Positions 1 to 64,000 of a stretch of 64,000 nucleotides of DNA are shown here, one piece after another. The notes below the pieces were generated by a model, which saw only the letters and a program-made list of their open reading frames with translations, did no database searches and was not told the DNA's origin. This DNA comes from a virus. How positions within the stretch are numbered: the first letter of the stretch is position 1; each line of letters opens with the position of its first letter. Made by a program: the position numbers and the translations under genes. Location of the stretch: IMG/VR virus record IMGVR_UViG_3300034071_000801, positions 1-64,000 of that record, one strand, 5' to 3'.

Positions 1-3000
1 GCTAAACTTGCAACGCTATCTGAACAAGATAGAAAGTTTGTAAAAGATCTTGATATAATTCTTCCTCATAACACTATGGATGTTGGTGGTAGACAATATG
101 TTTCTTTATCTGGAACTAGAACAGCTGATGGTAAACAACTTATTTCAAATAGACTATCTGGATATGCTACAGCATTTGTGGATATTGCTAACAATCCATT
201 TATTACTAAGGTTGTAAAAAGTGATGTTGTGGTGTCTACATTTATGTTTTTAGAATCTATTGGTGCAGGAAACACAGGAGTGATCTTTTTAAATCAACCT
301 ATTATAGAAAAGTATTTAGAATACTTAGATAACACAGGTTCTAAAAGTGTAACTAATAAAGGTAATATAGGATATATTAAAAGTTTATTTCCTACAACAG
401 GGAAAGCATTAGAAGATGTTGAGATATCTGTAGAGCAACTTCTTGACAATATAGAAAACTATGGTAAAACTGGTATGTTTGATGCTCTTAAAAATGCTGA
501 ACAACATTTAATATTAGATGAGTTTATCAAATATAAATTATTAGCAGATCAATTGTTTAGCTATACACAAGCTACAAACTATGACACAACAAGATTTGGT
601 AGTTCAGATGCTCTTCTTAAAAAAGAATGGGGAACATTCAATGCTAGTAATTTTAATCTAATATCTAATGTAAATGATGTATTAGGTAATACATTTATTG
701 GTGAACAAGCTGAACTTTTATCAAAATCATTTGGATCTTTTGGTGCAATTATGAAATCAGAACTTCCTGAAATCAAAGCATACACATTATCTACATTGAA
801 AAGATATGCTACAAGAAAATATATGTCTGCTGATGACTATGAGAAGATAGCTAACTTAATCAAAAATTCTTTCATAGATTATGTTATACAGAATAACACA
901 GTTATGACAGATATGATTAAACCTTTACTTGTAGATTCTGAAACAGCAGTGGTTGATCAATTAGAGAAAGCTAAACAAAAATATCCTTCTATACAAATAC
1001 TACAAGATCTTAGTCCTGTACTAGGAAATAGAGATGGATCTGCTAAATCTATAGAATTAAAAGCAAATGTGAAAGATGCATATAGTGAAAACTTATATGT
1101 AGGTATGATGAGAGAGTTAAGAGATGCTAGTCCAGAACTTAATGATCTTTATAATAACATTGTTAATGTAGCTATTCTACAAGGAACAACACAATCTGCT
1201 ATATCTATAAGAAACATTATTCCTGTAGAAGATTATGCAGCTAAGATAGCTCCTATTATAAATCAACTTAAAGCTAACAGTAGTCTTAAAGCTTTTGAGA
1301 ATGGAATATTTGAAAGAAACAATTTTGCAAACAAAGATGTATTCACTGAGTTTAGACCATATGTACACACTCCTCAACCTAATCCTGATACAGGAGAGTA
1401 TAATGAGAAGAGTGTTAGAATGAATCCTAATACAGGAGAAGATGAATTAATTTACTTCTTACCAAGTTTCAAAGCAATGAGAGGTGTTACACAAACATCA
1501 AGAAAATTAATTGTATTAAATGATGAGTTTAATTCATTTCAGTTATCTTCTGATTTCTTAAAGATCCCTAAAGTGGTAACTAATAAAGAGGGATTAAAAA
1601 TTAATATTACAACTGGTCTTGAGGTAACTAAAAAAGATTATGCATTGATGAAACAAAAAGGTTCACAAGATCTTTATAATGCATACTATTATAAAAAAGT
1701 GTACACTAATGAAGTGGATGAATTTAATAATCCTATTCCATTAAAAACATATAATCAAAAAATTAAAGCTTACGAATACTATTATAAACAAATCAATGTA
1801 TATGGTGATGGTAATAGAGCTGTTGAAATAAACAAAGATTTCAAACCTTCTGTTATTGATAATGGAGGTATGCCAATTCAAGAAGAATTGAAAGATGCTG
1901 ATATTGTTAATGCATTTTCTGCACAGGGTCAAGAAGAAGTTGCTCCTACATCTTTACCAACAGAAACACCTATAGAAGTTGTAACTACTCCTACACAAAA
2001 ATTGAGTGGAGAAAAAATAAATATCTACGCAGGTACAGGAGAGAATGCTGAATTAAGTAATTTTGCTGTTAGACCTTTTAAAGCTACAGATGATACACAA
2101 ATAGGTGGAGCTTATATAGATGCTACAGGTAAAGACATTACTTTCAAAACTGTTGAAGGATATTATCAAGCTAGTAAACTTATATATTCAACTTCTTCTG
2201 AGTATTGGACAGAAAAAATGGATTTAACAAATAAAGGAATAAAACTCATAGAACAATTTGCAAATGCTACTGGAGCACAAGCTAAATCTTTAGGTAGAAC
2301 TGTAAAAGGTTTAGACATTAAAGATTGGGATGATATTTCTTCTGCTGTAATGTATGATGGTTTAAAAGATTCTTTTGAACAAAATCCAGAAGCTCTTAAA
2401 AAACTTCTTAATACAGGTAATGCAGAATTAACACATACACAAGATAAAGGTAAATGGGGTAAAGAGTTTCCAAGAAGACTTATGGAAGTAAGAGAAGAAC
2501 TTAGACCTACACAAATTGCAACTAAAGAAGTGAGACCTAGATTTGAAGTGTATGGAAATGAAGTTCAATATACTGAAGATGGTTCAACTGCTCAAGAATA
2601 TAATAGTCCTGAAGAAGCTCAAGAAGGATTGAAAGAATGGTTAGCGTTAGATAATCAATCTATAACTGAAGAAGTTTCTGTAGAAGAACAAACTAATAAG
2701 CCTTCTATATTTGATTTAAGAAATGTACAAATTGGTTATACATCAGGACAAACAAAAGCATTAGAAGAAATATCTAAGTTAATTGATAGAAAAGCTGATG
2801 GTCATTATTTACTAGCTGGATATGCTGGTACAGGAAAAACAACAATAGCTGAGAACATAGCAAAATATGCTAAACAAGCAGGGAAAGCTATACTAGTTAT
2901 TGCTCCTACAAACAAAGCAGCTAAGGTGTTAAATGATAAACTAAAATCTACTGGTGTTGGATCTGTAGCTTCTACTATACATAAGACAATATATGGTGAA

Positions 3001-4236
3001 CCTAATGATCAAGGAGAGTGGGAGAAAAGTAGTGACATTAAAAACTCTGTAATCATAATAGATGAATCTTCTATGATTGAGAAATCATTAATGGCAGATT
3101 TACTAGACTCAACTAAGAATAAAAACAATGTGCTCATCTTTATGGGAGATAGTTATCAGTTACAACCTGTAGGTGAAGACTCTGGTTTATTCCAAGGTAA
3201 AGTGCAAGAAGTTAAAAATGACCAAACAGAGTTAACAGAAGTTAAACGTCAGTCTTTAGATAGTAGTATTTTAAAAGTGGCTACAGTTATTAGAAATGAT
3301 AAAAAATCATATGTTCCTACAGAATCTACAGAAGATTTTAAAGTGACAAAATCTAAAAATGAATTTGTTAGTAACTTTAAAGAAGCTGTAAAAGCTAATG
3401 AAGATGTAGCAATGATTGTTGCTACAAATAATGAAAGACTGTTGATGAATAAATTAGCAAGAAATGCTAAGTTTGGTGAAGCTTCTGAAAATGTATTAAA
3501 CCCAGGTGAAACAATTATCTCTATAGCTAACTCTTCTGATTATTCAAATTCTGAAGTGTTTAATGCAAAAGATGTAAGAGGTGAACCAACTAAATTTGAT
3601 ATAACATTTACAGATAACTTTGGAAAATCTAGTAAGTATGATGTATATTTAGCATTTGTAGTTAACAATGAAGGAGTAGAAGTACCTACACTATTCTTAC
3701 CTAATGTAGATAAACCAAGTATATATCATGCACAAATATTAAAAGCTGCTAGAGAGAGTAGTCCAGGACTATATAATGCTTTAAATAACTGGATAATGAA
3801 TACTAAGAAAGGACCAAAACTAAGTCCAGCTATATCAATTGCTACTTATGGATATGCTATTACAGCACATAAGTCACAAGGATCACAATGGAAAAAAGTA
3901 TTTGTTAATCAAAACTATGTAGCTGATTCATGGGATGCTGCAAGATGGTTCTATACAGCTATAACAAGAGCAAGTGATGAAGTGGAAGTTTTACCATCAT
4001 CATCTAATGTGCAGATATCTAATGCTGAAATAGACTCTAAATTAAATGCAATTGTACAAGAAGGTGTTGAAACATTTGATACAATAAAAGATTTTTCAAA
4101 TGATCAGAAGCAACAAATTTTAACTAACTTTGCTGCTAAACATAAAATGACAACTGCTCAAGCTAAATTATATATTGATAATGCTTTAGCTGAGAATAAA
4201 GAAGAAGTAATTAATAAACTAAAAGACTGTTACTAA
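1..4236 (+). CDS. Giant polyvalent protein with NADAR and SF1 helicase domains (5' partial)
   Basis: The frame is open from the first base, so the gene starts before the window; at least 1,411 residues are visible. Counting from the Met at base 76, residues 1-650 match nothing I recognise. Residues about 650-810 form a NADAR domain (ELSNF, VEGYYQASK, WGKEFPRRLMEVRE), a family of N-glycosidases acting on ADP-ribose or riboflavin-type intermediates. Residues about 890-1330 form an SF1 helicase of the Dda/RecD type: Walker A GYAGTGKTT, Walker B IIIDESS, motif III GDSYQLQP, and AITAHKSQGSQW with YTAITRA near the end. The stop overlaps the next start (TAATG). A giant protein mixing enzymatic domains beside fibre genes fits phage polyvalent proteins that enter the host with DNA. 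Domain calls are firm; virion delivery is inferred. Confidence 0.85.
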   Translation, partial: AKLATLSEQDRKFVKDLDIILPHNTMDVGGRQYVSLSGTRTADGKQLISNRLSGYATAFVDIANNPFITKVVKSDVVVSTFMFLESIGAGNTGVIFLNQPIIEKYLEYLDNTGSKSVTNKGNIGYIKSLFPTTGKALEDVEISVEQLLDNIENYGKTGMFDALKNAEQHLILDEFIKYKLLADQLFSYTQATNYDTTRFGSSDALLKKEWGTFNASNFNLISNVNDVLGNTFIGEQAELLSKSFGSFGAIMKSELPEIKAYTLSTLKRYATRKYMSADDYEKIANLIKNSFIDYVIQNNTVMTDMIKPLLVDSETAVVDQLEKAKQKYPSIQILQDLSPVLGNRDGSAKSIELKANVKDAYSENLYVGMMRELRDASPELNDLYNNIVNVAILQGTTQSAISIRNIIPVEDYAAKIAPIINQLKANSSLKAFENGIFERNNFANKDVFTEFRPYVHTPQPNPDTGEYNEKSVRMNPNTGEDELIYFLPSFKAMRGVTQTSRKLIVLNDEFNSFQLSSDFLKIPKVVTNKEGLKINITTGLEVTKKDYALMKQKGSQDLYNAYYYKKVYTNEVDEFNNPIPLKTYNQKIKAYEYYYKQINVYGDGNRAVEINKDFKPSVIDNGGMPIQEELKDADIVNAFSAQGQEEVAPTSLPTETPIEVVTTPTQKLSGEKINIYAGTGENAELSNFAVRPFKATDDTQIGGAYIDATGKDITFKTVEGYYQASKLIYSTSSEYWTEKMDLTNKGIKLIEQFANATGAQAKSLGRTVKGLDIKDWDDISSAVMYDGLKDSFEQNPEALKKLLNTGNAELTHTQDKGKWGKEFPRRLMEVREELRPTQIATKEVRPRFEVYGNEVQYTEDGSTAQEYNSPEEAQEGLKEWLALDNQSITEEVSVEEQTNKPSIFDLRNVQIGYTSGQTKALEEISKLIDRKADGHYLLAGYAGTGKTTIAENIAKYAKQAGKAILVIAPTNKAAKVLNDKLKSTGVGSVASTIHKTIYGEPNDQGEWEKSSDIKNSVIIIDESSMIEKSLMADLLDSTKNKNNVLIFMGDSYQLQPVGEDSGLFQGKVQEVKNDQTELTEVKRQSLDSSILKVATVIRNDKKSYVPTESTEDFKVTKSKNEFVSNFKEAVKANEDVAMIVATNNERLLMNKLARNAKFGEASENVLNPGETIISIANSSDYSNSEVFNAKDVRGEPTKFDITFTDNFGKSSKYDVYLAFVVNNEGVEVPTLFLPNVDKPSIYHAQILKAARESSPGLYNALNNWIMNTKKGPKLSPAISIATYGYAITAHKSQGSQWKKVFVNQNYVADSWDAARWFYTAITRASDEVEVLPSSSNVQISNAEIDSKLNAIVQEGVETFDTIKDFSNDQKQQILTNFAAKHKMTTAQAKLYIDNALAENKEEVINKLKDCY

Positions 4237-7200
4237 TGGCTTGTATAAATCCAAATGATCCAATTTATAAAGAAATTTTAGCTAGAGTGGGTAATCCTAT
4301 TCTAGCTGAGATTGAATATGATAAACAAATTGCTAAAGAAACTGCTGATCAAAAAGCTTCTCCAAAACTAGTTAGTCTAATGAAAGAATTCATTAAACAA
4401 ATTGGTGTTGATTACAAAATTGTTAGCAGTGTAGTTGTTGATGGTAAAAAAGTAGATGCTAATGGTGTTGCTTTAATCATGCAAAAACTTATTCAAGTGG
4501 TAGAAGGACAAGAGGATGTTGCTCTTCCTGAAGAAGCTATGCACTTTGCTGTTGCTATCATTAAGCAAACTAATCCAGCTCTGTATCAGCAATTGTTAAA
4601 AGAAATAAATGGTAATCCTATATTAGATGAAGTGGTTGCTACATATGGTAATGATCCAGCATATCAGAAAGATGGTAAGCGTGATTATCTAAAACTTAAA
4701 GAAGAAGCAATTGCTAAAGTTTTAGTTAATAGATTAGAAAATACTATTGCTAAAAATTGGTGGGATAAGATTGTTGATTATCTTAAAGGATTATTTTTTA
4801 CTAAAAGTGGATTTGATCAAGCTTCTATGGATGTCTTATCTGGAAAGATGGCTACTGTAGAAGATATAGATGTATCTAAAGAAAGTGCATATTTCCAATT
4901 ATCTAGTGGAGAAAAAGTATTTAATGATTTGCTAAATACCTCTAATGAAATTACATTAGATGAAGGTGTTTATCAATTAGGTGATGTTAAAGCTGTACGA
5001 AGAGTATCTGATTATGTAAAAGACTTTTATGATTCAGTATTTAAAAATCCTGCTGATACAGAATTTCAAAAAACTTTAAATGAACTTAAAGGAGAAAAAG
5101 GAACTGATGGTCATGCTGATATTGAACATGCACAACTTGTATTTGTAGATCCTACTACAGGATTGCTTAGAGAAGAAAAATTAGATGATTCTAGTTATGT
5201 ATCTAAGTTAAATCCAAAGGATGCAAGAATGTACAACATGCTTAAAGATAATCTAGAAGAAAGACTTAATTCATTCCCTGAAGGAACTAGATTTATGTCT
5301 GAGGTGAGAATCTTTGATAAGAAAAGAAAAATTGCAGGTACTGTAGATTTTCTAGCTATTGAAAAAGATGGTAATGTAAATATTCTTGACTGGAAGTTCA
5401 TGGATCTTGATGCAGATAAATATGAAGATGTTCCTTGGTATAAAGTGAGAGCTTGGGATATTCAAATGAAGAAATATAAAGACATTATATCAACTAATTA
5501 TAATGTTAAGAATGAAAACTTTAAACAGACTAGAATGATTCCTATTCTAGCTAAGTATTCAAAAGCTGATTATGAAAAAGAAATTCTTCCAAGACTTATA
5601 GATGTAAAAATAGGAGATGTTGTAGTGGAGAATATTGAGGAAGACTTTCTACTTCCTGTTGGTATTACAGAAGAGAAGACAGGAAATAAAAAGATTGATT
5701 CATTAATACAAAAACTTAATTCTGTTTATAAAAAACTTTCAGAAGAAAGTGTTAGTGAGTCTGAGAAATCTACTAAAGCTGAACAATTAAATGCTTTATA
5801 CAAAGCTATTAGACATTTACAGATTAAAGGAAATGTTGTTCCATTAATCAATCAAGCTAAGATATTGAACAAACAAGTGTCAATGTTATTAAATAGATAT
5901 GCTACTGAATTTGAAGGTAAGGATCCATCAGAAGTAGACCAAGATAAAGTGAATGCTTTTGCAGGAATGATTAGAATTCATTTAGAATCATTGGCACCTT
6001 ATTTAGATCTTAAACAACTTAGATTTTTATTGAATGAAGATACAGAAGAAAACAATAAACTTAAAGATGAATTAAGAAAAACAGTAGAGAAGGTGGAAGA
6101 TTATATTTCTGATCTAGAAGATTTAGATGAAACCTTCGGAGAAAAGTTTAATAGTACTAGCTCAACACCTGAAAAAGTGGTGAAAGGAATTACTAAATGG
6201 TTTTCTAGTGTTGCTACAATCCAAGTGGCAAATATTCAATCTTTATATAAATTAGCAAACAAAGCATTCTTTTTATCCAATCAAGAAAATTTAGAAGAAG
6301 TAAAAAAATTAAACACTTTAAAAGATAACTATGATAAATGGGCAGCTTCTAAAGGATTAAGTAAACGTGATTATTTTAATATTCTTACAAAGAAAGATAA
6401 GAATGAATTAATAGATGAGTTTGATAAAAAATTCTTCGATGATTTAAAATCTAAAATTGCTAAAAAAGATTTCAATTGGATATATGATAACATCAATAAA
6501 GATGCATATAGACAATATGTAGAAAATAAAATTGAAGAAGAGACAGATAGAATACTATCAAGACCAAGAGTTGGAACAGAAGAAGAAGTTAAAGCTAGTA
6601 TAAAAAGAGATTTAGCTAAAGTGTATAATAGATATAACCTTGAAAATAAAAATTCAAATGGTTGGTTATTATATGATGATGTTAAGAAGTTTCCAAAAAG
6701 AGATATTTGGGAATCTGCAGAATGGAAAGAACTTAATAAAACTGAGAATGCTCCAGCTAAAGCTTTTTATAATTACATTGTAGAAAGAAATGTATATTAT
6801 CAAAAAATAGAATATCTAAATGGAAAAGCTGCAAGAAAGTTTCTTCCTTGGATGAGACAAGGATTTGTAGAAGGACTTGTATTTGATGGTAAATCTAGAG
6901 GCGTAGGAGAAGCTTTTCTTAGAAATATATCTATGGATGAATCTGAAGCAGGATTTGGACAAACAGATCCTGTTACAGGAGAATTAATTAACACTATTCC
7001 TAAGTATTTTACAAAAGATCTTGGAGAAGGATATTCAACAGATCTTTTTAAAACAATGGCAATGTACAATGAGTATGCTATTAAGTTTAAAAATCTAAAA
7101 GATATTGAGGAAAGAGCTTTACAGTTATTAAGAGCTGAAAGAAATAAGAAATCTATAATGAGTTCTACATTTGGTAAATTGATTAAAGAGAATGGAGAAT

Positions 7201-8867
7201 TAAAGTTGAATCAAAAGAATGATGAGAACTCTAAACTTCTTGAGGATATGATTAAAGGAATCATTTATCAACAAAAGTTTGTAGAAAGTGAAGTGTTTGA
7301 TGCAGCTCTTGGTAAAATATCTGGATTTGGAAAAACTATTAATTCTAAATTAGGAATGAAAATATTTCCAGAAAATTTAGATGGTAGACAATTATCTCTT
7401 AATAAAGCAATTAATACATTGAACACTACGTTTCAATTAAATACATTAGGACTTAACTCTTTATCTGCTATTTCCAATTATTTTGGAGGTACCGCAAATG
7501 GTCTTATTAATGCAGGTGTATATTTTACAAAAACAGATTTTCTTAAAACACAAATGTGGTTTTTGACTAATAAAATGAAAGGAAAAGTGTTTGGAAAAGA
7601 TTCACTTGGAGAAACTCCTCAAAAAGCAATAGCTGCTCTTGATTACTTCTTACCTTTTTTAGAAAATTATAATAGAGATGCTGCTAAAAAACTTTCATTA
7701 AATAAATTAGATGAACAAGCTGTTCAAGATTTTCTAATGATTATGATGAGATCTGGAGAAGAAGCTATACAGACAGTAAACTTTTTTACATTTCTTAAAA
7801 ATGCAATAGTTGTAGATAATAAAATTGTTAATGTTAGAGAGTATTTAAAAACTACAGATGAATATAAAGCTTTTTATGCAGGAACACAAGAAGAAAGAAA
7901 AGCTAGACATGAAAAATTTGAAAAAGATGTAGAAGCATTACTTGATGAAAAAGGTGTATTACAAGTTGGTGAGATTGTAAATGGAGAATTCACTATTCCT
8001 GGTATAGATAAAAAGTCTGATTCAGTAATGGAATTTAGAAGACTTGTTCAAAGTTTCACAACTGATGCTCTTGGATCAATGAGTGAAGAGAATAGAAGAC
8101 TTGTGAATATGAATGTTTATACAGCATCTGCTATGGTGTTTAAAAACTGGATACCAAGACTTGTAGATGTACGTATTGGTAATATAAAATACAATGCTGC
8201 TTCTGATGCATACGAATGGGGAAGAATGAGAATGGTATTTGGAATGATTACAACAGATATATTAAAATCTATTAACAGTTTAAAATCTGCAATAGGTGGA
8301 GATAGTGATGTATGGTTAGGTCAAGTTAGAGAGCTATATGAAAAAAAGAAACAAGACTATTATGATAATACAGGAAAAGAGTTAGAAATGACTGAAGATG
8401 AATTCATTGCTCTTGTAAATCAAAATATGAAAAATCAAGCTGTAGATTTAATTATTTTATTATCATTAATGTCTTTATTGGCAGGATTGAAAGCATTAGC
8501 TCCAGATGATGATGAAGATCCAGTTGTAAGAAATCAATATAAGTATTTACTAAAAGCTACAGATAAATTAACAGATGAGCTTTCATATTTTTATGATCCA
8601 TCATCTCCATTCAATCTTATATCTAAAGGAGCATTTCCTTCATTGTCACTTTTAGAAAACTACTCTAAGTTTATTACAAATTTTACAAAAGAGAATTTTG
8701 GAATAATTACAGGTGATGAAGAAATGCAAGATGATGCTAAGCCAATTAAGTATTTAATGAAATCATTTCCTATATCTAGTCAAGCTTCAGGGATTCTTCC
8801 AATGTTCTATCCTGATATTGCAAAGGATCTTGGTATCAAAATGCAATCACAATATGGAATGAGATAA
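4236..8867 (+). CDS. Giant polyvalent protein with PD-(D/E)XK (RecB/Cas4-like) nuclease domain
   Basis: 1,543 residues, coupled to the gene before by TAATG. A RecB/Cas4-like nuclease signature lies near residues 365-390 (GTVDFLAIE, then ILDWKF), giving the D...DxK layout of the PD-(D/E)XK fold. Long charged helical stretches (EEVKKLNTLK; DRILSRPRVG) follow. A hydrophobic segment (LIILLSLMSLLAGLKAL) near residue 1,410 could cross a membrane or bury in a coat. The last 120 residues are Pro-rich and end in QYGMR, as in other huge phage ejection proteins. With the neighbour it probably forms a pair of virion proteins carrying DNA-processing activities into the cell. The remaining domains are not recognised. 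Confidence 0.75.
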   Translation: MACINPNDPIYKEILARVGNPILAEIEYDKQIAKETADQKASPKLVSLMKEFIKQIGVDYKIVSSVVVDGKKVDANGVALIMQKLIQVVEGQEDVALPEEAMHFAVAIIKQTNPALYQQLLKEINGNPILDEVVATYGNDPAYQKDGKRDYLKLKEEAIAKVLVNRLENTIAKNWWDKIVDYLKGLFFTKSGFDQASMDVLSGKMATVEDIDVSKESAYFQLSSGEKVFNDLLNTSNEITLDEGVYQLGDVKAVRRVSDYVKDFYDSVFKNPADTEFQKTLNELKGEKGTDGHADIEHAQLVFVDPTTGLLREEKLDDSSYVSKLNPKDARMYNMLKDNLEERLNSFPEGTRFMSEVRIFDKKRKIAGTVDFLAIEKDGNVNILDWKFMDLDADKYEDVPWYKVRAWDIQMKKYKDIISTNYNVKNENFKQTRMIPILAKYSKADYEKEILPRLIDVKIGDVVVENIEEDFLLPVGITEEKTGNKKIDSLIQKLNSVYKKLSEESVSESEKSTKAEQLNALYKAIRHLQIKGNVVPLINQAKILNKQVSMLLNRYATEFEGKDPSEVDQDKVNAFAGMIRIHLESLAPYLDLKQLRFLLNEDTEENNKLKDELRKTVEKVEDYISDLEDLDETFGEKFNSTSSTPEKVVKGITKWFSSVATIQVANIQSLYKLANKAFFLSNQENLEEVKKLNTLKDNYDKWAASKGLSKRDYFNILTKKDKNELIDEFDKKFFDDLKSKIAKKDFNWIYDNINKDAYRQYVENKIEEETDRILSRPRVGTEEEVKASIKRDLAKVYNRYNLENKNSNGWLLYDDVKKFPKRDIWESAEWKELNKTENAPAKAFYNYIVERNVYYQKIEYLNGKAARKFLPWMRQGFVEGLVFDGKSRGVGEAFLRNISMDESEAGFGQTDPVTGELINTIPKYFTKDLGEGYSTDLFKTMAMYNEYAIKFKNLKDIEERALQLLRAERNKKSIMSSTFGKLIKENGELKLNQKNDENSKLLEDMIKGIIYQQKFVESEVFDAALGKISGFGKTINSKLGMKIFPENLDGRQLSLNKAINTLNTTFQLNTLGLNSLSAISNYFGGTANGLINAGVYFTKTDFLKTQMWFLTNKMKGKVFGKDSLGETPQKAIAALDYFLPFLENYNRDAAKKLSLNKLDEQAVQDFLMIMMRSGEEAIQTVNFFTFLKNAIVVDNKIVNVREYLKTTDEYKAFYAGTQEERKARHEKFEKDVEALLDEKGVLQVGEIVNGEFTIPGIDKKSDSVMEFRRLVQSFTTDALGSMSEENRRLVNMNVYTASAMVFKNWIPRLVDVRIGNIKYNAASDAYEWGRMRMVFGMITTDILKSINSLKSAIGGDSDVWLGQVRELYEKKKQDYYDNTGKELEMTEDEFIALVNQNMKNQAVDLIILLSLMSLLAGLKALAPDDDEDPVVRNQYKYLLKATDKLTDELSYFYDPSSPFNLISKGAFPSLSLLENYSKFITNFTKENFGIITGDEEMQDDAKPIKYLMKSFPISSQASGILPMFYPDIAKDLGIKMQSQYGMR

Positions 8868-8905
8868 TCAATAGCTATATTATACCAGATATTTAATACA
8901 CAAGC

Positions 8906-8936
8906 TTTTATACTAAATAATTAATAATTAACTTTG
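8906..8936 (+). promoter_or_regulatory. Bacteroidota-type promoter before the first fibre gene
   Basis: TAACTTTG at 8929-8936 matches the TAnnTTTG -7 element of Bacteroidota. A TTTT run at 8906-8909 sits at the right distance for the -33 element but lacks the G. It lies in the 110-base gap before the fibre gene at 8978 and would uncouple the fibre gene from the giant-protein operon. Confidence 0.5.
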
Positions 8937-8977
8937 CTTACATTAGCTAAGCTAATTCACTAAAAAACATAAACATT

Positions 8978-10582
8978 ATGCCTACATTTATTAAACCAGG
9001 ATTCTGGGAAAAAAGACAAAAAGGATATGACCATTGGTTAAACCTTGACGAATTAATTACATCATTGAGTCCAGGAGGTTCTGGTCCACTAGAATATAAT
9101 ATTAATGGTACAGGTATACAACCTGTAGTAGGTGGTAATGATGCAAGTGGTACAAACGCTACAATTGGTGGTGGTCAATGTAATACTGCCTCTTGTTATA
9201 ATTCAACAATTGGTGGTGGTAGATTGAATACTGCTTCTGGTGTTTATTCAATAATTGGTGGTGGATTTCAAAATACTGCTTCTGCTTATGATTCAACAAT
9301 TAGTGGTGGTGTTGGAAATACTGCTTCTGGTATTTATGCAACAATTGGTGGGGGTCGATACAATACTGCTTCTGCTTATGATTCAACAATTGGCGGTGGA
9401 TTTGGTGGTTATGCAAGTGGTTGTTTATCAACAATTGGAGGTGGTAGAGCCAATACTTCTTCTGGTTGTCGTTCAACAATTAGTGGCGGAGGATATAATA
9501 TTGCTTCTGGAGATGCTACATTTATTGGAGGAGGTTCTTACAATACTGCAACTTGTTCTTTTGCAACAATATCTGGAGGTGGTTTAAATACTGCTTGTAG
9601 AAATGCTTTTGTAGGAGGTGGTAGATATAATTGTGCTTCTGGATATAATTCTGTTATAGCTGGTGGTGGAGGTCAATATCTTTCAGAAGGTAACATTGCT
9701 TCTGGTAGTCGTTCAGCAATAGTAGGAGGTTCTTCCAATATTGCTTGTGGCGATGGTTCTTTTATTGGTGGTGGTCAATGTAATAGTAGTTCTAATAATT
9801 GGTCAACAATAAGTGGTGGTAAATATAATACTGCTTCTGGTTTTCGATCAACAGTTGGAGGTGGATATTTAAACCACGCTACTTATATTACTTCTACAAT
9901 TGCTGGTGGCGAAAGAAATACTGCTTCTGGTCAAGCATCTTTTATTGGCGGTGGTTATAGTCATATTGCATCTGCTGCTTTTACAACAATTAGTGGTGGA
10001 TATAATAATAATGCTTTTGGTAATTATTCCACAGTTGGAGGTGGTAAAGGCAATACTGCTTCAAATACAAATTCTACAATTGGTGGTGGTAAAGGCAATT
10101 CAACTTCTGGTTATAGTTCTACAATTGGTGGTGGTTGTAGTAATACTTCTTCTGGTATTTATTCATCAATTGGTGGTGGTTGTAGTAATACTTCTTCTGC
10201 TTATGCAACAATTGTTGCTGGTGGAAAATTAAATACTGCTTCTGGTTATGGTTCAACAGTAAGTGGTGGTTATGCCAATACTGCTTCTGCTTATGCTTCA
10301 TTTATTGGAGGTGGTCGATGTAATACTGCTTCTAATAATTACTCAATAATAGTTGGTGGTTATAATAATTTGGTTTCTGGTTATAATTCAGTAATTATAG
10401 GAGGACAATCAAGTTTAAATACTTATGATTGTGCTTTTATTGTAGGAACTGGTATAACTTCAAATAGAAGTTTTACAACATTTGTAAATAACTTATCTAT
10501 AATGAACATACCAACAAGTGGAGCTGGTCTACCTAGTGGAGCTGTTTATCTAAATGGAACGTATTTAAGTATAATACCTTAA
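8978..10582 (+). CDS. Tail-fibre/adhesin-like protein with 15-residue GGG-NTAS repeats
   Basis: 534 residues. The N-terminal 30 residues (PTFIKPGFWE...WLNLDELI) match the start of the collagen-like protein at 16007, which suggests a shared virion-anchoring module. Residues about 55-480 are some 28 repeats of 15 residues with consensus STIGGGxxNTASGxY, resembling the left-handed beta-roll heads of YadA-type trimeric adhesins. The C-terminus (TTFVNNLSIMNIPTS.AGLP.GAVY) is shared with the protein at 16993 and may be a trimerisation or tip module. Likely a receptor-binding or decoration fibre; the exact position on the virion is unknown. Confidence 0.7.
   Translation: MPTFIKPGFWEKRQKGYDHWLNLDELITSLSPGGSGPLEYNINGTGIQPVVGGNDASGTNATIGGGQCNTASCYNSTIGGGRLNTASGVYSIIGGGFQNTASAYDSTISGGVGNTASGIYATIGGGRYNTASAYDSTIGGGFGGYASGCLSTIGGGRANTSSGCRSTISGGGYNIASGDATFIGGGSYNTATCSFATISGGGLNTACRNAFVGGGRYNCASGYNSVIAGGGGQYLSEGNIASGSRSAIVGGSSNIACGDGSFIGGGQCNSSSNNWSTISGGKYNTASGFRSTVGGGYLNHATYITSTIAGGERNTASGQASFIGGGYSHIASAAFTTISGGYNNNAFGNYSTVGGGKGNTASNTNSTIGGGKGNSTSGYSSTIGGGCSNTSSGIYSSIGGGCSNTSSAYATIVAGGKLNTASGYGSTVSGGYANTASAYASFIGGGRCNTASNNYSIIVGGYNNLVSGYNSVIIGGQSSLNTYDCAFIVGTGITSNRSFTTFVNNLSIMNIPTSGAGLPSGAVYLNGTYLSIIP
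9155..10400 (+). repeat. Tandem 45-base coding repeats (about 28 copies)
   Basis: Successive units read roughly TCAACAATTGGTGGTGG, then AATACTGCTTCTGG, then a variable TAT-containing triplet run, each 45 bases and in frame. DNA identity between copies is high enough for recombination or slippage to change repeat number without breaking the frame. A related array lies at 17180-18210. Confidence 0.8.
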
Positions 10583-10621
10583 TAATAATTTTTTTTTTAA
10601 CTTCAATAAATATTTATAACA

Positions 10622-10945
10622 ATGGAAAATTTTACAATTCATATCTTTGGATATGGCGAAACCCAAATTAACTCAAAAGAGTTATCAATCAAAGTATCTA
10701 CAGATACATTAACTACTGTCACTCCTTTAGTAGAGGCAATCTTTGCTAAAAAACCTGCAGAAAATCCTGCATTAATTTCTCCTTTTCATGCTATTAACCT
10801 TTTTGGTTATAAAGATGTAAGATGGGTAAATAAAGATTCGTTCACTGTAAAAGATGATGAAGATTTAAAACCTTTTATCGATGCTTTGATTGCTGAGTTA
10901 CAAGTAGCTAAAGACACAACTACTACTACTACTACATTGGTATAG
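10622..10945 (+). CDS. Small virion-associated protein with C-terminal poly-threonine tail
   Basis: 107 residues, unrecognised. It lies between the fibre gene and a terminator. The body is mixed (FTIHIFGYGETQINSKEL...) and the last residues are DTTTTTTTLV, coded by ACT/ACA repeats. Similar threonine tracts occur in three proteins at 18382, 20226 and 20414, so the tract is probably a common linker or tail in this phage's structural proteins. Confidence 0.6.
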   Translation: MENFTIHIFGYGETQINSKELSIKVSTDTLTTVTPLVEAIFAKKPAENPALISPFHAINLFGYKDVRWVNKDSFTVKDDEDLKPFIDALIAELQVAKDTTTTTTTLV

Positions 10946-10964
10946 TCTTTTTAGAATCATTAAG

Positions 10965-10999
10965 AAAAGGTAAGATTTTTATTAGTCTTACCTTTTTTT
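10965..10999 (+). terminator. Rho-independent terminator
   Basis: AAGGTAAGA (10967-10975) pairs with TCTTACCTT (10986-10994), followed by a run of T. It ends the fibre transcript just before the promoter of the sulfation cassette. Confidence 0.8.
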
Positions 11000-11002
11000 G
11001 TT

Positions 11003-11010
11003 TATCTTTG
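11003..11010 (+). promoter_or_regulatory. TAnnTTTG promoter element before the sulfotransferase
   Basis: TATCTTTG sits directly after the terminator and 19 bases before the ATG at 11030. The -33 region overlaps the terminator hairpin and has no clear TTG. Confidence 0.55.
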
Positions 11011-11029
11011 TAACTAAAATCAATTAATT

Positions 11030-11851
11030 ATGAAGAAAAGAATATTTTTTAACTCCTCTCTTCCTAGAGCAGGATCTACTCTTCTGCAAAACATTGTAGC
11101 AGATAATCCAGATTTCCATTGTACACCTACATCAGGTTTCTTAGATTTACTTCTAGGAGCAAAAGCAAATTATAATCACTCATCAGAAGTTAAGGCACAA
11201 GATGCTGAACTAATGAAGAATGCATTTATAGGATTTTGTCATAATGCAATGCATGGATATTTTAATGCTCTTACAGACAAACCTTATGTCTTAGATAAGA
11301 ATAGAGGATGGGGAATACATTTTAATCTTGCTAGTGAATTTATGGTGGCTCCTAAAGTGGTATGTATGATTAGAGATGTACGTGCTGTTTATGCTTCTAT
11401 GGAAAAGAACTTTCGTAAGAATCCTACACAAGCAAATCATATTCAAGATCCTAATCAATTAATAGGCACCACTCTTCAAAAGAGAATCAACCTATGGGCT
11501 GATGGACCACCAGTTGGAATATCTATGGATAGACTAAAAGATTTATTTGATCAAGGATTAGATAAAAAAGTGTTGTTTATTCGTTATGAAGACTTAATGG
11601 ATTTCCCTGAACAAGAAATGAGACGTTTTTATGAGTATATGGAACTTCCATATTATGAAGGTCATACATTTGAAACTGTTACACAGCATACACATGAGAA
11701 TGATGCTATACATGGTATCTATGGAGATCATAAACTACGACCAAAGTTTGAAAGAAAGCCTGATGATTTTGAAGAAGTGTTAGGATATGAAATTTGTCAA
11801 TCAATTAAAAACACCTATCCTTGGTTCTTTACCAAATTTGGATACGTATAA
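11030..11851 (+). CDS. Sulfotransferase family protein
   Basis: 273 residues, a normal size for a PAPS-dependent sulfotransferase. The N-terminus has the 5'-phosphosulfate-binding loop (SSLPRAGSTLLQNI, residues 8-21). A 3'-phosphate-binding segment follows (VVCMIRDVRAVYASME, residues about 111-126), and YEDLM is the usual conserved block near residue 188. The family transfers sulfate from PAPS to sugars, peptides or small molecules. An APS kinase two genes downstream can supply PAPS, so this gene probably heads a sulfation pathway acting on a virion component, host surface glycan or secondary metabolite. The substrate cannot be read from sequence. Confidence 0.85.
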   Translation: MKKRIFFNSSLPRAGSTLLQNIVADNPDFHCTPTSGFLDLLLGAKANYNHSSEVKAQDAELMKNAFIGFCHNAMHGYFNALTDKPYVLDKNRGWGIHFNLASEFMVAPKVVCMIRDVRAVYASMEKNFRKNPTQANHIQDPNQLIGTTLQKRINLWADGPPVGISMDRLKDLFDQGLDKKVLFIRYEDLMDFPEQEMRRFYEYMELPYYEGHTFETVTQHTHENDAIHGIYGDHKLRPKFERKPDDFEEVLGYEICQSIKNTYPWFFTKFGYV

Positions 11852-11861
11852 ATCAATAACT

Positions 11862-12731
11862 ATGAATATAATATTTGATATATCAGGAGGCCTAGGTAAG
11901 AATGTCTTATCTACAGCTGTATTAAAAGCTATTAGAACTGAACACCCTAAAGCAAATATAATTGTTCTTACATCTTACCCAGATGTATTTATTGGTAATC
12001 CAAATGTAAATAAGGTGATAGTTCATGGAACTACACTAGGCTTATATAAAGATTATATAGGAGGTAAAGATGCAAAGGTGTTTATTACAGATCCTTATAC
12101 AACATCTGATTACTTAACAGAATCAAAACATTTGATCGAGATATGGTGTAAGTTATGTGAGGTGCCATATAATAATGAGCTACCTGAATTGTTCATCTCT
12201 AAAGCAGAAGTGGAATACTTTGCTCCATTCTACCAATTAGAAAAACCTATTATGACTATACAACCTAATGGTGGTCCAGCAGATCAACCATTGAAATATA
12301 GTTGGGTAAGAGATATTCCAGGAGTGGTAATCAATGATGTGATTCAACATTACAAGAAAAATTATACAATTGTACACATTAAACGTGAGGATCAACCAAT
12401 GTATGCAGATACAATAGGTGCTCTTGATTCATTCAGAAGTATAGCTGTTTTATTATCTTTATCCTCTAGAAGACTTCTTATTGATTCATCTGCTATGCAC
12501 ATTGCTGCAGCTCTAGGATTACCAAGTCTTGTATGTTGGATAGGAACAAACCCAAAGATATTTGGTTATGATATGCATGCTAATCTAGAAGCTAATGCTC
12601 CAGATAAAGAATTAAACTTTGATAATGCATATCTGCAGAAGCTTCCATTGTTTGAAGATATCTCTAGATGTCCATATACAGAGTTGGGAAGTATATTTAA
12701 TAGTGAGGACATAATTAAAGCATTGAAATAA
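11862..12731 (+). CDS. Glycosyltransferase, family 9 (heptosyltransferase)-like
   Basis: About 289 residues from the ATG at 11862. An earlier in-frame ATG lies inside the sulfotransferase gene, but the protein fold starts at MNIIFDISGGLGKNV, so 11862 is preferred. The N-terminal Rossmann half is followed by a nucleotide-sugar site of GT9 type near the end (SSAMHIAAALGLPSLVCWIGT). The family adds heptose or related sugars to lipopolysaccharide-like acceptors. Here it sits between a sulfotransferase and an APS kinase, suggesting coordinated sugar addition and sulfation. It is joined to the kinase gene by TAATG. Confidence 0.75.
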   Translation: MNIIFDISGGLGKNVLSTAVLKAIRTEHPKANIIVLTSYPDVFIGNPNVNKVIVHGTTLGLYKDYIGGKDAKVFITDPYTTSDYLTESKHLIEIWCKLCEVPYNNELPELFISKAEVEYFAPFYQLEKPIMTIQPNGGPADQPLKYSWVRDIPGVVINDVIQHYKKNYTIVHIKREDQPMYADTIGALDSFRSIAVLLSLSSRRLLIDSSAMHIAAALGLPSLVCWIGTNPKIFGYDMHANLEANAPDKELNFDNAYLQKLPLFEDISRCPYTELGSIFNSEDIIKALK

Positions 12732-13174
12732 TGGCAGTATATTGGTTTACAGGACAACCTTCACATGGTAAGACAGTGTTGGCTAAGTTACTAAAAGAGG
12801 AACTAGAAAAATATGGCAAAGTGTTCCATATAGATGGGGATGATCTAAGAGCACTTACATTAAATGTAGATTTCTCTGAACAAGGAAGAAAAGATAATGT
12901 CAAAGGTGCACAGAAGATAGCACACTATCTATATAACCAAGATTATACAGTGGTAGTTTCTGTCATTGCTCCATATAGATTACAGAGAGAAGAACTTAAA
13001 TCTCTGCTTGGTGCTAATCTTGTAGAATTATATGTTCATACAGACTCACCTAGAGAAAGAGATCATTTCAGAGTGGCAAATTATGAAGCTCCATTAGAGA
13101 ATTTCATTGATGTAGATACTACAGATGATACACCAGAAGAATCAATTACTAAAATTTTAAAACAAATAAAATGA
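12731..13174 (+). CDS. cysC: Adenylylsulfate (APS) kinase
   Basis: 147 residues, a short version of CysC. Walker A is GQPSHGKTVLA at the start; HIDGDDLR near residue 35 and FSEQGRKDN are the APS-binding signature; VVVSVIAPYRLQRE follows. It phosphorylates adenylylsulfate to PAPS, the donor used by the sulfotransferase upstream. The family is usually about 175-200 residues and this one lacks part of the lid region. Start and stop overlap both neighbours, so the cassette is translationally coupled. Confidence 0.85.
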   Translation: MAVYWFTGQPSHGKTVLAKLLKEELEKYGKVFHIDGDDLRALTLNVDFSEQGRKDNVKGAQKIAHYLYNQDYTVVVSVIAPYRLQREELKSLLGANLVELYVHTDSPRERDHFRVANYEAPLENFIDVDTTDDTPEESITKILKQIK

Positions 13175-13572
13175 GTTGGACACAAAAAACCTATGTAACA
13201 TCTTCAATGGAACCAAGGAATAATCAATATGCAATGTTTGTGGGAAGATGGCAACCTTTACATAAAGGACATCAAGAATTGTTTCAACAAGCTTTAGATG
13301 AAGGTAAAAATGTATTAATATGTATTAGAGATATTGAACCAGATGATAGAAATCCTTTTACAGCTAAACAAGTAAAAGATACAATTGAAAATCATTATGC
13401 AATTCTTGTAGAACAAAATATAGTTAAAGTGATGATTATTCCAGATATATGTTCTATTGAATTTGGAAGAGGTGTTGGATATGATATTATAGAACATATC
13501 CCTCCTATAGAGATAGGTGATATATCAGGTACAAAAGTTAGAGAGCAATTGCGTAAGGATGGGAAATTATGA
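13171..13572 (+). CDS. Nucleotidyltransferase (NMNAT/cytidylyltransferase-like)
   Basis: 133 residues with GRWQPLHKGH near residue 26 (the HxGH site) and ISGTKVREQLR at the end (ISxTxxR site), both diagnostic of the nucleotidylyltransferase fold. The closest family by motif is NadM-type NMN adenylyltransferase. ATP sulfurylase shares this fold and would make the APS that the upstream kinase uses, so a role in sulfate activation is possible but unproven. ATGA overlap with both neighbours. Confidence 0.7.
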   Translation: MSWTQKTYVTSSMEPRNNQYAMFVGRWQPLHKGHQELFQQALDEGKNVLICIRDIEPDDRNPFTAKQVKDTIENHYAILVEQNIVKVMIIPDICSIEFGRGVGYDIIEHIPPIEIGDISGTKVREQLRKDGKL

Positions 13573-13775
13573 ATGTTGAAAAGAAAAGACACGTAGCAAA
13601 AACAATTAGTTATAGACTTTTAAGTACACTAATTGGCTTTACCATAATGCTGGTTATAACAGGATCTGTTAAGATAGGAGCAGCATTTGGTGTAGCAGAA
13701 TTACTTTACAAACCTATACAATACTACATCCATGAAAGAGTTTGGTATAGGTGGATTAAATATGGATTAAAATAG
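13569..13775 (+). CDS. DUF2061-like small membrane protein
   Basis: 68 residues. KTISYRLLSTLIGFTIMLVITG is the usual DUF2061 start and one membrane helix; a second hydrophobic segment lies around GAAFGVAELLYKP, and YIHERVWYRWIKYG ends the family pattern. DUF2061 proteins are often coded next to sulfate-activation genes, which agrees with this position as last gene of the cassette. Function unknown; inner membrane expected. Confidence 0.75.
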   Translation: MNVEKKRHVAKTISYRLLSTLIGFTIMLVITGSVKIGAAFGVAELLYKPIQYYIHERVWYRWIKYGLK

Positions 13776-13780
13776 TTTTA

Positions 13781-13826
13781 GGTTATGCTATATTATGCAG
13801 AATATATAGCATAACCATTTTATTAT
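13781..13826 (+). terminator. Strong hairpin, likely terminator of the sulfation cassette
   Basis: A 13-bp perfect stem (GGTTATGCTATAT at 13781-13793 with ATATAGCATAACC at 13804-13816) precedes ATTTTATTATAT. The T run is interrupted, so termination may be partial. Confidence 0.65.
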
Positions 13827-13841
13827 ATGAGAATTAAGATT

Positions 13842-13849
13842 TATATTTG
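13842..13849 (+). promoter_or_regulatory. TAnnTTTG promoter element before the lysis cassette
   Basis: TATATTTG lies after the cassette terminator and 90 bases upstream of the first lysis gene. No clear -33 TTG is visible. A sigma70-like TATAAT is also present at about 13863. Confidence 0.45.
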
Positions 13850-13938
13850 TTGTGTATAAATTGGTATAATGATTGCATCATTTACAATTATCTCTTTAAA
13901 TTGTATATATGTTATAACAACACCCACTCACTCCCCTT

Positions 13939-14259
13939 ATGGAAAACGCATTTGAAAAACAAGTAGAAAAAGAATTGAAAAGCATGGATCAACGATTATA
14001 TGATCTAGAGGAGAAGATGACTTCTATAGACACTAAATTAACACAAGTTGTAGACGCTATATTAGGTAATGCATTAACAAAAACTGGGGGATTTGTTGCT
14101 GACTTAACTGAACTTAAAGGCAAAATAAAAGACTTAGAAGATAAGATACAGAAGCAAGAAGAGTTTAAGAAACGCTTCACATGGACTGTAGGTATAATTA
14201 TAGCTGCTGGTGCCATATTGCAATACCTATCTACGTTATACAGAAACTTAAAATCATGA
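13939..14259 (+). CDS. Coiled-coil protein with C-terminal membrane helix (lysis cassette)
   Basis: 106 residues. Residues 5-80 are a heptad-rich coiled coil (LYDLEEKMTSID; LKGKIKDLEDKIQKQEE) and residues 84-100 a membrane helix (WTVGIIIAAGAILQYL). It is the first gene before a holin-like gene, with a 4-base ATGA overlap. Similar proteins in other phages are annotated as hemolysin XhlA-like or holin partners; that role is inferred. Confidence 0.6.
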   Translation: MENAFEKQVEKELKSMDQRLYDLEEKMTSIDTKLTQVVDAILGNALTKTGGFVADLTELKGKIKDLEDKIQKQEEFKKRFTWTVGIIIAAGAILQYLSTLYRNLKS

Positions 14260-14462
14260 GTACAAGAGAGAAGGTTGATATTTTTTTAAACAAATGGGTG
14301 AGCAGAAAGCTTACAGTGTTTGTTGTAGGTTCTGTTGGTCTTTTCTCTGGAAAATTAACATCATCTGATTGGGTGATAATTGCAGCAACATATATTGCTA
14401 TTGAAGGAGCAACAACTATTGTAGAAAAATTAATGAAAGCTAAAGCAAACCAACCATTATGA
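14256..14462 (+). CDS. Holin-like small membrane protein
   Basis: 68 residues from the ATG at 14256 (MSTREKVDIF), which overlaps the previous stop as ATGA; a longer frame from 14181 is mostly shadow. Two hydrophobic segments (KLTVFVVGSVGLFSG; DWVIIAATYIAIEGATTI) with a charged tail are typical of a class II holin. The next gene is a candidate peptidoglycan hydrolase. Confidence 0.6.
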   Translation: MSTREKVDIFLNKWVSRKLTVFVVGSVGLFSGKLTSSDWVIIAATYIAIEGATTIVEKLMKAKANQPL

Positions 14463-14854
14463 TCTTAGAATTAAAGAGAAAGATTTTTACAGATGATTCC
14501 ACAATAGGAGAACTTTCCATTGATGGAACTTTTGTTTGTTACACACTAGAGGATAAAGTGAGAGATAAGAAGATTCAAAATGTTACAGCTATTCCTTATG
14601 GAAAATATGAGGTGGCAGTTACATTCTCTAATCGGTTTAAACAATATATGCCTCTATTACTTAATGTTCCTGGATTTGAAGGAGTGAGAATTCACTCAGG
14701 TAATAAATCAATTGAAACAGAAGGATGTATTCTTGTAGGTGGTACTAGATCATTAAACTTCATTGGTAAATCTAGAGTGACATATAAAGCTTTATTTGAT
14801 AAGATAAAAGCTGTAAGAAAGACAGAGAAGATATTTATAAACATCACTGAGTAA
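14459..14854 (+). CDS. DUF5675 family protein, candidate endolysin
   Basis: 131 residues. Conserved pieces are YTLEDKVRD, PYGKYEV, GVRIHSGN and ETEGCILVGG. The His and Cys in IHSGN...GCILVG are reminiscent of L,D-transpeptidase-type active sites. DUF5675 proteins recur in phage lysis regions and are thought to cleave peptidoglycan. Position between holin-like and spanin genes supports a cell-wall role. No signal peptide, consistent with holin-dependent release. Confidence 0.65.
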   Translation: MILELKRKIFTDDSTIGELSIDGTFVCYTLEDKVRDKKIQNVTAIPYGKYEVAVTFSNRFKQYMPLLLNVPGFEGVRIHSGNKSIETEGCILVGGTRSLNFIGKSRVTYKALFDKIKAVRKTEKIFINITE

Positions 14855-15168
14855 TGTTACAGTATTTAAAAGATCAGTACTTAGCGGTGATTATTATAGT
14901 TGTTTTGGTATTCTTTACATTATCAGAACAAAATAAGAATAATCTTCTAATAGAACAAACAAAGATATTAGAAAGTAAGATTCTTATTCTTGAACAAAAA
15001 GATCATGAGTCTAGTAAAACAATAGATAGCTTATCTAAAGTGGATACAGTGATCGTTAATAGGATCAAAATAATCAAACAAAAAGAATATGTACAAATTA
15101 GGATTATTGATAGTTTGCCTGTTAGTGGGCTTCAAAGGTACTTCACAGATCGTTACTCAGAAAAATGA
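14854..15168 (+). CDS. Inner-membrane spanin (Rz-like)
   Basis: 104 residues: one N-terminal membrane helix (YLAVIIIVVLVFFTL) followed by a long coiled coil (LIEQTKILESKILILEQKD). The 3' end overlaps the next gene by 80 bases in another frame, the classical Rz/Rz1 arrangement. It would span the periplasm and, with the partner, fuse inner and outer membranes at lysis. Called from architecture and position. Confidence 0.6.
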   Translation: MLQYLKDQYLAVIIIVVLVFFTLSEQNKNNLLIEQTKILESKILILEQKDHESSKTIDSLSKVDTVIVNRIKIIKQKEYVQIRIIDSLPVSGLQRYFTDRYSEK

Positions 15169-15565
15169 TTCTGTCGTCACCCTTAGTGAAACTATTTCTA
15201 GGAAGGTTGTTTCTGATCTTGTACGTTATGATTTTGCTAAGAATGTTATCAAAGAGCAAGAGATAAGGATCAAAAACTATCAGAGGAAAGAAGTTGAATT
15301 CAATAACAAACTAGATATAAAGGATTCAATCATATTTCATCAGAAAAGTTTAATAGGTATACAAAAAGATATAATTAAAACTAAACATCCATTAGAAATA
15401 CATGGATATGCAGGTATACAATCTATAAAGCTACAACAGATTCTTCCTTCATTGTATGGAAATATAATGGTTGAGTATAAGAACTGGTCAACAGGAGTTA
15501 ATTATACAATACAAACACATCTACCTCCTACATGGGGAATAGTAATAGAACATAAAGTTTTTTAA
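15089..15565 (+). CDS. Outer-membrane spanin candidate (Rz1-like), secreted
   Basis: 158 residues with an N-terminal signal (LGLLIVCLLVGFKGTSQ), a coiled-coil middle (FAKNVIKEQEIRIKNYQRK) and a beta-rich end (HGYAGIQSIK; GVNYTIQTH). It starts inside the preceding spanin gene. A Cys is present in the signal but the lipobox is not canonical, so lipoprotein status is uncertain. It is longer than usual o-spanins. Confidence 0.5.
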   Translation: MYKLGLLIVCLLVGFKGTSQIVTQKNDSVVTLSETISRKVVSDLVRYDFAKNVIKEQEIRIKNYQRKEVEFNNKLDIKDSIIFHQKSLIGIQKDIIKTKHPLEIHGYAGIQSIKLQQILPSLYGNIMVEYKNWSTGVNYTIQTHLPPTWGIVIEHKVF

Positions 15566-15567
15566 TA

Positions 15568-15702
15568 ATGGCAAAAGCAACCAACACATCAGAAAAAGCA
15601 GTGAAGATTAAAGTGAGTAGACCAGGTGTACACGCTAAATCTCAAACATCTAAACTTAAATCTTCTAAAAATTACAAGAAGATTTATAATGGACAAGGAT
15701 AA
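15568..15702 (+). CDS. Small conserved basic protein
   Basis: 44 residues, rich in Lys and Ser (KIKVSRPGVHAKSQTSKLKS; NYKKIYNGQG). Its stop overlaps the next start (TAATG). Short proteins with the KVSRPGVHAK pattern are, to my knowledge, widespread in Bacteroidota phages, with no known function. Confidence 0.65.
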   Translation: MAKATNTSEKAVKIKVSRPGVHAKSQTSKLKSSKNYKKIYNGQG

Positions 15703-15926
15703 TGAAAATACCTTTGATACCATTAGATAAAGCAAACCATTTTATATATGGATTTGTGATATTCATTATTAGTCAATGTTTTCTAAATGATTTATATAGT
15801 ATAGGAATTGTATTTCTAGTTGCTTTAGGTAAAGAAATTAAAGACCAAATAGACTATAAAGGATTTGATTATAAAGATATAATAGCAACAATAACTCCTT
15901 CAATTATTTTACATTATGTAAGATAA
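15702..15926 (+). CDS. Small membrane protein
   Basis: 74 residues. DKANHFIYGFVIFIISQ begins a membrane helix, a second follows (IGIVFLVALGKEIKDQ), then YKDIIATITPSIILHY. The DKANHF...GKEIKD pattern is seen in phage and bacterial DUF2279/VanZ-like membrane proteins. Last gene of the lysis unit. Confidence 0.55.
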   Translation: MKIPLIPLDKANHFIYGFVIFIISQCFLNDLYSIGIVFLVALGKEIKDQIDYKGFDYKDIIATITPSIILHYVR

Positions 15927-15958
15927 TTTTTTTAGTTATTTTAATTTAACAACAGTCA

Positions 15959-15988
15959 TTGTATGTAAGTATAAAACTTATACCTTTG
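15959..15988 (+). promoter_or_regulatory. Canonical Bacteroidota promoter (TTG-N19-TACCTTTG)
   Basis: TTG at 15959-15961, 19 bases, then TACCTTTG at 15981-15988, an exact match to the Bacteroidota -33/-7 consensus. It lies just before the collagen-like fibre gene whose ATG is at 16007 and argues against the earlier in-frame Met at 15959, which would place the promoter inside the coding region. Confidence 0.8.
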
Positions 15989-16006
15989 ATACTTACAACA
16001 TTAATC

Positions 16007-16972
16007 ATGGCAACATTTATTAAAGCAGGATTTTGGGAGCAATTATGTAAACCCTGTACAGGATACAAAGGATGGCTCAATCTTGATAAACTTATCAAAG
16101 ATATTGCTGGAGAAGGAACAGTTGGTCCTCAAGGTCCACAAGGTCCACAAGGAGTAGAAGGTCCACAGGGTATTCAAGGAGACACAGGTCCTCAAGGAAC
16201 TGCTGGTAACTCTGTAACTATATTAGGAAGCTACGCAGATTATGCAGCTTTCTTAGCTGGTGCAGGAAGTATGCCTGGAGCTAATGTTGGTGATGCATGG
16301 ATTCTCTTATCTGATGGATCACTAATGAGTTGGAATGGAACAAACTGGTTTGATGCTGGAGATATAAAAGGACCTCCTGGTGATCAAGGACCACAAGGAA
16401 TACAAGGACCTCAAGGTGAGCAGGGTATTCAGGGAATCCAAGGAGTACCAGGAACATCAGGATCAAATGGTTTATTTGCTCAAACAGCATTAGGAACTAT
16501 AATTACACCAATCTTAGGAGAAACAAGTTTAATTGGTACAGGTGTTGGTTCATTAAGTGTTCCAGCTAATGCCTTTCAAGTGGGTGATTCATTTACAGCT
16601 AAAATATGTGGATATTTAAGTTGTGCAAATAATGAAGATATTCATATAAGAGTGAAGTCAGATGGTAATGTAATAGCTGATGCTGGAGTGTTTAGATTAA
16701 ACATTGCAACAAATAAGTATTTTGAAATTGCACTTGATTTTACAATCACAAAAATTGGTGGGTTGGGTGTTGCTGAATTATTTACAAATGGTCAGTTTAG
16801 CTACAATAAAAATGCAAATAGCAATATTGATGGTACTAATTTTGCACTAGTAGATAGTACAGCTTTTGATACAACCATATTAAACACATTATCTGTTACA
16901 GCAGAATGGATAACATCAAATGTTGCTAATAAAATACAATCACAAAATTCTGTACTTACAAGAGTTTATTAA
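16007..16972 (+). CDS. Collagen-like tail-fibre protein
   Basis: 321 residues from ATG 16007. The start (ATFIKAGFWEQ...GWLNLDKLI) is the same anchoring module as in the gene at 8978. Gly-X-Y collagen repeats (VGPQGPQGPQGVEGPQG) run from about residue 38, a short globular insert (VTILGSYADYAAFLAG...DGSLMSWNGTNW) interrupts them, then a second collagen stretch (GPPGDQGPQGIQGPQGEQG). A C-terminal beta domain of about 160 residues follows and resembles C1q/TNF-like trimeric phage tips. Trimeric fibre or decoration protein. Confidence 0.75.
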   Translation: MATFIKAGFWEQLCKPCTGYKGWLNLDKLIKDIAGEGTVGPQGPQGPQGVEGPQGIQGDTGPQGTAGNSVTILGSYADYAAFLAGAGSMPGANVGDAWILLSDGSLMSWNGTNWFDAGDIKGPPGDQGPQGIQGPQGEQGIQGIQGVPGTSGSNGLFAQTALGTIITPILGETSLIGTGVGSLSVPANAFQVGDSFTAKICGYLSCANNEDIHIRVKSDGNVIADAGVFRLNIATNKYFEIALDFTITKIGGLGVAELFTNGQFSYNKNANSNIDGTNFALVDSTAFDTTILNTLSVTAEWITSNVANKIQSQNSVLTRVY

Positions 16973-16992
16973 TAAAATAAAATATATATATA

Positions 16993-18369
16993 ATGGCTAT
17001 ACCAAGTAAACAAATAGGTTGGGGAACAGAATCAAACCTATTATGGCAAATCGCTAAACAATTACAATATCTAACACAAGTGACAGCATCTTCTGGTGGT
17101 GGTTCAACTAGTCCATTTGAATATAACGCAAATGCAACTGGTATTCAGCCAGTATTAGGAACTAATGTTGCAAGTGGTTTAAATGCTACAATTGGTGGAG
17201 GTACTAATAATACTGCTTCTGGTTTTATCTCAACAGTTAGTGGTGGATTGCTAAATACTGCTTCTTGTAATTATTCAACAGTTGGTGGTGGTTGTGGAAA
17301 TACTGCTTCTAGTTATTATTCAACAGTTAGTGGAGGTTTATCTAATATTGCTTCTGGTTATAATTCAACAATTAGTGGTGGTATTAATAATGTTTCCTCT
17401 GGTTGTTCTTCAAAAATTGGTGGCGGTAGAGGTAATATTAATTCTGGTCTTTATTCAACAATTGGGGGCGGTTTTCAAAACATTATTTCTAATTCTTATT
17501 CAACAGTTGGTGGTGGTAGATATAATACTGCTTCTAATCAATTCGCAGCAATAGGCGGTGGTTATAGTAATGTTGCTTCTGGAGATGGTTCTTTTGTTGG
17601 TAGTGGTAGATATAATAACGCAGTTGCTTATAATTCGACAATTAGTGGTGGTAGAGATAATAGTACTTGTGGAAGTTATTCAGTAATTGGTGGTGGTTAT
17701 AAAAATACTGCTTCTGGAAATTTTGCTTTTATTGGAGGTGGTTCTTATAATACTGCTTCTTATAGTTTTGGAACAATTGGTGGAGGTCAATTTAATGTGG
17801 CATCTGGGTATTCCTCAACAATAGGTGGTGGAGAAAGAAATATTGCTCCTTGTCAACGTTCAACAATTGGTGGAGGAGAATATAATGTTGCTTCAAATGT
17901 ATATTCAACAGTAGGCGGTGGAAGGTGCAATACTGCATCTGGTCTAAATTCATTTATTGGTGGGGGGTATGGCAACATTGCTTGTGAAACAAATACAGTA
18001 ATTTCTGGTGGTAAATGTAATTTTGTTTCTCAATATAATTCAGTAATAATAGGAGGTTATTGCAATAATGTAGGTGGTCAAAGTTCTATAATTGGAAATG
18101 GCTCTTATAACATTGCATCATCTAGTTGGTCATCTGTTTTTACTGGCTATAGAAATACTGCTTCTGGTTCATATTCGTTTATTGCTTCTGGACAATACAA
18201 CAATACAAATAATTGTAGTTGTGCTATGATTATAGGAAGTAATATTACTGCTGATAGAGTTTGTGCTACGTTTGTAAATAATCTTTCTATCAAAAACATT
18301 CCAACATCTGCTGCTGGTTTACCAACTGGTGCTGTATGGAAAAATGGAAGTGTATTAACAATAGTTTAA
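16993..18369 (+). CDS. Second GGG-NTAS repeat fibre protein
   Basis: 458 residues, a paralogue of the protein at 8978 in its repeats (STIGGGxxNTASG every 15 residues, about 24 copies) and C-terminus (TFVNNLSIKNIPTSAAGLP). Its N-terminus differs: MAIPSKQIGWGTESNLLWQI is shared instead with the LamG-like protein at 18382. So one shaft and tip are combined with two different anchors in the same genome. Likely a trimeric beta-roll adhesin on the virion. Confidence 0.7.
   Translation: MAIPSKQIGWGTESNLLWQIAKQLQYLTQVTASSGGGSTSPFEYNANATGIQPVLGTNVASGLNATIGGGTNNTASGFISTVSGGLLNTASCNYSTVGGGCGNTASSYYSTVSGGLSNIASGYNSTISGGINNVSSGCSSKIGGGRGNINSGLYSTIGGGFQNIISNSYSTVGGGRYNTASNQFAAIGGGYSNVASGDGSFVGSGRYNNAVAYNSTISGGRDNSTCGSYSVIGGGYKNTASGNFAFIGGGSYNTASYSFGTIGGGQFNVASGYSSTIGGGERNIAPCQRSTIGGGEYNVASNVYSTVGGGRCNTASGLNSFIGGGYGNIACETNTVISGGKCNFVSQYNSVIIGGYCNNVGGQSSIIGNGSYNIASSSWSSVFTGYRNTASGSYSFIASGQYNNTNNCSCAMIIGSNITADRVCATFVNNLSIKNIPTSAAGLPTGAVWKNGSVLTIV
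17180..18210 (+). repeat. Second array of 45-base coding repeats
   Basis: In-frame 45-base units like those at 9155-10400 (TCAACAGTTGGTGGTGG, AATACTGCTTCT). The two arrays are about 8 kb apart on the same strand, so unequal recombination between them could delete or invert the cassette in between. Confidence 0.75.
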
Positions 18370-18381
18370 TAAAAATATAAA

Positions 18382-19164
18382 ATGGCAATACCATCAAGAC
18401 AAATAGGTTGGAGTACACAAAGTAACCTCCTATGGGAAATATCAAAGGAATTAGAAAGATTGACATGTGTAATGGCTGGTGGTTGTACAACTACCACTAC
18501 ATCAACAACAACAATGGCTCCTGGTAATATAGAAATTGCTCCTAGTGCAGATTTTGATATCTCAGGAGATTTCACTATTGAGTTTTTTATGAATATGGCT
18601 AATCCAGATGGATTCCCAAGAGTTTATAGCTTTGGTGCATATCCTGCACCTAATGCTATTTCAATTGAAGGTGGTGGATCTATTATATATTTCTGGGGTA
18701 ATGGTGCTCCAGCAATTTCTGGAACTCCTGGTAGTTATGGAATTGATTTAGTAGGAAGTTGGCATCATATTGCTATTGTAGGTAATGGTCCTTTATTATA
18801 TATGTATGTTGATGGTTTTGAATTAGCTACATCATCATGGAGTGGTTCTATATCTAGTGGTGGATTACCATTTACAATAGGATTTGGTAATGAGCCTAGT
18901 TCTTATTTTAATGGATACTTAAGTAACTTTAGATGGACACAATCTGCTGTTTATACAGCTCCTTTTAATGGAAGCTTACCAACATCTCCTCTACATAATT
19001 TATCTGGTACAATATTAAATACATTCCAAGGAGATTCATTACCTTTGGAACTTACAGATCTTAGTGCATCAGCACACGTTATTACAAATGCTGGAGCTAA
19101 TTATAGTTCTAATAATCCATTCTCTCCTACATATAATGGAAGTTTACAAGTAGGATCAGTATAA
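18382..19164 (+). CDS. LamG/concanavalin-like virion protein with Thr-rich linker
   Basis: 260 residues. Residues 1-30 are the MAIPSRQIGW...LLWEISKELERLT anchor shared with the gene at 16993. A threonine linker (TTTTTSTTTM) follows, then a LamG/concanavalin-A-like lectin domain (FTIEFFMNM; GSWHHIAIVGNG; MYVDGFELA; GYLSNFRWTQSAVY), a pattern typical of phage carbohydrate-binding domains. Probable glycan-binding fibre or head decoration. Confidence 0.7.
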   Translation: MAIPSRQIGWSTQSNLLWEISKELERLTCVMAGGCTTTTTSTTTMAPGNIEIAPSADFDISGDFTIEFFMNMANPDGFPRVYSFGAYPAPNAISIEGGGSIIYFWGNGAPAISGTPGSYGIDLVGSWHHIAIVGNGPLLYMYVDGFELATSSWSGSISSGGLPFTIGFGNEPSSYFNGYLSNFRWTQSAVYTAPFNGSLPTSPLHNLSGTILNTFQGDSLPLELTDLSASAHVITNAGANYSSNNPFSPTYNGSLQVGSV

Positions 19165-19191
19165 AGAATAAAAACAAAAACCAACTACATT

Positions 19192-20208
19192 ATGAAAGAT
19201 TTAAAATTTATCCAGGCTTGTCCTAGTGATATTTATTACACGTGGCAAGTAAACCTGTGGCTAGAGAGTCTAAAAGAAATAGGACACTCTGATAAAGCAA
19301 TATCTGTTATCTTTACACCTAAAGGAAGAGAGAACAGAGATAAATGGAAACAGATAGAAGACTTGTATCCAGAAGCAGAGTTTCATTACTATACAGATGA
19401 AGATAATCTAAATCAGTTATTAGGAATATACATTCCTGTACTAAGACCATATGTTCTTTGGAAACATTTTAAAAAACATCCAGAACTAAATAAAAAAGCT
19501 ATCTTCTATTGTGATAGTGATATTCTATTTATGAAGGATTTCAATCTAGATAAGTTCTTAGAGGATGACATTAACTACTTATCAGATACAAATAGTTACA
19601 TAAACGCTAGTTATTTTGATAGTAAGATACACCAGGTGATTCCAGAGAAGCTAGAAGAATACAAGAGTAGAGATATTCTTGGAGAACTTGCTAGTATCAT
19701 AGGAATAAGCAGAGAAATCTGTGAAGCTAATAATGATCATTCAGGAGGAGCACAATATCTATTAAAGAACATAGATGCAAACTTCTGGAGTAAGGTGATG
19801 AATGATTGTATTCTTATAAGAACATATTTACAAAAAATAAATAGAGAGTTCTTTAAAGATGAGAATTCTGGATACCAAAGTTGGTGTGCTGATATGTGGG
19901 CTGTTCTTTGGAACATTTGGTTCAGAGATGGAGAAACTAAAGTGGTGCCTGAATTAGCATTTGCATGGGCTACAGATCCTATTATCAAATTAGATACACA
20001 CACAATCTTTCATAATGCAGGAATAGTTTCTGAGACAGGAAATGGTTACCCAGCTTTTTACAAAGGTAAATATCATATGGGCCTAGATCCTACAAAAGAT
20101 CCTAATTTAGATGTTATTCTTAATGATGAGAAAACACAAAAGTATTGTACGTGGTTTTATGCCACTAAATTGAATGAAATAAAAAACAAATATAACCTAA
20201 ACTATTAA
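19192..20208 (+). CDS. Glycosyltransferase (GT-A-like)
   Basis: 338 residues with an AIFYCDSDILF segment near residue 105 giving the DxD metal/nucleotide-sugar site, and aromatic-rich motifs (WCADMWAVLWNIWF; IFHNAG) as in small phage and bacterial galactosyl/glucosyltransferase-like families. It sits among fibre genes and may glycosylate fibres or the host surface. Sugar and acceptor unknown. Confidence 0.65.
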   Translation: MKDLKFIQACPSDIYYTWQVNLWLESLKEIGHSDKAISVIFTPKGRENRDKWKQIEDLYPEAEFHYYTDEDNLNQLLGIYIPVLRPYVLWKHFKKHPELNKKAIFYCDSDILFMKDFNLDKFLEDDINYLSDTNSYINASYFDSKIHQVIPEKLEEYKSRDILGELASIIGISREICEANNDHSGGAQYLLKNIDANFWSKVMNDCILIRTYLQKINREFFKDENSGYQSWCADMWAVLWNIWFRDGETKVVPELAFAWATDPIIKLDTHTIFHNAGIVSETGNGYPAFYKGKYHMGLDPTKDPNLDVILNDEKTQKYCTWFYATKLNEIKNKYNLNY

Positions 20209-20225
20209 CCCTAAATTTAAAATAA

Positions 20226-20411
20226 ATGGGAAGCATTGATTCAAGACCTTTAAAGGCTTTTGTCAGATTCGATGGATCTGGCAGAATAGTTGCAGGAAGC
20301 TTAGTCCTTAGAAAAAATAAGCCAAAGGTTGGTAAATGGCGTGAAATTCTAGCATATGAATGCTGTAATTACGTTCCTACTACTACAACAACAACCACAT
20401 TACCTGTATAA
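20226..20411 (+). CDS. Small protein with DGSGR module and poly-Thr tail
   Basis: 61 residues. LKAFVRFDGSGRIVAGSLV and KPKVGKWREI...ECCNY form a compact module, and the protein ends TTTTTTTLPV. The next gene begins with the same module, so this is a duplicated anchor whose second copy carries an extra domain after the Thr tract. Confidence 0.6.
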   Translation: MGSIDSRPLKAFVRFDGSGRIVAGSLVLRKNKPKVGKWREILAYECCNYVPTTTTTTTLPV

Positions 20412-20413
20412 TC

Positions 20414-20866
20414 ATGGCTAGAAGTAACAATAATAATAAGCTTAAAGCTTATGTACGTTTTGATGGTTCAGGACGTGTAGTATCAAGTAGTTTAATTGTA
20501 CAAGCATTTAAACCGAAGGTAGGTAAATGGAAAGAAATAGATGCTAAAGAGTGTTGTAATTATAGTACCACAACTACTACTACTACAACATTAGAGTTTT
20601 TAACACTTTACTGGATAGAGACAGCTGGTCATAGTTTTCCAGGTGATGCATGTGCAGGTATAGAATTTGCAGAAGTTACAGCAGTTTATGCAAGTTCAAA
20701 CACATTAGGTATTACAACATTCTATCTTGATGCTGAAGGAACTATACCATTTGTTGGAGATGGAATGATATTTTATGCATTTTATAAAAATTTAGAAGAA
20801 GCTACAACATACTATTGTGACTTAGATGCAATTTCAGGTGAAGTATTTAATATAACTCCTTGTTAA
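20414..20866 (+). CDS. Paralogue of preceding gene with added C-terminal domain
   Basis: 150 residues. Residues 1-49 match the preceding protein (LKAYVRFDGSGRVVSSSLI; KPKVGKWKEIDAKECCNY). A TTTTTTTTL tract follows, then a unique 90-residue beta-rich domain (YWIETAGHSFPGDACAG...FYLDAEGTIPF...YYCDLDA). Probably a small structural or decoration protein. Function not recognised. Confidence 0.6.
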   Translation: MARSNNNNKLKAYVRFDGSGRVVSSSLIVQAFKPKVGKWKEIDAKECCNYSTTTTTTTTLEFLTLYWIETAGHSFPGDACAGIEFAEVTAVYASSNTLGITTFYLDAEGTIPFVGDGMIFYAFYKNLEEATTYYCDLDAISGEVFNITPC

Positions 20867-20888
20867 TAATAAATAAAAACTAAATAAT

Positions 20889-21314
20889 ATGGCACTAAAA
20901 TCCCTATTTCCAGATGAAATGATGGAATCGAAAGGAAGTTCTAGTTTAACACTAGAAACAATAGCTGGTAAACTTTCATACTTCCATGAAGAACTACACT
21001 TATTACATTTTCAAACTACATCATTTGCTGAACATTCAGCTTTAGGAACCATTTATGATAAAGTGGCAGACTTACAAGATGAAATTGTAGAGAAAATTAT
21101 GGGATATACAGGAAAAAGAGTTAAAGCATACAAAATTGATGCTTTAAAAGATTACACTTCTGGTATGCCTAATCAAGTGGTAAGAGAGTTAGTAACATTT
21201 GCTAAACAATTACAAGAGTTTGGTGAAGCTAACAATATGCCAGACATTGAGAATATTGCTCAATCTTTAAGTGGTGAAGCAGCTCAAACATTATACAGAT
21301 TAACATTGTCATAA
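20889..21314 (+). CDS. Dps/ferritin-like helical protein (DUF5856-like)
   Basis: 141 residues, all helical. LSYFHEELHLLHFQTTSFAEHSALG followed by IYDKVADLQDEIVEKIMGYTG resembles the first helices of Dps-like proteins and of phage DUF5856. Dps proteins bind DNA and iron; whether this copy keeps the ferroxidase site is unclear. Stop overlaps the next ATG. Confidence 0.5.
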   Translation: MALKSLFPDEMMESKGSSSLTLETIAGKLSYFHEELHLLHFQTTSFAEHSALGTIYDKVADLQDEIVEKIMGYTGKRVKAYKIDALKDYTSGMPNQVVRELVTFAKQLQEFGEANNMPDIENIAQSLSGEAAQTLYRLTLS

Positions 21315-21601
21315 TGGAAATAAATAGAAAACACTTTCCTAAATTGATGCAAGATAATGATGAAACATTTCTTGCACATTTGGAGGGTGTAATTTCTTCT
21401 GTAGATGAATTATGTAGCTTAGAGATAACAAAGAGTTTAGAATCATATAGATTCAGAATAGCTTGTAGTCTTCCTAAGTATAACAATATGGTTATAGAAG
21501 AAATACTTAAGTTTTGTAATATGTTCAAAATAAGAGTGGATATGAGTAAGAGTATCAAAACATCTAGTGTAATTACATTTGAAATAGATTTGGATGTGTA
21601 A
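21314..21601 (+). CDS. Hypothetical protein
   Basis: 95 residues, not recognised. Mostly helical start (FPKLMQDNDETFLAHLEGV) with a beta-strand end (SSVITFEIDLDV). Coupled to the gene before by a one-base overlap. Confidence 0.55.
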   Translation: MEINRKHFPKLMQDNDETFLAHLEGVISSVDELCSLEITKSLESYRFRIACSLPKYNNMVIEEILKFCNMFKIRVDMSKSIKTSSVITFEIDLDV

Positions 21602-21620
21602 CATATTTATTATACATTTG
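21590..21620 (+). promoter_or_regulatory. Bacteroidota promoter (TTG-N20-TACATTTG)
   Basis: TTG at 21590-21592, 20 bases, TACATTTG at 21613-21620. It would drive the gene at 21650 and, by read-through, the basic-protein cluster. Confidence 0.7.
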
Positions 21621-21649
21621 TTACATAAATCAATTAAATAATTTACATT

Positions 21650-21892
21650 ATGGCACAGTATGATCCTGCTAAAAGGTACACATGGACTCCTGAAGACACA
21701 TTTGAAATTTCAGGACAAGATTTCGGTCTAATTCTTAACACAGTTAGAGCTTATTTATCATCTGAAGAAGCAGCACGCTTTCAATTGATGATGAAAGCTA
21801 ATGAAGTGATTGAGAAATTAATGATAGCTGGTGTTGAAGCTGATATCATCAAAGAAGTAGAAGCTCCAGTAGAAGCTACGATAATAGAATAA
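21650..21892 (+). CDS. Hypothetical small acidic protein
   Basis: 80 residues, unrecognised. DPAKRYTWTPEDTFEISGQDFGLILN then helices and an acidic, Val/Glu-rich tail (EVEAPVEATIIE). First gene after its own promoter. Confidence 0.6.
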   Translation: MAQYDPAKRYTWTPEDTFEISGQDFGLILNTVRAYLSSEEAARFQLMMKANEVIEKLMIAGVEADIIKEVEAPVEATIIE

Positions 21893-21899
21893 TTAACAT

Positions 21900-21924
21900 A
21901 CCTGTTGGGTGACGAAAAACAGGT
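21900..21924 (+). other. Intergenic hairpin
   Basis: ACCTGTT (21900-21906) pairs with AACAGGT (21918-21924). There is no T run, so it may be a processing or attenuation structure rather than a terminator. Confidence 0.4.
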
Positions 21925-21948
21925 GTTCTCGAACAAAAGCACTTCTCT

Positions 21949-22152
21949 ATGAGAATATACGAACCAAAGAATAGAATAGATGTTATAACGCCAAAGGGAG
22001 ATGGCTCAATCATGTTTATTACCGATTATGGTCATGAGACAGACACCATCTATACAATAATAATTAATGAAACTGGAGAATTATGGCAATATACCCATAA
22101 GGATCTTATTATTAAACCTAATATAACATTTAAACGCTATGGCAAAGATTAA
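21949..22152 (+). CDS. Hypothetical small beta-rich protein
   Basis: 67 residues (RIYEPKNRIDVITPKGDGSIM...ELWQYTHKDL). No family recognised. The 3' end overlaps the first basic-protein gene by 14 bases. Confidence 0.55.
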   Translation: MRIYEPKNRIDVITPKGDGSIMFITDYGHETDTIYTIIINETGELWQYTHKDLIIKPNITFKRYGKD

Positions 22153-22678
22153 AAAAGCACAGAACGGTAAGAAAACTGATGCAAACACTACAATTCAAAA
22201 AGGTAAATTAGACGCTAAGTATAATAAAATTTATCGTACTATGCAAAATGATTCAATAAAAGAATCTAACGAAGTTGTTGTACCTGCTGTATACAATAAG
22301 TTTAGAAGAGACACTGGTAAATCTCCTAGTGCAGAAAATTTACGTTCTGAGACAAATAGAATTAATAAACTTGTAGTTAAAGATTCAAAAGCAAATAAAG
22401 GAAATACCAAGTTAGATGCTAGAGGAAGAACTGAGAATGCAATGAATAGATATAAAAAAGGTGGTCCTGTTAAAAAGACTATGAGAAATGGTGGAAGTCT
22501 AACTGGACTTAAAGCATCAAACAAAAGAGTTGGTCCTGTAGATCCTAATGGAGCATTCACAAAGGTACAAAAGAAAACATTAGCTGGTGCTAAAGGAAAA
22601 GCTTCTCTTACCAAAGATAAACAACTTGGAGCTACAAAGATGACAGCTAAGTGTGGAGCTAAAATGTCTAAGAAATAA
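22139..22678 (+). CDS. Lys-rich basic protein 1 of cluster
   Basis: 179 residues, strongly basic and low in hydrophobic residues. Starts MAKIKKAQNGKK and contains KKGGPVKKTMRNGGSL and KCGAKMSKK. The IKKAQxG start and the GGPVKK box recur in the following genes. No enzyme motif. A DNA- or RNA-binding, packaging-associated role is inferred from charge and place beside structural genes. Ends TAATG with the next gene. Confidence 0.6.
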   Translation: MAKIKKAQNGKKTDANTTIQKGKLDAKYNKIYRTMQNDSIKESNEVVVPAVYNKFRRDTGKSPSAENLRSETNRINKLVVKDSKANKGNTKLDARGRTENAMNRYKKGGPVKKTMRNGGSLTGLKASNKRVGPVDPNGAFTKVQKKTLAGAKGKASLTKDKQLGATKMTAKCGAKMSKK

Positions 22679-23145
22679 TGGCTACTATCAAGAAACCTAT
22701 CAAGAAAGCTCAAGTAGGTGTAAAAGTAGATAAAACTTCTGTTGCAAAACCTAAAGTTAGAGGTACTATTAAAAATGAACCTACTTATAATAGAATGTTA
22801 AGTTCTAATACTACTAAAAAAGATAGTATAGATTATAAAAAAGGATATGATTTTGGTAAAAAACAGCCTAAAAACAATCTTCAAGATTTAGTAGAAAGTC
22901 CTACATGGTCAGCAGGTAATGCTGAAGGTGCTACAGATAAACGTCCTACTAAGAAAATTTCAATGAAAACTGGAGGAACTGTAAAAGCTAAAGATGGTAA
23001 ATGGATGCAGAAAGTCTCTGCTTCTATCAAACGTAGAGGAACTGAAGGTAAATGTACACCAATCACTAAACCTGGTTGTACTGGTAAAGCTAAAGCTCTT
23101 GCTAAAACATTCAAGAAGATTGCTAAATCTAATAAGAAGAAATAA
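22678..23145 (+). CDS. Lys-rich basic protein 2 of cluster
   Basis: 155 residues. IKKPIKKAQVGVKVDKTS at the start; the last third (KAKDGKWMQKVSASIKRRGTEGKCTPITKPGC...) has the KxxIKRRGTEGKCTP pattern common in small phage basic proteins. Joined to both neighbours by TAATG. Confidence 0.6.
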   Translation: MATIKKPIKKAQVGVKVDKTSVAKPKVRGTIKNEPTYNRMLSSNTTKKDSIDYKKGYDFGKKQPKNNLQDLVESPTWSAGNAEGATDKRPTKKISMKTGGTVKAKDGKWMQKVSASIKRRGTEGKCTPITKPGCTGKAKALAKTFKKIAKSNKKK

Positions 23146-23714
23146 TGTCTAAGTTAAATCCTCAGAACGCTACAGCTTATGTAGGCCCTGGTGTATTACG
23201 TAAAGGTGGTAAGATAACACCTGTTCCTAATGGTCCTTTAATTAAGAAGAAAGGCCCCTTTAAAGGCAGCACATTGAAAGCTGGTGGTGTTATTAAAAAA
23301 GCCCAAATTGGTATTAAACTTACTCCTCAAGAAAAAAGAGCTAAGTTAGATTCTATCACTGCAATTAAACGTGCAGATATAACTAGAAAAAAAGATTCTA
23401 TACTTGATAGAAATGCAGCTGCTAGAGGGTTGACAAGAGAAGGTGTTAGATCTTTACAATCTAAACAAAAGAAAATGCCTGATCAAGGTCCTGGTGGTGG
23501 TGATAATTATTCTGGTTCTGGTGCTAAATCTCCTTGTAAAGGAGGATTTTGTACAGGATTGAATAAGTCTAAGAATGGATCAATGCTTAAACGTGCTGAT
23601 GGTAGTACATCTAAACGTGGATTATGGGATAACATAAGAGCTAATAAAGGATCTGGTAAGAAACCTACAGCAGCTATGTTAAAACAAGAACGTAAAATTA
23701 AAGCTAAGAAATAA
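23145..23714 (+). CDS. Lys-rich basic protein 3 of cluster
   Basis: 189 residues, basic and largely disordered. An internal copy of the box reads GGVIKKAQIGIKLTP near residue 48, preceded by PNGPLIKKKGPFKG. A Gly-rich stretch (GPGGGDNYSGSG) is followed by CKGGFC. Ends TAATG. Confidence 0.6.
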   Translation: MSKLNPQNATAYVGPGVLRKGGKITPVPNGPLIKKKGPFKGSTLKAGGVIKKAQIGIKLTPQEKRAKLDSITAIKRADITRKKDSILDRNAAARGLTREGVRSLQSKQKKMPDQGPGGGDNYSGSGAKSPCKGGFCTGLNKSKNGSMLKRADGSTSKRGLWDNIRANKGSGKKPTAAMLKQERKIKAKK

Positions 23715-23983
23715 TGGCAACAGCAGCTTGGACTCGTAAAGAAGGAAAAGATCCAAAAGGAGGTCTTAATAGAAAAGGTGTAGCTTCATATAGAAAAGCT
23801 AATCCTGGAAGTAAATTAAAAATGGCTGTAACTACTAAACCTTCTAAGTTAAAACCTGGAAGTAAATCAGCTAATAGAAGAAAATCATTTTGTGCTAGAA
23901 TGTCAGGAGTGAAAGGTCCTGCTAAGAAACCAAATGGTGAACCTACAAGAAAAACTCTTGCTCTTCGCAAGTGGAACTGTTAA
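23714..23983 (+). CDS. Conserved small basic phage protein (RKSFCARM type)
   Basis: 89 residues. WTRKEGKDPKGGLNRKGVASY, RKSFCARMSGVKGP and TRKTLALRKWNC match a small family that is, to my knowledge, found in many phages of different hosts. The conserved Cys residues suggest metal binding or a compact fold. Function unknown. Confidence 0.7.
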   Translation: MATAAWTRKEGKDPKGGLNRKGVASYRKANPGSKLKMAVTTKPSKLKPGSKSANRRKSFCARMSGVKGPAKKPNGEPTRKTLALRKWNC

Positions 23984-24002
23984 CAACTAAAAATAATATA
24001 TA

Positions 24003-24359
24003 ATGGCAACAATAAAAAAAGCTCAAGCAGGAATCACTGCTAAAAAGCCTGTAGTTAAAGTGGTGGAAAAGAAAACCACTGTAAAAGTAACTCCTAAAAA
24101 AACATTCAAAACTAATCCAGATTCTGGAGGAGTTGCTCCTTTTGATAAAAACTCTCCAGTGTTACCACTTCCAGGAAGAGCTGCTAAAAACATGCCTAAA
24201 CAAAAGAATGGTGGTCCTGTAAAGAAAGCTAAAACTGGTGGCTCATTCCCTGATCTTAATAAAGATGGAAAGATTACTAAAGCTGACATCCTTAAAGGAC
24301 GTGGTGTAATAGCTAAGAAAGGTGCTAAAATAGCTAAGTGTAAGTATGGCTGCAAGTAA
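24003..24359 (+). CDS. Lys-rich basic protein 4 of cluster
   Basis: 118 residues. Starts ATIKKAQAGITAKK and contains KNGGPVKKAKTGGSFPD, then LNKDGKITKADIL, which looks like a single dockerin/EF-hand-type calcium loop (DKDGKIT). Ends in CKYGCK. The repeat of both boxes ties it to the genes at 22139-23714. Confidence 0.6.
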   Translation: MATIKKAQAGITAKKPVVKVVEKKTTVKVTPKKTFKTNPDSGGVAPFDKNSPVLPLPGRAAKNMPKQKNGGPVKKAKTGGSFPDLNKDGKITKADILKGRGVIAKKGAKIAKCKYGCK

Positions 24360-24522
24360 ATCTATGACAGCTGGTAAAGCTAAGAAATCTGGAGCACCAA
24401 GAAAAGCTCCAAAGGTGGCTCCTCCTAAACCCATCAATGGGAATTATATGAAGGAAGCTGATGTTATTAGAAACAGAAAAAGTGCTCAGCAACCAATGAA
24501 AGCTAAAAGATTAGCAAAATAA
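24346..24522 (+). CDS. Lys-rich basic protein 5 of cluster (short)
   Basis: 58 residues, starting inside the previous gene (14-base overlap): AASKSMTAGKAKKSGAPRKAP, then NYMKEADVIRNRKSAQQP. Lys-, Ala- and Pro-rich like its neighbours. Last rightward gene before the convergent terminator. Confidence 0.55.
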   Translation: MAASKSMTAGKAKKSGAPRKAPKVAPPKPINGNYMKEADVIRNRKSAQQPMKAKRLAK

Positions 24523-24551
24523 AAAAAGCCCTTGAAATAAGGGCTTTTTTA
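24521..24551. terminator. Bidirectional rho-independent terminator between the two arms
   Basis: AAAAAAGCCCTT pairs with AAGGGCTTTTTT around a five-base loop, giving T runs on both strands. It separates the rightward and leftward gene blocks. Confidence 0.9.
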
Positions 24552-24607
24552 TTGTAACAATATTAACCAAACATTTATTTGTTTTTCACATTGCAAATAT
24601 ACAATAT

Positions 24608-25285
24608 TTATTTGATTTGACTATAATAATCATGTTTAAAATGTGGATGGAGAATAATTTCTCCTTTTGTATTATCTAACACTTTATCTGCATGATCTAA
24701 TATAACTTGATTAGGTTGTATCCCTAGTCCTGATATATGGAATGTTCCCATTCCCCATCTATATATCATTGTGTGTTTAAGCTTTGATTCATATATTGTA
24801 CCACCATGGTGGAATGTAATATCTGCATCTTCATCTCCACTCTTATCAGGAAACTTTATCCTACCTAAATAAGCTTTGGTATATATGTTTCCATTGTTTA
24901 TATTAGAGCTCTCTTTCTCGAATTTATTATTCATAAAGAAATACATTCCTTCACTTCTATAAATTTCAAATCCAGGATTAGCTAATATATCTACCTTTGC
25001 GTTATTAAGAGCCCAAGGTGTTAACAGATCATCATCATCTAATCTATAGATGTAATCATATTTACATTGTCTATATCCCCATTCAAGCTTAGCTGCTATA
25101 GATGGAAATCTTTCTTTATGATTAATAATTCTAACCCTGGGGTGATCATATATATAATCTACATCAGGGTTATCATTAATAATTACCATTTCACCTTCTG
25201 AAAGAAAAGATTGATTCAAAAATGATTGAATAGCTTCTTCTAGAAGGTGATGTCTTTTGTAAGTTATGGTAAGAACTGATATCAT
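24608..25285 (-). CDS. Glycosyltransferase family 2
   Basis: 225 residues. SVLTITYKRHHLLEEAIQSFLNQ is the GT2 nucleotide-sugar start, and YIYRLDDDDLLTPWAL carries the DxD metal site. A His-rich end (LHPHFKHDYY) follows. It transfers a sugar from an activated nucleotide sugar; target unknown. Last gene of the leftward arm, adjacent to the structural arm, so fibre or wall modification is plausible. Confidence 0.8.
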   Translation of the reverse strand: MISVLTITYKRHHLLEEAIQSFLNQSFLSEGEMVIINDNPDVDYIYDHPRVRIINHKERFPSIAAKLEWGYRQCKYDYIYRLDDDDLLTPWALNNAKVDILANPGFEIYRSEGMYFFMNNKFEKESSNINNGNIYTKAYLGRIKFPDKSGDEDADITFHHGGTIYESKLKHTMIYRWGMGTFHISGLGIQPNQVILDHADKVLDNTKGEIILHPHFKHDYYSQIK

Positions 25286-25576
25286 CTACCAGACTTGAAT
25301 AATGTCAAATGGAGAAACTAACAATACATCTTCTACATCTGATAAAGGAATGATTAGAGTTTTATCTCTAAGTGCAGATGGATCCACCAACACTTCAGCT
25401 CCTACTACTAAGTTAGGATTCATTATTGCATCTCCTACAGAGTGAATTTTTAATCTACTCATCTTTTTAAGTAGTTCTTTTTGTAAAGCTTCTTTTGTGT
25501 TATCATCTACTACAAGTTTGCTTTCTTCTTTCTTGGGCATTTCTAAATAAACGCGATTTCCTAATAATGTTGCCAT
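25286..25576 (-). CDS. GroES-like co-chaperonin candidate
   Basis: 96 residues, the size of GroES. The layout fits: LGNRVYLEM near the start, a charged loop (KKEESKLVV), HSVGDAIMNPNLVVGAEVLVDP in the middle where GroES has VAVG...VGDxVL, and FDIIQVW at the end. T4 gp31 shows that phages use such proteins to fold capsid protein in host GroEL. The match is by pattern and should be tested by structure prediction. Confidence 0.5.
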   Translation of the reverse strand: MATLLGNRVYLEMPKKEESKLVVDDNTKEALQKELLKKMSRLKIHSVGDAIMNPNLVVGAEVLVDPSALRDKTLIIPLSDVEDVLLVSPFDIIQVW

Positions 25577-25580
25577 GGTT

Positions 25581-25856
25581 TTATTTGTATTCTGTTAAGT
25601 TAAAAAATCTTGCTGCGTCTTCTACATTCAATAGAATTTCTGATTGAACTGTTTCTCTTACACTTTTGTATCCCTTCATCTTGTTAGTCTTGATGTCGAT
25701 ATCTGGTTGTTGTGTTACTCTCTCATTGAAATCATCTAGGATGACAATTAGAGATCCATCTTCATTAGTCAAGGTTCTGATAACCTTGTTAACATTTAAA
25801 GAAGCTTTAAACTCCTTGTCAGCTATTGTAGCTGTGTAAATAAATTGATTGTTCAT
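25581..25856 (-). CDS. Hypothetical protein
   Basis: 91 residues, beta-rich start (NNQFIYTATIADKEFKASLNV) and helical end. No family recognised. Lies between GroES-like and thioredoxin genes. Confidence 0.55.
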   Translation of the reverse strand: MNNQFIYTATIADKEFKASLNVNKVIRTLTNEDGSLIVILDDFNERVTQQPDIDIKTNKMKGYKSVRETVQSEILLNVEDAARFFNLTEYK

Positions 25857-25874
25857 ATTGGTTGTTTTTAATTA

Positions 25875-26135
25875 TTAAATTTCTTTTGAGAATTTTAGAT
25901 CATTCAAGATATCTTCATACATCTTCAATGGCATATTACCAGATTGTCTATGTACTTCTTTACCATCTTTTAGAAACACCATTGTAGGAACACTTCTTAT
26001 TCCATACTTTCTAGCTGTTTCTTGATCTTTCTCTATGTCAATGTTTGTTATTCCATCAACATCTTTTAGTGTTTGAGCTAACACTCTACAAGGCCCACAC
26101 CATGTGGCACTAAATTTTAATACTTCTACGTTCAT
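25875..26135 (-). CDS. Thioredoxin
   Basis: 86 residues. The active site WCGPC is at residues 12-16, IEKDQETARKYGIRSVPTMVFL holds the cis-Pro, and the C-terminal helix is complete. The length is slightly short of bacterial thioredoxin (about 105). It would supply reducing power to a ribonucleotide reductase or act as a processivity factor as in T7; neither partner is visible in the window. Confidence 0.9.
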   Translation of the reverse strand: MNVEVLKFSATWCGPCRVLAQTLKDVDGITNIDIEKDQETARKYGIRSVPTMVFLKDGKEVHRQSGNMPLKMYEDILNDLKFSKEI

Positions 26136-26240
26136 TTTTTAAATTTAAAATATTTACTATGTTCTTTTTTTCTGGATTTGTATTTTATTACATTTCCTTT
26201 ACTATCTTTTGTAAATTGATCTATCACTTTATTGAGACCA

Positions 26241-26660
26241 TCAAAGTATAGAATACTTATTTTTGAGACTATCACGTCTTTTATTAACTTCATCATATCT
26301 ATACATATCATTTTCTACGTTAGAATGCTCTTCAAGTGTCAAAAGTATAATATTTTCTTCATCTAAACAAGCTTCAGGATATTTTTCTTTAGCTAGTATA
26401 TGGTGAAAATATGTACTCATAGGTTCAGATCCTAAATAGGTTCCACTCACTTCTGAATGGTGCTTTCTTTTCTTCCATATGTTAAGAAACATCTCTCTTT
26501 GTATGATATGTCCGTCATTATGGACATTTTTAGCCTTATTGCATGAAATACCAGACATTCTACTAGTTAAACCCCTACCAGATGATGGTAAGGGTTTTCT
26601 AGATTTATGTTGGAAACAATAATCGCTATCAGAGTTTTTTCCGCATTTTTTGCATTTCAT
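26241..26660 (-). CDS. Zinc-ribbon HNH-like endonuclease
   Basis: 139 residues. An N-terminal zinc ribbon (CKKCGKNSDSDYCFQH) is followed by an HNH-type block: SYFHHILAKEKYPE, then ENIILLTLEEHSNVE. The His pair and Asn/His spacing resemble NinG/HNH recombination nucleases. It could be a free-standing homing nuclease or a recombination enzyme. Overlaps the upstream gene. Confidence 0.6.
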   Translation of the reverse strand: MKCKKCGKNSDSDYCFQHKSRKPLPSSGRGLTSRMSGISCNKAKNVHNDGHIIQREMFLNIWKKRKHHSEVSGTYLGSEPMSTYFHHILAKEKYPEACLDEENIILLTLEEHSNVENDMYRYDEVNKRRDSLKNKYSIL

Positions 26661-26823
26661 CTAAAATTATTTTTTGTATTTTAGTAAATTCAGGATTTGA
26701 AATCTCTGTACAATGACAAAGTTTCACTGTAGCTGATGTATTAGAATTGTAAGGGGCAAATCTATACCCCCCACATTTCTTGCATATATCATTTATCGAT
26801 GTAAAGAATAGTTTATTTTCCAT
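26629..26823 (-). CDS. Small zinc-binding protein
   Basis: 64 residues with two CxxC-like elements (CKKCGGYRFAPYN; KLCHCTE). Function unknown. Ends inside the nuclease gene. Confidence 0.5.
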   Translation of the reverse strand: MENKLFFTSINDICKKCGGYRFAPYNSNTSATVKLCHCTEISNPEFTKIQKIILDEMQKMRKKL

Positions 26824-27124
26824 CTTTTATAAATTGACCATCCACCATCTTACCTGTACGCTTAGAGATTACATTGTAAGCACTATTCAAACACTCTGTC
26901 AAGCTTAATCCTTGCATCTCTGCTTGTATAATGATTGTAACTAGTATATCACCCAGAGCATCAATTATCTCTTCTCTATCATCATTTTCGATAGCTTGGA
27001 TTAATTCATCTGTTTCTTCCCAAGTCTTCATTGATTGTGCTTTAGGAGTTCCATTCTGTAGAATACCTTTCTGTGTTGCCCATGCTATAACAAGAGCTTC
27101 TAATTCATAATAACCTTTTTTCAT
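26813..27124 (-). CDS. MazG-like nucleotide pyrophosphohydrolase
   Basis: 103 residues, all helical. KTWEETDELIQAIENDD holds the ExxE...E metal site and EEIIDALGDILVTIIIQAEM the ExxD site of the MazG superfamily. Hydrolyses NTPs or dNTPs to monophosphates; in phages it may also lower (p)ppGpp. Sits among nucleotide genes. Confidence 0.85.
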   Translation of the reverse strand: MKKGYYELEALVIAWATQKGILQNGTPKAQSMKTWEETDELIQAIENDDREEIIDALGDILVTIIIQAEMQGLSLTECLNSAYNVISKRTGKMVDGQFIKDGK

Positions 27125-27125
27125 A

Positions 27126-27551
27126 TTATATTATTTTTTGTTCTATTAATAATTGTTCTACTTTTTCCCAATCTACAAAAGGTCTATGTGATATACTTGT
27201 ATCATATTTTAATGGACACCCAAGAGCTGAATCATCTATCATTAAATCTGCATAACTTTTAGGACTTTCTGTCCAGTTATGTTGATCAGGATTAGATTGT
27301 ACTCCATGTAAAGGAATATCATTGTCTATGAACCATTGTATAGCATCATTTAGAAATGTGCCTTTTGTATCTGGTGTAATATGTTCTCCTATACTTTTAA
27401 AAGTAATTCTGTTACTTCTCATTGTAAAAAGAATTAAATGATGTCCAGCATGAACTAATTTCTTCAACACTGGTACAGCACCAATGCTCTTACCTATTTG
27501 TGGAAAATTATGTGTTACACAAGTTCCATCAAAATCTATGTTTATTGTCAT
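27126..27551 (-). CDS. HAD-superfamily phosphatase
   Basis: 141 residues. INIDFDGTCV is the catalytic DxD motif I, LILFTMRSN motif II, and LMIDDSALG the acidic motif IV. Similar phage proteins act as 5'(3')-deoxynucleotidases or phosphatases. ATGA overlap with the next gene downstream. Confidence 0.8.
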   Translation of the reverse strand: MTINIDFDGTCVTHNFPQIGKSIGAVPVLKKLVHAGHHLILFTMRSNRITFKSIGEHITPDTKGTFLNDAIQWFIDNDIPLHGVQSNPDQHNWTESPKSYADLMIDDSALGCPLKYDTSISHRPFVDWEKVEQLLIEQKII

Positions 27552-27862
27552 AATCTGTCTTTTAAACTTGCTTCACATAGAATCAAATAGTTAATTAAAT
27601 CTCCTATTTTTTCATTAATGTGTTCTTCTTTAGGGATAAGTCCTTTTTCTACATCATTTAGTATATCCATGAAGGATACATAATGTTTAAGAGCAAATCC
27701 CCATAAAGCTTTTTCTCTAGTAGTGTTACCTAATGTAGCTGCTACATTGAAGTTATGAAGAGGATCACCACCTCTTCTATACTCCTTACCTTTTTCAATT
27801 AATGTTTGCTGTATCTTCTGCACACGCTGTTGCACTAAGATGTCGAAATCTTGTTCTGTCAT
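27548..27862 (-). CDS. DUF1599/nucleotide-modification-associated-like protein
   Basis: 104 residues, helical. KGKEYRRGGDPLHNF then EKALWGFALKHYVSFMDI and KIGDLINYLILCEASL are typical of the MazG-like DUF1599 family tied to modified nucleotides in phages. Substrate not known. Confidence 0.6.
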   Translation of the reverse strand: MTEQDFDILVQQRVQKIQQTLIEKGKEYRRGGDPLHNFNVAATLGNTTREKALWGFALKHYVSFMDILNDVEKGLIPKEEHINEKIGDLINYLILCEASLKDRL

Positions 27863-27863
27863 T

Positions 27864-28940
27864 TTATAATTCTGTATTAAATAAGTTAACTTCTTCTTCT
27901 GAAACTACATCTTCTTCCACTTCTACTTCCTCTATAGGAAGATCAGTTTGATTGATTGCAGCTATAATCTTTTCTCTTAGCTCATCATAGAACTCTGGAT
28001 TATCTACTACTAACTGTTTGAATTCTTCTAAGTCATACTTAGTTCCATCTACAGTCATAGTTTTACCATACTTACGTCCTAGTTCAAACTCATTAAGAAG
28101 AGCCATCATCTCATCAAGTTTATCTATACCTTTACCATACACAATCTCAAATTCAGATTTTCTATATGGAGGAGACATTTTATTCTTGATAGCTTTTAGC
28201 TTGGTAATATTACCATAAGTTACATCACCTTCTTTAGCTAAGCTTCTAGACACTTCTATTCTTACATCACTGTAGAATTTAAGAGCATGACCACCTTGTG
28301 TAGTAGTAGGGTTACCAAACATAACACCAATCTTCTCTCTGTACTGACTAATCACTATTACACATACATTATGTTGTGATAGAGCACCTTTAAGCTTCGG
28401 ATAAGCATTACTATTCAATAAAGCTTTTCTACCGATTGTAGAGTCTCCTACATCACCATCAAGCATCTTCTTAGGTATAAGTGAGCTATCACTATCTATG
28501 ATGACAAGATCAATCTCTCCAGTGTTGATCATTTCCATTGCAATGTTGAATCCTTCCTCACCACAAGATGGTTGAGAGATTAACATCTTAGTTGTGTCTA
28601 CACCTAATTTCTTGAAATAGCTCTTATCAACAGCATGCTCACCATCGATATATAGAACAGTTCCACCTTTCTTCTGGCATTCAGCTGCAGCATGTCCACA
28701 TATTGTAGATTTACCTGTGCCCTCCCAGCCCATAAGTTCATAGAGTTTCCCCTTTACAAATCCTCCTACACCAAGAGTGATGTGATCAAAACCAATACTA
28801 CCTGTACTGATTACATCATAATCTCCTCCTGCTTTAGAATCTAACGCTAAAATTGAACCAACTCCATATTTTTTATTAAGGTTGTCCATTGCTTCTTGAA
28901 ACTTGTTATTAGTTTCTTTACTAACTGCTTTCTTTGCCAT
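27864..28940 (-). CDS. recA: RecA-type recombinase
   Basis: 358 residues. KYGVGSI and STGSIGFD begin the RecA core; Walker A is GWEGTGKST, Walker B DLVIIDSDSS, and the DNA-binding loop region GKSTICG...QYREKIGVMFGNPTTTQGG matches bacterial RecA. The C-terminal tail is very acidic (EEVEVEEDVVSEEEV). Strand exchange and recombination-dependent replication are expected. A 246-base gap with a hairpin and a terminator lies upstream, so it likely has its own promoter. Confidence 0.9.
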   Translation of the reverse strand: MAKKAVSKETNNKFQEAMDNLNKKYGVGSILALDSKAGGDYDVISTGSIGFDHITLGVGGFVKGKLYELMGWEGTGKSTICGHAAAECQKKGGTVLYIDGEHAVDKSYFKKLGVDTTKMLISQPSCGEEGFNIAMEMINTGEIDLVIIDSDSSLIPKKMLDGDVGDSTIGRKALLNSNAYPKLKGALSQHNVCVIVISQYREKIGVMFGNPTTTQGGHALKFYSDVRIEVSRSLAKEGDVTYGNITKLKAIKNKMSPPYRKSEFEIVYGKGIDKLDEMMALLNEFELGRKYGKTMTVDGTKYDLEEFKQLVVDNPEFYDELREKIIAAINQTDLPIEEVEVEEDVVSEEEVNLFNTEL

Positions 28941-28999
28941 TATTTAATTGTTTTAATTGTTTAAAGTTAATGATTTTTTGTGTTTTTTCCAAGTAAAAT

Positions 29000-29027
29000 G
29001 TCAGGTTTCTTCCATCATTTACCTGAC
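29000..29027 (-). promoter_or_regulatory. Inverted repeat in the recA leader
   Basis: GTCAGGT (29000-29006) and ACCTGAC (29021-29027) form a 7-bp stem about 60 bases upstream of recA. It may be an operator or attenuator. No TAnnTTTG match is visible in this gap. Confidence 0.4.
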
Positions 29028-29125
29028 TAATATGTTAGCTAATTGTATCATATATAACACATTATAGGTATTCTTGGTGAAAAATAGGTATTTCTAATCT
29101 GTTTTTGTGAAAAATGAGTTTAGTC

Positions 29126-29152
29126 AAAAAAACCCTATATTGCTATAGGGCT
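29126..29152 (-). terminator. Rho-independent terminator upstream of recA
   Basis: On the minus strand CCCTATA pairs with TATAGGG, followed by a run of seven T. It ends the transcript from the genes at 29187-30164. Confidence 0.85.
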
Positions 29153-29186
29153 CTTTCTTCACAATTAAAAAACAGAACAGAACTTT

Positions 29187-29360
29187 TTATTCACTTGTTC
29201 TAAGTGATGTATTTCCTTTTTCACTTTTATCATAAGGACAATGTCTACATGCATTACCACAACATTGTTTCTTAGTCTTTAATAGATACTCTTTAGTAAA
29301 ATGAATTCTTCCATCCTCTAAGTAATAATCTACTCCTTGAATAAATTCTTTTTCATTCAT
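29187..29360 (-). CDS. DUF5522-like Cys-rich small protein
   Basis: 57 residues. The core QCCGNACRHCPY near residue 32 is the signature of DUF5522, a small family common in Bacteroidota chromosomes. The Cys cluster probably binds a metal. The start overlaps the previous stop by eight bases. Presence of a host-family protein suggests acquisition from Bacteroidota. Confidence 0.65.
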   Translation of the reverse strand: MNEKEFIQGVDYYLEDGRIHFTKEYLLKTKKQCCGNACRHCPYDKSEKGNTSLRTSE

Positions 29361-29625
29361 CTCTATTCATTTTAGATTCATATATGTAATAAGTGATTAT
29401 TACTGGCTCTTCATTATAATTATGTAATAGATCAGGAATTTGTCTATTTCCACATATCACATCAAATTGTTCTTTTGTGTAAAGAGCATTTCCTTGTGGT
29501 CCAATAGTTCTATGTTTCCTAAGACCTAATTTTGATATTTTATTTCTTGTAGATTTATCACTTGTACCTAACTTAATTGACATTTCTTCAATGGTGTAGT
29601 ATATATTCTTATTTGCTATTTCCAT
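29353..29625 (-). CDS. Helix-turn-helix protein
   Basis: 90 residues. YYTIEEMSIKLGTSDKSTRNKISKLGL is a MerR/excisionase-like helix-turn-helix, followed by a wing (GNALYTKEQFDVI). Possible small transcriptional regulator. Confidence 0.5.
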   Translation of the reverse strand: MEIANKNIYYTIEEMSIKLGTSDKSTRNKISKLGLRKHRTIGPQGNALYTKEQFDVICGNRQIPDLLHNYNEEPVIITYYIYESKMNRDE

Positions 29626-29851
29626 TTACAGATTGTTTTACAAGTTCTCTTTCATCTTCAAAGACATATCTATACTTAGTATCTTTATACTCTTCCATGA
29701 TGTATGGATTTTGTAGCTTTCTCCAGAAGTTCTTATCATCTTTAGTTTCTACAGCTAAGATGATGTGAGCATCATTGTATCCACAAACATATCCTTTATA
29801 TTTTGGATGTACAATTAACATGTTCTTATACTGGTTGAATAGTCTTTCCAT
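29609..29851 (-). CDS. Hypothetical protein
   Basis: 80 residues, mixed (HPKYKGYVCGYNDAHIILAVE; FWRKLQNPYIM). Not recognised. Overlaps both neighbours. Confidence 0.5.
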   Translation of the reverse strand: MERLFNQYKNMLIVHPKYKGYVCGYNDAHIILAVETKDDKNFWRKLQNPYIMEEYKDTKYRYVFEDERELVKQSVNGNSK

Positions 29852-30164
29852 CTTTGTCTAGGTTTAAACTTTTTAATCTATTCTCTATTTCATATTCCAC
29901 TTTAAGAATAAAATTGATTTTCTCTTCAAGTTCTTGGTTTATGATTCTACCTACGAATGGAAGAAGTTCTTCAAGATTTGTATACACTTTAGCCAGTCCA
30001 TACTTAGTTTTGATTTGCTCATATTTAAATCCTGGTATATGTTTAAGATCATTAAATATTTGATCTACATACATAATTACAGAAGGCTCACTGATGTCCA
30101 ATCCATAATGTCCTTCTTCTAAATAATAATCATATTTACTATTGAATTCTTTTGTTGTTCTCAT
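29826..30164 (-). CDS. Hypothetical helical protein
   Basis: 112 residues, unrecognised; helical (FVGRIINQELEEKINFILKVEYEIENRL). First gene after the promoter element at 30185-30192. Confidence 0.5.
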   Translation of the reverse strand: MRTTKEFNSKYDYYLEEGHYGLDISEPSVIMYVDQIFNDLKHIPGFKYEQIKTKYGLAKVYTNLEELLPFVGRIINQELEEKINFILKVEYEIENRLKSLNLDKDGKTIQPV

Positions 30165-30184
30165 GTTTTTTAAATTAAGGGAGA

Positions 30185-30192
30185 CAAATATA
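30185..30192 (-). promoter_or_regulatory. TAnnTTTG promoter element
   Basis: TATATTTG on the minus strand, 20 bases before the start at 30164. It lies inside a GGGAGA/TCTCCC inverted repeat (30179-30203), which could be an operator over the promoter. No good -33 TTG. Confidence 0.45.
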
Positions 30193-30212
30193 CATTATCT
30201 CCCTGGTTATTC

Positions 30213-30599
30213 CTAATTATTCTCTTCTATTTTTGGAGATAGTTTATTCTCTAAGATTTCAAATGCAGATCCTATAGAAGCTAATTCTGCTTCTTTTCTA
30301 CTGTTAAATATTCTAGGATCTAAAAATTTATTTGGAGCTAATGACCACATAAATATATTTTCAATTCTAGATATGTTTAAATAGATTTCATTCTCATCAA
30401 ATACATCAAATAACATTCTAGGATTAACATCTATTAATATACCTATCTTATCATCTTCTATTCCTTGTTCAAGTATGAATTCTTTAAACTCATCAGGCAC
30501 TGTATCATCTTTAAATGATTCAAGCATTGATTTGAAAAACCATTCTTTTACTATCTTTCCTGCTGTAGGATACGTTTGTATCAATTCTAATCCTTTCAT
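30213..30599 (-). CDS. Hypothetical protein
   Basis: 128 residues, acidic (FKDDTVPDEFKEFILEQG; DVNPRMLFDVFDENEIYLN). No family recognised. Operon member. Confidence 0.5.
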   Translation of the reverse strand: MKGLELIQTYPTAGKIVKEWFFKSMLESFKDDTVPDEFKEFILEQGIEDDKIGILIDVNPRMLFDVFDENEIYLNISRIENIFMWSLAPNKFLDPRIFNSRKEAELASIGSAFEILENKLSPKIEENN

Positions 30600-30600
30600 A

Positions 30601-30804
30601 TTAGTCTATTATTAATTGTTTATTTAATGCTACTCCTGCGTCTAACCACCACACTCTCTCAAAATCATATTCTGTTAGTGGATCTTTACTTTTTGATGCT
30701 TGATATTTAATATCATACATCAAGCTGGCTAAATGACAAAACTCTGCAGCTTTATCACTTCCTACTTCTTCTATAATCGCTTCTAAGATATCTCTGTTAC
30801 ACAT
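30601..30804 (-). CDS. Hypothetical protein
   Basis: 67 residues, helical, acidic (DILEAIIEEVGSDKAAEFCHLA; TEYDFERVWWLDAG). Not recognised; tightly packed between neighbours. Confidence 0.5.
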   Translation of the reverse strand: MCNRDILEAIIEEVGSDKAAEFCHLASLMYDIKYQASKSKDPLTEYDFERVWWLDAGVALNKQLIID

Positions 30805-31349
30805 AATTCTTTTATTTTATCAAGTTCTAAAATTTCTTTTGATTCATCGAATCCTTCCCACACTTCATACTCATCTTCAAATGTAATACCAAGCTTCTCT
30901 TCCCAAAATTCTATAAGATCTTTACTCTTTGCAAACACTCTGCTTTGTAAGCTTAGTTCATCTTTACTAAGTCCTGATTTTATAATCTTTACAGATTTTG
31001 GAAATTCATTTTGAAATGCTTTTGATGTCTTAGAATATTTACCATCTCTAACAAGTGCATAATCTTTCTTGAATTTCTCATTAAGCTGATACACCACTAC
31101 GACATAACCATCTTCATAATCATAATCTTCTATTATGTTTTTGGTTCTTTCATATTCATTATCTAGAAACTCTCTAAACTTATCTAGATCATCTGGTTTG
31201 AATAGAATATACACAGCATTTTCATACTGTGCATCTTTTCTATCATCTTTTATATATCCATTAATAAATCCATTACTCTTTAGAGCATCTTTAGGAAATT
31301 TTAATGTTGGCACCATAAAGATGCTGGTTATTGTTTTCTTTACTGTCAT
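30783..31349 (-). CDS. Hypothetical protein
   Basis: 188 residues of alternating beta and helix (AVYILFKPDDLDKFREFLDNE; GYVVVVYQLNEKFKKDYALV). No catalytic motif seen. Position between small genes and an exonuclease suggests DNA metabolism, but only by context. Confidence 0.5.
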   Translation of the reverse strand: MTVKKTITSIFMVPTLKFPKDALKSNGFINGYIKDDRKDAQYENAVYILFKPDDLDKFREFLDNEYERTKNIIEDYDYEDGYVVVVYQLNEKFKKDYALVRDGKYSKTSKAFQNEFPKSVKIIKSGLSKDELSLQSRVFAKSKDLIEFWEEKLGITFEDEYEVWEGFDESKEILELDKIKELCVTEIS

Positions 31350-31352
31350 TTT

Positions 31353-32405
31353 TTATCCCTTGATGTTTACAATTCCGTTAGATAAATAGTTTTTGTGGCT
31401 TATGTTCCATGTATTTGTTTCTCTACACCATTTCAATGCTGCAATCAAACCTCCTACACCAGGATAAGTTCTTCCTTTGTGTGTAAATCCGTGATAAGCA
31501 TCTTCCATATCATCAATATCTAATGTGTAGATCAATGGTTGATAGTAATTAGTGCTATCACATACAATAAATTGTAAATAGTTCACTTGATATCCATAAT
31601 AAGGACTATCTGGATTATCTGCTAGATGTATCATTGCGTGAAAATACAAATAAGCTTGTATGTACGCTCTTCTGTACAAGTAATATTCTTCATAAAAGTT
31701 CTCTACACTCCATGTACATTTCAAATCATACGGTTGGATAGTCTTCTCTTTGTGATCAATCACCACTTTATCAAGCATACTCTTGAACAAATGTCCATCA
31801 ATTGTGTATCCTTCTACTTGCATTTGATCTATCACCTCATATCTAGAACTATTAAATAGATTTACAATTGGTGCTGTTGCACTATTGATTCTAAGCTGTT
31901 CTACAATCTTCTCAGCAATAGATATCTCCATAGTGTTTACAACAGTTAGATTCTTAGTTCTCACCTTTCTAATCTCATTATAATAGATTTCTGCATCACT
32001 TCCATAAAACTTACCTATTACAGCTTCGTATTTAATCTTGAATCCTGATAAGTTATAAGCATCTAATAGAATATCTGTAAATTCTCTACTAATTATACCA
32101 GCTTCATCTGTAGCATCTCTTGTTACACGATATAATGCTTCAACAAAATCTAACATAAGTCCTGTTGGTGTAGATATACAAGATGACATATAGAACTTAT
32201 CATCAAATAGATGTGGTTCCATAAGTAGGGTTTCAACTATTCTACCCATATTAGCTGCAGAGCTATCTTTATCTTCTACTTTCTCTCCAAGGAAATATTT
32301 CTTGTAATACTTCTTTCTGTCTTGAGAGAAATCTTTTAGGCTACTGGATGAATCCATAAGCACTGCTCTATATTGAGCTTCTGTTTTTGCTGTTCCTTTT
32401 ATCAT
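31353..32405 (-). CDS. PD-(D/E)XK exonuclease (RecB-like)
   Basis: 350 residues. The nuclease core near residues 210-235 reads FKSMLDKVVIDHKEKTIQPYDLKC, matching the D...DxK pattern of lambda-exonuclease/RecB/DUF3799 relatives. RRAYIQAYLYFHAM is the usual QxxxY helix. It may process DNA ends for recombination together with RecA and the Sak4-like ATPase. Confidence 0.7.
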   Translation of the reverse strand: MIKGTAKTEAQYRAVLMDSSSSLKDFSQDRKKYYKKYFLGEKVEDKDSSAANMGRIVETLLMEPHLFDDKFYMSSCISTPTGLMLDFVEALYRVTRDATDEAGIISREFTDILLDAYNLSGFKIKYEAVIGKFYGSDAEIYYNEIRKVRTKNLTVVNTMEISIAEKIVEQLRINSATAPIVNLFNSSRYEVIDQMQVEGYTIDGHLFKSMLDKVVIDHKEKTIQPYDLKCTWSVENFYEEYYLYRRAYIQAYLYFHAMIHLADNPDSPYYGYQVNYLQFIVCDSTNYYQPLIYTLDIDDMEDAYHGFTHKGRTYPGVGGLIAALKWCRETNTWNISHKNYLSNGIVNIKG

Positions 32406-32409
32406 AATG

Positions 32410-32631
32410 TTATTTAATTATTGTTACTTCTCCTTGTGTCTCAATCCAAACATGTGCTCCACAACTTAATGGTTTGTCTGGACTATATACCACCTTACTA
32501 GGACCTAGCACCTCAACTTCATGAGCATATCTATTATCTTTGTAAGTCTTAACAGTTAGAACAGGATCTTCTACACCATTCTTTCTGTTGCTCTTAATCA
32601 CATGCTGGTTAACATGTATTATAGTCTTCAT
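32410..32631 (-). CDS. Hypothetical small beta-rich protein
   Basis: 73 residues (TIIHVNQHVIKSNRKNGVEDPVLTV; SCGAHVWIETQGEVTI). It resembles short phage proteins of unknown function. Confidence 0.55.
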   Translation of the reverse strand: MKTIIHVNQHVIKSNRKNGVEDPVLTVKTYKDNRYAHEVEVLGPSKVVYSPDKPLSCGAHVWIETQGEVTIIK

Positions 32632-32632
32632 A

Positions 32633-32797
32633 TTATTTATAGATTAATATTGCACTATATTTGTAAATCTCTTTTGGATGAGGTACATGCACTAAAGACA
32701 TTGATACAACTGTCTTTACTATCTTCTTATCTATTAGTTGCTGTAACTCTTTATTTATATTGAAGAGTTTTTCATCTTCCCATGTCCATGTATTCAT
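32633..32797 (-). CDS. Small hypothetical protein
   Basis: 54 residues starting with ATGA overlap on the previous stop (NTWTWEDEKLFNINKELQQ; KTVVSMSLVHVPHP). Short frame, kept because the coupling is exact. Confidence 0.5.
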   Translation of the reverse strand: MNTWTWEDEKLFNINKELQQLIDKKIVKTVVSMSLVHVPHPKEIYKYSAILIYK

Positions 32798-33024
32798 AAT
32801 GTTTGTTTAAATGCTTCTATAATTTGTGGATACAAAGCTCGTATCTCCCTTGGTACTCTAGCAAAGAACCATCTAACCTCTAGTTCATATTCTTCTCCTC
32901 CATTATCTAATCCTTGAGGATGTATTAACCAGAAGTAATGATATTTACCTTCATGCTCTATGTGTCCTTCATGCCACACCTCATTAAATGCAGGTGTCTT
33001 GTTAATTGTAATTGCGTTAGTCAT
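32794..33024 (-). CDS. Hypothetical protein
   Basis: 76 residues (EVWHEGHIEHEGKYHYFWLIH; VRWFFARVPREIRALYPQI). Conserved-looking but no known family. Confidence 0.55.
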   Translation of the reverse strand: MTNAITINKTPAFNEVWHEGHIEHEGKYHYFWLIHPQGLDNGGEEYELEVRWFFARVPREIRALYPQIIEAFKQTL

Positions 33025-33424
33025 CTATTGTTATTTTATTTGTGTAACGATATTCTAGTTCTTCATCCATAATTCTTTCCATCCATGGAGCAATTTTTCC
33101 TCTCATATCTAAAAGAATATTAAGTATATGCTCATTTGACATATCAGCTATAGATTTATATGATAGAGGATCTCTACCATCTTTACCTCTATTACCCCAA
33201 TGTGCAGCACTTCTATTCATCATGTGATCATCTGATAGATATATTGTAGAACTACTATCTACTAATGAAAGATCTTTTCCTCCATAGCGTTGATAATCTG
33301 TACCACCATCTATCATTGTTTCATTCTCACATCCACATGTTTTATAATCATGTCTGTTGTATGATGTAAGTACATCTCCACAGCCTTTACACTGAATCCT
33401 GTTCAGTATTATTTGTATTTCCAT
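33017..33424 (-). CDS. DUF7695-like zinc-binding protein
   Basis: 135 residues. An N-terminal ribbon CKGCGDVLTSYNRHDYKTCGCEN then IDGGTDYQRYGG is a pattern common in phage proteins of unknown function. The helical C-terminus follows (EHILNILLDMRGKIAPWMERIM). Confidence 0.6.
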   Translation of the reverse strand: MEIQIILNRIQCKGCGDVLTSYNRHDYKTCGCENETMIDGGTDYQRYGGKDLSLVDSSSTIYLSDDHMMNRSAAHWGNRGKDGRDPLSYKSIADMSNEHILNILLDMRGKIAPWMERIMDEELEYRYTNKITIDD

Positions 33425-33548
33425 TGATCATTCTTTTTAAATGTTTATACATTCTATTTCCTAAACACCATGGACATGGTCCATTGTTTCTGCAACTATG
33501 GCTAACAGCTTTAGCTCCAGTTTTCTTTTTCTTGATAGTTCTGCTCAT
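33387..33548 (-). CDS. Small conserved basic Cys protein
   Basis: 53 residues. RTIKKKKTGAKAVSHSCRNNG then CPWCLGNRMYKHLKR. Short proteins with SCRNxGxCPxCxGNR are, to my knowledge, widespread in phages. Its 3' end overlaps the next gene; the start overlaps the previous stop as ATGA. Confidence 0.6.
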   Translation of the reverse strand: MSRTIKKKKTGAKAVSHSCRNNGPCPWCLGNRMYKHLKRMINGNTNNTEQDSV

Positions 33549-33703
33549 TTAACTCTCATTCTGTATCCCCATCTTGATTCTGCTAAGAATATTTGGAAAT
33601 AATAATCTTGATAATAACTAAGTCTTCTACCACTGATTAAGTCATATGTAGATGCTCTATCTGTTTTCACCATAGTGAGTCTACTTATAAATTCTTTTAT
33701 CAT
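33545..33703 (-). CDS. Small hypothetical protein
   Basis: 52 residues (IKEFISRLTMVKTDRASTYD; YYQDYYFQIFLAESRWGYRM). ATGA overlaps at both ends support translation. Confidence 0.5.
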   Translation of the reverse strand: MIKEFISRLTMVKTDRASTYDLISGRRLSYYQDYYFQIFLAESRWGYRMRVK

Positions 33704-34089
33704 AATGTTTTCTTTTTAGCTTGTTTCTCTTTTAAGGTTTTCTTATCATGACATGTAGTACAAAGCACCTGTAGATTATCTTGTTCACAGAATAATCTCT
33801 CCACAAATCCTGGAAGATCTTCTGCACAGTTTAAACTCCCTGCAGGCTTTATATGATCTACATTAATATTCTTTTCAGTAGTCCAAGTCTTGCACTTCTT
33901 ACATTGGTATTCGTATTTTTGTCTTTTACTAGTTCCTTTGTAATCTCTACGTGCATTTAATTTACATACTGATATAGGTTTCCACCATCTGCTCTTCTGT
34001 CTCAAAGCACTTCTTATGAAGCTCCAGAATGCAGCTTCACTCATGGTACCTGCACATCTTGTCTTTGGGACTAACACTCTCTTTGCCAT
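33700..34089 (-). CDS. HNH homing endonuclease
   Basis: 129 residues from ATG 34089 (AKRVLVPKTRC). An earlier Met at 34137 would include the promoter element, so it is rejected. CKKCKTW, NVDHIKPAGSLN, and NLQVLCTTCHDKKT form the zinc-bound HNH core. It lies just downstream of the rIIB-like gene and is probably a free-standing mobile endonuclease. Confidence 0.8.
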   Translation of the reverse strand: MAKRVLVPKTRCAGTMSEAAFWSFIRSALRQKSRWWKPISVCKLNARRDYKGTSKRQKYEYQCKKCKTWTTEKNINVDHIKPAGSLNCAEDLPGFVERLFCEQDNLQVLCTTCHDKKTLKEKQAKKKTL

Positions 34090-34112
34090 ACGTTTATAAT
34101 TAAGTTTCGTCC

Positions 34113-34120
34113 CAAAGATA
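34113..34120 (-). promoter_or_regulatory. TAnnTTTG element for the HNH gene
   Basis: TATCTTTG on the minus strand, 23 bases before ATG 34089. It lies between the rIIB-like stop and the HNH start, so the endonuclease likely has its own promoter. Confidence 0.5.
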
Positions 34121-34150
34121 TAATAAATTTGGGACAAAACTATAATTAAA

Positions 34151-35683
34151 TTAATTAATCGTAATCACACGATTAGTTATTTTGGCTTTCATTTCACTAA
34201 GACTGTTAACAATATTGTTAATCTCTGAAGCTGATATACCTGGCATGTTGAATTCATACTTTCTAGACTCAGCTGCAAATCCTTCTTTAGCTTTCTCTGC
34301 AAGAGATTCTAATTCACGGATAGCATATTGCTCATCTAATTGTAAGAAATCAAAACTTCTATCATTCATGATTTGATCTGCTTCAGCAACAGTGGTTAAC
34401 ATGAATGGAAGATATTCCCAACATCTACCTTTCTCTGTACCAATACCAACCACCTTCATAGGATTATGAAGAGTCATAACTGTAGTATCACCACAAAGAA
34501 CATAAGGAGCTGTGTAACCAGCAAAGTGAAGACCTGCTGTAGCACAATCTTGTGTACTCCAGTTACATTCTTCTTTAGGCATAGAGACCACTTGTCCTAT
34601 ACGAATATCAAATGTTCTGGTCCAGTTATCAGTGAATCTATTTTCTTCTCTATTAGGAAGATCTAAATACAATGCTGTTAACCCACCAATTTTAGTTCCA
34701 TGATCTACAGGAACATCTACAGAATATGTATAAGGTTCAACTTCTCCTTCACCATTACATTCTTCACAATTGTAATATTCATCTTCATCTTCAATGTAAT
34801 CAGGATCATAAAATTGACCATCACCATTACATTCTTGACAAGTTGTAGATGTGTGAGTTTCAGTTGTTGTAAGAGCAGAATCATGTACAAGTTTGTACTC
34901 TCCATCTTGTAAGAAAATAGTGTAATTATCTGGATTCTTCTTCCATACAGCTTTCACCTTATTGTAAGCATTACTTACGAAGTGAACTAGTTCTGGAGAT
35001 CCATGAACAGTTACAACATTTCTTAAAGCTACAAAGAATCCTTGTTTAGTGATTTTGAAACTATTCTCTGTTAAGAATCTATATAGTTCATTAGCCACTT
35101 CAGCTCTTGGATTTAAACAACACCACATGAAGAAGTTCTTGTGTGCTAGATAATCATCATCATCGTTAAGAGCTTCTTCAAAAGTTCTAGTATCCATAGG
35201 TTGGTCTCCCACTCTATCAACTATCTCAATGAATTTCTCTACAAGCAATTGAGGCATACTTCTAGATGTACCTGCAAGATAAACTGAATTACCTTCTACA
35301 GTGAAATCATCAAGTTTTGCAAGTAGTTTCACTCCTTGTTGAAGAGCTTGTATTCTTGCTGCTTCAGCTTTCATATCTTCTACATCTTGCTTCACTTCTT
35401 GAGAACTTACAACAGCATGTATCTCATATATATCTCTTGCTGCTTGAACAGCATGATAATCATGTTCAGTTGCACCAGGCTTACTGATAATAGTTCCATC
35501 TGCTAACACTACAGTGAGTGTATCATTTACTAATTTAATAGCGAAATATGGTTTTTCATAGATCTTCTCCTGTTTAGGAGATGGTTCTTCCATTAAACTC
35601 TCTAACTTGTTAGCCACCACTTTAGTAATTGCAGATTCTGCTGTTTGCTTGAACCAGTCAAGACTTAAAAATTTGTGTTCCAT
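34151..35683 (-). CDS. rIIB: rIIB-like protein
   Basis: 510 residues. The core (GFFVALRNVVTVHGSPELVHFVSNAYNKVK; CATAGLHFAGYTAPY) matches rIIB-like proteins; the middle has two DnaJ-type zinc motifs CQECNGDG and CEECNGEG. In T4, rIIA and rIIB act together at the membrane to exclude other phages and control lysis. Here the order rIIA-rIIB is kept. Low-level functional evidence beyond homology is not visible. Confidence 0.65.
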   Translation of the reverse strand: MEHKFLSLDWFKQTAESAITKVVANKLESLMEEPSPKQEKIYEKPYFAIKLVNDTLTVVLADGTIISKPGATEHDYHAVQAARDIYEIHAVVSSQEVKQDVEDMKAEAARIQALQQGVKLLAKLDDFTVEGNSVYLAGTSRSMPQLLVEKFIEIVDRVGDQPMDTRTFEEALNDDDDYLAHKNFFMWCCLNPRAEVANELYRFLTENSFKITKQGFFVALRNVVTVHGSPELVHFVSNAYNKVKAVWKKNPDNYTIFLQDGEYKLVHDSALTTTETHTSTTCQECNGDGQFYDPDYIEDEDEYYNCEECNGEGEVEPYTYSVDVPVDHGTKIGGLTALYLDLPNREENRFTDNWTRTFDIRIGQVVSMPKEECNWSTQDCATAGLHFAGYTAPYVLCGDTTVMTLHNPMKVVGIGTEKGRCWEYLPFMLTTVAEADQIMNDRSFDFLQLDEQYAIRELESLAEKAKEGFAAESRKYEFNMPGISASEINNIVNSLSEMKAKITNRVITIN

Positions 35684-35710
35684 TTTAATTTGATTTAATT
35701 GTTAATTGTT

Positions 35711-35736
35711 AAAGAGAGGGACACGAATGTCCCTCT
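35711..35736 (-). terminator. Terminator with TTCG tetraloop after the rIIA-like gene
   Basis: On the minus strand AGAGGGACA-TTCG-TGTCCCTCT forms a 9-bp stem with the very stable UUCG loop, followed by TTTAAC. It would end or weaken transcription between the rIIA-like and rIIB-like genes. Confidence 0.75.
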
Positions 35737-35741
35737 GTTAA

Positions 35742-37676
35742 TTATGTTAATTGATCTATTGTTTCTTCTGTAAGCACTTCATCATTGATTTTGATATTAT
35801 AGTGCTTTAAATCGACTCTATGCTTGTAATACTTGAACAAATCAGTCATTACTGGGATCATTGGATCATCTTCACGAGTGTAACCTAATCTTGCACATAC
35901 AGGATTCAAGAATGTAAGCTTCTCAAATATGTCTAACATCTCTAAATACTCTGTATAGATTTGTGGATCAAACAATTTATGTTCTGTTGCCACTTCTAAC
36001 ATAGCTTTTCTCAATGTATCATTTGTTTCTACATAATTATCTTTTCTATATTTAGATAGTCTATCTAATTTATTAAATAAGTCAGTAGATACATATTTCA
36101 AAGCATCTGCATGATCAAATGTACTTCTATAAGTACTTATCATCTCATGAATCAATATTGATGTAATGATTCTTTTGAATGGTGCTGTTTTACCTTCCAT
36201 AAACTTCTCGTAAGATATTAAATTGTGTATGTTTAGTTGTTCTACAATCTTTAGTTCTCTACTAGAGAATGTAATCACTTCCATCTTTTGTTTTCCCATC
36301 ATTCCATATAAAGGATCAAGTTTCAAGAAGTCCTCATGATGAGTATACACCTTTAATCCTTTACCCTTATGGAGACTTTCTAACTTATAGATTTGAGAAT
36401 CAAACTTACACTTTCTTCCATCATTCCATCTCATCAAGTCAACACCTTTCTTACAAACTATCTCTCCCTGCAGCTTCAGTCTTTTAGTACTAGCTAAGCC
36501 AGCTTTACTAATCTTTGCTTTTTTCTTGCTATCAATGAAATCTTGAGGAACTTCTAACTCATCAAGGTCTGTAAAGTTTTCTTCAATCATAGACATAATG
36601 TGTTGATACTCTTTAATAGCATCTCTCCATTGTTCTTTTGGAAATCTATCAAGTTTCAATAAATGATAATAAGTTTTAAGATCAAACTTAGCAGGAATTC
36701 CTAATTTCATAGGTGTACCTCTCTTAACAAGAAAATTACTTTGAGTTTCTTTACATGTAGCTCTTAGGAAGTCTTTCTTGATTTGAGGAATTCTATCAGT
36801 GTATACCCAAACATTACATTCTCCATTACATACACTTTCTAAGTTATATCCCCATACATAACCTTTATCTGCATCAGACATTCTTTTATATTTCAATGCA
36901 TATCTAACAGGAAATGGATCTACAAGAATGTTTTGCTTATAGGTTTTGTACAAAGAAGGAAAGTTTAATAACTTCACTCCTTCTAATTCTGGAACAATAG
37001 GTTTTACAGTGGAGAATTTAATGAACTCATCAATCTTAGATTTAGTACCATTACCCATTTCAACATAATGTCCATTCTTCTCAAGATGATTCACCACAGA
37101 TTTAATGTCACTTCCATCAGTGATAGCTTCGTTATATTTAGTAACAAAATAATCTCCCACTTGACCAAGTTTATCCATAATAATCTGCTTAGCTTCTTGT
37201 GTATATCTCAAAGATTCTCTATTTGGTGTAGGATAAATTCCATCACTCAATGAAAATCTAAGACCTATAGGAAATTGAATTCTATCAATACCAAGCTTCT
37301 CAAAGTCTAAAGGATAATACACATTGTCTAAACATATGTGTAAGTTTTGATCTGTAGACATTTCAGAGAATTGGAAATGTGGATGTCTAGAGATTACAAA
37401 ATCATTAGTAATCTTAGAATCTTCTGGTACATCAAAATATACACTTTCGAAATAACATAATTGTTCCTTAATCTTTTTGTGAAACTGCCATCTATCAGCA
37501 TACTTAACAGGAATAATGATTTTTACACCATTAGCTTCTGTTGTTTCTTTTTCATATAAAAGATCAATAGTGTTAGCATCTTCTCCTTCATACATCATAT
37601 ACTTACGTTCCATCCCATCTTTTCTACATACAAAATAGAAACTAGAGCTATAAGCTAGAGGAGCCTTGAAACCTAG
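35742..37676 (-). CDS. rIIA: rIIA-like GHKL ATPase, exon 2
   Basis: 644 codons of the 3' exon. The annotated Met at 37613 is not the start: in-frame sequence upstream reads LGFKAPLAYSSSFYFVCRKDG, which continues the GHKL fold of exon 1. The 3' splice site is after the G at 37677. Together the exons encode about 765 residues: an N-terminal ATPase, then a long helical C-terminal part (ESVSE-type charged helices; FLNPVCARLGYTRED). Predicted partner of the rIIB-like protein downstream. Confidence 0.8.
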   Translation of the reverse strand, partial: LGFKAPLAYSSSFYFVCRKDGMERKYMMYEGEDANTIDLLYEKETTEANGVKIIIPVKYADRWQFHKKIKEQLCYFESVYFDVPEDSKITNDFVISRHPHFQFSEMSTDQNLHICLDNVYYPLDFEKLGIDRIQFPIGLRFSLSDGIYPTPNRESLRYTQEAKQIIMDKLGQVGDYFVTKYNEAITDGSDIKSVVNHLEKNGHYVEMGNGTKSKIDEFIKFSTVKPIVPELEGVKLLNFPSLYKTYKQNILVDPFPVRYALKYKRMSDADKGYVWGYNLESVCNGECNVWVYTDRIPQIKKDFLRATCKETQSNFLVKRGTPMKLGIPAKFDLKTYYHLLKLDRFPKEQWRDAIKEYQHIMSMIEENFTDLDELEVPQDFIDSKKKAKISKAGLASTKRLKLQGEIVCKKGVDLMRWNDGRKCKFDSQIYKLESLHKGKGLKVYTHHEDFLKLDPLYGMMGKQKMEVITFSSRELKIVEQLNIHNLISYEKFMEGKTAPFKRIITSILIHEMISTYRSTFDHADALKYVSTDLFNKLDRLSKYRKDNYVETNDTLRKAMLEVATEHKLFDPQIYTEYLEMLDIFEKLTFLNPVCARLGYTREDDPMIPVMTDLFKYYKHRVDLKHYNIKINDEVLTEETIDQLT

Positions 37677-37802
37677 CGGTTCTGTTAATCTCTGGTTTCC
37701 CAGAGTGTCGGACTATATCATCACCCTATAAATAGGGGTTGGACGCTTTTTCATATGGTTACTAACCCATACTACTTCCTGTTATTAAGCAGACTTTACT
37801 GC

Positions 37803-38564
37803 TCAGGTAGTCTCTAAACGTTCTGAAGATGTATCTTCAGCTTCGCTTTTGATTGTCATGTTAAATTCTACTACTTTATCATACTTTCTTTTAAGAAAAT
37901 AAGTAGCATCACTATACAAATAATTTACACTATCTAAAACTTCTTGTTTGTTTTCTATCCACAAAATATAATTAACCTGTGTTCTAACTTTTTCAGTTAT
38001 ATAAGGTTTACTTATATTTAGACATTTTGCTATTTCTAATAAAAATTCTTTATCAGTGGAGCAAAAAGCTAATTTAAGTTTATACTGTTGTTTATGTGGT
38101 TTAAAAATACTATGATTAGTTTTCCTAATGTATTTATATTGTAACTTTTTCAATATTACACTTCCATCACCATCTAAAAATCCTCTAATGAAATGAGGTA
38201 TTAAATGTTTTTCTAGTTTAGGAAAAGTCATTCCTAATTTACTTTTATTGATGATGCATCCTAAATCAATTAGATTGTTACCTATTTGATTTGATACTAT
38301 ATTGACACAGTGTTGAGGTTTATAACCTTTTTTAATACTTGAAGGAGTGTTGACAATATTCTTTTGTCCTCCTGCAGCTTCTTTAGATAATTCATCAAGA
38401 ATGTAACCATCCTCTTCTTGAACTCCTATTCTAAAGTTAAGTTTCCTATTACCTGAAGGTTGTGATATACATCCATCAGCATATATAAAACCTAAAATAT
38501 AAGCTTTGTATTCTGTGTCAATTAAATTGAAATAATTGTGATTAACTTTGTACTTGTATCCCAT
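37803..38564 (-). CDS. LAGLIDADG homing endonuclease in the rIIA intron
   Basis: 253 residues with both LAGLIDADG helices: YILGFIYADGCIS near residue 30 and FIRGFLDGDGSVI near residue 130, so it acts as a monomer. Its last codons (RLETT) overlap the conserved R element of the intron, showing coding and ribozyme sequence shared. It would cut an intronless rIIA allele and drive homing of the intron. Confidence 0.9.
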   Translation of the reverse strand: MGYKYKVNHNYFNLIDTEYKAYILGFIYADGCISQPSGNRKLNFRIGVQEEDGYILDELSKEAAGGQKNIVNTPSSIKKGYKPQHCVNIVSNQIGNNLIDLGCIINKSKLGMTFPKLEKHLIPHFIRGFLDGDGSVILKKLQYKYIRKTNHSIFKPHKQQYKLKLAFCSTDKEFLLEIAKCLNISKPYITEKVRTQVNYILWIENKQEVLDSVNYLYSDATYFLKRKYDKVVEFNMTIKSEAEDTSSERLETT

Positions 38565-38584
38565 GGTGTGTTATGTTTAGGTTA

Positions 38585-38614
38585 CAAAGATAATAATTTA
38601 ATTTAGATTTCCAA
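38585..38614 (-). promoter_or_regulatory. Promoter of the intronic endonuclease (TTG-N19-TATCTTTG)
   Basis: On the minus strand TTG (38614-38612), 19 bases, TATCTTTG (38592-38585): an exact Bacteroidota promoter 20 bases before the endonuclease start, inside the intron. It lets the endonuclease be expressed independently of the rIIA transcript. Confidence 0.75.
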
Positions 38615-38669
38615 AAATTCATCCAATATTTTTTACACAAATTACTTTGTGCTGGGCCTAGTTTTGTTG

Positions 38670-39032
38670 ACCCATCATACCTAATTCTGTTGTAGAATTT
38701 CTCTTGGTAGATTTACCATATTTACTAATGATGTTTCTTACATCATCAGCATCTAAGCCTATACCAAAATCTTCTACACAAAACTCATAGTTGTTAGCTG
38801 TAGATGCTTTAAATGAAACAATTATAGGAGTGTCCACTCCAGCTCTTCTATGGCTATCTAATGCATTACTTGCACATTCTCTGATAGCAGAGCCTATATC
38901 ATCAGAATATAAATTCTTACTTAACATCTGCATCAATATCTGAGCAGAATCTAAGTCTAGGGACATTCCAATTGATTCTTGTGATTGTCCTTCTTCTAGG
39001 ACATTTGCTTCTTTTTGTTTTTCTAATATCAT
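38670..39032 (-). CDS. rIIA: rIIA-like GHKL ATPase, exon 1
   Basis: 121 codons. AIRECASNALDSHRRAG is the N-box with the catalytic Glu, VEDFGIGLDADDV the G1 box, and KYGKSTKR the lid. The open frame runs on for a few intron codons (QQN, stop) after GMMG; the true junction is the base at 38670. See exon 2 for the rest. Confidence 0.8.
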
Positions 39033-39043
39033 TTTTTATAATT

Positions 39044-39301
39044 TTAAATTGCTGTTCTTTTTATCAACCAAAGACCTCTATAATTAAGATCTAGGTATAT
39101 TGTTCTTATCACTGAATTGTCATTTAAATCATGTGCATTTAGGACTTCCACTTTAGTACTACTGTAGTGTCCACCCCAACTTCTAGTTTTAGCTGCTACA
39201 AGAGGTCTTATGATTCTTATTCTTCTAAGATCACTACCACATCCATAAATAACTTCATCACCTACAAGTAGGTTGTCAACTTTAATAATTTGATTTTCCA
39301 T
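39044..39301 (-). CDS. Hypothetical beta-rich protein
   Basis: 85 residues (LVGDEVIYGCGSDLRRIRIIRPL; GGHYSSTKVEVLNAHD). Looks like an SH3-like small barrel. Not recognised. Immediately upstream of rIIA exon 1 (12 bases). Confidence 0.5.
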   Translation of the reverse strand: MENQIIKVDNLLVGDEVIYGCGSDLRRIRIIRPLVAAKTRSWGGHYSSTKVEVLNAHDLNDNSVIRTIYLDLNYRGLWLIKRTAI

Positions 39302-39313
39302 AATTTTAATTGT

Positions 39314-40033
39314 TTAAAAGGGCATATCTACAGGCAACCATTGCACTGTGAACCCATTGTTTTCTTCTAATAATATATCCACTTTACTGAACACTCCTTC
39401 TGTATCCCATTCACTTCCTTTATAAGCTGCAGATGCTGGATGACTAAGCTCAAACACATGTGCAAATATGCCTGTGTATTTCTTATACTTAGCTGCATCT
39501 TTACCTAGGAATATAATAGGAACTCCTAAATGATTAATCACTTCTTCAAACAGATATTTAATAAATGGTTCCCATATCTTTAGGTGACTTCCTGCTTTAT
39601 TAATCTCTGTTGTAAGAGCTGCGTTTAACATAAGAACGCCTTGGTTTGCTAGATAGTGTACTTCTGGATCTGGTACATAGTTTAAGTTTAATCCATCGTA
39701 GAATTCTTTCTCTAGACCTGTATAGAATTGTTCTAATGTAGGTTGTAATTTACCTGTAATAGAACATCCCATAAGTAATCCATCTGCTACAGGAGCATCA
39801 TCTCTAAGTGTATGATATGGACATAGGCCCACCATCACCACTTTTAAATTGTCTAATGGTGTCTCAAAGAAACATCTCCAAACATGCATAGAGAGAGGAG
39901 CAACTCTTTTGCCTCTCTTACTCTCTGATTTTAGATATGCATATATCTTATCACACTCTTCACTCTCAATAAATGGTCTAAGTTTGGAATACCAACTTGG
40001 ATGCATTTGATGTTTAAAATTCTGAAAATTCAT
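39314..40033 (-). CDS. Uracil-DNA glycosylase-like protein
   Basis: 239 residues, the length of Ung. Conserved blocks are VVMVGLCPYHTL (GQDPYH in Ung), LNAALTT (LLLN block with the Asn) and ELSHPASAAYKG (HPS loop with the catalytic His). The water-activating Asp of GQDPYH is Cys here and the Gln is Leu, so activity may be altered. Role would be uracil removal or phage-specific DNA handling. Starts by ATGA overlap with the gene before. Confidence 0.75.
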   Translation of the reverse strand: MNFQNFKHQMHPSWYSKLRPFIESEECDKIYAYLKSESKRGKRVAPLSMHVWRCFFETPLDNLKVVMVGLCPYHTLRDDAPVADGLLMGCSITGKLQPTLEQFYTGLEKEFYDGLNLNYVPDPEVHYLANQGVLMLNAALTTEINKAGSHLKIWEPFIKYLFEEVINHLGVPIIFLGKDAAKYKKYTGIFAHVFELSHPASAAYKGSEWDTEGVFSKVDILLEENNGFTVQWLPVDMPF

Positions 40034-40248
40034 AATGATAATGATATTTTTCTGTGAAAGAATCTTGTAAGAATACCTTCTAAGTTTTCTACACTAATAC
40101 ATTCTACATCGTTTCTTCCAGCCATTAACCACTCAATATTCTCTTTAATCTCTTCTTCGAGCATCTCTAGCTCATTGTCTGAACATCTCATATTATATTT
40201 TTTAGATAAGGTTTGTTTACGTAATTCACATTCATCTTCTCCTATCAT
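40030..40248 (-). CDS. Hypothetical helical protein
   Basis: 72 residues (DNELEMLEEEIKENIEWLMAGR). Not recognised. Coupled by ATGA at both ends. Confidence 0.5.
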   Translation of the reverse strand: MIGEDECELRKQTLSKKYNMRCSDNELEMLEEEIKENIEWLMAGRNDVECISVENLEGILTRFFHRKISLSL

Positions 40249-40424
40249 AATCCTTTTTCTTTTTTATAGGTTTTTAATAATTCTTCTAAAGGCAATTCTG
40301 CTTGGGTTATCCATTCTGCAAAACCAATAGCATAATCGTCTGCTATAATTTCTAATGGAACTTCTCTGATTTGTTCTCTTGGATCACTATCTAACCATTG
40401 TTTAAATCTTTCTCTTAATGTCAT
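40245..40424 (-). CDS. Small hypothetical acidic protein
   Basis: 59 residues (TLRERFKQWLDSDPREQIREV; AEWITQAELPLEEL). ATGA overlap with the downstream start. No family known. Confidence 0.55.
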   Translation of the reverse strand: MTLRERFKQWLDSDPREQIREVPLEIIADDYAIGFAEWITQAELPLEELLKTYKKEKGL

Positions 40425-40426
40425 GA

Positions 40427-40825
40427 TTAATAATTTAAAATTCCTGAATCATTTATTGCCTGATAAAGTTCTTCTTTCTGTGTTGGGAACAATGCTGTTA
40501 TTTCTATCATCTCTTTCAAATATTTCTTTCTGGTTGATATATCTAATATATGTTCAGCTTTAAGAGATCTTTCTATTCTATTTGATAGTTCTGTTATCAC
40601 TGTAGCTCCTTTCTTGAAATGCTCTGCTTCATCTTCATGTCTCACAGCAATCAATTTACTTACATAAGCTTCGATGTGTGGAAGAGTTTGTCTTAAAGAT
40701 TGTTTAGCTCTCATTGTAAACAAACCATTCTGGTCCATTGTTTCAAATCTCTCTAGTAGTGTAACAGATAATGCTAAGCTTTCTATCACTACATCACTTA
40801 ATTGTTCTGATGTTAATTTATTCAT
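40427..40825 (-). CDS. Hypothetical helical protein
   Basis: 132 residues, all helical (SVTLLERFETMDQNGLFTMRAKQ; TELSNRIERSLKAEHIL). Unknown. The start overlaps the tail of the next upstream small gene by four bases. Confidence 0.5.
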   Translation of the reverse strand: MNKLTSEQLSDVVIESLALSVTLLERFETMDQNGLFTMRAKQSLRQTLPHIEAYVSKLIAVRHEDEAEHFKKGATVITELSNRIERSLKAEHILDISTRKKYLKEMIEITALFPTQKEELYQAINDSGILNY

Positions 40826-40947
40826 TTTCTTTTCTTTTTTTTAGGAGTTAAATGTTTCATTAGATTTCTTTTTTTATAGTCTGGATTATCAACTTCAAAC
40901 TCTTCACCATTACTTCCTGTTTTCATTATTTTCTTGGGTGGTTTCAT
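40822..40947 (-). CDS. Small basic hypothetical protein
   Basis: 41 residues (KPPKKIMKTGSNGEEFEVDNP; TPKKKKRK). A poly-Lys/Arg tail could bind nucleic acid. Kept because of its exact ATGA coupling. Confidence 0.45.
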   Translation of the reverse strand: MKPPKKIMKTGSNGEEFEVDNPDYKKRNLMKHLTPKKKKRK

Positions 40948-40948
40948 A

Positions 40949-41041
40949 TTATTCTTTTTTATTTATGTATTGTAAAAACAATTCTATTAAAATAACTCCA
41001 ACTACTCCTCCAACTATTACTCCAATAATAAAATTTATCAT
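40949..41041 (-). CDS. 30-residue membrane peptide
   Basis: 30 residues, nearly all one hydrophobic Gly/Val-rich helix (IIGVIVGGVVGVILIELFL) with a charged tail (NKKE). A single-pass mini-membrane protein; function unknown. Confidence 0.45.
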   Translation of the reverse strand: MINFIIGVIVGGVVGVILIELFLQYINKKE

Positions 41042-41050
41042 ATTTTAATA

Positions 41051-41203
41051 TTATTTATTTAAAGTTGTTACATTAACTACGTTTACTTCTTTCTTCTTTC
41101 TAATCTTATCAAATGCTTTCCAATCAACACTGAATGTTCTTCCATATTTATCAGTTAATTGACCATTCTTCATTTGAATATTAGATGGGTTTCTTACTCT
41201 CAT
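41051..41203 (-). CDS. Small hypothetical protein
   Basis: 50 residues (RVRNPSNIQMKNGQLTDKYG; WKAFDKIRKKKEVNVVNV). Starts by ATGA overlap on the primase stop. Confidence 0.5.
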   Translation of the reverse strand: MRVRNPSNIQMKNGQLTDKYGRTFSVDWKAFDKIRKKKEVNVVNVTTLNK

Positions 41204-42204
41204 ATAATTTCTCTTTGTGTTAAATATTCTTCTATAACTTTTAATCCATGTATTCTGGCAAGATCAGCCCAATCTTTTATTCCTTCTCCTAGGTAGAGCT
41301 TTGGTACATTACAATACTCAAAATCAAACTTATCAGTTATCAATTGAGAATTCTTTACACCAGTCTCATCACTATCGAAGCTTAAGATTTGTCTATCAGA
41401 ATTATCTTTTAGGTATTCTACATTCTCTTCTGAGAAACATCCCATACCTTCATTCTGTACTGCACAGCAACATGGGTAAATCTTTTTCATCACCATGTAA
41501 TCCTTCTTACTCTTATTGATGAATGCTACATCACAATCTTTGATGTCTTCTAATCCATCCATCATAGTAATAGGCACATTATTTGGCATCCACTTATTCT
41601 TCTTGTCTGCAAATGGTCTATAAATCTTCCAATGTCCTTCATATAGATAACCAAATCTCAATTCTGAATCCAATATAGGAAACTTCTTTTTATTTAGATA
41701 TACAGTGTCTATTGAATACACATTATTAGCTCTAAGATCATCTATGTCTTGATAATACATATTCCAATATGCTAGTTCTTCATGTGTGAACTTTCTTGTC
41801 TTCACTTGAATGAAGAATTCACGTTTAGATGTAGCTGTTGGTTGTGCATAATCAGAAACAATCCTCTCATAATTCCTTGTAGAGGATGCATTAACAATCC
41901 CTAAATCAAAATCTCTATCAAGCATCAATAATGCTTCACGCAATGATATATTGAATAGCATCATTATGAAATCAAAGCATCCACCTTTCTTGCTGGAATC
42001 TCCAAAATCAACATATCTCAATGCTCCTCCTCTATATCCTATAATGAATGATGGATTCTTTTCATTTCTAAAGGGAGAATAAGTAACAACATTAATCTTC
42101 CAGTTCTGATGTGGCATATACATCTTATAGATATCATATTCAGATATCTTTTCCAGTATGCTATCAGGACTTAAGCTTATTCTTTTTCTTCCTTGTATAC
42201 TCAT
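41200..42204 (-). CDS. DNA primase (TOPRIM, DnaG-like)
   Basis: 334 residues from ATG 42204 (SIQGRKRISLSP); the earlier Met at 42231 lies within the terminator and is rejected. The CHC2-like N-terminal block reads YSPFRNEKNPSFII...VDFGDSSKKGGCFDFI but has lost the zinc Cys/His. The TOPRIM site is ILSFDSDETG. It would synthesise RNA primers for the DnaB-type helicase and PolB coded in the same arm. A zinc-less variant is seen in some phage and plasmid primases. Confidence 0.75.
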   Translation of the reverse strand: MSIQGRKRISLSPDSILEKISEYDIYKMYMPHQNWKINVVTYSPFRNEKNPSFIIGYRGGALRYVDFGDSSKKGGCFDFIMMLFNISLREALLMLDRDFDLGIVNASSTRNYERIVSDYAQPTATSKREFFIQVKTRKFTHEELAYWNMYYQDIDDLRANNVYSIDTVYLNKKKFPILDSELRFGYLYEGHWKIYRPFADKKNKWMPNNVPITMMDGLEDIKDCDVAFINKSKKDYMVMKKIYPCCCAVQNEGMGCFSEENVEYLKDNSDRQILSFDSDETGVKNSQLITDKFDFEYCNVPKLYLGEGIKDWADLARIHGLKVIEEYLTQREII

Positions 42205-42212
42205 AGCTTTAA

Positions 42213-42244
42213 AATAAAAAACCTCTATCATTTCTGATAGAGGC
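42213..42244 (-). terminator. Rho-independent terminator after the SSB-like gene
   Basis: On the minus strand CCTCTATCA pairs with TGATAGAGG, followed by TTTTTTATTTT. It ends at the primase start; the leader AAAGCTATGAGTA following it also occurs before the gene at 60532. Confidence 0.85.
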
Positions 42245-42265
42245 TTTCATTAACAATCAATTGAA

Positions 42266-43138
42266 TTAATAATCGTCACCATCTTCAGAAATATATGCAT
42301 CAGAAGCAACTAAGTTGTCATCTGCATTATAGTCCTGTAGGTCCTTTAGTGTATAATAGTCTTTACAACCATATTCACCTATAACATTCACTACGAATTT
42401 CTCGTGTGCTTTCAAATCTTTAGGTTTCTTGTTCTTAAGACCCTCTTGTACTCTTCTGTCTCCATAATCAACAAGTCTAAATTGTTTCAATGCATATCCA
42501 CCTAAGAAGGCTTTATTATAGATACCTTGATACTCTTTAGAATCTCCATCTCTTTCTTTAACAATAACAGTAGCAAGAGCAATAATAGATTTAGCCCATT
42601 CTCCACCAATTTGGTCTTTAATGTCTTTTATATTACCTCTCATCAACTTCTTCCATTCTAATTGTAGAACAGTTTCTGCATCACGATAATCAAGATCAGC
42701 TAACCATGTTCTCATGAAGTTGTAAAGATCTTCTTCTCCTGTATACGCCACTCTGAAATCTCTTCCTTTAGTGAACCATTCAGCTAGATCATTTTCATCT
42801 CCTGCCCAAGAACACATACCAATAGAATTGATATATTGTTTCTTAGTTCCATCTTTGTTCTCACGTTCTTTATCTTCTAAGAAAAAGCTAACTTTATAAT
42901 TGTCTGTAGTATTAACTTTCTGTAACCAAAAATCTAAACGAACATAACTGTTCCCATCTTTAGTCTCACCTAAATACTCAGCAGCTTTGCTGTCTTCTTT
43001 AAGCTCAATACCAAGCTTGTCTTTATATTCTTCAATTGTTGGATTGATAGCAATAATGTTTGCTTCGAATAATCCTACTTTCTTTACTGAATCACCACTT
43101 CCTGTGTTCTCTCTTTTCTTTCCTCCGATACTACTCAT
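42266..43138 (-). CDS. Single-stranded-DNA-binding-like protein
   Basis: 290 residues. A beta-rich body (SYVRLDFWLQKV; YKVSFFLEDKE) resembling an OB fold, and a very acidic end (SEDGDDY) of the kind used by phage SSBs to bind partners. It sits between primase and recombination ATPase genes. No clear family signature, so the call rests on layout and tail. Confidence 0.5.
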   Translation of the reverse strand: MSSIGGKKRENTGSGDSVKKVGLFEANIIAINPTIEEYKDKLGIELKEDSKAAEYLGETKDGNSYVRLDFWLQKVNTTDNYKVSFFLEDKERENKDGTKKQYINSIGMCSWAGDENDLAEWFTKGRDFRVAYTGEEDLYNFMRTWLADLDYRDAETVLQLEWKKLMRGNIKDIKDQIGGEWAKSIIALATVIVKERDGDSKEYQGIYNKAFLGGYALKQFRLVDYGDRRVQEGLKNKKPKDLKAHEKFVVNVIGEYGCKDYYTLKDLQDYNADDNLVASDAYISEDGDDY

Positions 43139-43160
43139 CTTAATTTATTTATTTAGTTAT

Positions 43161-43439
43161 TTATAATTCTTCTTCTTTTGAAAATCTTTCTTCCCATATC
43201 TTTGTAACTTCATATGGATTAGCAATATAATCATTTAATGCTTTCATTCCATCTTTAATTGTTGCAAAAGGAACTGATTTACATCCCACTTTAATTACAC
43301 ATCCTATTGATAAGAATTCAATATTAATTTGATGATATCTAAGAAGTTCTGTTCTAGATGGTCTGTATTCTGATTTTACACAATCATCTTGAACTCTTCT
43401 TCCTGTTCCTAATTCTGGCATTACTGCTTCTTCTTCCAT
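43161..43439 (-). CDS. Hypothetical protein
   Basis: 92 residues (LGTGRRVQDDCVKSEYRPSR; CVIKVGCKSVPFATIKDGMK). Looks like a small phage protein of unknown function between SSB-like and Sak4-like genes. Confidence 0.55.
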   Translation of the reverse strand: MEEEAVMPELGTGRRVQDDCVKSEYRPSRTELLRYHQINIEFLSIGCVIKVGCKSVPFATIKDGMKALNDYIANPYEVTKIWEERFSKEEEL

Positions 43440-43449
43440 TTTAATTTAA

Positions 43450-44124
43450 TTAAGCGTTATAATAATCTGTTAAACTTTCTGCTACTATTTGCAGGTTATT
43501 TGGTATTTTTAATTCTTGGAACATTCCATCAGGACTTTTAGCTGGATACTTTCTATAACGATTAGTTACAAATTGATAATTAGCTGTTCCATCTTTGTTC
43601 TCTTCTACAAGAGTGTAGAGACATACAGTTAGTAATCCTTCTAATAACACTTGGTTATCAATAAGCTTGCCTGCAGTTTTGATCTTGTATCCTATTACAT
43701 CTTGACCATCCATCACTTCTTCTGGATGTGTAAGATAGAATACAGTGATGTCTTCTCTCAATTGTCTAGCAGTTCTAAATAGATCCACCATGTCTTTAGC
43801 CATAACACTAAATTTGGTAAATCCTACTTCTGTAGCTTTGTTCACCATATTGAATCCCATAATGTAATTAGAGTCTTCAATGATGATGTTCTTAATGTGA
43901 GGAGCTTTCTCTGAAATAGTTCTTAGTAAACGAGAGATCTCATTTGCATCTTCTACTTCCTTGTAATTTTTGTTTTCAGTGTTGTAAAGCTTCTCACTTC
44001 CCTTGAAAGGAAGCTCTTTCTTTGCAACATTGATAATGTACGTTTCTTCTGGATTTAGGTGCTTAATTGCTGTACTCTTTCCAGTACCAGTTGCACCAAC
44101 AATCCCAACTAATTTACTTGCCAT
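43450..44124 (-). CDS. Sak4-like RecA-fold ATPase (AAA_24)
   Basis: 224 residues. Walker A GATGTGKSTAIKHL near the start, Walker B NIIIEDSNY around residue 80, and VFYLTHPEE as motif III. Sak4 proteins are short RecA relatives that promote single-strand annealing with an SSB. The SSB-like gene is two genes away. Confidence 0.65.
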   Translation of the reverse strand: MASKLVGIVGATGTGKSTAIKHLNPEETYIINVAKKELPFKGSEKLYNTENKNYKEVEDANEISRLLRTISEKAPHIKNIIIEDSNYIMGFNMVNKATEVGFTKFSVMAKDMVDLFRTARQLREDITVFYLTHPEEVMDGQDVIGYKIKTAGKLIDNQVLLEGLLTVCLYTLVEENKDGTANYQFVTNRYRKYPAKSPDGMFQELKIPNNLQIVAESLTDYYNA

Positions 44125-44188
44125 TGTTTTAATTTATTTAGTTAATTTATTCTATAAATATACGATATATTCTTAATAAAATCAAGTG

Positions 44189-45262
44189 TTATATGTATTT
44201 TATTTTGGTTTTATCGAAGAATTCTAAAGCTTTCTGTAACCATTTCAATTCTACAGGTTCATTAGAACTCACTATGTATATGTGGGCTTTCTTATCTGGT
44301 GTAGCATACTCCATAGCCATACATCTATTAATCTTTTGAGCTAAATTCTCTGCATTACTATCGAAATAGTTAATAATCACTTTATCTAAAGGCTTATATG
44401 TAACACCTGTATTACCAATCTTTACAACAGCTAGATGATTACCTTCTCCTTCAGCAAAATCTTCGAACACTTGTTTCTCAGTAGATTTACTATGATAGGA
44501 AGGAATACCAAGACTGCTTGCCACTTTTACAGTGCCACAGAATACTAACACTCTCTCATCTTTATGTTTAGCTAATAGCTTTTTCGTAGCATTAGTTTTA
44601 GCTAAAGATGATTGAATAAGTCTCATTCTTGCAAGACGCATGAACATAGTGTCTGATCCACTATTCTGAAGTTTATTGATTACCCAAGATAATCCATCAT
44701 AGTGTTTCTTCTCTGTTTTAAGTTTTCCTTTATAATCATTTTGTACAAGATTGTCAAGGGGCACTTTAATAACATGTATCTCATAATCTACAATAACTCC
44801 TTCTTCAATTGCTTTTTCAATTGGATAGTGAGCTACAACATGTAAATCAAGTTCCTCTTCGAGAGTTCTTTCTGTATCACTGGCTAATGTACCAGTGAGA
44901 CCTAGTATACAAGCATTGTTACTAAATAGATCTTGACATGCTTCTATCTGAGCTTCACTCAATAGATGTATCTCATCTATAATAATAATATCATACTCAT
45001 TGTCTACTAACTTCTTTAATGATAAATGTGTTGTGTATGTGACATTGCTATCATCATATCCAAGATCATCAAAATCAGATTGCCAAGATTCTTTAATCTT
45101 ATTGTCTGGATACGCAATAAGAACAGATTTTGGTCTTAGTTGTTCTAAAACCAAAATACTAGTTCTTATCTTACCAAACCTTGGACATAGATTGAGTATA
45201 CCATGCTTTTCTTTTAACCATACATCAGCAAACTCTTTCTGTCTGAGGTCTCTTATACTCAT
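44189..45262 (-). CDS. SF2 helicase (DEIH box)
   Basis: 357 residues. The nucleotide loop is CPRFGKIRT (a changed Walker A), motif II DIIIIDEIHLL, motif III LGLTGTL, motif V GNTGVTY, motif VI NLAQKINRCMAM. This is the UvsW/ComFA-like arrangement of phage SF2 helicases. Probably remodels replication or recombination intermediates. Confidence 0.75.
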   Translation of the reverse strand: MSIRDLRQKEFADVWLKEKHGILNLCPRFGKIRTSILVLEQLRPKSVLIAYPDNKIKESWQSDFDDLGYDDSNVTYTTHLSLKKLVDNEYDIIIIDEIHLLSEAQIEACQDLFSNNACILGLTGTLASDTERTLEEELDLHVVAHYPIEKAIEEGVIVDYEIHVIKVPLDNLVQNDYKGKLKTEKKHYDGLSWVINKLQNSGSDTMFMRLARMRLIQSSLAKTNATKKLLAKHKDERVLVFCGTVKVASSLGIPSYHSKSTEKQVFEDFAEGEGNHLAVVKIGNTGVTYKPLDKVIINYFDSNAENLAQKINRCMAMEYATPDKKAHIYIVSSNEPVELKWLQKALEFFDKTKIKYI

Positions 45263-45264
45263 AT

Positions 45265-45948
45265 TTATCTACTTAATTTCACTTTGTAATCACCTCTTTT
45301 ACCTTTATTGATAATGTTTTCAAAGGCTATAACAAAGTCAGTTGTATTAGATAAAGCTGGAACAACGATCAATCTTGATCTTAATTTTATCAATTGAGGT
45401 CTTGTTAGCTTATCATACACTGCTGCAATTGCTCTAACAAACTTTTGATCTTTGTTGTAAGATATTGTACTACAGTTTAAAACATATTCTGCCATTCGGT
45501 CTGCATTAGGATTTTGTTTAAGAACTTCTCCTTTTCTAATATCAGAAGTTTTTACACCTGAACCAAATAAAAGAACGATTGAGCAAGAAAGATTTAATTC
45601 ATATTTCTCTTTAAATTTCAAAAGCTTTCTGTAGCAATCAACATTCTGTTGTGCATATGAATTTACGTAATCTTCTAAAGTCCAATTTGACTGTGTAGAA
45701 TTTAAAAGAATCATTTTGTCAATGTAATTTCCTTCTACAATTTCAAACTCTACTGAGATACCAAGTTCTTTAGCTGCTAAGAATCTGTGTTGACCATCAA
45801 TGATCACCCATTCTTTTGTAATTAATACTGGTCTACCTGGAATAAATCCAAATTTAGACATTGAGTCTTTAATTGCTAAGACTGTTTTTGTTTTAATCTC
45901 TCTGTTTTCTTTAGAGAATAGGAATTTTGAATAATTTGTTGTTTTCAT
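45265..45948 (-). CDS. ParB-like nuclease domain protein
   Basis: 227 residues. VLITKEWVIIDGQHRFLAAKELG is the ParB/Srx fold; LLNSTQSNWTLEDYV follows. No helix-turn-helix for parS is evident, so it is closer to phage ParB-type regulators than to chromosome partition proteins. Role in gene expression or DNA handling unknown. Confidence 0.7.
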   Translation of the reverse strand: MKTTNYSKFLFSKENREIKTKTVLAIKDSMSKFGFIPGRPVLITKEWVIIDGQHRFLAAKELGISVEFEIVEGNYIDKMILLNSTQSNWTLEDYVNSYAQQNVDCYRKLLKFKEKYELNLSCSIVLLFGSGVKTSDIRKGEVLKQNPNADRMAEYVLNCSTISYNKDQKFVRAIAAVYDKLTRPQLIKLRSRLIVVPALSNTTDFVIAFENIINKGKRGDYKVKLSR

Positions 45949-45977
45949 TTTTAATTGATTTAATTGATTTTAATTGT

Positions 45978-47042
45978 TTATCTAAGAAAGAAACTCTTAT
46001 TTGTAATATTTTGGTAATCTGAGTCTGTGATATCTTTCTTTCTAGGTAACTCCTTGAATAAACCAAGTTCACCTAGGAATGCTAGTCCAATTCTCACATC
46101 ATCTTCACCGTATGAATTCTTGATTAGTCTTACACTTCTGAAATACTTAGCACCAAATTGATCTTTTAATTTATCTAGGTCATATCCAGAAGGATCTGCC
46201 ACTTTATATCTCATAGGATCAAATAAGGCCATAACTACATCAGCATCATTCTGTGTGCTTGAGCTATCTGCAAAATCTTCTAACTGAGGTTCTACATCAC
46301 CATTCTTTATCCTAGATGGATTAGAAATGCTTCTGTTGAACTGACTTACCACTACAGGACTGTAGCCATAGAAATCTCTAGCATATCTGAGTTCATCAGA
46401 CATCTTATCAATAGCATCCTTTTTAGTTGGTTGAGCTGCTGTAGTCTTAAGAAGACCAATGTGATCTACTACAACCATGGTAATTTGTGTTGGGTCATTA
46501 GGAACATATATTTTATTCCATTTGTCCAATTGTTGTATCTCACCATTCTCTTCAGCATAAGTTTTGAGTTCTTTTGCTATACCTACAGGATTCTCTGGAC
46601 CATCTATGATGGTGACTATCTCACTGAGCTGATCTACATAATCTTTATAATAAAGAAACAAATCATGCTCATCTTTAGTCATCTTCTCATTCCAGCCCAA
46701 GATTTTACCTACAGGAATAATTATACCCTGGTCTAGAAATATTTTACGAGATACCCATTTGGCCATCTTATAAGTTCTACTTCTCTCCATGGACCTATAC
46801 CACACCTTCACCTTAATACCTGAAGCAATTCCTTCTTTGGACATAGCCCAATCAACAGGATTAAGAACAAATGCATCATCAATAAAAGATGTCTTACCTG
46901 ATCCTGTGTTACCACCTATCAAATAATACATTCCCTTACGAATACCTACATATCTAGTAAGCCTATCAAAACCCATTGGTATACCTCTATTGAAATCACC
47001 TAGGCCTTTGTTAACTTCTGCATTTAATAATTCAAAACTCAT
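45978..47042 (-). CDS. dnaB: Replicative DNA helicase (DnaB-like)
   Basis: 354 residues, lacking the N-terminal primase-binding domain of DnaB. Walker A is GGNTGSGKTSFIDD, Walker B MVVVDHIGLL, and VVSQFNRS...NDADVVMALFDP follow. Hexameric 5'-3' helicase at the fork. Next to genes for a replisome-organiser-like protein and polymerase. Confidence 0.85.
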   Translation of the reverse strand: MSFELLNAEVNKGLGDFNRGIPMGFDRLTRYVGIRKGMYYLIGGNTGSGKTSFIDDAFVLNPVDWAMSKEGIASGIKVKVWYRSMERSRTYKMAKWVSRKIFLDQGIIIPVGKILGWNEKMTKDEHDLFLYYKDYVDQLSEIVTIIDGPENPVGIAKELKTYAEENGEIQQLDKWNKIYVPNDPTQITMVVVDHIGLLKTTAAQPTKKDAIDKMSDELRYARDFYGYSPVVVSQFNRSISNPSRIKNGDVEPQLEDFADSSSTQNDADVVMALFDPMRYKVADPSGYDLDKLKDQFGAKYFRSVRLIKNSYGEDDVRIGLAFLGELGLFKELPRKKDITDSDYQNITNKSFFLR

Positions 47043-47235
47043 AGTTTTCTATTTGATGTTTAACATCATACCAAAATTTAGCACGTGTTTCTTCAATCAT
47101 CTTATTAACTAAGATTAATGCAAATTTTTTAGCAATTGAAGTACAAAGAATTTCATTACCACATTCAGTATCTTCATTCATTAAAATGATACGATATTCG
47201 TTTACTAAATCTTCTGCTTGTTTTTCTGGTGTCAT
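47032..47235 (-). CDS. Hypothetical protein
   Basis: 67 residues (TPEKQAEDLVNEYRIILMNED; FALILVNKMIEET). Helical; similar short proteins with EKAxxLVxxYR are frequent in phages. Coupled by ATGA-type overlap. Confidence 0.55.
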   Translation of the reverse strand: MTPEKQAEDLVNEYRIILMNEDTECGNEILCTSIAKKFALILVNKMIEETRAKFWYDVKHQIENYEF

Positions 47236-47423
47236 AATCCTGTATGTTTTAAAAATTGTAATAAAGTAAATCCTTCATATCTTTTTTCTAACATCTTTTC
47301 TAGAGTAGACTTACCAAGAGATTCTATATATCCTTTTGTTAAAGAATTCATAGGCATTTCAAGAGCTTTTTCTCTTTTTGATCTTAATTCAAAATCTTCT
47401 TTTATTAAATCTTTTGATGTCAT
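47232..47423 (-). CDS. Hypothetical protein
   Basis: 63 residues (SKDLIKEDFELRSKREKALEM; LEKMLEKRYEGFTLLQF). Helical, unknown. ATGA coupling with neighbours. Confidence 0.5.
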   Translation of the reverse strand: MTSKDLIKEDFELRSKREKALEMPMNSLTKGYIESLGKSTLEKMLEKRYEGFTLLQFLKHTGL

Positions 47424-48049
47424 ATGTCAGTTCCTCCTTGTGGTTTTTGTGGTGCTACATTCACTGCAGCTCCATCATTAATTAATTCAATATAAGCTTC
47501 GAAAGCTCTTTGGTTTAGATAGGTGACACTATTTTGCATGAATGTCATTCTATTACTATTGGTATCAATAGAACTTTCTTTCTTCTGTAAGAGTTCATAA
47601 TTAAGAGCACCTATCAGCTGTGCAGCTGTATATTCTCCTTCTAATAATATCTTATCAAATTTAAGTCTACATTCATCTTTACCCTTCCTAATAGATCTAG
47701 TACCTGTAAACTTCTTATTCTTATACTCAAATGAATCAGTACCTGGATAAGTCTTCCACCATTCTTCAAAGTCTGTTGTAGCAGGCTTTCTTCTTATTAT
47801 CTTTGCAGTGCTCTTAGCATCTACAAATTCTAATAAATCTTTGCCTATTAATGTGAGCTTTTCATCATCTTTTGTTATAAGCCCTTTTCTTACTAAAGAT
47901 TGATAGACAGAATCAATCTTCATACTTCCCTCACATAATGGAGAAATATCATATTGTTCGTCTATCAACTTTAATAAGAATATAACATCTAGATTATAAC
48001 CTCTCTTGATGAGCTCCTCGAATTGTTGAGGTTCTATGTTTATTTTCAT
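47420..48049 (-). CDS. Winged-helix replisome-organiser-like protein
   Basis: 209 residues. An N-terminal winged helix (VYQSLVRKGLITKDDEKLTLIG) precedes FEEWWKTYPGTDSFEYKNKKF and a helical domain. The layout resembles phage replication initiators or helicase loaders, which are often next to dnaB. Exact function not proven. Confidence 0.5.
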   Translation of the reverse strand: MKINIEPQQFEELIKRGYNLDVIFLLKLIDEQYDISPLCEGSMKIDSVYQSLVRKGLITKDDEKLTLIGKDLLEFVDAKSTAKIIRRKPATTDFEEWWKTYPGTDSFEYKNKKFTGTRSIRKGKDECRLKFDKILLEGEYTAAQLIGALNYELLQKKESSIDTNSNRMTFMQNSVTYLNQRAFEAYIELINDGAAVNVAPQKPQGGTDI

Positions 48050-48200
48050 CTTTTGGTTTTATCACTTTAATTATTGCAGGCTTTCTACTCTTGGCTTTAT
48101 GTTCTGCTTCCCATTTATGCCATGAATCAACTATATCTCTTTCTCTTTCAAAAGCATATATGTGATCATTGGGATACTCATAATCCTCAAACCAATTCAT
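47994..48200 (-). CDS. Hypothetical protein
   Basis: 68 residues (NWFEDYEYPNDHIYAFERERD; KWEAEHKAKSRKPAIIKVIK). Basic end. Overlaps the next gene by 56 bases, so one of the two starts may be later. Confidence 0.45.
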   Translation of the reverse strand: MNWFEDYEYPNDHIYAFERERDIVDSWHKWEAEHKAKSRKPAIIKVIKPKDENKHRTSTIRGAHQERL

Positions 48201-48463
48201 TATTCAACAGTTTTTCTTGGTCTTCCAACAGGTCTTTTAGCAACAGGTGTTGCAGATTCTGCAAGAGTTGATTTCTTCTTCTTGTTGTAATACTTCTTCT
48301 TCTTCTTAGGTTTCTCCACTTCAGTAACAACAAATGTCACTTTTCTAGGTTGAAATAAAGGCGTATCCTCTTCTTCTTTAATTTCTGGTGCATTCTTGTA
48401 TGCAAAATACAATGATAATATTGCTATAACAGCAATTGCTCCAATGATAATAGATAATTCCAT
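48200..48463 (-). CDS. Membrane-anchored AT-hook protein
   Basis: 87 residues. One N-terminal membrane helix (LSIIIGAIAVIAILSLYFAY) with no cleavage site, then an acidic and Lys-rich linker (KPKKKKKYYNKKKKS), and a C-terminal AT-hook (KRPVGRPRKT). The topology would place the AT-hook in the cytoplasm or on the inner face and could tether AT-rich phage DNA to the membrane. Inference from motifs; the AT-hook core GRPRK is clear. Confidence 0.65.
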   Translation of the reverse strand: MELSIIIGAIAVIAILSLYFAYKNAPEIKEEEDTPLFQPRKVTFVVTEVEKPKKKKKYYNKKKKSTLAESATPVAKRPVGRPRKTVE

Positions 48464-48468
48464 AATTG

Positions 48469-48726
48469 TTAAGATTTAATTCGCAATCCAAACTGAAGTG
48501 TGAACCACCCAAATGTTTGTTCTGCTTTTGATTTGTTAAATTTAAAGATTTTTTTCATTAAAGGAATAGCATATGCTTTGAATTCCTCATGCTCAGCTGG
48601 AGTCATTGTCCAGTTAAAGAACCACATATCATCAGATAGTGTATCCTCTAGGGTCTTACCAACCATATTTAGTTGGTATTCAACTAAATGTTTAGAGATG
48701 TTCTCACGATTGATTTTAGCTTTCAT
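48469..48726 (-). CDS. Hypothetical protein
   Basis: 85 residues (HLVEYQLNMVGKTLEDTL; FFNWTMTPAEHEEFKAYAI; TFGWFTLQFGLRI). Recognisable as a small phage family beside PolB, function unknown. Confidence 0.55.
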   Translation of the reverse strand: MKAKINRENISKHLVEYQLNMVGKTLEDTLSDDMWFFNWTMTPAEHEEFKAYAIPLMKKIFKFNKSKAEQTFGWFTLQFGLRIKS

Positions 48727-50690
48727 TAGAATAAATTTAATTGATTAGGTATAAATACCGTTTTTACTCTTCTGCCTTCAGTTTTAATCTTTAAGACTAA
48801 TCTGTTAGCTTTTTCAATGTAGTAATCATAATTGACATTATCAACTTTACTACCTTTTGGTAAGAAATTACAAACTTTACATACCCACTCACCAGCTTCT
48901 ACTTGACTTATTGCAGCAGCTCTGGTTTGACACTCTGGATTCTTAATCTTAAAGATCTTATCTCCTTCATTGGATACATAATAGCGTATGAGTTTATCAT
49001 ACACTGTCTTCTCACCAGTTGACCTATTGGTCCCTTCATAGTGAAAACTCCTACTAGCTTTCTGTCTTAAGCAAAAATCATAAAGATTAGTGTGAGCACG
49101 AATTGTATGCTCAACAGGAGTACCATGTACAAAATAACTTTCAAGAGCAATAGGTATGATCCTAGCTGATTTGTTTTTATGTAATTCAAAATCAGTAAGG
49201 AAATCACCTTTTTTCTTAATCTCTCCATTGGTCATAATTGCTAAATAGTCATTCACTGTACTAAAGATAATCTTGGAATAGTCTGTTCTCTCCAACTCAT
49301 ATTGAGTGATGTCACACCACCATGCATTGATTTCATGCATCAAAGGAATCATGTCTTTCTTAATCTTGATGGTTACACCATCCGTATTAGCAGAGATCAC
49401 ATGTATGCCATTGGTTTCATATTTTTCAATAAGCATCATCAAGCTAAGCTCACCAGTAATTGTGGTGAACATAGTTAACTGCCTATCATATATCCAATTC
49501 TGCATATCAGATGACTTACCATATACAGAGTTAACTGCAAGTTTAAGTGCTCCAACAATTCCTTTAATCTTCTTATCCTTCTTTGCAAAGGGTTTAAGCT
49601 CCAATCTTTTATCAAACATCTGTTTGTATCCCCGAAGGAATTCCTTACCTAAATGGGCAGGAAACTTACCATTGTTGATAATGATAGCAGGATAATAACT
49701 AGACACATCCCAATCAATTATCTCATAGTCTTCATCAGCTTCGAAGATCTTAGGACCATTCTCTGTGTGAAGACCACCTTTCATAAAAGAATACACATTT
49801 CCGTGGAAATCTATATGCTCTTTGAAATCATCTTGCAGACCAAGCTGCATTTTATTAATCTTCTTTAAGAAGTCTTTTAGTTGTGGAGTTTCAAACTTTA
49901 CATACTTAGCAATGCAATTCTTTACATCAATGCTTTTTCTGAAATATCCTTTCTTAGGAAGTTCTCTGTATGTAATTCCTTTCTCTGAACAATAATACTT
50001 CTTAATCATTTCATCCCCTATCTTAGAGTCTGAATAGTTCATACAAGGGATACCAAATTCAGCTTCAATATCTTGTCTCAGCTCTATTTGATTATTCCCT
50101 TTATACAGTGGATGATCTGTATCACCCATAGTTATCTTGTAGAATTCATAAGTTGCATCTACATCATTATAACAATAGTCAATGGTCATCTCCACTTCTT
50201 CTTTTGTCATATTAATTTTGGTATGATGTATAGGCATTTCTTCTATATTCTCAAGATCCATCTCAAACTCTAGTCTTTTAAGACTCACCATTCGATTCTT
50301 ATTATCATAGTGGTGTATCTTGAACAGATCTAATTGTTTGAGGCTTAATTCATGCTCTCTGTACTCAGGGAACACATCATAGTTAGCATCATGAATAACA
50401 TCAGCAGCTTTCTGTGCTATTCTTGCACATATTTCTAAATTGCTTAACTCATGCCACTTATCGTAGTTTCTCAAGATCCATTCAACAACTTGACTGTCAA
50501 AGCGTAGATTATTATATCCTACCCAATAAGCATCAGCATGTTCTTCTGTATATCTAACGAATTTATCTAATTGATTCTTCCATTTAGACACTTGAAAGCT
50601 CTTACCAGCTTTACCAGGCACCATACATACAACTAAGAATAGTTCTTGCATGGTCTCTATGTCATAAATTATTACGTCTTTGTTGTTCAT
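48726..50690 (-). CDS. Family B DNA polymerase
   Basis: 654 residues, shorter than cellular PolB. Exonuclease motifs: IYDIETM, NNLRFDSQ and YCYNDVDATYEFY. Polymerase motif A is WDVSSYYPAIIIN, motif B KLAVNSVYGKSSD, motif C ISANTDGVTI. Proofreading and synthesis sites are all present. The size resembles phi29-type and crAss-like polymerases. Stop overlaps the next gene by one base. Confidence 0.9.
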   Translation of the reverse strand: MNNKDVIIYDIETMQELFLVVCMVPGKAGKSFQVSKWKNQLDKFVRYTEEHADAYWVGYNNLRFDSQVVEWILRNYDKWHELSNLEICARIAQKAADVIHDANYDVFPEYREHELSLKQLDLFKIHHYDNKNRMVSLKRLEFEMDLENIEEMPIHHTKINMTKEEVEMTIDYCYNDVDATYEFYKITMGDTDHPLYKGNNQIELRQDIEAEFGIPCMNYSDSKIGDEMIKKYYCSEKGITYRELPKKGYFRKSIDVKNCIAKYVKFETPQLKDFLKKINKMQLGLQDDFKEHIDFHGNVYSFMKGGLHTENGPKIFEADEDYEIIDWDVSSYYPAIIINNGKFPAHLGKEFLRGYKQMFDKRLELKPFAKKDKKIKGIVGALKLAVNSVYGKSSDMQNWIYDRQLTMFTTITGELSLMMLIEKYETNGIHVISANTDGVTIKIKKDMIPLMHEINAWWCDITQYELERTDYSKIIFSTVNDYLAIMTNGEIKKKGDFLTDFELHKNKSARIIPIALESYFVHGTPVEHTIRAHTNLYDFCLRQKASRSFHYEGTNRSTGEKTVYDKLIRYYVSNEGDKIFKIKNPECQTRAAAISQVEAGEWVCKVCNFLPKGSKVDNVNYDYYIEKANRLVLKIKTEGRRVKTVFIPNQLNLF

Positions 50691-50718
50691 GTAATCTTAT
50701 TTTAATTTAAAAATTAAT

Positions 50719-51138
50719 TTATATTTTTTTAATTAAATTATTTACCAATTGCCATTCATGTTTGGTTGCTGATAATTTTTTACATAATGAATGTAAAGCA
50801 TTTAAAGCATCGTCAACCCTTTGTTTTTTTGTATTGGAATTAGTTGTTGGTGTAATTGGTAATTTATCTGTTAAATCCCATTCTATTACAAGTCTGTCAG
50901 TAACCCTACATTTTCTTTCTGATTTTTCGTAAACTACTCCTAAATCTCTTAATTGAGATAGTAATTTCCAAGCGTGTTTGACTTGAATTTGATTTTGGTC
51001 AATGTAGCTTTGTAGTTCTCCAGCAGTACAAGGCGAAGAATAAAGCATAGCATCTAATGTTCTTAATCTTAATTTTGAAAGTAATCCTTCTGCTTTAATT
51101 TGATTGTAACAGTTAATGGAAGTTGTTCTTGTTCCCAT
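50719..51138 (-). CDS. Winged-helix DNA-binding protein
   Basis: 139 residues. LDAMLYSSPCTAGELQSYIDQ then AWKLLSQLRDLGVVYEKSERKC is a winged helix with wing. A possible regulator of early genes or replication. Confidence 0.6.
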   Translation of the reverse strand: MGTRTTSINCYNQIKAEGLLSKLRLRTLDAMLYSSPCTAGELQSYIDQNQIQVKHAWKLLSQLRDLGVVYEKSERKCRVTDRLVIEWDLTDKLPITPTTNSNTKKQRVDDALNALHSLCKKLSATKHEWQLVNNLIKKI

Positions 51139-51169
51139 AATCTTATTTGTTTTTAAATTATTTCTTCTT

Positions 51170-51367
51170 TCATTCTCTCGTTGTGTTTTTATGATCTCTC
51201 CAATCTAACCAAAATCCTATTCCTACAATGATGTTCATACCAAATGAGGCAAGAATTTCTGTTATGTCTTCATAGATGTTAATAGATAGGTGGATATGTC
51301 CTACCATCCAAAAAGGCATAGCAAGATTATTCGATATCCACCTAACTAAATAATTTATAAATTTCAT
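51170..51367 (-). CDS. Small membrane protein
   Basis: 65 residues with one or two hydrophobic segments (LAMPFWMVGHIHLSI; SFGMNIIVGIGFWLDW). It is similar in pattern to small phage membrane proteins. Follows a promoter element at 51374. Confidence 0.5.
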   Translation of the reverse strand: MKFINYLVRWISNNLAMPFWMVGHIHLSINIYEDITEILASFGMNIIVGIGFWLDWRDHKNTTRE

Positions 51368-51373
51368 AGCCTA

Positions 51374-51381
51374 CAAAGATA
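51374..51381 (-). promoter_or_regulatory. TAnnTTTG promoter element
   Basis: TATCTTTG on the minus strand, just ahead of the start at 51367; no TTG at the correct -33 distance (nearest is 24 bases away). Confidence 0.4.
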
Positions 51382-51414
51382 ATTAAAAATGTTATATTAT
51401 TCTAACAATTTTAA

Positions 51415-51663
51415 TTAGACTGGTTTTAATTTACGATTGATAAATTCTCTTACTACCATTCTTGTGATATGTGGTATTCTTTTTGCTTCCAATTCATAAT
51501 TGATAATGTTCTCATACTCAGTCTTACTGATTGAATACATTATACCATTTTTACTACTTGGATTCTCTGATTTAAGAATGACAGATTGTGATTTCACTTT
51601 CTTAATTATAAAATCTGCCACCTTTCTCTCGTGTGTGTGTTTATTTGCTACTGATAATTCCAT
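51415..51663 (-). CDS. Hypothetical protein
   Basis: 82 residues from ATG 51663 (ELSVANKHTHERKVADFII); a longer frame to 51705 runs through the previous gene and is unlikely. Basic end (REFINRKLKPV). Unknown. Confidence 0.5.
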   Translation of the reverse strand: MELSVANKHTHERKVADFIIKKVKSQSVILKSENPSSKNGIMYSISKTEYENIINYELEAKRIPHITRMVVREFINRKLKPV

Positions 51664-51665
51664 AT

Positions 51666-52145
51666 TTAAATTTCTTCTAATCCATCGTTTAATGTTACAT
51701 CCCAATCTTCTAGATCATCATCTTCTTGAAGAAAAGATAATATAACTTTATCTTCAATTAATGTTGGTTCTAATCCTTCTTCTTCATCATCTATATCAAT
51801 AGATAAGAATCCTTGTTCTTCTCTTAATACAAAATTAATATCATCTAATGTAATGTCTCTTAATTCATCAGTATCAGGACCATCATCCCACCAACCAATT
51901 TGATCTTGATTTATTACTACTACTTCTGGATGATATTTTGTATAACTATCAATGATGATGATTAGTTCTACTGGTGCACCATTCTTGCTCATGAACTCAT
52001 CCATGTCTTCAGGAACTTCTTCAAGCTCCCATAGTTCAACATATGGTTCAATTACACCTACAGATATTCTGTTGACAAAGAGCATACCCTCCTCTAATTC
52101 AAGAGGAAGATAGCTTTTTAATGCAATTTCTGCTGTATACCACAT
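51666..52145 (-). CDS. Hypothetical acidic protein
   Basis: 159 residues, very acidic (ELWELEEVPEDMDEF; SIDIDDEEEGLEP; LQEDDDLEDWDV). Phage acidic proteins of this sort can mimic DNA or bind host enzymes, but no family is recognised. Confidence 0.5.
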   Translation of the reverse strand: MWYTAEIALKSYLPLELEEGMLFVNRISVGVIEPYVELWELEEVPEDMDEFMSKNGAPVELIIIIDSYTKYHPEVVVINQDQIGWWDDGPDTDELRDITLDDINFVLREEQGFLSIDIDDEEEGLEPTLIEDKVILSFLQEDDDLEDWDVTLNDGLEEI

Positions 52146-52501
52146 TAGAACTCTCTCTTAGGTGCTGGTTCTGTAATTTGATATACACCATGTGAACTAG
52201 ATAGTCTTAAAAGAATATGAAGCTGTTCAGCTTCTAAATAGTTTATCTCTTTCTTTGAGTTAATACCAATTAGCTCTATACCATTACCTGTGTCTACTAG
52301 CTGCATAGCAACTGTTTTTCTTACATTCTCAGCCCATTCAATATAATCACTAAAATATAGTGTATGAACTGTAGCTTGTGGTGTAGCATCTAGTTTATGA
52401 TAATCATATTCATGTTTACCATTGATATAGATTTCTTCTCTGTATAACACATCACTTGTGTTATCAATTACATCTTGTATTTCTTTCTTTAATGTTGCCA
52501 T
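52145..52501 (-). CDS. Hypothetical protein
   Basis: 118 residues, beta/alpha (DVLYREEIYINGKHEYDYH; TVHTLYFSDYIEWAENVRK). Joined to the next gene by a one-base overlap. Confidence 0.5.
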   Translation of the reverse strand: MATLKKEIQDVIDNTSDVLYREEIYINGKHEYDYHKLDATPQATVHTLYFSDYIEWAENVRKTVAMQLVDTGNGIELIGINSKKEINYLEAEQLHILLRLSSSHGVYQITEPAPKREF

Positions 52502-52502
52502 G

Positions 52503-52802
52503 TTATTGTTTGTTTACTAAGTTTAACGCTATTTGATGTCCTTCAAGAGCATCTTCATAAGATGTATATCTATCTTGATATTGGTCATGTTCTCCTCCAA
52601 ATATCATAGTTTCCCATAATACAGGAATATCACTATCCCAAGCATGATCAAGACCAAGAAACACTGTTGATATAAATATATCACCAATATGTTCTTGTTT
52701 TACTGCTTTTCTCTCTGGATTCTTCTCTAACCATTCTGCTGCTTCCATAATTGAAACAGATTTTACAGGTTTATTGTTCTCGTCTAATATATACCAAGCC
52801 AT
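52503..52802 (-). CDS. Hypothetical protein
   Basis: 99 residues (AWYILDENNKPVKSVSIMEA; WETMIFGGEHDQYQDRY). Similar proteins with ISTVFLG(L)DH and WETM(I/V)FGG are common in phages, function unknown. Confidence 0.55.
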   Translation of the reverse strand: MAWYILDENNKPVKSVSIMEAAEWLEKNPERKAVKQEHIGDIFISTVFLGLDHAWDSDIPVLWETMIFGGEHDQYQDRYTSYEDALEGHQIALNLVNKQ

Positions 52803-52804
52803 AA

Positions 52805-53110
52805 CTATTGAAATAAAGCTGTAGGTGCTCCTACGTTATACATTAACATTACATAAAATCTTATACAATGAATATTGATATCATCTGCTCTACCAAATGC
52901 TTCAGCAAGATCATTATTAACCACTGCTTGAGCAAAACTACCACCTGGATAACCTACACTCCATTTAGTACATAATATACTTGTACCAATATCAATAATG
53001 TGATCTTTTTGTGAAATTTTTAGAAATAAAGCTAAATACTTATCTGCATATTTGTCAAAATAGTCAGAAACCACTGCTCTGACTATTTCTTGTTGTTGTT
53101 CTGGATTCAT
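52805..53110 (-). CDS. Hypothetical protein
   Basis: 101 residues, helical (VRAVVSDYFDKYADKYLALF; FAQAVVNNDLAEAFGRAD). Unknown. Stop/start overlap with the next gene. Confidence 0.5.
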   Translation of the reverse strand: MNPEQQQEIVRAVVSDYFDKYADKYLALFLKISQKDHIIDIGTSILCTKWSVGYPGGSFAQAVVNNDLAEAFGRADDINIHCIRFYVMLMYNVGAPTALFQ

Positions 53111-53373
53111 AATTCTGATGTTAATTTTTTAATGTTATTAAGGATTTGTTCAATTGTTAATTCTTCTTCTACTACTAGATGTTTAAGTGATTCAGGATAT
53201 GGATAATTATAACTTCTACCATCAGGAAATCTTATTTGAGTTACATTATGATCTTGAAATGTTATTTTTCCAACAACACCTTCATATGGTTGCATATGAG
53301 GCATATAAGTTGGATAACCACTAAACTTAAAGCCTTTCATTTCTTTTCCTATAAGTGAATCTTTATCTTCCAT
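53107..53373 (-). CDS. Hypothetical protein, paralogue of the gene at 53377
   Basis: 88 residues: DSLIGKEMKGFKFSG at the start and LTIEQILNNIKKLTSEL at the end. The neighbour upstream has the same ends, so this is a tandem duplication with a diverged middle. Function unknown. Confidence 0.55.
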   Translation of the reverse strand: MEDKDSLIGKEMKGFKFSGYPTYMPHMQPYEGVVGKITFQDHNVTQIRFPDGRSYNYPYPESLKHLVVEEELTIEQILNNIKKLTSEL

Positions 53374-53376
53374 GAT

Positions 53377-53673
53377 TTATATTTTTGACGTTAGCATCTT
53401 CATAGTGTTTAGAAGATCATCAATTGTTAAATTCTCAAGCTCTTTTGCTTCTAATTGCTCAATGATACCTGCTACAGGATAATGTGATGTCTCTTTTTTA
53501 CCAATTGGTAAAGTGATTTCTACAAGAGCAAATTGTGGATAAGAAGAATTTATATTTAGAACAATAGCATTTTTACCACATAATTGTTTATGAGTATTTG
53601 AGTATGATAGTAAGTTTTCACTTTTAAACTCAAAACATTCTATCTCTTTACCGATTATATCTTTAGCTTCCAT
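53377..53673 (-). CDS. Hypothetical protein, paralogue of the gene at 53107
   Basis: 98 residues. AKDIIGKEIECFEFK and LTIDDLLNTMKMLTSKI mirror the downstream neighbour. Beta-rich middle. Confidence 0.55.
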   Translation of the reverse strand: MEAKDIIGKEIECFEFKSENLLSYSNTHKQLCGKNAIVLNINSSYPQFALVEITLPIGKKETSHYPVAGIIEQLEAKELENLTIDDLLNTMKMLTSKI

Positions 53674-53675
53674 AA

Positions 53676-53909
53676 TTAATATCCTGCTAATTTAGATATG
53701 GCACCTTCATTACTCAATACATAAGCAAGATCGTCTTCTTGTTTAGGTGTAAGAGTTTTGATTGTAGAGATCAAATTGATTCTACTGTAGGTGATGTCTT
53801 CACCATATAAGTTTACAAGATTGCTTCCAATCTCTTTTATCTTATTGTAATTAAATACTGTTACAGGTTCACCTTGGTCATCCTGCCATTTTCCGTTGAT
53901 TATACGCAT
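53676..53909 (-). CDS. Hypothetical protein
   Basis: 77 residues (RIINGKWQDDQGEPVTVFNYN; LTPKQEDDLAYVLSNEGA). Unknown. Confidence 0.5.
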   Translation of the reverse strand: MRIINGKWQDDQGEPVTVFNYNKIKEIGSNLVNLYGEDITYSRINLISTIKTLTPKQEDDLAYVLSNEGAISKLAGY

Positions 53910-53914
53910 AATTT

Positions 53915-54151
53915 CTATTTTATATTTGTTAAGGGATAAGAGTTTAAGATGGAATCTTTATCAATTACTTTTTTTACAAGCATTGATGAATCATTTCCTC
54001 TATATGTTTTTTTAGTTTTAGCTTTTTCAACAGCTTCTTTCAAAGCTGCTTCTACATGTAGTTTTGCAAATTCAATCAACGCTAAGTGATGATTAACAGG
54101 ACTATGTGTATGTTTGAATTTCATAAAAAATTCTTCTGCTGTTGGTATCAT
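53915..54151 (-). CDS. Hypothetical protein
   Basis: 78 residues; helical (LIEFAKLHVEAALKEAVEKAK) with SILNSYPLTNI at the end. The FAKxHVxAAL...EKAK(x)K pattern is frequent in short phage proteins. Confidence 0.5.
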   Translation of the reverse strand: MIPTAEEFFMKFKHTHSPVNHHLALIEFAKLHVEAALKEAVEKAKTKKTYRGNDSSMLVKKVIDKDSILNSYPLTNIK

Positions 54152-54156
54152 AACTT

Positions 54157-54396
54157 TTAGTCTTTTTGATTTTCTATAACTTTCTCTATAATTTCATCAT
54201 ATATGGCATCACTAATCAAATCAATGATCTCACTGCCATCTACTTGTACTGATTCTAATTCAAACTCAGCATCGTATCCTGGATAACCTTCCATATTACC
54301 ATCATACATTTCTCTTGGTTCTTCTGGATGATATGTTCCACTCACTGTTACATATACACCACCTACGGTGATACCTATTTCTATTTCTTTACTCAT
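54157..54396 (-). CDS. Hypothetical acidic protein
   Basis: 79 residues (IGITVGGVYVTVSGTYHPEEP; EFELESVQVDGSEIIDLIS). Beta-rich, unknown. Confidence 0.55.
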   Translation of the reverse strand: MSKEIEIGITVGGVYVTVSGTYHPEEPREMYDGNMEGYPGYDAEFELESVQVDGSEIIDLISDAIYDEIIEKVIENQKD

Positions 54397-54602
54397 TTGT
54401 TTTTTAAATTATACCATTTTTGATTCTCTTTTTGTATCTCATAACGTTTAACATATTCCATTTTAACATTTGTTTCAACAGATACATCACGTATAACAGC
54501 TCTTAATAGTTTCTTGATGTTGTCTACACCTCCAAATCTTTCTATTTCATTTGGAGATACTTTTATATCAAGTTGTCTTGATTTTACATCTGAAGGTTTC
54601 AT
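54393..54602 (-). CDS. Hypothetical protein
   Basis: 69 residues from ATG 54602 (KPSDVKSRQLDIKVSPNEIER). An earlier Met lies inside the upstream gene and is rejected. Confidence 0.5.
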   Translation of the reverse strand: MKPSDVKSRQLDIKVSPNEIERFGGVDNIKKLLRAVIRDVSVETNVKMEYVKRYEIQKENQKWYNLKNK

Positions 54603-54603
54603 C

Positions 54604-54969
54604 TTATTTCTTTTTAAATTGTTCAAACCATTGGTTAAAATCTTCATTACTTAATGTTTCATATTTAGAAAGTATTCTAACTACATCTAATTGACTATAA
54701 CTTCTTTCTTGTTGCTTATTATGTCCATATTTCTCAATAAGTCTTATTGCTGAAGCATCTGATTTTGCAAGTAATAAAAATTTTATATCTTCCAACAACG
54801 CTTCTTCAAGAGTGGTTTCTTGTTTAGGTTTCTTTTCTAGTGATTCCATTAGTTTAAGTTTACATTTTTGACATTGTAATGCATCTATAAATCCTGTAGA
54901 GATAATAGTTCTACATGTATGACAGAGAGTTGCCCCTCTGCCATTATTAAACTTGTGTATAGGTTTCAT
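54604..54969 (-). CDS. Zinc-ribbon hypothetical protein
   Basis: 121 residues from ATG 54969 (KPIHKFNNGRGATLCHTC). Ribbon CHTCRTIISTGFIDALQCQKC, then a helical tail (SYSQLDVVRILSKYETLSNEDF). An earlier Met is inside the upstream gene. Confidence 0.55.
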   Translation of the reverse strand: MKPIHKFNNGRGATLCHTCRTIISTGFIDALQCQKCKLKLMESLEKKPKQETTLEEALLEDIKFLLLAKSDASAIRLIEKYGHNKQQERSYSQLDVVRILSKYETLSNEDFNQWFEQFKKK

Positions 54970-54970
54970 A

Positions 54971-55345
54971 TTATTTGTGAAATTCAATTAAATATCCTTC
55001 GAATATAATAAGTCTAAGACATGTATCATCATCAAATAGTTGTAATGTAATACTCACACCATCTGTATCAACACATTCAATCATTTGAAATCCATCTCCA
55101 TTTACTGTTTTACCATCTTTGGCACCAGTAATTTGATGTAGCCTTTTAATCTTACCACTGGTGTAGTAGATTACAATGTCTTTCACATTATCAGCATTGA
55201 ATACAACAGTGATTTCTGATTGTACCCATGGTTGTAATACACCTTTCTCTTTAGTAATATAAGAGGTGTATTTCTTAACAAATGTATCTTGTGCAGATAC
55301 TGTTATGCTCAATGTTAGTAGAGCTCCTAATAATAGTTTTTTCAT
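54971..55345 (-). CDS. Secreted/periplasmic hypothetical protein
   Basis: 124 residues with a clean signal peptide (KKLLLGALLTLSITVSAQ/D). The mature part is beta-rich (WVQSEITVVFNADNVKDIVIYYTSG). Phage-coded periplasmic proteins can change surface or exclude other phages; no direct evidence for that here. Confidence 0.6.
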   Translation of the reverse strand: MKKLLLGALLTLSITVSAQDTFVKKYTSYITKEKGVLQPWVQSEITVVFNADNVKDIVIYYTSGKIKRLHQITGAKDGKTVNGDGFQMIECVDTDGVSITLQLFDDDTCLRLIIFEGYLIEFHK

Positions 55346-55348
55346 AAT

Positions 55349-55468
55349 CTATTTATTTACAGATTTAGGTGTACACACATGTCCATCACTCCATTTGATT
55401 CCTGGAGGTGGTGTTGTTTCTGATGAGCTGTATTTTGTACCACACTCACTACATTCAAATTTATTCAT
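55349..55468 (-). CDS. Small zinc-finger-like protein
   Basis: 39 residues with CSECGTKYS and a later HVC (a CxxC...HxC arrangement). Overlaps the next gene start by eight bases. Short but composition is convincing. Confidence 0.5.
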   Translation of the reverse strand: MNKFECSECGTKYSSSETTPPPGIKWSDGHVCTPKSVNK

Positions 55469-55649
55469 CTGATGCTAAAAATAATGTTATTATAAAAGAT
55501 ATAAACATATAACCTCTAACTACTCCCCATTCAATATTCACTGGAAGAATGCTCCATGTTATAAAACATGCTATTAGATATATAAATAAACAAATAGCCA
55601 ATGGTAGTGTTATAAAAAATCCTAAATAAATACTACAAAACTTTTTCAT
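55461..55649 (-). CDS. Small membrane protein
   Basis: 62 residues with two hydrophobic segments (FFITLPLAICLFIYLIACFI; VVRGYMFISFIITLFLA). Unknown. Confidence 0.5.
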   Translation of the reverse strand: MKKFCSIYLGFFITLPLAICLFIYLIACFITWSILPVNIEWGVVRGYMFISFIITLFLASDE

Positions 55650-55676
55650 AATTTCTTTTGTTAATGATTAAACAAT

Positions 55677-55704
55677 TAGGCTCCTGCTATTACACAAGAG
55701 CCCT
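55677..55704 (-). terminator. Weak terminator-like hairpin
   Basis: On the minus strand GGCTC pairs with GAGCC around a 13-base loop, then TAATTGTTT. It follows the 48-residue gene at 55715-55861. Confidence 0.4.
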
Positions 55705-55714
55705 TTTGCCCTCC

Positions 55715-55861
55715 TTAATAACCCAACTGATGAAGTTGGTTTATATTGGCTTCTACAATATACACACCCTGTGATATTGTACATGCAAACGCTATACTCA
55801 TTGCGAATGCTAATTGTCTGAACTGATAAAACTCAGTTGGTTTCATTTGAATTGTTTTCAT
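55715..55861 (-). CDS. Small membrane-associated peptide gene
   Basis: 48 residues (KTIQMKPTEFYQFRQLAFAM then SIAFACTISQGVYIVEAN). One amphipathic/hydrophobic segment. The TCCTTAATAA motif (55871-55880) stands nine bases before the ATG, as in four other genes of this region. Confidence 0.5.
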   Translation of the reverse strand: MKTIQMKPTEFYQFRQLAFAMSIAFACTISQGVYIVEANINQLHQLGY

Positions 55862-55891
55862 TGTTATTTATTATTAAGGATTAATACATAA

Positions 55892-55922
55892 TAAGAAAAG
55901 CCCCTATGTTAATAGAGGCTTT
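55892..55922 (-). terminator. Terminator of the RNA island
   Basis: On the minus strand AAGCCTCTAT pairs with ATAGGGGCTT (one G-T pair), then TTCTTAT. It closes the transcript that begins at the promoter near 57781. Confidence 0.8.
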
Positions 55923-55925
55923 AAT

Positions 55926-56081
55926 AGGACCTTCTCCCTTGGGAGATGTCAATTGTTGAGATTAGGAACATTTCTTCCCTATAAGTACTCAACTCCTTCT
56001 CTGCGTGGAAAGGACTTAACATTCGTGATGTGCAAACTATCCAATGTCTGTTACTGTGCTATTTGCGTCAAGTAACTGCTG
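55926..56081 (-). ncRNA. Structured non-coding stretch after the tRNA-like gene
   Basis: No open frame. Read leftward it contains GTTACT...AGTAAC, GTTGAG...CTCAAC enclosing AGGGAA...TTCCT, and TCTCC-CAAG-GGAGA just before the terminator. These perfect stems suggest a structured RNA or a folded 3' trailer. No known family recognised. Confidence 0.4.
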
Positions 56082-56150
56082 TGATTGAGACAGGATTCGA
56101 ACCTGTGTGTAAGGATATATGTCCATCGCATACCATTCTGCCACTCAATC
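56082..56150 (-). tRNA. tRNA-like gene with non-canonical anticodon arm
   Basis: 69 bases directly after the tmRNA. The acceptor stem is perfect (GATTGAG with CTCAATC, discriminator A), the D arm is GCA-GAATGGTA-TGC, and the T arm is ACAGG-TTCGAAT-CCTGT. The anticodon arm region (ATGGACATATATCCTT) has only a 3-bp GGA/TCC stem around a six-base CATATA loop and no U33, so no anticodon can be assigned. It may be a degenerate tRNA, a tRNA mimic, or mark an atypical processing signal. Confidence 0.55.
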
Positions 56151-56171
56151 TAGTGGAGGTGGGGAGATTCG

Positions 56172-56873
56172 CATTTTGTTAATAACTTGTTGTCACATTA
56201 TTTGCATATGTCTAGGACATGTTGTAGATTTACACCATATCTTAAATTCTTTATCATGACACTACAATACCTTTCTGGATTCTTTGATGCTGATGGTTCA
56301 ATATCAATGAGTAAAAGTTCTAAAAACGATACTTACAAATGTATCAAAATAGATTTTACTAATACTTACATAACAATTCTTGAAGAGATTCAAAAATACT
56401 TGTTAAATGAGCATGGTATTAAAACACATATATCAAAAAAAGCAATTAGAAAAGAAAACCATAATATTGGTTATTCTTTATCTTGTAATAGTAATCAAAC
56501 TTGTTTGAAACTTTGTAAACTTATAGATTCTCATCATCCTAAGAAGTTACATCGTATAAATACAATTTTGAAATATCATGATGCAGTTACCATAAGAAAT
56601 GGTAAATACACAGATAAACAAGCTACAAGAAGATTAGCCTACGAGAGACTATTCTTTCTTCCTACATTTCTGTAGGGATCGGACTATATCATCATCTGTT
56701 CTAGATGTTGCTTACTGTGGGCTCACCGTAGTGTCCCTAGTCTCTGAACCTTCTCACTTCTTCCAGTGAGCTTGGCTGCTGATTGGCATATTACCCTCGC
56801 AGGTGTAACTTAGCGTTCCAGCAATTCAAGCAATTTTTAATTATACATCCCTGTATAATGAGTCCAATTTCCA
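56172..56873 (-). other. Group I intron in the tmRNA T-loop (702 bases)
   Basis: Inserted between U55 and C56 of the tmRNA T-loop. P1: exon GAGTT pairs with GACTC in the intron, with U-G at the splice site. Core elements follow in order: P (AATTGCTGGAACGCTAAG), Q (AATCAGCAGCC), R (TTCAGAGACTAG, 56748-56739) and S (GATATAGTCC, 56690-56681), then a P9 hairpin CCTACAGAAATGTAGG. The intron ends in G at 56172. A homing endonuclease lies on the opposite strand between P9 and the 3' splice site. Confidence 0.88.
56256..56675 (+). CDS. LAGLIDADG homing endonuclease, antisense within the tmRNA intron
   Basis: 139 residues from ATG 56256; longer starts upstream (TTG 56187, ATG 56208) are possible. A single LAGLIDADG helix reads YLSGFFDADGSIS near residue 6, so it should act as a dimer. 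HHPKKLHRINTILKYH and TRRLAYERLF are typical of the family. It is the only rightward gene in the leftward arm: the gene is on the strand opposite to the ribozyme, and its 3' end overlaps the P9 hairpin. No promoter of the Bacteroidota type is evident before it. Confidence 0.85.
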   Translation: MTLQYLSGFFDADGSISMSKSSKNDTYKCIKIDFTNTYITILEEIQKYLLNEHGIKTHISKKAIRKENHNIGYSLSCNSNQTCLKLCKLIDSHHPKKLHRINTILKYHDAVTIRNGKYTDKQATRRLAYERLFFLPTFL

Positions 56874-56986
56874 AACTCCCGTGTTGCTTACTTCAAAAAT
56901 ACAATTTTATACAGCTTATTTAGGGTCAAGCTAGGCTTAACGTTCCCACCACTCTATTTAATCTAATAGAGAAATCTTGAGGTAAT

Positions 56987-57070
56987 TTAGGCTGCTAAAC
57001 CAACGATTACATCCTCATTCAATAATGAGAATACTTTGTTCATGTTAGCTTCGATTTGTGCGTTTGCTCC
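56987..57070 (-). other. tmRNA tag reading frame
   Basis: GGA to TAA, 27 codons: starts GANAQIEAN and ends VIVGLAA. The CTA-GGA-GCA-AAC context matches the resume site of Bacteroidota tmRNAs (tag GENNYALAA type). The Leu-Ala-Ala end is the protease signal. At 27 residues the tag is longer than the usual 8-15. Confidence 0.7.
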
Positions 57071-57185
57071 TAGAGCCACTACACGACTTGTGTTTTTGCC
57101 ATTTAAAATAATTCACCTTAGTTTACAGTTATCTCTCTGGCTGAATTGTATAATCTATAATAACCAGTCAATTCCAGTCACCCCC

Positions 57186-57780
57186 ATTTCCCTCGTGTGA
57201 GGGCATGTATCAATTGTTGTGTTGTTGACCAATGATCAACTTGTATTAGCACCCATCATTATAGCCTTGCAAGTTAGCCCTCGCTGCTTACTTAATGATT
57301 AGGGTCACGTAGTTAATAATACAGTTTGCAGACTGTTAAAGTATAAAATTACAAAAATTACACTTATTAACTACTTGCTTGGAACTCATTTGTGTTGTGA
57401 CAAAGTGGCTTAAAAGCTTAGTCCAATCTCTTTCCTTTCTCAAGGGAACAACACATCTACCATTACTGATAGTATCTTTATGTAATGTTTAGTATTTACA
57501 CTGTATTTAAGCACAGGATTATTTCATTACAAAGGTATTCAATGTTTAGCCTGTTTGAGAGTTTATTCATTGCAACTCACAAGTGTTCCCTAACATCAGA
57601 GACCAATCCTACAAGTTTAATGTGTGTGGATGTAGGACCACATTCTTTTGTATCACTCTAGTGAGTTTAAAACTCATAATATGCATAATATAGGTAAGTT
57701 CAATGATACGCAGCACATACATTGACTATTTAAACTGCTATGTGGCGTTTATAGTCCCCAGTGATTATACAATATCCCTG
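57186..57780 (-). ncRNA. Candidate large structured non-coding RNA
   Basis: About 590 bases with no protein frame, between the promoter at 57781-57811 and the tmRNA. Perfect stems visible on the leftward strand include: GGTCCTACA with TGTAGGATT (57639-57605, two G-T), GAGTT...AACTC (57578-57559), TGTGTTGT with ACAACACA (57455-57391) enclosing CCTT-GAGA-AAGG, an 11-bp stem GTAGTTAATAA with TTATTAACTAC (57374-57309) enclosing ACAGT...ACTGT, GTTGATC...GGTCAAC (57240-57224) and CCCTC-ACAC-GAGGG (57203-57190). Size, density of stems, phage setting and tRNA/tmRNA neighbours recall GOLLD and ROOL RNAs. Membership is not shown. Confidence 0.6.
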
Positions 57781-57811
57781 CAAATATAATCTACAGGGAG
57801 TAACAAAACAA
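57781..57811 (-). promoter_or_regulatory. Promoter of the RNA island (TTG-N20-TATATTTG)
   Basis: On the minus strand TTG at 57811-57809, 20 bases, TATATTTG at 57788-57781, matching the Bacteroidota consensus. It lies just downstream of the VWA gene stop and would start the structured RNA near 57775. The CCCTG/CAGGG inverted repeat (57797-57776) overlaps it. Confidence 0.7.
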
Positions 57812-57824
57812 ATAATTAATCAAA

Positions 57825-59216
57825 TTATAATTTAATTTGTTGTTCACCTACACCTTTAGCATAGCTGAACACTTCCAATTCTTCTGTCACCTTAATCTGT
57901 TTACCATCTGTCTCAAGACAAAGATCTCTCAACTCATCACTAAATTGCATTAATGATATGGCATTCACTTTATAAGGAAACTTCTCTGTGTTGATATCAT
58001 CTTGACCATCATTGATGATTAAGATCTCTGGCTTCTCTTCTGATAAATCAATATCAAGATTGTGAAGCTTACGATCAGCTATCTCTTTAGCTACATAATT
58101 AACCATATCACCAATTTCTGTTCCTCCACCATTAGGATCATTAGAGAATGTTTGCCAAAATGCAATTACATCTTCTCTATCCTTTATGTGTTTGAACTCT
58201 AAGTCTTCTGGATTATGTACAAAATAACTAAAGAACACTTCAGCTTCACCTCTCATAACATACTTGAATCTGTCTATTAATATAGCATTTACCCAAATCT
58301 GTTTCTCTTCTTCATTCATACTACCAGAATAATCTAATAGAATGATAATCTTCTGAATCTGCTCTTTTCTATCAACAGGAACATTCACTGTTAAGTCTTT
58401 AGTTAAGAATTTAGTTCTGAAATTAGGAAACATCTTCTGATATAATGGCATCATGTGTATTTGAGCATAATCTCTCATAATCATTGTTGCATATTGATCA
58501 GAATTAGCCACTATCTTCTCAGATATCTCTTTCTCCACCTTAAACTCATTACCAAACTTACCAACAAGAGATATATGATTCATAATCTCCATCTTCTTAT
58601 CCTTGCTTAGTTCATTTAGATCTAATTGTTCATTGATATCTGGATCAGAATAAAGACTTCTATCAAAATCAAATGTTTTTGTTGGATCCACTTCATCATC
58701 TTCATCATTATCATCTTTTTCTTTACCAGATGATTCTTTAAGCTTCAGATAGATAGCAATAGCTTGTTCAAGAGGTGTAAATCCTGGAACATATTGTTCA
58801 TATACAGCATCAAGCAAAGGTTTCTTCTTTAGATATTCTCCTTTGTCTTCATCAGATAAATTATCTACATCTTTATACTTATCAGCTATATATTCTGTTT
58901 CATCAATCATCTTGAAATAGCACACACGTGCTAACTCTTTGATCAAATCAATAGATGCTTGCTTCTTAACACCTCTCACCTTAGCTTTGATGTCTTTAGC
59001 ACTTGGTGTTAGATAATTGACTGGATCTTTAACAAATAGATCTTCATCATTATCTTCATATGATACAACAAATGAGAAATTAGACCAAGAACTCTTGGAC
59101 CATCCACTACCACCATATTTACTTTTCCAGCCTCCACTACTCTTCTTAGGAGTATAGGAAGGGGCATAATAATCACCGTAGTAATCATCATACCCATTAT
59201 CCCATAAACTTGCCAT
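57825..59216 (-). CDS. VWA-domain protein (MoxR partner)
   Basis: 463 residues. The N-terminal 60 residues are Tyr/Gly/Ser-rich. The VWA domain lies at about 290-460: IIILLDYSGSMNEEE is the MIDAS DxSxS, GGGTEIGDM gives the third metal residue, and EILIINDGQDDI the Asp. It is the CoxE/YehP type that works with MoxR AAA+ ATPases as a chaperone or disassembly machine. Start overlaps the ATPase stop by one base. Confidence 0.8.
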   Translation of the reverse strand: MASLWDNGYDDYYGDYYAPSYTPKKSSGGWKSKYGGSGWSKSSWSNFSFVVSYEDNDEDLFVKDPVNYLTPSAKDIKAKVRGVKKQASIDLIKELARVCYFKMIDETEYIADKYKDVDNLSDEDKGEYLKKKPLLDAVYEQYVPGFTPLEQAIAIYLKLKESSGKEKDDNDEDDEVDPTKTFDFDRSLYSDPDINEQLDLNELSKDKKMEIMNHISLVGKFGNEFKVEKEISEKIVANSDQYATMIMRDYAQIHMMPLYQKMFPNFRTKFLTKDLTVNVPVDRKEQIQKIIILLDYSGSMNEEEKQIWVNAILIDRFKYVMRGEAEVFFSYFVHNPEDLEFKHIKDREDVIAFWQTFSNDPNGGGTEIGDMVNYVAKEIADRKLHNLDIDLSEEKPEILIINDGQDDINTEKFPYKVNAISLMQFSDELRDLCLETDGKQIKVTEELEVFSYAKGVGEQQIKL

Positions 59217-60532
59217 TATATGAATGAAGCAATTTGAAGGTTCTTAGCAAACTTATCCATAGCTTGTGTAGCAGCTTTCACTAATTGTGAATGTATTTGT
59301 GCAATATCATCACTCACTGCTAATCCTTTGATGTCTGTCAATTGTTTAGTAAGATCACCAAGAGCATCTCTGTACATCTTCTCATCATCTCTAGATACCA
59401 ATGGTAAATGAGTTAGAGTTTCAATACTGAATGTAAGAGATGCAGATAAATCTCTGAACTTAATTGTAGCCTCAAACTTCTTAATAGCTTCAGCTATCAA
59501 TGATGGTTTCTTAGAGAACTCAGCAATAAAGCTTAATGATTCTGGTCCACATTGGTCATACACTTGATATGCTGTTACAGCTACACGTGGACTAATTGTA
59601 ATACCATTCTTTGCATACTCTTGTAACAAATAAGGAATCACTGGATCCACATTGTCTACACCAAACTTACTTTCTAGTAATTTGTTGTAGCTGATCTCTG
59701 TGTAATTATCCCAGATAACATTCAATTCAAGAGGAAATCTTTCCATCAATGCTTTCAATGACATATTCTTTGAGAATTCATCACGAGTTCTATTAGTACA
59801 ACAGATGATGAATTTAGTCTCAATAGGAAATATCTGTGTACCATTTCTAAATGTACCACTTGATAATATATCCTTTAATTGCTCTAAGATGAAATCAGGA
59901 GCATCAAACATCTCTTCGAATATAACAAAAGGATGATTCATAAATGAATTCTCTACAAGATATTCTATTTTACCTGTCTTCTCAAACATAGGTATATCAA
60001 GACCACCAAACAATCTATCTGTTGTCATACCTGTACCCATTGTAATAACATAAGGTTCAATACCTTTTGATTTTAGAAAATCAAGTGTCATTTCTGATTT
60101 ACCATGTCCTCCTGGACCATATAAAACTACATTTTTACCTGTTTGAAACCCTACATTAAGGACATTTACTGTTTTGTCCATAAATACGAACTTCTCTGCT
60201 ACTGGATTTGCTTTTGCTGATTTCTTTACTTGTGTTGCCATTGTTTTTTCTTTTGTTATTAAGGAATTGTTTAATTTAATTTGTTCTAATACTTCTTCTA
60301 TGTTTACTTCTTCTATTTCTTTGATGATACAATTGTTTGATCGGAACACCCAACCATTTATTTCAAATGTATCATCTCTCTCAATGTATTTAATGAATTT
60401 ATCAGGAACCTCTTGTTCCATATAATCATTCATATCACCACCTTCAGCCCATTCATCTGGTATATCATATTCATCATTCCAAAGACCATCATCTTTAAAC
60501 TCTTGTTCACTTTTAAATCTATATTTACTCAT
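59216..60532 (-). CDS. MoxR-type AAA+ ATPase with N-terminal extension
   Basis: 438 residues from ATG 60532 (SKYRFKSEQEFKDDG); the Met at 60556 lies in the terminator. The AAA+ core begins near residue 98: Walker A GPGGHGKSEMT, Walker B FVIFEEMFDAP, sensor 1 FIICCTNRTRDEF. A second start at 60241 (ATQVKKS) is likely, because the motif TCCTTAATAA stands 14 bases before it as at other starts here; then the first 97 codons would be a separate small acidic protein read in the same frame. Either way the product pairs with the VWA protein. Confidence 0.75.
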   Translation of the reverse strand: MSKYRFKSEQEFKDDGLWNDEYDIPDEWAEGGDMNDYMEQEVPDKFIKYIERDDTFEINGWVFRSNNCIIKEIEEVNIEEVLEQIKLNNSLITKEKTMATQVKKSAKANPVAEKFVFMDKTVNVLNVGFQTGKNVVLYGPGGHGKSEMTLDFLKSKGIEPYVITMGTGMTTDRLFGGLDIPMFEKTGKIEYLVENSFMNHPFVIFEEMFDAPDFILEQLKDILSSGTFRNGTQIFPIETKFIICCTNRTRDEFSKNMSLKALMERFPLELNVIWDNYTEISYNKLLESKFGVDNVDPVIPYLLQEYAKNGITISPRVAVTAYQVYDQCGPESLSFIAEFSKKPSLIAEAIKKFEATIKFRDLSASLTFSIETLTHLPLVSRDDEKMYRDALGDLTKQLTDIKGLAVSDDIAQIHSQLVKAATQAMDKFAKNLQIASFI

Positions 60533-60540
60533 AGCTTTGA

Positions 60541-60568
60541 TATAAAAGAGAGCCATTACAGCTCTCTT
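60541..60568 (-). terminator. Terminator before the MoxR-like gene
   Basis: On the minus strand AGAGAGC pairs with GCTCTCT, followed by TTTATA. It ends the upstream operon and excludes the Met at 60556 as a start. Confidence 0.75.
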
Positions 60569-60573
60569 GTTAG

Positions 60574-60852
60574 TTATTCATTAATGATGTCAATTGGATA
60601 ATCTTCATCATCATTTTCTTCTTCAGATCCACTAATGATATCAAACATATCACCTATGTCTCTCAACTTTTCACCTAAATGTTTAGCAAGATTCTTGAGA
60701 GCTTCTGTAGTTAGACTATCTAACCATTCTTGTTGCTTCTCTTGTGTACAATCTTCAAACACTGTAGGTTGTCTTCTCTTATCACCTGGAAGTGTATCAA
60801 ATATATACACACCAGATAGATTTCTTCTTGTTGGACTAGTCATCATCACCAT
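60574..60852 (-). CDS. Hypothetical acidic protein
   Basis: 92 residues (PTRRNLSGVYIFDTLPGDKRR; acidic tail SEENDDEDYP). Starts inside the upstream gene. Unknown; operon with the gene at 60836. Confidence 0.5.
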   Translation of the reverse strand: MVMMTSPTRRNLSGVYIFDTLPGDKRRQPTVFEDCTQEKQQEWLDSLTTEALKNLAKHLGEKLRDIGDMFDIISGSEEENDDEDYPIDIINE

Positions 60853-61327
60853 CTCCTTCTTCTTCTTGCTGTTTTCTAGCTAAGTCTTTAAGGAAATTAC
60901 CAAGTTCTGGTGGTAATGAATCACCATCAATTGGATCACCTGCACTACGACCTTCTGTAAGTTGATCAAGCATCTCTTTGATGTGAGGTGGAAGATCATC
61001 ACCATCTAATTTAATAGATTTAACTGAATCTTTCATACGCTCAAATTTATCTTTTAAACTATCTGCAAATCCATCTAGTTTATCTTGTAAATAGAATGAT
61101 GACATCACAACTAATTGAGAATAGCTAAATTCATTAGCACATGTCTCTACCAATAAACTTGGTGACATATCATCTTTTACTTCTTTGTTCTCATCAAAGA
61201 CGAACTCTTTTAATGTACTTGCAATTTGATCTTGTAGATCAGTCATGTAAGCATCTGTTACACCAATTGCATTGTTAAGCTTTTTTTGACCATGGTCAAA
61301 GGTGAAAATACTTGTTTGTGTACTCAT
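60836..61327 (-). CDS. Hypothetical acidic helical protein
   Basis: 163 residues: TFDHGQKKLNNAIGVTDAYM, LVVMSSFYLQDKLDGFAD, acidic tail (EEEGDGDDD). It looks like a phage protein with a short beta start and a helical body. The TCCTTAATAA motif stands one base before its ATG. Confidence 0.5.
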   Translation of the reverse strand: MSTQTSIFTFDHGQKKLNNAIGVTDAYMTDLQDQIASTLKEFVFDENKEVKDDMSPSLLVETCANEFSYSQLVVMSSFYLQDKLDGFADSLKDKFERMKDSVKSIKLDGDDLPPHIKEMLDQLTEGRSAGDPIDGDSLPPELGNFLKDLARKQQEEEGDGDDD

Positions 61328-61347
61328 GTTATTAAGGATTTAATTGA

Positions 61348-61503
61348 TTACTGGTTTATTGTTTGTCTAATGTCTATTGTTCTTTCTCTTATAATTCCAT
61401 TTCTGAAATTATATATCACTTCTACGATTAATCTCTTAGCTTTAATTGCTTTAAATCTATCTGTTGATGCTACTAATGTACCTTTGTTCACTCTAGGTCT
61501 CAT
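61348..61503 (-). CDS. Small basic hypothetical protein
   Basis: 51 residues (RPRVNKGTLVASTDRFKAIK; VEVIYNFRNGIIRERTIDI). Overlaps the upstream stop by four bases (ATGA). Beta-rich, possibly nucleic-acid-binding. Confidence 0.5.
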   Translation of the reverse strand: MRPRVNKGTLVASTDRFKAIKAKRLIVEVIYNFRNGIIRERTIDIRQTINQ

Positions 61504-61736
61504 AAAACAAGTTTTAATATTGATGTTATTAGATTAAATGCTACTAATGAATAGAAACATATCTTAAGAACTCTATTCTCTTTCTTATAGAGAGTGATTA
61601 ATCTATCAGCTATGCGTAGCCTTTCATCTTTAAGCTTAATCAGCTCATCAGCTGTTTGTAATGCTTGTTGTTGCATATCTATCAATTCATTCATTGATTG
61701 TAATGCATCTTCTAAATTTCTTTCTTTAATTGCCAT
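61500..61736 (-). CDS. Coiled-coil protein with C-terminal membrane helix
   Basis: 78 residues: NLEDALQSMNELIDMQQQALQ is a coiled coil and VLKICFYSLVAFNLITSIL a membrane anchor at the end. Function unknown. Confidence 0.5.
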   Translation of the reverse strand: MAIKERNLEDALQSMNELIDMQQQALQTADELIKLKDERLRIADRLITLYKKENRVLKICFYSLVAFNLITSILKLVL

Positions 61737-61755
61737 TGTTATTTGATTTAATTGA

Positions 61756-61917
61756 TTATTTATTTGAGATCATCATACCAATAAGAATTGGTAATGTAAA
61801 AGGACTTAATAAAAATATTACCCATTCTTTTGATGTAATTGTATCAACTGATTCATTTGCTTGAATCATCATACCTAGCATAACTAGGTATGATATAATA
61901 ATATATGTTGTCATCAT
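61756..61917 (-). CDS. Small two-helix membrane protein
   Basis: 53 residues: TTYIIISYLVMLGMMIQ and WVIFLLSPFTLPILIGMMI are hydrophobic helices. ATGA overlap with the upstream stop. Confidence 0.5.
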   Translation of the reverse strand: MMTTYIIISYLVMLGMMIQANESVDTITSKEWVIFLLSPFTLPILIGMMISNK

Positions 61918-62105
61918 AATCCAATAAGATTATCAAAACAACTCTCTAACAAGAATGTTAGTTGTTGTCTTTCATGAAACAATATGTCTTGTTGCTCTTC
62001 AATCACATGTATGTTTGTATCATCATGTGCATCTCTTAGACTATCTAATGCATGTATTTCATTCTTGATAGTCTGTAACCTTTGTTCAATGATTTCTGTT
62101 CTCAT
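61914..62105 (-). CDS. Hypothetical helical protein
   Basis: 63 residues, coiled-coil-like (IIEQRLQTIKNEIHALDSL; HVIEEQQDILFHERQQLTFL). Unknown. Confidence 0.45.
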   Translation of the reverse strand: MRTEIIEQRLQTIKNEIHALDSLRDAHDDTNIHVIEEQQDILFHERQQLTFLLESCFDNLIGL

Positions 62106-62107
62106 AT

Positions 62108-62314
62108 TTAATAGTTGTTAAGTTTTTCTTCAAGATCACATCCTACAATAACACTTGGTATCCAACCAAATATCATCATACATATTAATGTTCCAACATT
62201 TGTGTAACATTCTTTTAATGACATATCAGATAATAAATATCCAATAAGACTCATAAGAGTCCATGTAGCAATAAGCGTAGCTATTATAGCTAACATAATT
62301 TTTGTTGATTTCAT
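62108..62314 (-). CDS. Small membrane protein
   Basis: 68 residues with two hydrophobic segments (IMLAIIATLIATWTLMSLIGYLL; GTLICMMIFGWIPSVIVG). The TCCTTAATAA motif is eight bases before its ATG. Confidence 0.5.
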   Translation of the reverse strand: MKSTKIMLAIIATLIATWTLMSLIGYLLSDMSLKECYTNVGTLICMMIFGWIPSVIVGCDLEEKLNNY

Positions 62315-62440
62315 TTTATTTGTTATTAAGGAGTTTGTATTGTAAAATCATTTGTAGTTATTCATAGCGAAAATGACCCCTCATTTGTTGTTTGAAGGTA
62401 TATATGTACTACATCCTACTGTTCTAGGACTGTAAATGAT

Positions 62441-62653
62441 TTAGAATTTCCAATGTTCTTCAAAATCTGGTGTATAACCAGTCTTATCTACTAATGGTCT
62501 AGACTTATCTATTAACCATCTCACTTTATATCTACCAAGCTTATCTTGTTTGATTGTCTGTAAACATCTATCACCAAGAACAGCTTTAAAGCCTTCAGCA
62601 CTCTTTAGACTGTTGAAGACTCGTGTAGCATATCTTTGTTCTTTATTCTTCAT
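62441..62653 (-). CDS. Small basic hypothetical protein
   Basis: 70 residues (KNKEQRYATRVFNSLKSAEG; GRYKVRWLIDKSRPLVDK). Overlaps the upstream gene by eleven bases. The 126 bases after it hold no gene. Confidence 0.5.
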   Translation of the reverse strand: MKNKEQRYATRVFNSLKSAEGFKAVLGDRCLQTIKQDKLGRYKVRWLIDKSRPLVDKTGYTPDFEEHWKF

Positions 62654-63110
62654 AATATAATGGTGACATATCTAGTTTAAATATTCTTCTCTGCCATATT
62701 ATTCTAAATGCTTCTATTTCATCAGATGTAAACCACATACTGTCTGTATGTAATACATTTTTACCAATCCACCAAGAGAAATGATAATGCTTGTTATACA
62801 TATCACTAATTTCTTCGTGTTTATACATAGCAAGTTCACTATGATAATCTTCTAATGGATCATAATAGAACTCATCATCATTATCACTATCATCATAATA
62901 ATCATCATCGTAATCATTATATTCAACTATTATTGGACTATATTGATCAAAGACTTCTTCTTCTAATATATAATAATGATCTATACCATCATAGTTTATA
63001 AGATCATCTAAATATCTATCTGCATCTTCTCTATGAAGAAACATCTTTCTATTGTGTGGAGCATAATAGTCATCATTATAATGCTTCCAATGTGCTGTAA
63101 ATATATTCAT
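62643..63110 (-). CDS. Hypothetical Tyr/Asp-rich acidic protein
   Basis: 155 residues from ATG 63110 (NIFTAHWKHYNDDYY). The longer frame to 63146 reads through the TCCTTAATAA motif and is rejected. DDYYDDSDNDDEFYYDP is strikingly acidic; RRDEAIRIIWQ-like helix at the end. Unknown. Confidence 0.5.
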   Translation of the reverse strand: MNIFTAHWKHYNDDYYAPHNRKMFLHREDADRYLDDLINYDGIDHYYILEEEVFDQYSPIIVEYNDYDDDYYDDSDNDDEFYYDPLEDYHSELAMYKHEEISDMYNKHYHFSWWIGKNVLHTDSMWFTSDEIEAFRIIWQRRIFKLDMSPLYYEE

Positions 63111-63210
63111 ATTATTAAGGAGTTTTAAAATTATATAAACAATCAATTATAGCAAACTTCCTATTGCTCTTCTATTATTGTACCACAGTATTGGTAATTG
63201 ATTGTTATTT

Positions 63211-63235
63211 AAAAAGGCCCGTAGAAGAGCCTATA
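63211..63235 (-). terminator. Terminator after the 43-residue gene
   Basis: On the minus strand AGGCTC pairs with GGGCCT around TTCTAC, followed by TTTTTAAAT. Confidence 0.65.
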
Positions 63236-63239
63236 ATTA

Positions 63240-63371
63240 TTATTCTATATAAGAAGAAAGTTTATCTCTAAGTAATAACATATCTTCTGATTCATTACCT
63301 GATTCAAACATATATACTCTTATTGTATATAATAACTCTTGTATCTCTTCCTTGGTTAGTTCTACTACCAT
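63240..63371 (-). CDS. Small hypothetical protein
   Basis: 43 residues (VVELTKEEIQELLYTIRVYM; SEDMLLLRDKLSSYIE), helical and acidic. Lies between two terminators, so it is its own unit. Confidence 0.5.
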   Translation of the reverse strand: MVVELTKEEIQELLYTIRVYMFESGNESEDMLLLRDKLSSYIE

Positions 63372-63471
63372 AATGCTATATTTATTGGTTATGTTCGTTG
63401 ATTATTATGTTTATTATTTATGCTCTATTATTGTGTCTATGTCTCCACTGCTATGTTTTTATTGTCACATA

Positions 63472-63618
63472 AAACTTTTTACGAGGGAGAAATAAACTTT
63501 TTACTCCTATATATATAGGTGTAGTCTATTTCTTTAGGTTTCCCACCCAAATGTTCTATGAACCCACCCTTATATATATAATGTATAAACTTTTTACTAC
63601 GGAGAAATAAACTTTTAA
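63472..63618. repeat. Four AAACTTTTTA repeats in two pairs
   Basis: AAACTTTTTAC occurs at 63472-63482, 63494-63504 and 63587-63597, and AAACTTTTAA at 63609. In each pair the copies are exactly 22 bases apart, and GGGAGAAAT or GGAGAAAT lies between them. The stretch 63372-63662 is otherwise without a gene. Likely operator or promoter sites for a regulator; a CCTATATATATAGG palindrome lies between the pairs. Confidence 0.6.
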
Positions 63619-63623
63619 TATAA

Positions 63624-63656
63624 TAACAAGCCCAAATTAATGGGCTTGCTATTGCA
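63624..63656 (-). terminator. Rho-independent terminator
   Basis: On the minus strand AAGCCCA pairs with TGGGCTT around a TTAATT loop, followed by GTTATTATATT. It ends the gene that enters from the right edge. Confidence 0.8.
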
Positions 63657-63662
63657 TTGCTA

Positions 63663-63998
63663 TTAAACAGCAATGAGGTCTTCGAAATTGATTGCTCTTT
63701 TAGCAACTTCTTTCTTAAGCATATCGTCTGTGATATTAGTTCTTGTGCTTGACATGTCTGTTGCACCTGTGAAACCAATAGAATAAAGAACCAATTGTTT
63801 TTCCTCTCCTGTTTCTTCGTCTATTACCATGTAAGGCTGACCAAAGTTTGCGTCATTCTCGTCTGTAATAGTTTGAGGAAGTTCAAGGATTGGTAATGTA
63901 GCAACATTCTCCAATCTTTCTTTCAACTCGCTTGCTGAAGATGATTCACGCAACCAATCTCCTACAGGTTTAGAACAATTAACGTATTCATAATCTCC
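63663..63998 (-). CDS. Hypothetical protein, 5' end beyond the window
   Basis: At least 111 residues; the frame is open to the right edge (DYEYVNCSKPVGDWLR). A suggested TTG start at 63953 is only the first possible one. LPILELPQTITDEND and FTGATDMSSTRTNITDDMLKK end the protein. Not recognised. It is the last gene of the next operon, closed by a strong terminator. Confidence 0.6.
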   Translation of the reverse strand, partial: GDYEYVNCSKPVGDWLRESSSASELKERLENVATLPILELPQTITDENDANFGQPYMVIDEETGEEKQLVLYSIGFTGATDMSSTRTNITDDMLKKEVAKRAINFEDLIAV

Positions 63999-64000
63999 TG

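What the first reader, a model, noticed from the sequence alone, without database searches (positions are those of the whole stretch)
56154..57185. Phage-encoded tmRNA with a group I intron in its T-loop
The tmRNA is read from its 5' consensus, a 7-bp acceptor with G3-U70, helix P2, an LAA-ending tag frame and a T arm that only forms when 702 bases are removed between U55 and C56. Both exons and the splice signals fit to the base. Phage-encoded tmRNAs and ssrA introns are known but rare, and the combination with an antisense endonuclease in a Bacteroidota phage seems new.
Basis: partly seen in the sequence, partly recalled or inferred. Interest (0 to 1): 0.92.

Follow-up and report, generated by a model that had tools for sequence, protein, structure and literature searches.

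The report
Phage tmRNA split by mobile intron
A virus of Bacteroidota-type bacteria carries its own ribosome-rescue RNA (tmRNA), interrupted in its most conserved loop by a 702-base group I intron that encodes a DNA-cutting enzyme on the opposite strand; related viruses and a few bacteria carry the same intron family, which appears to jump between their tmRNA genes.

Summary
On the minus strand, exon 1 (57185-56874) and exon 2 (56171-56154) form a complete tmRNA only when 56873-56172 (702 nt) is removed between U55 and C56. The insert is a group I intron (RF00028, 94.8 bits) with strong compensatory covariation across 14 relatives, a -1U.G in P1 and a 3' terminal G. A 139-aa LAGLIDADG endonuclease gene under purifying selection lies antisense in it, 3' of P9. 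Nearly identical phage tmRNAs without the intron exist (97-98% identical exons). Introns 92% like the window's sit in tmRNAs only 60-89% identical, so the intron moves independently. At least a dozen further viral contigs, probably a human-gut crAss-like reference phage (cr128_1, with an HNH-like endonuclease instead), and three Bacteroidota genomes carry related intron-split tmRNAs. T-loop tmRNA introns and phage tmRNAs are each known; the largest survey placed this loop site only in Bacteroidia and found no intron over 700 bp. I found no report of the phage combination. Splicing, trans-translation and homing are inferred, not shown.

The parts
56874..57185 (-). tmRNA exon 1 (312 nt): 5' acceptor strand, tRNA-like 5' part, tag reading frame, pseudoknot region, T-stem 5' strand and U54-U55
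   Evidence: ARAGORN call on joined exons only; 95-97% identical stretch in uninterrupted phage tmRNAs L023, L024, L012, with all three alignments ending exactly at 56874
56154..56171 (-). tmRNA exon 2 (18 nt): C56-60 of the T loop, T-stem 3' strand CUCCC, acceptor 3' strand CACCUCC, discriminator A (followed by CTA, no encoded CCA)
   Evidence: sequence; pairs with exon 1 (5-bp T stem, 7-bp acceptor with G3.U70)
56172..56873 (-). group I intron, 702 nt, inserted between U55 and C56; 5' splice site after -1U paired to G in P1, 3' terminal G at 56172
   Evidence: RF00028 94.8 bits; covariation in 14 relatives; absent at the homologous site of L023/L024/L012
56660..56883 (-). catalytic core match P1-P9 (including the last 10 nt of exon 1 in P1), with P7.1/P7.2 hairpins
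   Evidence: cmscan 1-253 of RF00028; 52 pairs counted, 98.4% of cells paired, 27 pairs with changes on both sides; RNA fold z = -3.4
56256..56675 (+). LAGLIDADG homing endonuclease gene, 139 aa, antisense to intron and tmRNA, located 3' of and overlapping P9
   Evidence: PF14528 8.7e-10 and PF00961 6.8e-7; dN/dS 0.12-0.27 against 8 relatives; conserved ATG and length
56990..57100 (-). tag reading frame, most likely 37 codons from resume codon GGC (57100-57098) to LAA, stop TAA at 56989-56987
   Evidence: Alignment with bacterial tmRNAs whose tag GESNYALAA starts at the same GGC; length and sequence conserved in related phage tmRNAs

Best explanation
The locus is a phage-encoded, standard-form tmRNA gene (ssrA) that carries a mobile, HEG-bearing group I intron at T-loop subsite 3 (U55|C56). 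Transcribed from the minus strand, the precursor should self-splice by the usual two guanosine-initiated transesterifications, joining 56874 to 56171. This would give a 330-nt tmRNA with an alanine-type acceptor (G3.U70), matured by host RNases and the host CCA-adding enzyme. It would work with host SmpB and ribosomes to rescue stalled translation during infection and add a long (about 37-aa) Ala-Ala-ending tag. The antisense gene encodes a LAGLIDADG endonuclease, one motif per subunit and so probably a homodimer, that would cut intron-free tmRNA T arms and spread the intron by homing in mixed infections and occasionally into or from Bacteroidota chromosomes. Shown by computation: gene anatomy, exact junction, conserved intron structure, selection on the endonuclease, empty sites, and an intron history different from the exon history. 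Inferred: splicing, tmRNA activity, endonuclease cleavage and direction of transfer.
For: Exact join unique among 62,370. Intron RF00028 94.8 bits. Structure counts on 14 related introns: 98.4% paired cells, 27/52 pairs with compensatory change, score 0.441 against 0.147 shuffled and at most 0.09 slid. The guide sequence covaries with the exon T stem: GAGUU with GGACUC, GGGUU with GGACCC, one G.U exception. HEG domains and dN/dS 0.12-0.27 against relatives. Empty sites in near-identical phages and intron/exon identity mismatch; at least 5 gains or losses forced by well-supported branches of the tmRNA tree. Relatives in further viral contigs at the same or neighbouring T-loop subsites. Related intron and HEG in ssrA of two Flavobacteriaceae MAGs and Marinoscillum, each with a single tmRNA over the cut-off. 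Phage context: DNA polymerase, UvsX/RecA, primase, DnaB-like helicase, RIIB-like protein on a 111-kb IMG/VR virus record.
Against: No RNA data. No phage SmpB found in the 111-kb record, so function depends on the host. Rfam tmRNA scores of close relatives are modest (50-94 bits), so the pseudoknot domain is divergent. Selection on the tag is weak (pN/pS 0.63 for 35-aa tags and 0.89 for 37-aa tags). Host identity is inferred only from similarity to Flavobacterium and Cellulophaga phages and to Bacteroidota ssrA.
Confidence: 0.92

Rival explanations
1. A decaying insertion: the intron no longer splices, so the phage tmRNA is a dead relic broken by a selfish element.
For: No expression data; phage tmRNAs are dispensable enough to be absent from most phages (2.3% of genomes in PMC9004378); tag under only weak selection.
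Against: P1 and its pairing to the exon, P3, P7, -1U and terminal G are intact, and the core helices covary (P7 itself is invariant). Exons are 97-98% identical to uninterrupted phage tmRNAs, with T stem and acceptor pairing intact. HEG is under purifying selection. Five intron-form tmRNAs of this clade all keep both exon halves.
Confidence: 0.06
2. Not a phage gene: host ssrA captured by misassembly or as an integration-site fragment.
For: Phages and islands often integrate in ssrA and can carry ssrA fragments.
Against: Complete gene at both ends, internal to a 111-kb virus record between other genes. The same tmRNA clade is on 65 viral contigs and related tmRNAs are in isolates such as Flavobacterium phage Fpv3 and Cellulophaga phages phi14:2 and Calle_1. 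The tag differs completely from the bacterial GESNYALAA.
Confidence: 0.02
3. The spliced RNA is made but does not perform normal tagging: it acts as a decoy or inhibitor of host trans-translation, or tags host proteins for a phage purpose, as suggested for other phage tmRNAs.
For: Unusually long, phage-specific tags, mostly 35-45 aa. Inhibition by a tag-less phage tmRNA is reported for phage DS6A (cited in PMC11915505). Selective tagging of host proteins was proposed for phage Melnitz (PMC9004378).
Against: Resume codon, open frame, stop and Ala-Ala-type C terminus are kept across most relatives, as expected of ordinary trans-translation.
Confidence: 0.2

Closest known systems
Intron-form tmRNA genes (Nawrocki, Petrov and Williams 2025, PMC11915505)
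   Same: Group I intron in the tmRNA T loop with -1U.G and terminal G rules; subsite 3 (U55|C56) is one of the four known; some carry LAGLIDADG genes, some inserted after P9.
   Different: Subsite-3 introns there were all from class Bacteroidia, so none from phages; only 36 of 883 introns had a HEG and none was longer than 700 bp. Here phage-borne, 702 nt (HEG-bearing relatives 639-869 nt), HEG antisense.
Phage-encoded tmRNAs (79 unique in that database; phage Melnitz, PMC9004378; Cellulophaga phage Calle_1)
   Same: Complete tmRNA on a phage genome with its own tag; no phage SmpB found here.
   Different: Those described in the papers read are standard, permuted or tag-less; none is described as intron-split. 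Tags here are mostly 35-45 aa, where the commonest length in the database is 10.
LAGLIDADG intron homing endonucleases
   Same: Single LAGLIDADG motif in a 139-aa protein, inside a group I intron at a conserved RNA-gene site.
   Different: Encoded antisense to the ribozyme in most relatives here, sense in others (L086, L087, L096); target would be a tmRNA T arm.
Bacterial ssrA introns of Flavobacteriaceae MAGs (L094, L095) and Marinoscillum pacificum (L096)
   Same: Related endonuclease and intron core in the T loop.
   Different: Flavobacteriaceae copies sit at subsite 7 with a different guide sequence; ordinary bacterial tags GESNYALAA/GESNYAMAA.

Membership tests
tmRNA (ssrA) | tRNA-like domain: acceptor with G3.U70, T arm, 5' consensus | tested here: met
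   7-bp acceptor and 5-bp T stem after joining; ARAGORN call only at the exact join
tmRNA (ssrA) | Tag reading frame with resume codon and Ala-Ala-type C terminus | tested here: met
   Frame ends LAA-stop; GGC resume codon aligned with bacterial tmRNAs
tmRNA (ssrA) | Match to the family covariance model | tested here: met
   Indirect: uninterrupted L023 (97.8% identical) 56.6 bits, L024 49.9 bits, cut-off 47; the joined window sequence itself could not be submitted
tmRNA (ssrA) | Pseudoknots PK1-PK4 | not tested
   Not modelled separately
tmRNA (ssrA) | SmpB partner | tested here: inconclusive
   No SmpB in the 111-kb record; host presumed to supply it
Group I intron | P1 with U.G at the 5' splice site, P3-P8 core, P7, terminal G | tested here: met
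   RF00028 94.8 bits; 27/52 pairs compensated, 98.4% cells paired; P1/T-stem covariation
Group I intron | Self-splicing | not testable with these tools
   Needs an RNA experiment
LAGLIDADG homing endonuclease | LAGLIDADG domain and coding constraint | tested here: met
   PF14528/PF00961 over cut-off; dN/dS 0.12-0.27 against relatives
LAGLIDADG homing endonuclease | Cuts the intron-free allele and promotes homing | not testable with these tools
   Indirect only: empty sites, and intron history that differs from exon history
Intron-form tmRNA, subsite 3 | Intron between U55 and C56 | tested here: met

The most novel reading that the evidence does not exclude
Bacteroidota phages are the reservoir and vector from which group I introns enter bacterial ssrA genes. 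The same endonuclease lineage serves several T-loop subsites (3, 7, 8), switches strand orientation, can be exchanged for an HNH-type enzyme, and may select for altered T loops (for example TATCGTAT) in resistant phages.
Probability: 0.35. Interest if true: 0.75.

Novelty: new variant of a known kind. Interest (0 to 1): 0.63.

Why it matters
tmRNA genes with long introns escape standard annotation (ARAGORN and RF00023 both miss this gene), so phage tmRNAs are undercounted; the human-gut crAss-like reference genome cr128_1 probably holds one that is not annotated. The locus links mobile introns in bacterial ssrA to phages and gives a set of near-identical intron-plus and intron-minus alleles, which makes homing into tmRNA, and the reason a phage keeps its own rescue RNA, directly testable.

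Tried and rejected
A first splice finder with too strict a 5' motif found nothing, even in the window, and was replaced. ARAGORN's 26-aa tag start was rejected in favour of GGC because bacterial and divergent phage tags align there. cr56_1, cr113_1 and cr6_1, which carry relatives of the HNH-like enzyme, gave no clean split tmRNA with the finder and are left open. The MoxR-like neighbour protein found no relatives in the phage collection. Of 20 group I introns listed in 395 Bacteroidia genomes, only two could be placed in ssrA by the finder; the others were not assigned, and that search used Infernal's stricter filters. Several HEG-bearing loci (L082, L084, L088, L089, L091, L093) gave no convincing junction and are not counted. 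The Rfam model could not be run on the artificial join. I could not read the supplementary table of PMC11915505, so whether any of its 79 phage tmRNAs is of intron form at another subsite is unknown.

Full report
WHAT IS THERE. On the minus strand of the window, 57185-56874 and 56171-56154 are the two exons of a tmRNA gene, separated by 702 nt. The unspliced DNA gives no tmRNA with ARAGORN or with RF00023. Of 62,370 joins tested (21 donor x 2,970 acceptor positions) that single join was the only one called; 3,000 random substitutes and 2,000 shuffles of exon 1 gave none. The acceptor is GGGGGUG/CACCUCC with G3.U70, and the T stem is GGGAG/CUCCC.

THE INTRON. The insert matches RF00028 over all 253 model positions, 94.8 bits. 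Its borders obey the usual rules: -1 is U55, paired with G in P1, and the last nucleotide is G. I aligned 14 site-3 introns (13 from viral contigs including the window, one from a bacterium) and counted 52 pairs of P1-P9 (including the P3/P7 pseudoknot): 98.4% of cells pair, 27 pairs show changes on both sides, and the covariation score is 0.441 against 0.147 in shuffles and at most 0.09 when the partners are slid. P7 is invariant and so says nothing either way. The internal guide sequence follows the exon: GAGUU exons have GGACUC, GGGUU exons have GGACCC, with one G.U exception (L073). P7.1/P7.2 hairpins suggest subgroup IA (inference).

THE ENDONUCLEASE. 56256-56675 (+) encodes 139 aa with LAGLIDADG domains over Pfam cut-offs. 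It is antisense to the ribozyme, lies 3' of it, and its end overlaps P9. Compared with eight relatives its dN/dS is 0.12-0.27; across all pairs of the nine it is 0.12-0.44, so it is maintained as a protein. It has one LAGLIDADG motif and should act as a dimer (inference).

THE TAG. ARAGORN proposes 26 aa. Alignment with tmRNAs of Flavobacteriaceae and Marinoscillum, whose tag GESNYALAA or GESNYAMAA starts at GGC, places the resume codon at 57100-57098 and gives a 37-aa tag, GKNTSRVVALGANAQIEANMNKVFSLLNEDVIVGLAA. Related phage tags are mostly 35-45 aa, start with G and mostly end in Ala-Ala. Selection on the tag is weak (pN/pS 0.63 for 35-aa tags, 0.89 for 37-aa tags).

EMPTY SITES AND MOBILITY. 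A pattern from the conserved tmRNA core found 65 viral contigs: 61 have an uninterrupted T arm (56 by script, five read by eye) and 4 are interrupted; with the window that is 5 of 66. The window's exons are 97-98% identical to uninterrupted L023, L024 and L012, and the DNA alignments stop exactly at 56874. Other intron-bearing phages (L006, L073, L074, L075) have introns about 92% identical to the window's but exons only 60-89% identical including gaps; L074 and L075 have introns 99.7% identical with exons 83-91% identical. On a tree of 49 tmRNAs, well-supported branches force at least 5 gains or losses of the intron. This is the pattern left by homing.

RELATIVES. Searching with the endonuclease returned 22 viral loci. 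In all but one of those with a confirmed junction it lies in an intron in the tmRNA T loop; most are at subsite 3, with L090 at 7 and L092 at 8. In the exception (L085) the endonuclease lies just outside a tmRNA that has a short intron. In L086, L087 and L096 the endonuclease is in sense orientation. Three bacterial genomes carry it: two Flavobacteriaceae MAGs at subsite 7 and Marinoscillum pacificum at subsite 3, with ordinary bacterial tags. For L094 the neighbours are housekeeping genes by my reading of the ORFs (malate dehydrogenase, a fumarylacetoacetase-like protein), and each genome has one tmRNA over the cut-off. The reference crAss-like phage cr128_1 (Steigviridae) has an 869-nt intron at subsite 3 with an unrelated antisense enzyme annotated as endonuclease that reads as HNH to me; the tmRNA is not in its annotation. 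ARAGORN does not call its joined exons, so that case rests on the RF00028 match (86.1 bits), the 7-bp acceptor with G3.U70, the T stem and a GNTYRAAA tag. In 395 Bacteroidia genomes only two introns were placed in ssrA by my finder.

PHAGE CONTEXT. G000 is a 111,404-base IMG/VR record. The window encodes DNA polymerase, RecA/UvsX-like recombinase, primase, helicases and a RIIB-like protein. No SmpB was found. Uninterrupted tmRNA relatives lie in Flavobacterium psychrophilum phages and Cellulophaga phages, so a Bacteroidota host is likely (inference).

WHAT IS KNOWN. Nawrocki, Petrov and Williams 2025 (PMC11915505) list 97,179 tmRNA sequences, 883 of intron form, all in the T loop at four subsites; subsite 3 was seen only in class Bacteroidia, 36 of 883 had endonuclease genes, none of the introns exceeded 700 bp, and 79 sequences were from phages. 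Mapping their loop position 3 to U55|C56 is my reading of their figure legend. Because every subsite-3 case there was from Bacteroidia, the phage cases described here are not among them. Paper searches for tmRNA with intron and phage, or with Crassvirales, found no report of an intron in a phage tmRNA; only open-licence full texts were searched, and the supplementary table of PMC11915505 was not readable.

VERDICT. Confirmed, and part of a wider phenomenon. The parts are known kinds; the phage-borne, antisense-HEG, subsite-3 form with long tags is a new variant. Splicing, tmRNA function and homing remain to be shown experimentally.

Noticed in passing
L002 (cr128_1, NC_055885.1), minus strand, exon 1 about 3332-2903, exon 2 from 2033: Human-gut crAss-like reference phage with an unannotated candidate tmRNA split at the same T-loop site by an 869-nt group I intron carrying an antisense gene that reads as an HNH endonuclease; tag GNTYRAAA. 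ARAGORN does not call the join.
   Followed up: partly
L030 and L041 (T arm just 3' of the tmRNA core); L099 (cr113_1) about 3060-3030 minus: Unusual 8-nt T loop TATCGTAT in phage tmRNAs of two groups, each followed by an HNH-like ORF; could be a nuclease-resistant T loop next to a free-standing homing endonuclease.
   Followed up: no
L100 (cr6_1) 3342-3463; L098 3316-3413; L099 3329-3429, all minus: Rfam RNAs RAGATH-7-assoc and RAGATH-20 in crAss-like phages sit close 5' of tmRNA-like T arms or a group I intron; they may be fragments of divergent phage tmRNAs.
   Followed up: no
L097 (Sphingobium phage Lacusarx) 2426-2971: A 31%-identical relative of the endonuclease lies directly 5' of, and overlaps, the annotated tmRNA (permuted type by Rfam) of an alphaproteobacterial phage.
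   Followed up: no
L085, L089, L091: Relatives of the endonuclease lie just 3' of a tmRNA on the opposite strand rather than inside an intron; in L085 the tmRNA also has a short 225-nt intron.
   Followed up: partly
L088 1300-1714: GOLLD RNA (328 bits) on the same viral contig as a tmRNA match and a group I intron match.
   Followed up: no
window 56082-56150, minus: tRNA-like sequence (RF00005 47.9 bits) directly downstream of the tmRNA, not called by ARAGORN; absent from the homologous place in L023.
   Followed up: partly
window 37803-38564, minus: A second homing-type endonuclease (phrog_4645, 7e-37) outside any recognised intron.
   Followed up: no
L072 (Lactococcus phage AM1) 2623-2971: tmRNA (118 bits) in a Lactococcus phage that is not in the record's annotation.
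   Followed up: no

What the first reader, a model, noticed from the sequence alone, without database searches (positions are those of the whole stretch)
57186..57811. Unknown large structured RNA upstream of the tmRNA, with its own promoter
About 590 bases without a gene hold at least seven perfect stems (up to 11 bp), a GNRA-capped hairpin and nested helices, right after a TTG-N20-TATATTTG promoter. GOLLD and ROOL RNAs are of this size, occur in phages and sit near tRNA genes. This could be a new member or a new class.
Basis: partly seen in the sequence, partly recalled or inferred. Interest (0 to 1): 0.8.

Follow-up and report, generated by a model that had tools for sequence, protein, structure and literature searches.

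The report
New phage RNA with swappable arms
The gene-free stretch next to this phage's tmRNA is a row of several separate RNA genes, and the largest belongs to a previously undescribed RNA family, found in dozens of unrelated phages, with a fixed folded core and four arms that phages appear to swap with one another.

Summary
The stretch 57186-57811 (minus strand) is real structured RNA, but not one large RNA and not GOLLD or ROOL. Relatives show it is an array of RNA genes behind one conserved promoter, ending at the tmRNA: M1, a remnant of M2, M0, M4, M5. Modules are gained, lost and moved cleanly between phages.

M4 (57552-57246, 307 nt) is a new RNA class: no Rfam family matches, yet about 60 distinct copies lie in phage contigs of 4-373 kb. 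On 55 copies a 44-pair structure is 95.6% paired, 25 pairs show changes on both sides, and covariation is 0.249 against 0.079 for shuffles. The core is nearly invariant. Four arms are hypervariable, and near-identical arms recur singly in copies with different other arms and unrelated flanks; a few recur inside other RNAs, one a tRNA-like RNA. tRNA and tmRNA genes within 3 kb always share M4's strand (53 to 0).

M0 (57641-57555) is a second new family, an H-type pseudoknot with covariation.

Function is inferred: a trans-acting RNA released from tRNA/tmRNA-type transcripts, with a fixed core and host-facing exchangeable arms, most likely counter-defence. No expression data were available.

The parts
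57781..57811 (-). Promoter TTG-N20-TATATTTG (Bacteroidota type), overlapped by the palindrome TCCCTG..CAGGGA (57799-57775)
   Evidence: exact match in window; conserved in 18 of 21 related loci, palindrome kept by compensatory change in L011 and L024
57681..57772 (-). Module M1, small RNA closed by a GUAUAAU/AUUAUAC-type stem
   Evidence: present in L002, L006, L010, L016, L114, L138, L146; absent from other loci with the same promoter
57642..57680 (-). Module M2, 3' half only (GAGUUUUAAACUC..GAGUGAUAC); full-length in relatives
   Evidence: full copies in L002, L004, L005, L017 and others
57555..57641 (-). Module M0, H-type pseudoknot RNA (GUGG/CCAC plus UCCUACA/UGUAGGA) with conserved 3' part GGUCUCUGA..GGGAACACUUGUGAGUUGCAAUG..AACUC
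   Evidence: 18 copies aligned (A3), 93.6% paired, 22 double-change cells vs 6.8 in shuffles; 18 stretches in viral contigs; lies after the tmRNA in L013 and L022
57246..57552 (-). Module M4, 307-nt RNA of the new class: P1 hairpin, P2, P3, P4 with P4a, P5, P6, four hypervariable arms
   Evidence: 55-copy alignment A1, covariation, core model hit 57487-57430 at 82.7 bits
57191..57241 (-). Module M5, two hairpins (GUUGAUCAUUGGUCAAC, CCCUCACACGAGGG) just 5' of the tmRNA
   Evidence: present in L002, L009, L010, L011, L012, L017 and others, with compensatory stem changes
56154..57185 (-). tmRNA, split in its T-loop by a group I intron; tag ANAQIEANMNKVFSLLNEDVIVGLAA*
   Evidence: homologous tmRNAs called in relatives; acceptor GGGGGUG/CACCUCC read by eye; reading frame, same tag called by ARAGORN in L003
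56172..56873 (-). Group I intron in the tmRNA T-loop (Rfam match 56883-56660)
   Evidence: RF00028 94.8 bits; intron ends inferred from the T-loop sequence
56082..56150 (-). tRNA-like RNA with tRNA acceptor, D and T arms but no standard anticodon arm
   Evidence: RF00005 47.9 bits, not called by ARAGORN; family catalogued

Best explanation
The interval is a polycistronic array of independent structured RNA genes read from one promoter into the tmRNA. Its main part, M4, is a new class of free-standing phage RNA. SHOWN by comparison: separable modules; a conserved core fold in M4 (P2, P3, P4, P4a and P6 with covariation; P1 and P5 with little) carrying four hypervariable arms; arms shared singly between otherwise different copies; fixed orientation with tRNA and tmRNA genes; spread across unrelated phages; no constant protein neighbour. 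INFERRED: M4 is cut out of tRNA/tmRNA-type precursors and acts in trans. Its invariant core (with a probable P4a-loop pseudoknot) docks on one common partner, while the exchangeable arms are the surface that meets a varying host component. The most likely reason for such turnover is an arms race, that is, a decoy or inhibitor of host RNA-directed defence or RNA-processing enzymes. My confidence: array and new class 0.95, trans-acting processed RNA 0.8, counter-defence 0.35.
For: Modularity. Covariation of M4: 163 double-change cells vs 25.8 in shuffles, slid controls no higher than 57, 0 of 500 shuffles reach it; RNAalifold finds P3, P4 and P6 unaided, 11 of its 18 pairs with both sides changed. 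Strand: U-G pairs in 40 of 55 copies at one P3 pair fit only this strand as RNA. All 53 tRNA/tmRNA genes within 3 kb lie on M4's strand, in 25 of 59 loci, some 1-4 nt away. No protein family recurs across unrelated loci as a constant neighbour. 23 of 30 M4-bearing phage records lack a match to this phage's DNA polymerase. Arm exchange: 56 pairs of copies share an arm, 51 of these only one arm, 35 with unrelated flanks; some arms recur inside other RNAs or free-standing. Phage specificity: 1 stretch in genome contigs and 1 of 395 Bacteroidota genomes by model, on a contig with phage-like small packed frames. M0.
Against: No transcript data. The P4a pseudoknot is 99% paired but has no change on both sides, and the window copy breaks it (UUCCAAG instead of UUCUCAG). 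The arm hypervariability could be neutral drift at tolerant loop tips, spread by recombination. No defence target or partner is known. P1 and P5 show little covariation.
Confidence: 0.6

Rival explanations
1. One large ornate RNA of about 590 nt, a distant relative of GOLLD or ROOL, that assembles into a multimer.
For: Location near tRNA genes in phages, size of the whole interval; GOLLD and ROOL lie near tRNA islands and lack known function (PMC12286853).
Against: No Rfam match; modules occur separately and in different orders; M4 is only 160-420 nt.
Confidence: 0.05
2. The interval is a regulatory leader of the tmRNA, acting in cis on its transcription or processing.
For: M5 lies just 5' of the tmRNA in several relatives; one promoter drives all.
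Against: M4 and M0 occur beside tRNAs without a tmRNA call or after the tmRNA; L011 keeps promoter, M5 and tmRNA without M4.
Confidence: 0.07
3. M4 is the RNA part of a mobile element, for example an intron-like or guide RNA used by a homing nuclease, which explains its spread.
For: Two copies are interrupted by HNH endonuclease elements (L003, L036); widespread horizontal distribution.
Against: No nuclease is linked to the other copies; no Rfam match to group I/II introns or HEARO in M4; the core is conserved where no element sits.
Confidence: 0.12
4. M4 supports phage translation: it binds ribosomes or tRNA-processing enzymes to help phage tRNAs and tmRNA work, and the arms are neutral decorations.
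For: Strict co-orientation and adjacency with tRNA and tmRNA genes; some arms contain T-arm-like sequence such as ACAGG-TTTGAAT-CCTGT in L032.
Against: Neutral arms do not easily explain near-identical arms shared by phages with unrelated flanks.
Confidence: 0.25

Closest known systems
GOLLD and ROOL RNAs
   Same: Large structured RNAs of phages and prophages, often near tRNA islands, function unknown (PMC12286853).
   Different: No sequence or covariance-model match; M4 is shorter (160-420 nt), has four exchangeable arms, and is one of several RNA modules in an array.
Stable RNAs C and D of the phage T4 tRNA cluster (from my own knowledge)
   Same: Extra stable RNAs of unknown role inside a phage tRNA cluster.
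   Different: T4 RNAs are shorter; no link by sequence was tested; no exchangeable arms are known to me.
Phage tmRNAs with a group I intron in the T-loop (from my own knowledge)
   Same: The neighbouring tmRNA is of this kind.
   Different: Not the RNA in question; M4 and M0 have no intron or tmRNA features.
HEARO and other nuclease guide RNAs
   Same: Structured RNA of a few hundred nt, seen in mobile settings.
   Different: No Rfam match and no linked nuclease except as an insert in two copies.

Membership tests
GOLLD RNA | Match to the GOLLD covariance model | tested here: not met
   No match at gathering score, up to E 5 in the window, or up to E 3 in six loci carrying M4 copies
GOLLD RNA | Encoded in phages near tRNA genes | tested here: met
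   53 co-directional tRNA/tmRNA genes within 3 kb in 25 of 59 loci
GOLLD RNA | Many members over 800 nt, with a conserved 3' region | tested here: not met
   M4 is 160-420 nt and its conserved core is spread over the molecule
ROOL RNA | Match to the ROOL covariance model | tested here: not met
ROOL RNA | Homo-oligomeric nanocage | not testable with these tools
   needs cryo-EM or native gels
Group I intron | Match to the Intron_gpI core | tested here: not met
   Found only in the tmRNA T-loop at 56883-56660, not within 57190-57811
tmRNA leader | Always attached 5' of a tmRNA | tested here: not met
   M4 copies stand in tRNA arrays without a tmRNA call, e.g. L058, L086; M0 lies after the tmRNA in L013 and L022
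HEARO / nuclease guide RNA | Covariance-model match and adjacent nuclease gene | tested here: not met
   No model match; no recurrent nuclease neighbour

The most novel reading that the evidence does not exclude
Phages infecting Bacteroidota share a circulating pool of RNA hairpin cassettes that recombination plugs into conserved RNA scaffolds: M4, tRNA-like RNAs whose anticodon domain is replaced, and other small RNAs. Together they would form a combinatorial, fast-changing RNA surface against host defences, an RNA counterpart of variable surface proteins.
Probability: 0.3. Interest if true: 0.95.

Novelty: categorically new. Interest (0 to 1): 0.82.

Why it matters
M4 is an undescribed RNA class with strong comparative support in dozens of unrelated phages, and a divergent copy lies in a cultured phage (Cellulophaga phi14:2), so it can be studied at once. 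Its design, a fixed core with arms exchanged one at a time, is one I know of in no other natural RNA. It also gives the open question of why phages keep non-tRNA RNAs in tRNA islands a family with clear handles: a core to mutate and natural arm variants to compare.

Tried and rejected
Single-sequence folding as evidence: rejected, z = -1.26. Rfam at permissive thresholds: only chance hits such as SL2 and manA-II. Blastn of the interval against known phages: only phi14:2 in the M4 core is meaningful. A protein partner near M4: none recurs beyond related loci. Arms moving between different arm positions of M4: none found. Labelling the host phage crAss-like: dropped; its DNA polymerase is under 60% identical to every record and its best hits are phages of diverse Gammaproteobacteria. 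A kissing contact between the P1 loop (CAUU) and the P3 loop (AAUG) is possible but both are invariant, so untestable.

Full report
WHAT IS THERE. The window is part of a 111,404-nt virus record. On the minus strand a MoxR-type ATPase and a 463-aa gene (59216-57825) are followed by a promoter (57811-57781), about 590 nt without a gene, and the tmRNA (5' end 57185), whose T-loop is split by a group I intron; a tRNA-like RNA follows at 56150-56082. Rfam reports nothing in 57190-57811 at gathering threshold, and only chance-level matches when the threshold is lowered.

IT IS AN ARRAY. A search with the 463-aa gene found 28 related loci in viral contigs. The stretch between that gene and the tmRNA is modular: 113 to 2711 nt long, built from a few blocks that come and go with clean borders. 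L002 has M1-M2-M5, L010 M1-M5, L011 only M5, L009 M3-M4-M5, L015 M3 without M4; in L013 and L022 the M0 block lies after the tmRNA. The window has M1, half of M2, M0, M4, M5. The promoter TTTG-N19/20-TATATTTG is shared by 18 of 21 relatives, overlapped by a palindrome TCCCTG..CAGGGA that stays palindromic by paired changes in L011 and L024.

M4 IS A NEW RNA CLASS. A pattern from the M4 core found 84 stretches in viral contigs, about 60 of them distinct copies with the core motifs in order. MAFFT alignment of 55 copies (A1) shows a nearly invariant core and four hypervariable insertions. The structure P1-P6 with P4a and a P4a-loop pseudoknot has 44 pairs; 95.6% of cells pair, 25 pairs change on both sides, 163 cells carry double changes (shuffles 25.8), covariation is 0.249 (shuffles 0.079, slid controls at most 0.082), and none of 500 shuffles reaches any of the five measures. 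RNAalifold recovers P3, P4 and P6 without being told. Six of the seven P4 pairs show three to five pair types each. The pseudoknot, P1 and P5 are consistent but poorly tested by covariation. Wobble U-G pairs in P3 fit only this strand as RNA. No Rfam family matches M4 in six loci that carry copies, at E up to 3.

ARMS. Outside the core the copies differ almost completely, yet the same arm recurs: 56 pairs of copies share an arm at 85% identity or more over 80% of its length, 51 of them only one arm, and 35 of the 56 pairs have no similar flanking DNA. Examples are one P5 arm in L006, L014, L074, L081 and L084, and one P4 arm in L018, L034, L073 and L077. A few arms recur outside M4: the L043 P6 hairpin inside a tRNA-like RNA of L063, the L050/L063/L073 P6 hairpin in another sequence of L070, L087, L088 and L112, the L070 P5 arm standing alone in L060, the L099 P6 arm alone in L074. 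No arm was found at a different arm position of M4. I read this as exchange of arms by recombination between core segments; direct proof of events is lacking.

CONTEXT. Within 3 kb of M4 all 53 tRNA and tmRNA genes lie on the same strand, none on the other (25 of 59 loci). The fetched stretches of L058 and L086 carry 22 and 18 tRNAs. No protein family goes with M4 across unrelated loci. The phages are diverse: 23 of 30 tested records lack a match to this phage's DNA polymerase. Bacterial genomes are nearly free of it: one stretch in the genome collection and that same genome alone among 395 Bacteroidota genomes; the contig has the small packed frames of a phage. A divergent copy lies in the cultured Cellulophaga phage phi14:2, over frames annotated as hypothetical proteins.

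M0. Eighteen copies align as an H-type pseudoknot with a conserved 3' part; 93.6% of cells pair and 22 cells carry double changes against 6.8 in shuffles. The further-pair-types measure does not exceed shuffles (197 of 500), so the support is good but weaker than for M4.

HOW IT PROBABLY WORKS. Shown: separable RNA genes, a conserved fold, recurring single arms, co-orientation with tRNA genes. Inferred: processing from a tRNA/tmRNA-type transcript, action in trans, an invariant core for a common partner and variable arms for a variable one. Counter-defence is my first choice because host RNA-directed defences are what would make a phage change the outside of an RNA while keeping its inside, but it is a choice at about 0.35; a translation-support role and a mobile-element role remain open.

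COMPARISON. Its genomic habit resembles GOLLD and ROOL (PMC12286853), but membership fails on the model match and on size. I file it as a new class. 'Categorically new' refers to the RNA class and its exchangeable-arm design; as a large structured phage RNA beside tRNA genes it has known company.

LIMITS. No expression data, no partner, no function. Copies were collected with a pattern from the best-conserved core, so conservation near that pattern is partly by selection. P4, P4a, P5 and P6 lie outside the pattern; the P3 pairs overlap it, but their middle three positions were left free.

Noticed in passing
window 57185-56154, intron 56873-56172, frame 56208-56675 (+): The tmRNA is split in its T-loop by a group I intron whose 3' part is overlapped, on the opposite strand, by a LAGLIDADG endonuclease gene. 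L012 and L015 carry a like intron.
   Followed up: partly
window 56150-56082; L012 7589, L013 7507, L032 4161, L063 1180, L081 2750 and others: Many of these phages carry RNAs with tRNA-Leu-like acceptor, D and T arms in which the anticodon region is replaced by a variable insert; total lengths run to 158 nt. Possibly a second RNA family with an exchangeable domain.
   Followed up: partly
L003 8690-9720; L036 3570-4480: Two M4 copies are interrupted by elements encoding HNH-like endonucleases that share the 3' tail TATGAGATATG...AGTTCTCAGC; no group I or II intron model matched in L003.
   Followed up: partly
L002-L043, for example L006 3330-3733: The phage tmRNAs encode unusually long tags, 24-32 residues in many relatives.
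   Followed up: no
L019 7257-7321, L028 from about 7179: The neighbouring 463-aa gene appears interrupted by a sequence like the tmRNA intron.
   Followed up: no
viral contigs, e.g. L005 6728, L047 8819: A further short module, M3 (TAGCTAAGCTGTG..GAAGCTA), occurs in 40 stretches and often abuts M4.
   Followed up: partly
L003 7574-7606; L014 5786-5818: Rfam DUF805b RNA matches inside the array region of two relatives, at the point where other genes are inserted.
   Followed up: no
upstream of M4 in L049, L070, L087, L112 (GGTTTCAGTTCCTATGTATAAACTGGCAGG..) and in L064, L098, L110 (CCCACTGAAATTTGGGCAAAGAGTTT): More unnamed repeated RNA-like blocks stand beside M4 in several phages; the repertoire looks larger than the modules described here.
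   Followed up: no
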